From: Clostridia bacterium
GTDB lineage: Bacteria > Bacillota_A > Clostridia > Christensenellales > Aristaeellaceae
Assembly (NCBI GenBank): GCA_017648805.1
Contig: JAGCIC010000110.1
Coordinates: forward strand, 1-13,781
Length of the DNA stretch: 13,781 nucleotides
Direction: 5' to 3'
Shown here: in pieces, positions 1-13,781 of the stretch
Layout of the letters: the number at the start of each line of letters is the position of its first letter
Position numbering within the stretch: the stretch's first letter is position 1
The notes under the pieces: model-generated
Seen by the model: only the letters and a program-made list of their open reading frames with translations
What the model was told of the DNA's origin: nothing
Databases searched by the model: none
Made by a program: the position numbers and the translations under genes

Positions 1-2
1 AC

Positions 3-905
3 GTCACCGCCCGCCAGATCAAGTATAAAATGTACGGCGAGACCGTGCTGACTTCCCCCGACGACCACTACGCCAACCTAAAGCGCGTCATCGCGGCCAT
101 AGGCGGCAAGGCGTACCGCATCACCGTGATAATGCCCTTCCTGTACGAGAGCCGCCAGCACCGCAGGGTGAGCCGCGAGAGCATGGACTGCGCGCTGATG
201 CTGCAGGAACTCACCCACATGGGCGTGGAAAACATAATCACCTTCGACGCCCACGATCCCCGGGTGCAGAACGCCATCCCCCTGACCGGCTTTGAAAACA
301 TCATGCCCACCTACCAGGTACTGAAAGCCTTGCTCAAAAAGCACAAGGACATGAAGCTGGACAAAGAACACATGATGATCGTCTCCCCCGACGAAGGCGC
401 GATCTCCAGAAACATCTACTACTCCACCGTGCTGGGGCTGGACCTGGGCATGTTCTACAAGCGCAGGGACTATTCCAAGGTGGTTGACGGGCGCAATCAG
501 ATAATCGCCCACGACTACATGGGCGCCTCAGTGAAGGGCAAGGACGTGCTGGTGGCGGACGACATAATCTCTTCCGGCGAAAGCATGCTGGACCTGCTCA
601 AGGACCTGCGCAGGCGCAAGGTGGGCCGCGTGTTCATGACCGCCACCTTCTGCTTCTTCACCAACGGCTACAAGGCGTTTGACGAAGCGTACAAAAAGGG
701 CTACCTGGGCGGCGTCATCGGCACCAATCTGTGCTATCTGCCCCCCGAGCTGCGCCAGAGGGAATGGTTCATAGAGGCGGACATGAGCAAGTATATGTCC
801 TTCATAATCGCCACCCTGAACCACGACCACTCCCTGGACAAGCTGCTCAACCCCCACGCGCGCATACAGGCGCTGCTGGAAAGGTACAAGGCCGCACAGC
901 AGTAA
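3..905 (+). CDS. prs: Ribose-phosphate pyrophosphokinase (PRPP synthetase), 5' end missing
   Basis: The enzyme transfers pyrophosphate from ATP to ribose 5-phosphate, giving PRPP for purine, pyrimidine, NAD, histidine and tryptophan synthesis in the cytoplasm. The frame is open from the first bases of the window, so the true start lies upstream and only the last 300 residues are visible. The first ATG at 30 is probably internal. Visible family marks are a FDAHDPRVQNAI stretch matching the DLHA-type metal/pyrophosphate region of the family, a VSPDEGAISRN stretch matching the usual SPDxGG segment, and the PRPP-binding loop VADDIISSGESM near bases 552-587. The DHA and DDII motifs fit the family, but the spacing and the long C-terminus suggest the longer, divergent clostridial form rather than the classic form of about 315 residues. 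A strong terminator follows 7 bases after the stop. The family is confident; the exact subclass is not. Confidence 0.93.
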   Translation, partial: VTARQIKYKMYGETVLTSPDDHYANLKRVIAAIGGKAYRITVIMPFLYESRQHRRVSRESMDCALMLQELTHMGVENIITFDAHDPRVQNAIPLTGFENIMPTYQVLKALLKKHKDMKLDKEHMMIVSPDEGAISRNIYYSTVLGLDLGMFYKRRDYSKVVDGRNQIIAHDYMGASVKGKDVLVADDIISSGESMLDLLKDLRRRKVGRVFMTATFCFFTNGYKAFDEAYKKGYLGGVIGTNLCYLPPELRQREWFIEADMSKYMSFIIATLNHDHSLDKLLNPHARIQALLERYKAAQQ

Positions 906-912
906 AACCAAA

Positions 913-942
913 GGCGGAGGATCAAGATCCTCCGCCTTTTTT
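913..942 (+). terminator. Rho-independent terminator after prs
   Basis: A perfect 11-bp stem (913-923 with 926-936) is followed by six Ts (937-942). The drawn loop is two bases, so the innermost pairs probably open. It lies between convergent prs and the gtrA-type gene. Read on the minus strand it is followed only by a broken T run, so it may also slow transcription coming from gtrA. Confidence 0.9.
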
Positions 943-983
943 GTGCTTTGCCGTTCTGCCGTGAATCGCGGCGCGGGCCTGAA

Positions 984-1424
984 CTATTCCGTTTCTTTCT
1001 CGCCCGGCTTCTCCTGCTTTTTGAATACGATCAGCTTGCTGAACACGTAGTTCAGGATTATGACGATCACGTTGGAGATCAGCTTCCACACGTTACCGTT
1101 GCCGCCCAGCACGTCCACCGCCAGGTACATTATGCCCAGGTCCAGCAGCCCCGTGACGAGCCGCGCCGCCACGAACGTCCACAGCTCCCGCAAGACCGTT
1201 TTCGTGTCGAAGGACCTGCTCTCGAACACCCATATCTTGTTGGTCACGAATGCGAACGCCACGCCCAGTATCCACGCGATTATCACAGACGGCACGTTGG
1301 AAACGCCCAGCACGTTGTAGCACAGCGCGTACGCGCCCCAGTTTATCAGCGTGGTCAGCCCGCCGAAAAACACGTAAAGTATCTGTTCCTTATATTTCAG
1401 TGCCAGCGCTTTTATTTTATCCAT
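984..1424 (-). CDS. GtrA-family membrane protein
   Basis: This is a small polytopic membrane protein of 146 residues, typical of the GtrA/DPMS1-like family, whose members are thought to help move lipid-linked sugars across the membrane or assist cell-surface glycosylation. Four hydrophobic segments are visible at about residues 14-38, 46-66, 82-104 and 113-134. The family marks are the FVTNKIWVF stretch after the second segment (residues 59-67) and the NYVFSKLIVF stretch in the fourth, followed by a charged Lys/Glu tail. The start at 1424 is supported by a GGGAG site 8 bases upstream and a readable promoter. It stands alone, divergent from pta, with no glycosyltransferase partner on its strand, so its substrate cannot be named. 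Family confident, role inferred. Confidence 0.88.
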   Translation of the reverse strand: MDKIKALALKYKEQILYVFFGGLTTLINWGAYALCYNVLGVSNVPSVIIAWILGVAFAFVTNKIWVFESRSFDTKTVLRELWTFVAARLVTGLLDLGIMYLAVDVLGGNGNVWKLISNVIVIILNYVFSKLIVFKKQEKPGEKETE

Positions 1425-1457
1425 GTTTATTGCTCCCGCGGATTTATTCTAACAGAT

Positions 1458-1486
1458 ATTATATACCTTAATAGCCTGATTTTCAA
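1458..1486 (-). promoter_or_regulatory. Promoter of the gtrA-type gene
   Basis: On the minus strand a TTGAAA -35 box (1486-1481) is separated by exactly 17 bases from a perfect TATAAT -10 box (1463-1458). It points at the gene starting at 1424, leaving a leader of about 25-30 bases with a good ribosome binding site. Confidence 0.75.
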
Positions 1487-1515
1487 CGCATTTAACAGCC
1501 GCAGCCTTCTCCCTC

Positions 1516-1544
1516 TTGCAAACCCTGCGCCTTGGTAGTATAAT
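1516..1544 (+). promoter_or_regulatory. Promoter of pta-ackA
   Basis: A TTGCAA -35-like box (1516-1521) and a perfect TATAAT -10 box (1539-1544) are 17 bases apart. The start codon of pta is about 35 bases further on, behind a GGAGGA site at 1575-1580. It is back to back with the gtrA-type promoter, the two -35 boxes lying about 30 bases apart. No clear operator palindrome is seen between them. Confidence 0.7.
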
Positions 1545-1585
1545 ATGCTTAGAAAATTGCGTTTATACGCGTATGGAGGACGTTT

Positions 1586-2563
1586 ATGGCCATTATCGAT
1601 ACCATTTTCGCCAAGGCGAAGAGCAACGTTAAGCACATCGTGCTGCCCGAAGGCGACGAAAAGCGCAACATCCAGGCAGCCGCCAAAATCGTCAAAGAAG
1701 GCATCGCCACCATCACCGTGCTGGGCAATCTGGACGCGGTAAAGAAGGCCGCCGCCGAGACCGGCACCGATCTTACCGGCATCGAGATCATCGATCCCGC
1801 CGCTTCCGAAAAGACCGCCTCTTACGCTTCCCTGCTTTACGAGCTGCGCAAGGCCAAAGGCATGACCGAGGAAGAAGCCGCCAAGAAGGTGCTGGATCCC
1901 ATGTATTACGGCATCCTGATGGTCAAGAGCGGCGACGCGGACGGCCTGGTATCCGGCGCCGTACACTCCACCGCCGACATGCTGCGCCCCGCGCTGCAGG
2001 TGATCAAGAGCAAGCCCGGCATCAAGACCGTGTCCAGCTGCTTCCTGATCGAGAGCCCCGTATTCGGCGTTATGATCTTCTCCGACTGCGCGGTGAACAT
2101 CGCTCCCTCCGCCGAAGAACTGGCCAACATCGCCGTGGCGGCTGCGGACAGCGCGGTCTCCCTGGGCGGCATCGAGCCCAAAGTGGCCATGCTCTCCTTC
2201 TCCACCAAGGGCAGCGCGAAGCACGACAACGTGACCAAGGTGCAGGAAGCCACCGCCCTTGCCAAGCAGCTGGCGCCCGACCTGAAGCTCGACGGCGAAC
2301 TGCAGCTTGACGCGGCCATAGTGCCCTCCGTGGGCGAACTCAAGGCTCCCGGCAGCGAAGTGGCCGGCCACGCCAACGTACTGGTGTTCCCCGACCTGCA
2401 GGCAGGCAACATCGGCTACAAGCTGGCCCAGCGCTTCGGCAAATCCGAAGCCTACGGCCCCATCCTCCAGGGTATCGCCAAGCCCTGCAACGACCTGTCC
2501 CGCGGCTGCTCCGTGGACGACATCGTGGCCACCGTGGCTATCACCGCCGTACAGGCGCAGTAA
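1586..2563 (+). CDS. pta: Phosphate acetyltransferase
   Basis: The enzyme interconverts acetyl-CoA and acetyl phosphate in the cytoplasm, the first step of acetate formation from acetyl-CoA. The 325 residues match the short, single-domain Pta seen in Firmicutes (usually about 325-335), without the extra N-terminal domains of the enterobacterial form. Family motifs are in order: the N-terminal VLPEGDEKRN (residues 19-28), DADGLVSGAVHST (117-129), SFSTKGS (204-210), DGELQLDAAIVP (236-247), VFPDLQAGNIGYK (267-279) and KPCNDLSRGCS (299-309). The GGAGGA site 5 bases before the ATG fixes the start. It is followed after 39 bases by ackA, and the two together turn acetyl-CoA into acetate plus ATP. 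Confidence 0.97.
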   Translation: MAIIDTIFAKAKSNVKHIVLPEGDEKRNIQAAAKIVKEGIATITVLGNLDAVKKAAAETGTDLTGIEIIDPAASEKTASYASLLYELRKAKGMTEEEAAKKVLDPMYYGILMVKSGDADGLVSGAVHSTADMLRPALQVIKSKPGIKTVSSCFLIESPVFGVMIFSDCAVNIAPSAEELANIAVAAADSAVSLGGIEPKVAMLSFSTKGSAKHDNVTKVQEATALAKQLAPDLKLDGELQLDAAIVPSVGELKAPGSEVAGHANVLVFPDLQAGNIGYKLAQRFGKSEAYGPILQGIAKPCNDLSRGCSVDDIVATVAITAVQAQ

Positions 2564-2602
2564 TAAAGCCTTTCCATATCATACTTCTCAAGGAGAAATC
2601 AT

Positions 2603-3808
2603 ATGAAAATTCTGGTCATCAACGCGGGCTCTTCCTCCCTTAAGTACCAGCTGATCGACATGGAAACCAAGGAGGTCATCTCCAAGGGCCTGGCCGAGCG
2701 CATCGGCATGGAGCTGGGGCGCTTAACCCACCGTTACGGCGAAGGCTGCGCCGAAAAGTACGTGGTGGACGTCAAGTTCGACGACCACACCGCCGCCATC
2801 CAGATGGTGCTTGACGCGCTGGTGGATGCCGGGCACGGCGTCATCGCCGACGTAAAAGAGATCGGTGCGGTGGGCCACCGCGTGCTCCACGGCGGCGACA
2901 AGTTCACCAAAAGCTGCATAGTGGACGACGCCTGCAAGCAGGCCATCCGCGCCTGCTATCCCCTCGGCCCTCTGCACAACCCCGCCAACCTGCAGGGCAT
3001 ACTGGCCTGCGAGAAGGTCATGCCCGGCACGCCCCAGGTGGCCGTGTTCGACACCGCTTTCCACCAGACCATGCCTCCCAAGGCGTTCATGTACGGCGTG
3101 CCCCAGAAGTATTACGACAAGCATGCTGTCAGGCGCTACGGCTTCCACGGCACTTCCCACCGCTATGTGTCCCAGAGGGCCGCGGAGCTGCTGGGCGAAA
3201 AGGGCTACAAGCACGACAAGATGATCATCGCCCACCTGGGCAACGGTTCCTCCCTGAGCGCGGTAGTGGACGGCAAGTGCGTGGACACCTCCATGGGCCT
3301 TACTCCCCTTGAGGGCGTGCTGATGGGCACCCGCAGCGGCAACGTGGATCCCGCCGTGGTCGAGTTCATCGCCAACCTCGAAAACCTGTCCGTCACCAAC
3401 ACCCTGACCATGCTCAACCGCGAAAGCGGCCTGCTGGGCATCTCCGGCGTGTCCTCCGACATGCGCGACGTCAACACCGCCGCCGACGCGGGCAACGAGA
3501 ACGCCAAGCTGGCGCTGGATATGTGGCAGTACGGCATCAAGAAGTACATCGGCGCCTACGCCGCCGCCATGGGCGGGCTGGACACCCTGATCTTCACCGC
3601 CGGCATCGGCGAGAACGACGCGCTGGGACGCCAGAAGGTATGCGAAGGCCTGGAGTTCCTGGGCATCAAGCTTGATCCCGAAGCCAACAAGGTCAGGGGC
3701 GAGGAAAAGCTGATCTCCGCTCCCGACAGCAAGGTGAGCGTGTGGGTCATCCCCACCAACGAGGAACTGGCCATCGCCATGGACACTCAGGACCTCACTT
3801 CAAAATAA
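2603..3808 (+). CDS. ackA: Acetate kinase
   Basis: The enzyme converts acetyl phosphate and ADP to acetate and ATP, the energy-yielding step of acetate fermentation; it also works in reverse. The 401 residues are full length for the ASKHA-fold kinase. Visible marks are the N-terminal VINAGSSSLKY (residues 5-15, with Asn7), GHRVLHGG (91-98, with Arg93), FDTAFH with Asp150, RRYGFHGTSH with His182, AHLGNGSS (210-217), GTRSGN with Arg244, the AGIGEN loop, and PTNEELAIA near the C-terminus. All catalytic positions known in the family appear to be kept. An AGGAG site 7 bases before the ATG fixes the start. The 39-base gap after pta has no clear promoter, so the two are probably one transcript, which ends at the strong terminator after ackA. 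Confidence 0.98.
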   Translation: MKILVINAGSSSLKYQLIDMETKEVISKGLAERIGMELGRLTHRYGEGCAEKYVVDVKFDDHTAAIQMVLDALVDAGHGVIADVKEIGAVGHRVLHGGDKFTKSCIVDDACKQAIRACYPLGPLHNPANLQGILACEKVMPGTPQVAVFDTAFHQTMPPKAFMYGVPQKYYDKHAVRRYGFHGTSHRYVSQRAAELLGEKGYKHDKMIIAHLGNGSSLSAVVDGKCVDTSMGLTPLEGVLMGTRSGNVDPAVVEFIANLENLSVTNTLTMLNRESGLLGISGVSSDMRDVNTAADAGNENAKLALDMWQYGIKKYIGAYAAAMGGLDTLIFTAGIGENDALGRQKVCEGLEFLGIKLDPEANKVRGEEKLISAPDSKVSVWVIPTNEELAIAMDTQDLTSK

Positions 3809-3821
3809 ACCGTATAAACCG

Positions 3822-3858
3822 CCGTCCCGGCTTCGGATGAAGCCGGGACGGGTTTTTT
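3822..3858 (+). terminator. Rho-independent terminator after ackA
   Basis: A perfect 13-bp GC-rich stem (3822-3834 with 3839-3851) with a GGAT loop is followed by six Ts (3853-3858). It closes the pta-ackA unit. Confidence 0.95.
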
Positions 3859-3960
3859 CTCCGCTTAGCTGACATGCGCGCGTCCCCTTATACTCAAAAA
3901 GCCTTCGTCTGCGACGTTGCCGCGCAAGCGTCTTCTTTTCCCACATCACTGTGCAAAATG

Positions 3961-3989
3961 TGGACTTTATTCCCCGTATGTGCTATCAT
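3961..3989 (+). promoter_or_regulatory. Promoter of the K+ channel gene
   Basis: An extended -10 (TG at 3981-3982, then TATCAT at 3984-3989) lies 17 bases after a weak -35-like TGGACT (3961-3966). It sits about 55 bases before the start chosen for the channel gene. The weak -35 is partly made up for by the TGn extension. Confidence 0.55.
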
Positions 3990-4042
3990 ATGGAACAAAG
4001 TTCGCGACCGGCGACAGCCTTTTTTCACGGAGGTGCGCTCAG

Positions 4043-4864
4043 ATGCTGAAAAAACGGGTATTCGAGATCATAAACAAAGCGGAGGAAGGCGATATATTGA
4101 GCCGTCTGTTCGACGGCACGATAATGACCCTTATCCTGCTGAGCATCCTTTCCATAATACTGGAATCGTTCAGCGGTATCGCCGAAAGCTGCGCCACGGT
4201 ATTCAAAATATTCGAATACGTATCCGTGGCGGTATTTACCGTCGAATACCTGCTCAGGATCTGGACGGCGGATCTGCTGTACCCGGAAGCAAAGCACCCC
4301 CGCTTAAGGTACATGCGCTCCTTCATGGCAATAGTGGACCTGGCGGCGATACTGCCCTTCTTTATCCCGTTCATATCCATAGATCTAAGGTTCCTGCGCA
4401 TGCTAAGGCTGCTGAGGCTGTTAAGGCTGTTAAGGATCCTGAAGCTGGGCAGGTACTTTGACGCGCTCGGCATAGTGGTGAAAGTGGTCAAAAAGTCCGC
4501 CTCGCAGCTTGTTATATCCATAGTCATATGCTTTTTCGTGATGCTGTTTTCGGCGATAGTGATGTACACCGTGGAAAACCCCGTGCAGCCGGAAGCGTTC
4601 CCCAACGTGATCAGCGCCCTGTGGTGGGCCATCTGCACGCTGACCACCGTGGGCTACGGCGACATATATCCCGTCACCCATACCGGGCGGCTGTTCGCTT
4701 CGGTGATCGCGCTGCTGGGCATAGGCATAATCGCCATCCCCACCGGCATACTTGCGGCGGGCTTCTCCTCCGTGATAAACGAGCGCACGGAAAACGACGA
4801 CGGCAAACCTGCCGAAGACGAGAAGCATTACTGCCCCTACTGCGGCCGCAGACTTGATAAATGA
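4043..4864 (+). CDS. Voltage-gated-type potassium channel
   Basis: A 273-residue six-segment K+ channel subunit, expected to form a tetramer in the cell membrane. Segments are S1 about residues 24-46, S2 52-73, S3 92-112, S4 115-138, S5 153-175 and S6 217-241. The selectivity filter TVGYGD is at 203-208, after a pore helix beginning near 190. S4 carries Arg or Lys at nearly every third residue, as in voltage sensors. A short cytosolic tail ends in a CPYCG knuckle (264-268). An ATG at 3917 in the same frame would add 42 residues that look like non-coding sequence and would lie upstream of the promoter. The start at 4043 has GGAGGT (4029-4034) 8 bases ahead and is preferred. The next gene starts 27 bases after the stop and may share the transcript. 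The ligand or voltage dependence cannot be read from sequence. Confidence 0.93.
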   Translation: MLKKRVFEIINKAEEGDILSRLFDGTIMTLILLSILSIILESFSGIAESCATVFKIFEYVSVAVFTVEYLLRIWTADLLYPEAKHPRLRYMRSFMAIVDLAAILPFFIPFISIDLRFLRMLRLLRLLRLLRILKLGRYFDALGIVVKVVKKSASQLVISIVICFFVMLFSAIVMYTVENPVQPEAFPNVISALWWAICTLTTVGYGDIYPVTHTGRLFASVIALLGIGIIAIPTGILAAGFSSVINERTENDDGKPAEDEKHYCPYCGRRLDK

Positions 4865-4891
4865 CGCTTCGCGCGGAAAGGTACGCATGAT

Positions 4892-6004
4892 ATGAAGCAC
4901 TACGATATCGCCGCCTACGTCTGGCCCGCCTACACCGGAGACGAAAAGCGCACCCGCATTTTCTGGCCCGACGGCATCGGCGAATGGCAGTCGGTCAAAA
5001 GCGCCGAGAAGAAGTTCCCCGGCCACCTGTGGCCCCGCAAGCCCCTGTGGGGCTATGTGAACGAAGCCGATCCCGGCGTTATGGAGATGGAAATAGACGC
5101 CGCCGTCAGCCACGGCGTGAACGTTTTCATATACGACTGGTACTGGTACGACCGCCGGCCCTTCCTGGAAAACTGCTTAAACGACGGCTTCCTCAAGGCA
5201 AAAAACAGCGCGACAATGAAGTTCTACCTGATGTGGGCCAACCATGACGCGGGCGTGCTGTGGGACAAGCGCAATTCCCGTGACCCGGACACCGTGGTGT
5301 GGCAGGGCTCGGTGGACCGCGCCGAATTCGAGCGCGCCATGAGCCGGGTGATCGAAAAGTACTTTAAGCTGCCAAATTACTACACCATAGACGGCAAGCC
5401 CGTGTTCATGATATACGACGTACCGAAGCTGGCGGCAGGTCTGGGCGGCATTGAGGCCACCAAAGCCGCGCTTGACTGGTTCAGGAAAGCCTGCGTAAAA
5501 GCGGGACTGCCCGGCCTGCACCTGCAGTTCACCATGTGGAACAGTTCCTTCACCAATTTAAGCGGCGCGGACGGCTCCAAAAACGTGCCCGCGGAAGCCT
5601 TCGGCGATCTGGGTTTCGACAGCTGCTCCCACTATCAGTACGTGCATTTCACCGACATAGACCGGGACTACGCCGACGTGCTCAGGGACGTGGAAAAGGA
5701 GTGGAAGCGTCTGGACGATACCCTGCCTTTCCCCTACTTCCCTCATGTGAGCGCAGGCTGGGACAACAACCCCCGCTTTATCGACTTCCGCCCCGGGATA
5801 CTTAAAAACTGCACGCCGGAGAACATCGAAAAAGCGCTGTGCCTGGCCAAAGCCTACGCGGACAGACACCCCGATCAGCCCCCTCTCATCACGGTGAACA
5901 GCTGGAACGAGTGGACGGAAAGCAGTTACCTTGAACCTGACGACCTGTACGGCTACGGCTACCTTGACGCCATACGCCGGGTATTCAAAGATCAGAACGC
6001 TTAG
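4892..6004 (+). CDS. WbsX / GH99-like family protein
   Basis: A 370-residue protein matching the WbsX family (named as a glycosyltransferase in O-antigen clusters but with a fold like family 99 glycoside hydrolases). Marks are the N-terminal YVWPAYTGD (residues 9-17), the FIYDWYWYDRRPFLEN segment (79-94), a PVFMIYDV strand, and the C-terminal NSWNEWTESSYLEPDD (336-351), where Glu340 and Glu343 are the candidate acidic catalytic residues by analogy with GH99. There is no signal peptide, so it is probably cytosolic. The ribosome binding site (GGAAAGG, 4875-4881) is fair. It stands outside any polysaccharide cluster, right after a K+ channel gene and before a two-way terminator. Whether it makes or cleaves a glycan is not decidable here. 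Confidence 0.87.
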   Translation: MKHYDIAAYVWPAYTGDEKRTRIFWPDGIGEWQSVKSAEKKFPGHLWPRKPLWGYVNEADPGVMEMEIDAAVSHGVNVFIYDWYWYDRRPFLENCLNDGFLKAKNSATMKFYLMWANHDAGVLWDKRNSRDPDTVVWQGSVDRAEFERAMSRVIEKYFKLPNYYTIDGKPVFMIYDVPKLAAGLGGIEATKAALDWFRKACVKAGLPGLHLQFTMWNSSFTNLSGADGSKNVPAEAFGDLGFDSCSHYQYVHFTDIDRDYADVLRDVEKEWKRLDDTLPFPYFPHVSAGWDNNPRFIDFRPGILKNCTPENIEKALCLAKAYADRHPDQPPLITVNSWNEWTESSYLEPDDLYGYGYLDAIRRVFKDQNA

Positions 6005-6013
6005 AGCGTATAA

Positions 6014-6049
6014 AACTGGAGCGGGCCAAAAGGCCCGCTCCAGTTGTTT
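6014..6049. terminator. Two-way rho-independent terminator
   Basis: A perfect 14-bp stem (6014-6027 with 6032-6045) with an AAAA loop. On the plus strand it is followed by GTTTT, and on the minus strand the stem ends in a short T run (TTTTATA). It lies between convergent units, the WbsX-like gene on the plus strand and the small membrane protein genes on the minus strand, and suits both. Confidence 0.92.
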
Positions 6050-6062
6050 TCCGGGCGGAGAG

Positions 6063-6275
6063 TCATTTATCCTCTTTTTCCCCGTCCTTCTCCGCGTCTC
6101 GGTTCATATAGCGCGCACGGTTGAACCTGTCTTTCAGATCCACCAGGTTATCAAAGCCGTGATCCGGCAGTCCGTCGCCCTCGCCCTTTTTGGCGCGGCG
6201 GCGGGATATCACATAGCCGATCGCTCCCAGCACGATGAATACCGCCAGGAATATTGTGAATATCTTGCCGAGCAT
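6063..6275 (-). CDS. Small single-span membrane protein of unknown function
   Basis: A 70-residue protein I do not recognise. It has one hydrophobic segment (about residues 4-23) directly followed by SRRRAKK, so the strongly charged C-terminus (Lys, Asp, Glu and Arg rich, ending KDGEKEDK) is expected in the cytoplasm. A GGGAG site 7 bases ahead of the ATG supports the start. It lies 21 bases behind the GlsB/YeaQ-like gene on the same strand and ends before a terminator that fits, so it is very likely the second gene of that unit. The good ribosome binding site and placement argue that it is real despite its size. Confidence 0.72.
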   Translation of the reverse strand: MLGKIFTIFLAVFIVLGAIGYVISRRRAKKGEGDGLPDHGFDNLVDLKDRFNRARYMNRDAEKDGEKEDK

Positions 6276-6296
6276 AGCCGTCTCCCAGCTGTCAGC

Positions 6297-6539
6297 TTAC
6301 TTGATGAACTTCCTGTACAGCCACACCACCAGGCAGGAGCCCGCGATGGACAGGATAATGCTCATCACCCAGCCGCCGCCTATGCCTATCAGGCTGCCCA
6401 GGAAGCCGCCCACAAGACCGCCCACCAGGCCCAGTATCACGTTGAGCACGATGTTGTCGCTCTTGCCCTTCATCAGTTTGTTCGCGGCAAAACCGCTCAC
6501 GCCGCCTATCACCAGCGCTACCAGCAGTTTGATCAACAT
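6297..6539 (-). CDS. GlsB/YeaQ/YmgE-family (transglycosylase-associated) small membrane protein
   Basis: An 80-residue, very hydrophobic protein with three probable membrane spans, rich in Gly as in the family: VIGGVSGFAANKLMKG near the N-terminus, LGLVGGLVGGFLGSLIG in the middle and a final span ending LYRKFIK. Family members are small membrane proteins often linked to general stress responses; no enzymatic role is known to me. The frame runs upstream to an ATG at 6635, but that start lies in the -35 box. The ATG at 6539, with GAGGA 9 bases before it, gives the normal family length. It is the first gene of a unit of two and has its own near-consensus promoter overlapping a palindrome, which fits a controlled stress gene. 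Confidence 0.88.
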   Translation of the reverse strand: MLIKLLVALVIGGVSGFAANKLMKGKSDNIVLNVILGLVGGLVGGFLGSLIGIGGGWVMSIILSIAGSCLVVWLYRKFIK

Positions 6540-6606
6540 ATCTTTTATTCCTCGTTTCTCTCTTATTCGGACCCGGACGGCTTTTGAACCGCCTGCATCC
6601 AAACAT

Positions 6607-6635
6607 ATTTTATGACTTTGCTTCCGCCCTGTCAA
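6607..6635 (-). promoter_or_regulatory. Promoter of the small membrane protein unit
   Basis: On the minus strand a perfect TTGACA -35 box (6635-6630) and a TAAAAT -10 box (6612-6607) are 17 bases apart. Transcription would start near 6600, giving a leader of about 60 bases before the ATG at 6539. This is the best sigma-A match in the window, and its -35 overlaps a palindrome. Confidence 0.78.
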
Positions 6636-6647
6636 GTGCGGGCACTT
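6634..6647. promoter_or_regulatory. Candidate operator: perfect 14-base palindrome at the -35 box
   Basis: The sequence AAGTGCGGGCACTT consists of two perfect 6-base inverted arms around GG. It overlaps the first two bases of the TTGACA box of the minus-strand promoter. The 8-mer CCCTGTCA also occurs twice as a direct repeat around it (6627-6634 and 6652-6659, 25 bases apart). Position and symmetry suit a repressor or activator site; the protein that would bind is unknown. Confidence 0.4.
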
Positions 6648-6675
6648 TTGGCCCTGTCAGGACTGACGTTCCCTT

Positions 6676-6756
6676 TCAGCGGCAGCTGTTGCAGAACGCC
6701 ATGATCTTCTCTTTGTTGCACGGGTCGGGCCTGTCTTTCGGGCGGCGAAGGCGGTG
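6676..6756 (-). pseudogene. Orphan cysteine-bearing reading frame, possible gene remnant
   Basis: A 26-codon minus-strand frame without any usable start at its head, since it is preceded by an in-frame TAA. It ends in PDPCNKEKIMAFCNSCR before a TGA. The three cysteines (C-x8-C-x2-C) and balanced composition look more like the tail of a real protein than random sequence. An ATG at 6767 in another frame could join it by a shift, but it has no ribosome binding site. It may be a 3' remnant left by deletion, or chance. Confidence 0.2.
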
Positions 6757-6809
6757 TTACCGCCCATGGAGCAAAACGCTGCGGCGGTTTTTATGCTCGT
6801 CTCCCTTGC

Positions 6810-7670
6810 TTATTTCACGTCTCCGCCCAGCACCGCGGTCTTGTTCGGGCTGGAGCGGCGCTGCAGGTTGGGATAGCGGCGCTCTATGGCCGCCAGGGCG
6901 ATCTCGGCGTCCTCGTCCACTTCCTCCGGCGTATGCGCGCCTACGGTCACCATGTCGCAGGGGCGCAGGGTGGCAAAGGAGAACGACAGCCCCACATAGG
7001 GCGACACGCGGCCCGCCGCCATGGCTTTTATGGTCATTACGGGTTTTTTCGCGTTTTCGATTATGGCGCGCACGCCCTCCACTTCCACCTGCATCAGAAA
7101 ACCCGCGCAGTTGTATATCTGTATGTATGTCTGCACGTCGTATCCGTTGGCGTCGGAATACAGTATGAGTTCCGGCATGTGGGCCGACAGACCCGGCACC
7201 ATGCCGTGCTGGCGGATCATGTCCAGATAGTCAGGCAGGCGGTCCATTGTACCTTTGAGCTTGCTCACCAGCTGCTCGGCGGAGCTGTGGTGGATAAGGC
7301 AGATCTCTGACCCGTTTTTGGCGCACTCGGCAATCACCCTTTCCGCTTCCTGGCGGGACTTCGCGCTGTCCGCCACGTCGATTATGGGCGTGTCGATCTT
7401 TATTATATGCCTGCCCGCGGCCTGCTCGGCTTCCTTTATGCCGGTCAGAAGCGCGTCGTGGCCGCCGAAAGGCGCCATCATGGCGTCTATCCCCCAGTTT
7501 AAGTACGCTTCGACCATTTTTCTGAAAGGCGCAGGCTCCGCGAAGCGGCGCTGTATCATATGGTCCGCCGAAGTCGTGGTATGGCTCCACCCCAGCATCC
7601 AGTTGGTGCCTATCAGCATGCGCGGCAGCGAGATATTCTCTACCATGGTCCTCGGAAACAGATTCGGCAT
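6810..7670 (-). CDS. Uncharacterised protein, probably a TIM-barrel fold
   Basis: A 286-residue soluble protein without signal peptide or membrane segment. I cannot name a family. Alternating strand-like stretches (IDAMMAPF, HIIKIDTPII, EICLIHHSS, MVPGLSAHM, FLMQVEVEG, PVMTIKAMAAG, DMVTVGAHTPEE) with helices between them read like a beta/alpha barrel. The C-terminal VTVGAHTPEEVDED resembles the last strand and helix of aldo/keto reductases, though their Asp-Tyr-Lys-His tetrad was not identified. Several His residues lie on predicted strand ends (WSHTTTSADH, IHHSS, SAHMPE), so metal or phosphate binding is possible. AGGAGGGG a few bases ahead of the ATG fixes the start, and a clear promoter precedes it. 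It is divergent from the TIR unit, and no terminator is obvious after it. Confidence 0.85.
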   Translation of the reverse strand: MPNLFPRTMVENISLPRMLIGTNWMLGWSHTTTSADHMIQRRFAEPAPFRKMVEAYLNWGIDAMMAPFGGHDALLTGIKEAEQAAGRHIIKIDTPIIDVADSAKSRQEAERVIAECAKNGSEICLIHHSSAEQLVSKLKGTMDRLPDYLDMIRQHGMVPGLSAHMPELILYSDANGYDVQTYIQIYNCAGFLMQVEVEGVRAIIENAKKPVMTIKAMAAGRVSPYVGLSFSFATLRPCDMVTVGAHTPEEVDEDAEIALAAIERRYPNLQRRSSPNKTAVLGGDVK

Positions 7671-7701
7671 ATTATCCCCTCCTGTGCGGTGTTCTGAACG
7701 G

Positions 7702-7730
7702 ATTATACTTTATTATGGCTCCATTTGCAA
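7702..7730 (-). promoter_or_regulatory. Promoter of the uncharacterised barrel gene
   Basis: On the minus strand TTGCAA (7730-7725) and a perfect TATAAT (7707-7702) are 17 bases apart. The hexamers and spacer length are identical to those of the pta promoter. The ATG at 7670 follows about 30 bases later behind a strong ribosome binding site. Confidence 0.72.
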
Positions 7731-7791
7731 TAAGCCCCGCCGTATTTGAGTCTCCATGCCACGCCGGGAAAGAAATATGGACCTGAGCGTA

Positions 7792-7820
7792 TTGTGCGCG
7801 CGCTCCCGATATGTTAAAAT
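7792..7820 (+). promoter_or_regulatory. Promoter of the TIR / HD-RyR unit
   Basis: A TTGTGC -35-like box (7792-7797) and an extended -10 (TG at 7812-7813, then TAAAAT at 7815-7820) are 17 bases apart. The start of transcription should fall near 7827, inside a perfect 10-base palindrome TGCGGCCGCA (7824-7833), which could be a control site or chance. The leader to the ATG at 7868 is about 40 bases. Confidence 0.5.
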
Positions 7821-7853
7821 ATGTGCGGCCGCAAGCAAATATCAACGATCACC

Positions 7854-7860
7854 GGGGAGG
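7854..7860 (+). promoter_or_regulatory. Ribosome binding site deciding the TIR start
   Basis: GGGGAGG lies 7 bases before the ATG at 7868. The in-frame ATG at 7811 has no such site and lies inside the promoter, so 7868 is the start to use. Confidence 0.8.
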
Positions 7861-7867
7861 CAAACAG

Positions 7868-10282
7868 ATGGAACAGCGCCGGTACTGCGCCTTTATAAGC
7901 TACAGGCACTACACTCCGGACAAGGAGATCGCCCAGCGCCTGCACAGCCTTATCGAAACCTACTCCATCCCCTCCGCCCTGCGCGGAGATACCGGGCTCA
8001 AGCACCCGGGCAACGTGTTCCGCGACCAGGAGGAACTGCCTCTGTCTTCGAACCTGGGTAGGGATATAGAGACCGCGCTGGACAACAGCGACTGGCTCAT
8101 CTGCGTGTGCTCTCCCAGATATCTGGAAAGCCGCTGGTGCATGCGTGAGCTGGAGTATTTCATAGAGCACCGGGGCCGCGATCGGGTGCTGGCGGTGCTG
8201 GCGGAAGGCGAGCCCCAGGACGCCTTTCCTGCCCTTCTGTGCAAGGGCAAGGACGCGCAGGGCAACGAGACGGACATAGAGCCCCTGGCCGCTGACGTCA
8301 GGAGCGATACGCTCAAGGGCAGCCTCAAAAAGCTGAAAAAGGAGAAGCTGCGCATACTCGCCCCCATGCTGGGCACCACTTTCGACGGCCTGTATATGCG
8401 CCAGAAGCGGCGCCTGCGCCGGAACATTGCCCTGGCGGCCTGCGCGGCGCTGGTGGCCGCGGGCGGCATATTCGGCTATCTGTCCTACCAGAAAAACAGG
8501 CTCGAGGCGGAGCGCGTCGCTTCAGCAAAAAACGAGTACGATCTGCTTATCGAGCAGGCCTCTTCCGCCGTTACCGACGGCAGAAAGTCTTTCGCCCGGG
8601 ACGTGCTGCTCAAGGCGCGGGAACTCTCCGATTCCATAGGCGGATACCGGGAGGAACCCCTTGTCTCCCTGCTGGAACAGGCGTGCTACGCGGGCGACCT
8701 GTCCACGGAAGTAAAGCTGGATTCGGCGGTGGACTATTTCGCGGTGAGCGCCAAGCGCGCCACGCAGTTCTTCTCCCCCGACGGCACGAAGGTGCTTATC
8801 CCCTCTTCGGGCTATATACTGGACTGCTGCGACGCCGCTACGGGCCGGTTGCTGTGGAGCTCCTCCTTCAACCAGCTGATCACTTCCGCCCGATGGAAGG
8901 AAGACTCCAGCCAGGTGGTGGTCACTTCACACTATGATCACCTGGTGCGCCTGATCGACGCTCAGACCGGCAAAAAAATAAACGACCTGGACAACATAAG
9001 CTGGGTCAGCACCGCGTGCTTTCACGGGGATGACGTGCTGGCGGTGTTCGAGCAGGGCTTCCTGATCTGGGACACCGTAAATGACCCGGACGCCGAGAAA
9101 ATGCTGTGGTACAAGACCGAAAGGTCGTATCAGGGCAGCAGCGGGCTTGCATTCGGGGACAAGTATCTTGCAAGATTCGATTCCGAGGGCTTTGACATTG
9201 TCGACACCGACGGCCCCACTTTCGTTTACAAACTGGAAACTCCCTATAAGGCCATAAACGGCTACGCCCTGTCTCCGGACGGCAAAAAGCTGTTTGTGCA
9301 CCAGTTTAATAATGTGTTCGTGTGCGACATAGAGACCGACGAGATACTCTGGCAGGTCACCCGCGAAAAAGGCGTCCAGCACATAGACGAAATACCCGAA
9401 AGCATGGGCGAGCCCCCGGTGTGGGCAGGAAATCTTATTTTCGACAACGAGCGCGCCGACGCTACGGATTACCTGGGCTACACGGGCGTGGTGTACGACG
9501 CCGGCACCGGCGAGATCCTTTATACGCTTGAAAACACCTTCTGCGCCGCGGCGACCCCGGACGGCAGGTACTTCCTGTGCGGCGACGGCGTGCACGACGC
9601 GGCCACGGGCGAACTGGTGCTCAAGTCAATAAGCTATTTATACGCCGCCGATCCCTCGGGCGAACGCTACCTGTCCTCCGGCTACATACTTACCGGCATG
9701 GGCAGCGGCACCCAGTACACCGCGGACAACTACAGCGGCAGCGTGTACTGCGAGCGCAACGAAATCCACCGGGTGATGACGCCCGACGACAGTTACGCGG
9801 TGTACAGCGAGGTCAACGGCCCCGGCTTCACGGTCCTAAGGATGGACGGCACCAACTGGCAGTACAAAGTCAGGGACTTCACCCCCGGGTACTGGATCAA
9901 CTTTTCACCGGACAGCCGCCTGGTGGCGCTCAGCAGCGGCGTTAACGCGATCGCCGTTTACGAGCTGGCCACGGGCGAACGGGTGTTTTTTAACGACGAC
10001 TGGTATTTTGAGCACGAAGCGGGCGGTTTCACCTTCAGCAGCGACAGCCGCTACCTGATGTGCGCCACCAAGGACGCAAGCCGCTTCTGCGTGGCGGACA
10101 TGAAGACCGGGCAGACCCTGTACCGGCTGTATGCGGCCAAGCCCGTACGGGACTGGGGCTTTGACGAAAAAACGGGCGACGCGGTGGTGCTGTTCGACGA
10201 CGGCAGCGCCCTGATCGGGAACATCTTCACTTCCGCAGAGGAAGTGCTTTCCTACGCAAGACAGCTTAACGCGGACAAATAA
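7868..10282 (+). CDS. TIR domain protein with one membrane span and a C-terminal beta-propeller
   Basis: An 804-residue probable membrane receptor. Residues 4-125 form a TIR domain: box 1 is CAFISYRHY (7-15), followed by FRDQEELPLSSNLGRDIETAL and the DWLICVCSPRYLESRWCMRELE segment, where Glu94 in WCMRELE sits at the position of the catalytic Glu of NAD-cleaving TIRs. A linker with EPLAADVR and KEKLRILAPML, which I recall from gut Clostridia TIR proteins, leads to a basic stretch (RQKRRLRRN) and a single membrane span (about 186-207), so TIR should be inside and the rest outside. A helical part (208-265) precedes a propeller (about 275-795) with seven DAxTGxxL-like turns (near 321, 363, 486, 543, 576, 698, 743) and SPDG-type strands. 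The next gene follows after 19 bases. NADase activity and the sensed signal are inferred. Confidence 0.9.
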   Translation: MEQRRYCAFISYRHYTPDKEIAQRLHSLIETYSIPSALRGDTGLKHPGNVFRDQEELPLSSNLGRDIETALDNSDWLICVCSPRYLESRWCMRELEYFIEHRGRDRVLAVLAEGEPQDAFPALLCKGKDAQGNETDIEPLAADVRSDTLKGSLKKLKKEKLRILAPMLGTTFDGLYMRQKRRLRRNIALAACAALVAAGGIFGYLSYQKNRLEAERVASAKNEYDLLIEQASSAVTDGRKSFARDVLLKARELSDSIGGYREEPLVSLLEQACYAGDLSTEVKLDSAVDYFAVSAKRATQFFSPDGTKVLIPSSGYILDCCDAATGRLLWSSSFNQLITSARWKEDSSQVVVTSHYDHLVRLIDAQTGKKINDLDNISWVSTACFHGDDVLAVFEQGFLIWDTVNDPDAEKMLWYKTERSYQGSSGLAFGDKYLARFDSEGFDIVDTDGPTFVYKLETPYKAINGYALSPDGKKLFVHQFNNVFVCDIETDEILWQVTREKGVQHIDEIPESMGEPPVWAGNLIFDNERADATDYLGYTGVVYDAGTGEILYTLENTFCAAATPDGRYFLCGDGVHDAATGELVLKSISYLYAADPSGERYLSSGYILTGMGSGTQYTADNYSGSVYCERNEIHRVMTPDDSYAVYSEVNGPGFTVLRMDGTNWQYKVRDFTPGYWINFSPDSRLVALSSGVNAIAVYELATGERVFFNDDWYFEHEAGGFTFSSDSRYLMCATKDASRFCVADMKTGQTLYRLYAAKPVRDWGFDEKTGDAVVLFDDGSALIGNIFTSAEEVLSYARQLNADK

Positions 10283-10301
10283 ACAGGCGGGGAGACGGAA
10301 T

Positions 10302-12332
10302 ATGGGATACACAGCTTTTGCAGCCATGCGCGCGCGCAACAAAAAACTGCTCGGCAAAGACCTGGGCCCTAAACAGCCCTATCTGGCCGGAGGCGCCCGA
10401 AGGGGCACGGACCTTAAAAGCGCGGCGCTCAGGTTCCTGCACGAAAGGTGCGAGGGCCTGAGGTTCGACGCCGAGATCACCGAAGAGGAAGCCCGGCAAG
10501 GCAGATATCTGGGCACGGGCATCCGCCCCAACCAGGTGCCCTTCAACATGCAGAAGGACACGGACCGGCTGTGCCTGGAAAGGGAACTGGAAAAATTCAT
10601 TGACTCCGGCGTGGCCGAGGACGCCTACACCGTGTATTACTCCTGGCTGGAGATGTTCATGGGCGAGTACTGCCGCAGCCAGAAGATGGTGGAACTTTTA
10701 AGCGAGTTCGAGTCCAACGCCAGCTCCCTGCTGATGAAGCACAGGGACCACTATTCCCACTCCGTGTACGTGTTCGCCCTGGGCCTGGCCATATACGAGA
10801 CCAATCCTCTGTTCCGGGACACGTTCAACGCCTTTTACGGCTTAGGCGGCGCGGAGAACGAACACAAAGCGGCGGCGTTCTTCCTTGAGTACTGGGGCCT
10901 GACCAGCCTGTTCCACGACATCGGCTACCCCTTCGAGATCCCCTTCGAGCAGATACTTGCCTACTTCGAAGTGGACCGCAAGCAGCGGGGACCCGGCAGC
11001 CTGTACATCGCCTACCGCGACCTTGAGTGCCTTACCGACATATGCCCGGACGCCCGCGAAGCGCTTAAAAAGCTGTTCGGCAAGGATTTCTCTTCCGTGC
11101 CTGAACTGCTGGCCTGGGGCATACAAAACACCCTGGGCGAGGCTTACGGCATAGATGAAGCGAAAATGACTGAGACCATCCGCACCAAGCCCACCGATCC
11201 CGACAAGTTCGGCTACTTCATGGATCACGGCTTTTTCAGCGCCGCGCGCCTGTTCCAGGAGCTGGCGGGCGTGCTGGGCGGCAAGCGCCTGACCAAGGCC
11301 CACCTGGACGCCCTGACCGCCATAATGCTGCATAACAGCCTGTTCAAGTTCGCCGTCGCGTTCTATAAATCCCCGGAGCGCAAGCCGCCCCTCAAAGCCT
11401 GCCTGCATCCCCTGGCGTTCCTGCTGATGCTGTGCGACGAGCTCCAGTGCTGGGACCGCACCGCCTACGGCCGTTCCTCCCGCACCGAACTGCACCCCAT
11501 GGGCGCTTACATTGACTTTGGCGGCGGGCGCATTAACGCCACATATATCTATGACCGGGAAGAAAAGCCCAAGATCGACGCTTTCTCCCGCGCCTACACC
11601 GCCTGGGAAGAGGGCGGCAGGCAGGGCAAGCCTCCCCGTCTGAAGGCCTTCAGCGACATGGCCGAAAAGGAACAGCGCTTCAAGACCGACATAGAAAAGA
11701 TAGTGGACCTGACGGAGATCCCCTTCACGGTTAACGTCGCTCTCAAAAAGGCGGACAGGTCTGCCAAGCACACCTTCCTGTCCGTGAGCAGCTTTTTGCA
11801 CATGTACGACTTCGCCGTGGCGCTCAACGCCCGCTACAGCTACCAGGGCAGGGAGGATTCCGTGCCCGTGGAGACCCTGGAAGCGGAGTTCGACAGCATG
11901 TCGCTGGAATACAAATTAAGCAACATAAACCAGGTCAAGAGCTTTTCCCGCTATCTGAACGCCCTGGGCTGCTTCTACACCGACCGCCCCGTGGACTACG
12001 AGCTGCTTGAAAAGTTCACCAAAGCGCAGATAGACGTGTTCGCGCCCATGGAGCACGAGCGCTGGGTCAAACAGCACAAGGCCATGGGCTGGACCCGGGG
12101 CGACGAGTACCTGACCGCCCCCTGTGTAAAGGGTGATCCCGCCGCGCAGAAAGCCCTGCGAGAGCAGACGCGCCGCCACATACTGTGCATGGACGGCTGG
12201 AAGGATGAAAACGAGATCCTCGCCCATTACGAAAGCCTCTCCCCCGACGAACAGGGCAAGGACTGGAAGCCCTTCAACAGCATGCTCAAGCTCCTCAAAA
12301 AGTTCGAGGGCGTCAGGATATACAAGCTGTAG
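10302..12332 (+). CDS. HD-domain protein with C-terminal RyR-like domain
   Basis: A 676-residue soluble protein. An HD phosphohydrolase core is visible with a full metal-ligand series: His153 in HYSHSV, His205-Asp206 in LFHDIGYP, His309 in MDHGFF, His344 in IMLHNSLF and Asp379 in LCDELQCW. Such domains hydrolyse nucleotide or cyclic-nucleotide phosphate bonds. The C-terminus (about 580-676) begins MEHERWVKQHKAMGW (583-597) and ends with KDWKPFNSML plus a final hydrophobic strand. This matches the HExW...GW...D pattern of the RyR domain, named from ryanodine receptors and also found in bacteria. Residues 1-140 and 390-575 are unassigned. GGGGAG (10289-10294) lies 7 bases before the ATG, 19 bases after the TIR gene, so the two should be translated from one message. 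The HD call is firm, the RyR call good, the substrate unknown. Confidence 0.85.
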   Translation: MGYTAFAAMRARNKKLLGKDLGPKQPYLAGGARRGTDLKSAALRFLHERCEGLRFDAEITEEEARQGRYLGTGIRPNQVPFNMQKDTDRLCLERELEKFIDSGVAEDAYTVYYSWLEMFMGEYCRSQKMVELLSEFESNASSLLMKHRDHYSHSVYVFALGLAIYETNPLFRDTFNAFYGLGGAENEHKAAAFFLEYWGLTSLFHDIGYPFEIPFEQILAYFEVDRKQRGPGSLYIAYRDLECLTDICPDAREALKKLFGKDFSSVPELLAWGIQNTLGEAYGIDEAKMTETIRTKPTDPDKFGYFMDHGFFSAARLFQELAGVLGGKRLTKAHLDALTAIMLHNSLFKFAVAFYKSPERKPPLKACLHPLAFLLMLCDELQCWDRTAYGRSSRTELHPMGAYIDFGGGRINATYIYDREEKPKIDAFSRAYTAWEEGGRQGKPPRLKAFSDMAEKEQRFKTDIEKIVDLTEIPFTVNVALKKADRSAKHTFLSVSSFLHMYDFAVALNARYSYQGREDSVPVETLEAEFDSMSLEYKLSNINQVKSFSRYLNALGCFYTDRPVDYELLEKFTKAQIDVFAPMEHERWVKQHKAMGWTRGDEYLTAPCVKGDPAAQKALREQTRRHILCMDGWKDENEILAHYESLSPDEQGKDWKPFNSMLKLLKKFEGVRIYKL

Positions 12333-12346
12333 CGCCGCCATTTTTC

Positions 12347-12374
12347 CCCCCTTCCTGATGGAAGGGGGTTTATT
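12347..12374 (+). terminator. Probable terminator after the TIR / HD-RyR unit
   Basis: A perfect 9-bp stem (12347-12355 with 12360-12368) with a TGAT loop is followed by a broken T run (TTTATT). It ends just before the -35 box of the nfeD promoter. The short T run suggests incomplete termination, so some reading into nfeD-floA is possible. Confidence 0.7.
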
Positions 12375-12375
12375 C

Positions 12376-12404
12376 TTGACCCCCATGGCGATCTTTGGTA
12401 TAAT
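12376..12404 (+). promoter_or_regulatory. Promoter of nfeD-floA
   Basis: TTGACC (12376-12381) and a perfect TATAAT (12399-12404) are 17 bases apart. The GTG start of nfeD follows 24 bases later, giving a very short leader. Confidence 0.78.
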
Positions 12405-12428
12405 ATACGCTGAGGGAGGTGAAAAATC

Positions 12429-12914
12429 GTGCCCGAAATCGTAATTATCATTGCCTGCCTGGCGGTAGGCGCCGGGCTTATCGCCCTGGAGGCGATCACC
12501 CCGGGGCTGGGTCTGCCCGGCCTTGCGGGAGCGTCGCTTCTGGCTGTAGGCACCTGGCTGATGTGGAGGAATTACGGCGTGACCGGTGGACTGATCACCC
12601 TGCTGGCGTCTTTGGCGGTGGCCTCCTGCGCGGTGGCCCTGTCCCTTAAGAGCGCCGTCAGCGGACGTCTGTCCAAGTCCCGCATCATTCTCGGGGAATC
12701 CACCCCGGTCCCGGATATCAACAAAGAGGAATCCCTGGTGGGCCAGGAAGGCGAAGCGCTCACGCCGCTCAACCCCGTAGGCGAGGCGCTGATAGGCGGC
12801 AAACGCCTGGAAGTGCTGTCCGAGGGCGGCTATATCCCCAAGGGCGCCCGGGTGACCGTGCTGAGGACCGAGGGCAAAAAGCTCACAGTAAAACCGGCTG
12901 AGGCCGATAAATAA
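12429..12914 (+). CDS. NfeD-family membrane protein, short form
   Basis: A 161-residue protein with three membrane spans (about residues 3-22, 30-46, 52-74), a linker, and a C-terminal OB-fold domain (about 102-157). The OB-fold begins VGQEGEALTPLNPVGEA and runs through GYIPKGARVTVLRTEG, the usual NfeD signature. The N-terminal ClpP-like protease part of long NfeD proteins is absent, so this is the short class that partners flotillins in membrane organisation. The start is a GTG, not ATG; GGAGGT (12415-12420) 8 bases upstream decides it. It is followed after 12 bases by floA in the same frame direction, the standard nfeD-flotillin pair, under the promoter just upstream. Confidence 0.92.
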   Translation: MPEIVIIIACLAVGAGLIALEAITPGLGLPGLAGASLLAVGTWLMWRNYGVTGGLITLLASLAVASCAVALSLKSAVSGRLSKSRIILGESTPVPDINKEESLVGQEGEALTPLNPVGEALIGGKRLEVLSEGGYIPKGARVTVLRTEGKKLTVKPAEADK

Positions 12915-12926
12915 CGGAGGTATCAA

Positions 12927-13781
12927 ATGCCTGAACTTATCATCATCCTTATAGTCGTCATCCTTGTATTCATACTGCTCTTCCTGCGCTACGTGCCCCT
13001 GGGGCTGTGGATCACCGCTCGGGCGTCCGGCGCGCCGGTCAAGATCAGCTCCCTGGTGGGAATGCGCTTCCGCCGCATCTCTCCCCAGAAGATCGTGAAC
13101 GCCTACATCAAGGCCTGCAAAGCCAGCCTGGACGTGACCACCGACATGCTGGAGACCCACTACCTGGCAGGCGGTAACGTGGAAAGGGTCATAAACGCCC
13201 TCATTTCCGCCAAGCAGGCCTCCATCGACCTGTCCTTCACCACCGCCTGCGCCATCGACCTGGCAGGCCGCGACGTACTGCAGGCCGTGCAGATGAGCGT
13301 GCTTCCCAAGGTCATCGAAACGCCTCCCGTAGCCGCCATAGCCAAGGACGGCATCGAGCTGCGCGCCAAAGCCCGTGTCACCGTGCGCACCAACATCGAG
13401 CGCCTGGTGGGCGGCGCCGGCGAGGAGACCATCATCGCCCGTGTCGGCGAAGGCATCGTCACCACCATCGGTTCTTCCGCCACCCACAAGGCCGTGCTGG
13501 AGAATCCCGACCTGATCAGCCAGACCGTGCTGGACAAAGGCCTTGACAAGGGCACCGCCTACGAGATCCTCTCCATCGACATCGCGGACGTGGACGTGGG
13601 CCGCAACGTGGGCGCCCAGCTGCAGCTGGACCAGGCCGAAGCCGACCGCCGCATCGCCCAGGCGAAGGCGGAAGAGCGCCGTGCCATGGCTGTCGCCCGC
13701 GAGCAGGAAATGAAAGCTTCCGTGCAGGAAATGCGCGCGAAGGTGGTCGAGGCCGAGGCCGAAGTGCCGCGCGCCATGGCA
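12927..13781 (+). CDS. floA: Flotillin-like protein FloA, 3' end missing
   Basis: The first 285 residues of a protein that is usually about 330 long; the frame is open to the window edge. FloA anchors in the membrane and organises ordered lipid domains together with NfeD. A membrane hairpin or anchor at residues 3-20 is followed by the FloA-typical [15 protein letters not shown] (21-35) and [14 protein letters not shown] (48-61), a prohibitin-like core with [15 protein letters not shown] (170-184), then [16 protein letters not shown] (218-233). A charged coiled-coil rich in Ala, Glu and Arg starts near 234, with the [19 protein letters not shown] EA repeats of flotillins. The start at 12927 has CGGAGG 6 bases ahead. 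Nothing indicates damage; the missing end lies beyond the window. Confidence 0.95.

Follow-up and report, generated by a model that had tools for sequence, protein, structure and literature searches.

Bacteria, plants, and animals all have TIR enzymes that produce nucleotide alarm signals, and to our knowledge few receptors of such signals are known. The locus described here, in which a gene coding for a TIR protein is followed by a gene whose product carries a C-terminal RyR domain, raises the question of whether the second protein receives a signal made by the first, and what it would do in response.

Organization of the locus

The window (the whole stretch of DNA that was analysed, 13,781 nucleotides) contains the following features of interest:

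6540..12395, no strand: stretch that relative G002 lacks at its syntenic site (blastn comparison)
7771..12395, no strand: part kept by relative G001, containing ORF1 and ORF2 (blastn comparison)
7854..7860, plus strand: ribosome-binding site of ORF1, GGGGAGG (direct reading of sequence)
7868..10282, plus strand: ORF1, 804 amino acids, TIR domain, membrane span, and beta-propellers (ORF list, translation, Pfam, predicted model, hydropathy)
7889..8296, plus strand: TIR domain, residues about 8–143, with Glu94 at 8147–8149 (Pfam TIR_2 over residues 9–116, alignments)
8423..8482, plus strand: single predicted membrane span, residues about 186–205 (hydropathy scan)
8696..10222, plus strand: predicted beta-propeller, residues about 277–615, and an apparent second one, 616–785 (AlphaFold model, VIA rows over 277–615)
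10289..10294, plus strand: ribosome-binding site of ORF2, GGGGAG (direct reading of sequence)
10302..12332, plus strand: ORF2, 676 amino acids, HD phosphohydrolase-like domain and C-terminal RyR domain (ORF list, family alignment, profile, model)
10557..11561, plus strand: HD domain region, residues 86–420, with H150, H153, H205-D206, D308-H309, H344-N345, and D379
11793..12329, plus strand: RyR region, residues 498–676, with E584, H585, W588, W597, H626, and D654 (profile A4 against PDB, residues by motif)
12347..12368 (stem), plus strand: intrinsic terminator, a 9-pair stem followed by TTTATTC (terminator scan)

The first-pass annotation had described two genes 19 bases apart on one strand, each with a strong ribosome-binding site, and a terminator after the second. 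All of this agrees with the coordinates (ORF1 ends at 10282 and ORF2 starts at 10302), the purine-rich sequences ahead of both genes, and the hairpin downstream of ORF2. A promoter claimed before the first gene could not be confirmed: a sigma-70 scan of the plus strand upstream of ORF1 returned no promoters, and the sole promoter-like trace there, found by eye, is TGTTAAAAT, an extended −10-like sequence at 7812–7820. Comparison with two relatives gave dN/dS values of 0.31–0.33 for ORF1 and 0.16–0.17 for ORF2, indicating that both genes are under purifying selection.

Relatives were sampled around G001, which shares 26% of sequence words with the window. In this genome, both genes are present at the same place with 78% DNA identity (89% for the region 740–3858). 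Relative G002 is syntenic on both sides of the locus, and 6540–12395 is replaced there by about 160 bases. In relative G004, the pair is located at another place, with 75% identity over 4.6 kb. A 286-amino-acid gene beside the pair (6810–7670, minus strand) is missing at the G001 site; the pair is therefore gained or lost independently of that gene. These site comparisons bear out the earlier description of ORF1 and ORF2 as a two-gene module: the pair is a unit.

ORF1 is a TIR protein with a predicted membrane span and propellers

The Pfam TIR_2 model matched ORF1 with 52.6 bits (cut-off 28), and Glu94, the residue expected in the first-pass annotation, is identical in all 48 aligned sequences, the window included. 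It aligns with the WC..EL motif of the plant L6/L7 TIR domains, the Glu of which we take to be catalytic. Matches to ThsB-type TIR models were weaker, at 20.6 bits for Pfam ThsB_TIR (cut-off 21.2), E-values of 0.009–0.04 for PADLOC ThsB models, and 16.8 bits for NCBIfam ThcB4 (cut-off 220).

The hydropathy scan agrees with the single membrane span noted earlier. An Arg/Lys-rich stretch precedes it, and by the positive-inside rule the N-terminus is predicted to be inside and the propellers outside. The propeller reported before likewise appears in the AlphaFold model of ORF1 (pLDDT 88, pTM 0.69), where the first one is clear in the prediction; there is apparently a second, for which the strand pattern is the sole basis.

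ORF2 combines an HD region with a RyR domain

The complete set of HD ligands attributed to the second gene is indeed present: the H...HD...D residues are identical in 25 of 25 sequences including the window, down to 23% identity with it. With the Pfam HD model, the window protein gave no match, and 4 of the 25 family members gave weak ones (best E 0.0088). A comparison of the HD region with PDB sequences yielded a chance match at best (E 0.86). ORF2 was modelled with a pLDDT of 86 and a pTM of 0.90; when the whole model was compared by Foldseek with PDB and a viral library, there were no matches at E ≤ 0.001. Glutathione transferases, found when ORF2 alone was compared with PDB (E 0.007), were judged to be chance matches, since the matched region of ORF2 varies within the family. 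No PADLOC or NCBIfam model matched ORF2, and Pfam, PADLOC, and NCBIfam scans found no SIR2, Macro, or caspase domain in it. When its 25 relatives were compared with PADLOC, ShosA was matched in three (best E 2.5e-5), and a few other models were matched weakly; neither PADLOC nor NCBIfam gave more than weak matches for these relatives.

The RyR-like C-terminus proposed for ORF2 is borne out at the level of the family. With the window protein alone, Pfam RyR (PF02026) scored 20.7 bits, below its cut-off of 27.4; in the window's branch of HD-RyR proteins, insertions separate the RyR motifs. The same model matches 22 of the 25 family members, with a best E-value of 2e-15. A profile built from 18 C-terminal regions of the HD-RyR family (A4) retrieved RyR1-3 and the bacterial RyR-like structures 3nrt/6uag from PDB, with E-values of 4e-35 for an RyR1 chimera and 2e-17 for 3nrt. 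Judged by these profiles, the RyR domain at the C-terminus of ORF2 is real.

In a 2026 preprint (PMC13232231), the RyR domains of phages are reported to use H75, W78, H100, and D117 in binding or cleaving 2'cADPR/3'cADPR. Matched by eye on motif order and spacing, these RyDEP residues correspond to H585, W588, H626, and D654 of ORF2. H585, W588, and D654 are identical in all sequences of two alignments (25/25 in A1 and 62/62 in A2), while H626 is present in 20/25 and 60/62, respectively. Eight homologues were tested in the preprint; binding of the signals was seen with six and cleavage with none, which predicts binding rather than cleavage for the ORF2 residues. The ligand residues are, however, common to animal RyRs and phage sponges as well, and they therefore fail to separate a receptor from a hydrolase.

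TIR genes accompany HD-RyR genes

HD-RyR proteins were found in 7/60 relatives and 37/396 genomes of the order. A 40-genome sample combining the relatives set and the order set was searched for TIR_2 matches over the cut-off. Genomes with such a match numbered 7 at a distance of up to 2 kb from HD-RyR, 15 at up to 5 kb, and 17 at up to 10 kb, against 0.25, 0.53, and 0.98 genomes expected under uniform placement, an assumption that disregards hot spots and contig ends. Several sampled genomes belong to one genus or family; two of the 40 (G290 and G233) had weak, partial HD-RyR matches alone and were counted as misses. Four of the 40 genomes have HD-RyR and no TIR_2 matches; some genomes without TIR_2 are incomplete, and other TIR families exist besides TIR_2.

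Once five duplicates had been dropped, the map comprised 117 HD-RyR loci, drawn from the window, genomes, named contigs, and a single viral contig. TIR genes were detected with a close-homologue profile, which alone missed other TIR types, and a broader one (46 TIR domains plus that of the window). Among the 86 loci of the close branch, a TIR gene occurs within three genes in 53, in a putative operon in 42, and directly adjacent on the same strand in 26; the corresponding numbers for the 31 distant loci are 9, 6, and 2. No TIR gene was seen within three genes in 33/86 close and 22/31 distant loci, where many contigs are short. TIR genes make up 72 of the 526 genes within three genes of HD-RyR, compared to 4 of 406 beyond five genes (Fisher p 1e-14), and control regions contained one TIR in 230 kb. 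In some loci, TIR and RyR genes overlap by four bases or are separated by operon-like gaps.

Viral contigs carried three HD-RyR loci, one close (L186) and two distant partial matches. Phage records gave one match, in a faecal scaffold of 8.3 kb that bears the label phage and no annotation, and in which HD-RyR is followed by TIR; no HD-RyR was found on plasmids. HD-RyR homologues thus lie near TIR genes far more often than by chance, a comparison that the first-pass annotation had suggested. Rare adjacency and a lack of profile support for RyR, both named beforehand as grounds for rejecting the proposal, were examined, and neither occurred.

TIR partners carry exchangeable sensors

The TIR partners near HD-RyR are of several types: TIR-propeller proteins (nine loci within three genes, six of these in a putative operon), TIR-TPR proteins (13 loci), and short TIR proteins accompanied by LRR genes (14 loci with LRR); cluster names, including SLOG-pore, were assigned from Pfam/NCBIfam scans of representatives alone. 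When partner labels were placed on the HD-RyR tree (label L denoting a nearby LRR-cluster gene, TIR detected or not), 35 changes were counted, against a mean of 54 for shuffled labels and with none of 200 shuffles as low. The labels are clustered, yet change often; the TIR-propeller label accounts for five gains or losses, at least four of which are forced by well-supported branches.

In seven comparisons between window-type pairs, percent identities for TIR/HD-RyR were 90/87, 84/82, 66/69, 68/67, 63/67, 66/67, and 67/67, while propeller identity in the same comparisons dropped to 62, 58, and 22–26%; two of the seven TIR-propeller neighbours compared (L110 and L115) are convergent rather than co-directional with HD-RyR. 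A TIR domain that tracks HD-RyR while propellers diverge is the trace that would be expected of a conserved signal with changing triggers.

RyR domains of other architectures are also found beside TIR

Pfam RyR was detected in 9/398 genomes of the phylum, and our own RyR profile in 38/391 genomes of the class. In a second sample of 44 genomes, from which G001 was left out as already present in the first set, TIR lay within 2 kb of any RyR domain in 16 genomes (0.17 expected; 11 of 22 family codes), and within 5 kb in 17 (0.40 expected; 12 of 22 family codes). In 12 of those 16 genomes, the TIR-side RyR gene had no match to the HD profile. RyR is found C-terminally on TrkA_N channel-like, RelA/SpoT (with a weak SLOG match), and AAA proteins, on other membrane proteins related to the TrkA_N channel-like one, and on a kinase-bearing 1359-amino-acid protein, where it was detected by our own profile alone. 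Three genomes (G1068, G925, and G987) share the gene order membrane RyR protein, ~100-amino-acid RyR protein, TIR. In the branch of ~750-amino-acid HD-RyR proteins, an RCK-like membrane protein is the direct neighbour in eight loci, with an RyR-like C-terminus detected in four of the eight. The TIR pairing is thus wider than HD-RyR and covers RyR of any architecture, and the TIR–RyR association exceeds chance by a wide margin in each of two genome sets, which were drawn separately.

In the same ~750-amino-acid branch, a SLOG-like domain follows RyR, and a membrane gene of SLOG-DUF4231/SLATT type, the representative of which matches just under Pfam cut-offs, is in the putative operon of 23/86 close loci; next to the window pair, a SLOG-SLATT gene was looked for and not seen. 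Nine of the 44 genomes of the second sample (7/37 and 2/7) have RyR and no TIR_2 matches. In nine genomes that share the family code f177, membrane proteins with RyR are present (about 650 amino acids, one a fragment) while TIR genes occur elsewhere only, and in G634, which has no TIR, a SLOG membrane gene adjoins RyR.

Defence-related genes in the flanks

Clustering in defence islands, a check suggested in the first-pass annotation, was evaluated by comparing 100 random flank genes (of 394 eligible genes from close loci; TIR, LRR, SLOG, and HD-RyR clusters left out) with PADLOC at E ≤ 1e-10. As a control, 100 of 145 genes from 19 other regions were used. The flanks matched 42 PADLOC families, with one member each among the 25 families listed; many of these were redundant Cas1 and PD-T4-6-type kinase models, and the rest were mostly generic enzymes. 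The control matched 15 families, one of which (mad3) had four members. By family count the flanks exceed the control, but families do not show the number of distinct proteins, and there is no clear PADLOC enrichment.

Proposed mechanism and alternatives

For the module as a whole, we infer the signal chemistry, binding, activation, and HD substrate as follows. ORF1 would act as a receptor anchored in the membrane, and its propellers, which probably lie outside the membrane, would sense a trigger. The sensed trigger would switch on the cytoplasmic TIR domain, which would convert NAD+ to an ADP-ribose-type nucleotide, e.g., a cyclic ADP-ribose isomer. The RyR pocket of ORF2 (H585, W588, H626, and D654) would bind the nucleotide so made, and binding would turn on the HD phosphohydrolase, which would degrade a cellular nucleotide; HD would be one of several exchangeable effectors. 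The purpose of the module would most likely be anti-phage. We hold this reading, from TIR-made signal through RyR reception to HD activation and nucleotide breakdown, with evenly balanced confidence. A constant receptor on varied outputs beside a constant synthase on varied sensors is a second-messenger pattern, which favours activation; because RyR sits on unrelated N-terminal modules beside TIR, there is better support for a partner that is activated by the signal than for one that breaks it down.

Breakdown of the signal is nevertheless a serious, if unlikely, alternative. HD-RyR would then act as an off-switch, catching the TIR signal with RyR and destroying it, with RyR as a glycosidase like phage RyDEP or HD as a phosphodiesterase. 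It would limit an alarm that takes effect through the TIR NADase or through a membrane protein of the SLOG/SLATT-like kind. This proposal retains weight because H585 and D654 match the catalytic dyad H75/D117 of RyDEP (PMC13232231), and because the HD region appears closest in fold to cyclic-nucleotide phosphodiesterases. The SLOG-DUF4231/SLATT-like protein encoded in the putative operons of 23/86 close loci would also be a more obvious effector, though none was seen beside the window pair. The reuse of RyR next to TIR genes, on proteins of the channel-like, RelA/SpoT, AAA, and kinase types, is sensor-like and argues against an off-switch, as does the record of the eight homologues in PMC13232231 (six binding, none cleaving).

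Two further explanations dispense with either defence or joint function. The pair could serve stress or envelope signalling in ordinary physiology, its propellers sensing a surface or host cue and its signal tuning metabolism. The lack of clear PADLOC enrichment in the 100 genes flanking close loci points this way, as do the origin of most loci in metagenome-assembled genomes (MAGs) of ruminant and other gut samples and the genes neighbouring the pair in the window, which by their look are presumably housekeeping-like. We consider such a role rather unlikely, however, given presence and absence at one site in relatives, patchy spread (37/396 genomes of the order), and sensors that evolve fast and change, all of which suits conflict genes. 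Lastly, TIR and RyR genes might merely gather in the same variable sites. Some RyR genes lack a neighbouring TIR, some genomes lack any TIR_2, and the expectation from uniform placement takes no account of hot spots; but four-base overlaps and operon-like gaps, a TIR-propeller neighbour gained or lost at least four times along the tree, and co-divergence of TIR, but not of the propeller, with HD-RyR make chance or hitch-hiking very hard to credit.

Extending the favoured reading, in which RyR receives a TIR-made signal and activates its effector, we tentatively suggest, at somewhat less than even confidence, that bacterial RyR domains in general may be receptors of TIR-made cyclic ADP-ribose-type signals with many effectors, that the animal cADPR–RyR link may descend from or echo a bacterial circuit, and that phage RyDEPs may be a captured host receptor. 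The range of effectors under this suggestion spans the HD hydrolase and ion-channel-like RCK, RelA/SpoT-like, AAA, and kinase proteins. If RyR is such a general receptor, TIR-RyR systems would form a class that is both large and as yet undescribed. The coupling of TIR and RyR across many genomes poses a concrete and cheap binding question for 2'/3'cADPR; if true, it would explain the origin of phage RyDEP proteins, and it bears on the old question of the response of animal ryanodine receptors to cyclic ADP-ribose.

Comparison with known systems

No TIR-RyR or HD-RyR host system, and no host role for bacterial RyR, was found in the open-access literature searched; within that literature and the PADLOC/NCBIfam models run on ORF2, the pairing is, as first thought, not a described system. 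Burroughs et al. (2015, NAR, on nucleotide-centred conflict systems) reportedly treated TIR, SLOG, and SLATT together. SLATT is a predicted pore effector in the available parts of PMC9503650 and PMC7159879, which do not mention ryanod/RyR; in the available part of PMC8195603, the term occurs in the reference list only. The SLOG-SLATT systems (predicted nucleotide-gated pores) resemble the loci described here in the SLOG-DUF4231/SLATT-like genes of the putative operons of 23/86 close loci and in the SLOG-like domain that proteins of the ~750-amino-acid branch carry in fusion with HD-RyR, and differ in that none lies beside the window pair. Unlike HD-type cyclic-nucleotide phosphodiesterases, the HD region of ORF2 has no sequence match in PDB.

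Animal RyR R12 domains and the bacterial RyR-like proteins 3nrt/6uag belong to one domain family with ORF2 by profile; in ORF2, there is an HD domain in place of the animal calcium channel. Thoeris is similar in that a TIR gene (ThsB) neighbours one whose product has a predicted nucleotide-binding domain, and in the predicted NAD+-derived signal. Its effector is, e.g., the SIR2-SLOG protein ThsA, whereas here there would be an RyR receptor with an HD effector, and the TIR protein bears a predicted membrane span and propellers. Judged by its domains, the pair is proposed to work like Thoeris, yet falls outside the ThsA-type effector definition (SIR2-SLOG, Macro, caspase-like). RyDEP, as described in PMC13232231, has in common with ORF2 the RyR domain together with all four ligand residues; it is a phage anti-Thoeris glycosidase or sponge, whereas the RyR domain described here is host-side, fused to HD, and encoded together with TIR.

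Flanks of the ORF1–ORF2 pair

The genes for the TIR–propeller protein (ORF1) and the HD-RyR protein (ORF2) are flanked in the window by two features:

6810–7670, minus strand: 286-aa gene, absent from the corresponding sites of the relatives G001 and G002
12376–12404: sigma-70-like promoter, 11/12 matches, TG ahead of the second hexamer, rated strong

Synteny with both relatives is otherwise kept, and the 286-aa gene is a second presence/absence gene at the spot occupied by the pair. The promoter lies immediately past the terminator and ahead of two genes, which we take to be an NfeD-like and an SPFH-like gene.

HD-RyR variants and other RyR genes

In loci L045–L062, a SLOG-like domain is fused to the C-terminal end of HD-RyR, and in eight of these loci an RCK-like membrane protein adjoins the fusion. 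Downstream of the HD-RyR gene of L073 (G179:C235), TIR_2 matches, five above the cut-off and one weak, lie within 10 kb and share one strand. An HD-RyR gene (34% identity) followed directly by a TIR gene was also found on an unannotated 8.3-kb faecal scaffold (L200, MT836912.1), which was deposited as phage, though it may be host DNA.

Three genomes of two family codes (G987, G925, and G1068; loci L245, L246, and L249) carry an operon-like, almost gapless row of genes in the order membrane RyR protein, standalone RyR protein of ~100 aa, TIR gene. RyR membrane proteins of ~650 aa are present in nine genomes of a single family code, f177 (including L253 and L254), where TIR genes are found only at other genome sites; these proteins are either a counterexample to TIR–RyR pairing, or a case of TIR working from afar.

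RyR is also joined to other domains. A 1359-aa protein (L252:4780–8859, G1032) combines a kinase domain with a match to our own RyR profile and has a weak match to a Card1-type endonuclease (20 bits, under the cut-off); after its gene come a 93-aa RyR gene and a TIR gene, in that order. A single protein of G520 (L234:6813–9407), with a TIR gene close by, contains a RelA/SpoT-like domain, RyR, and a weak SLOG match, and is possibly a nucleotide synthase with RyR as its read-out.
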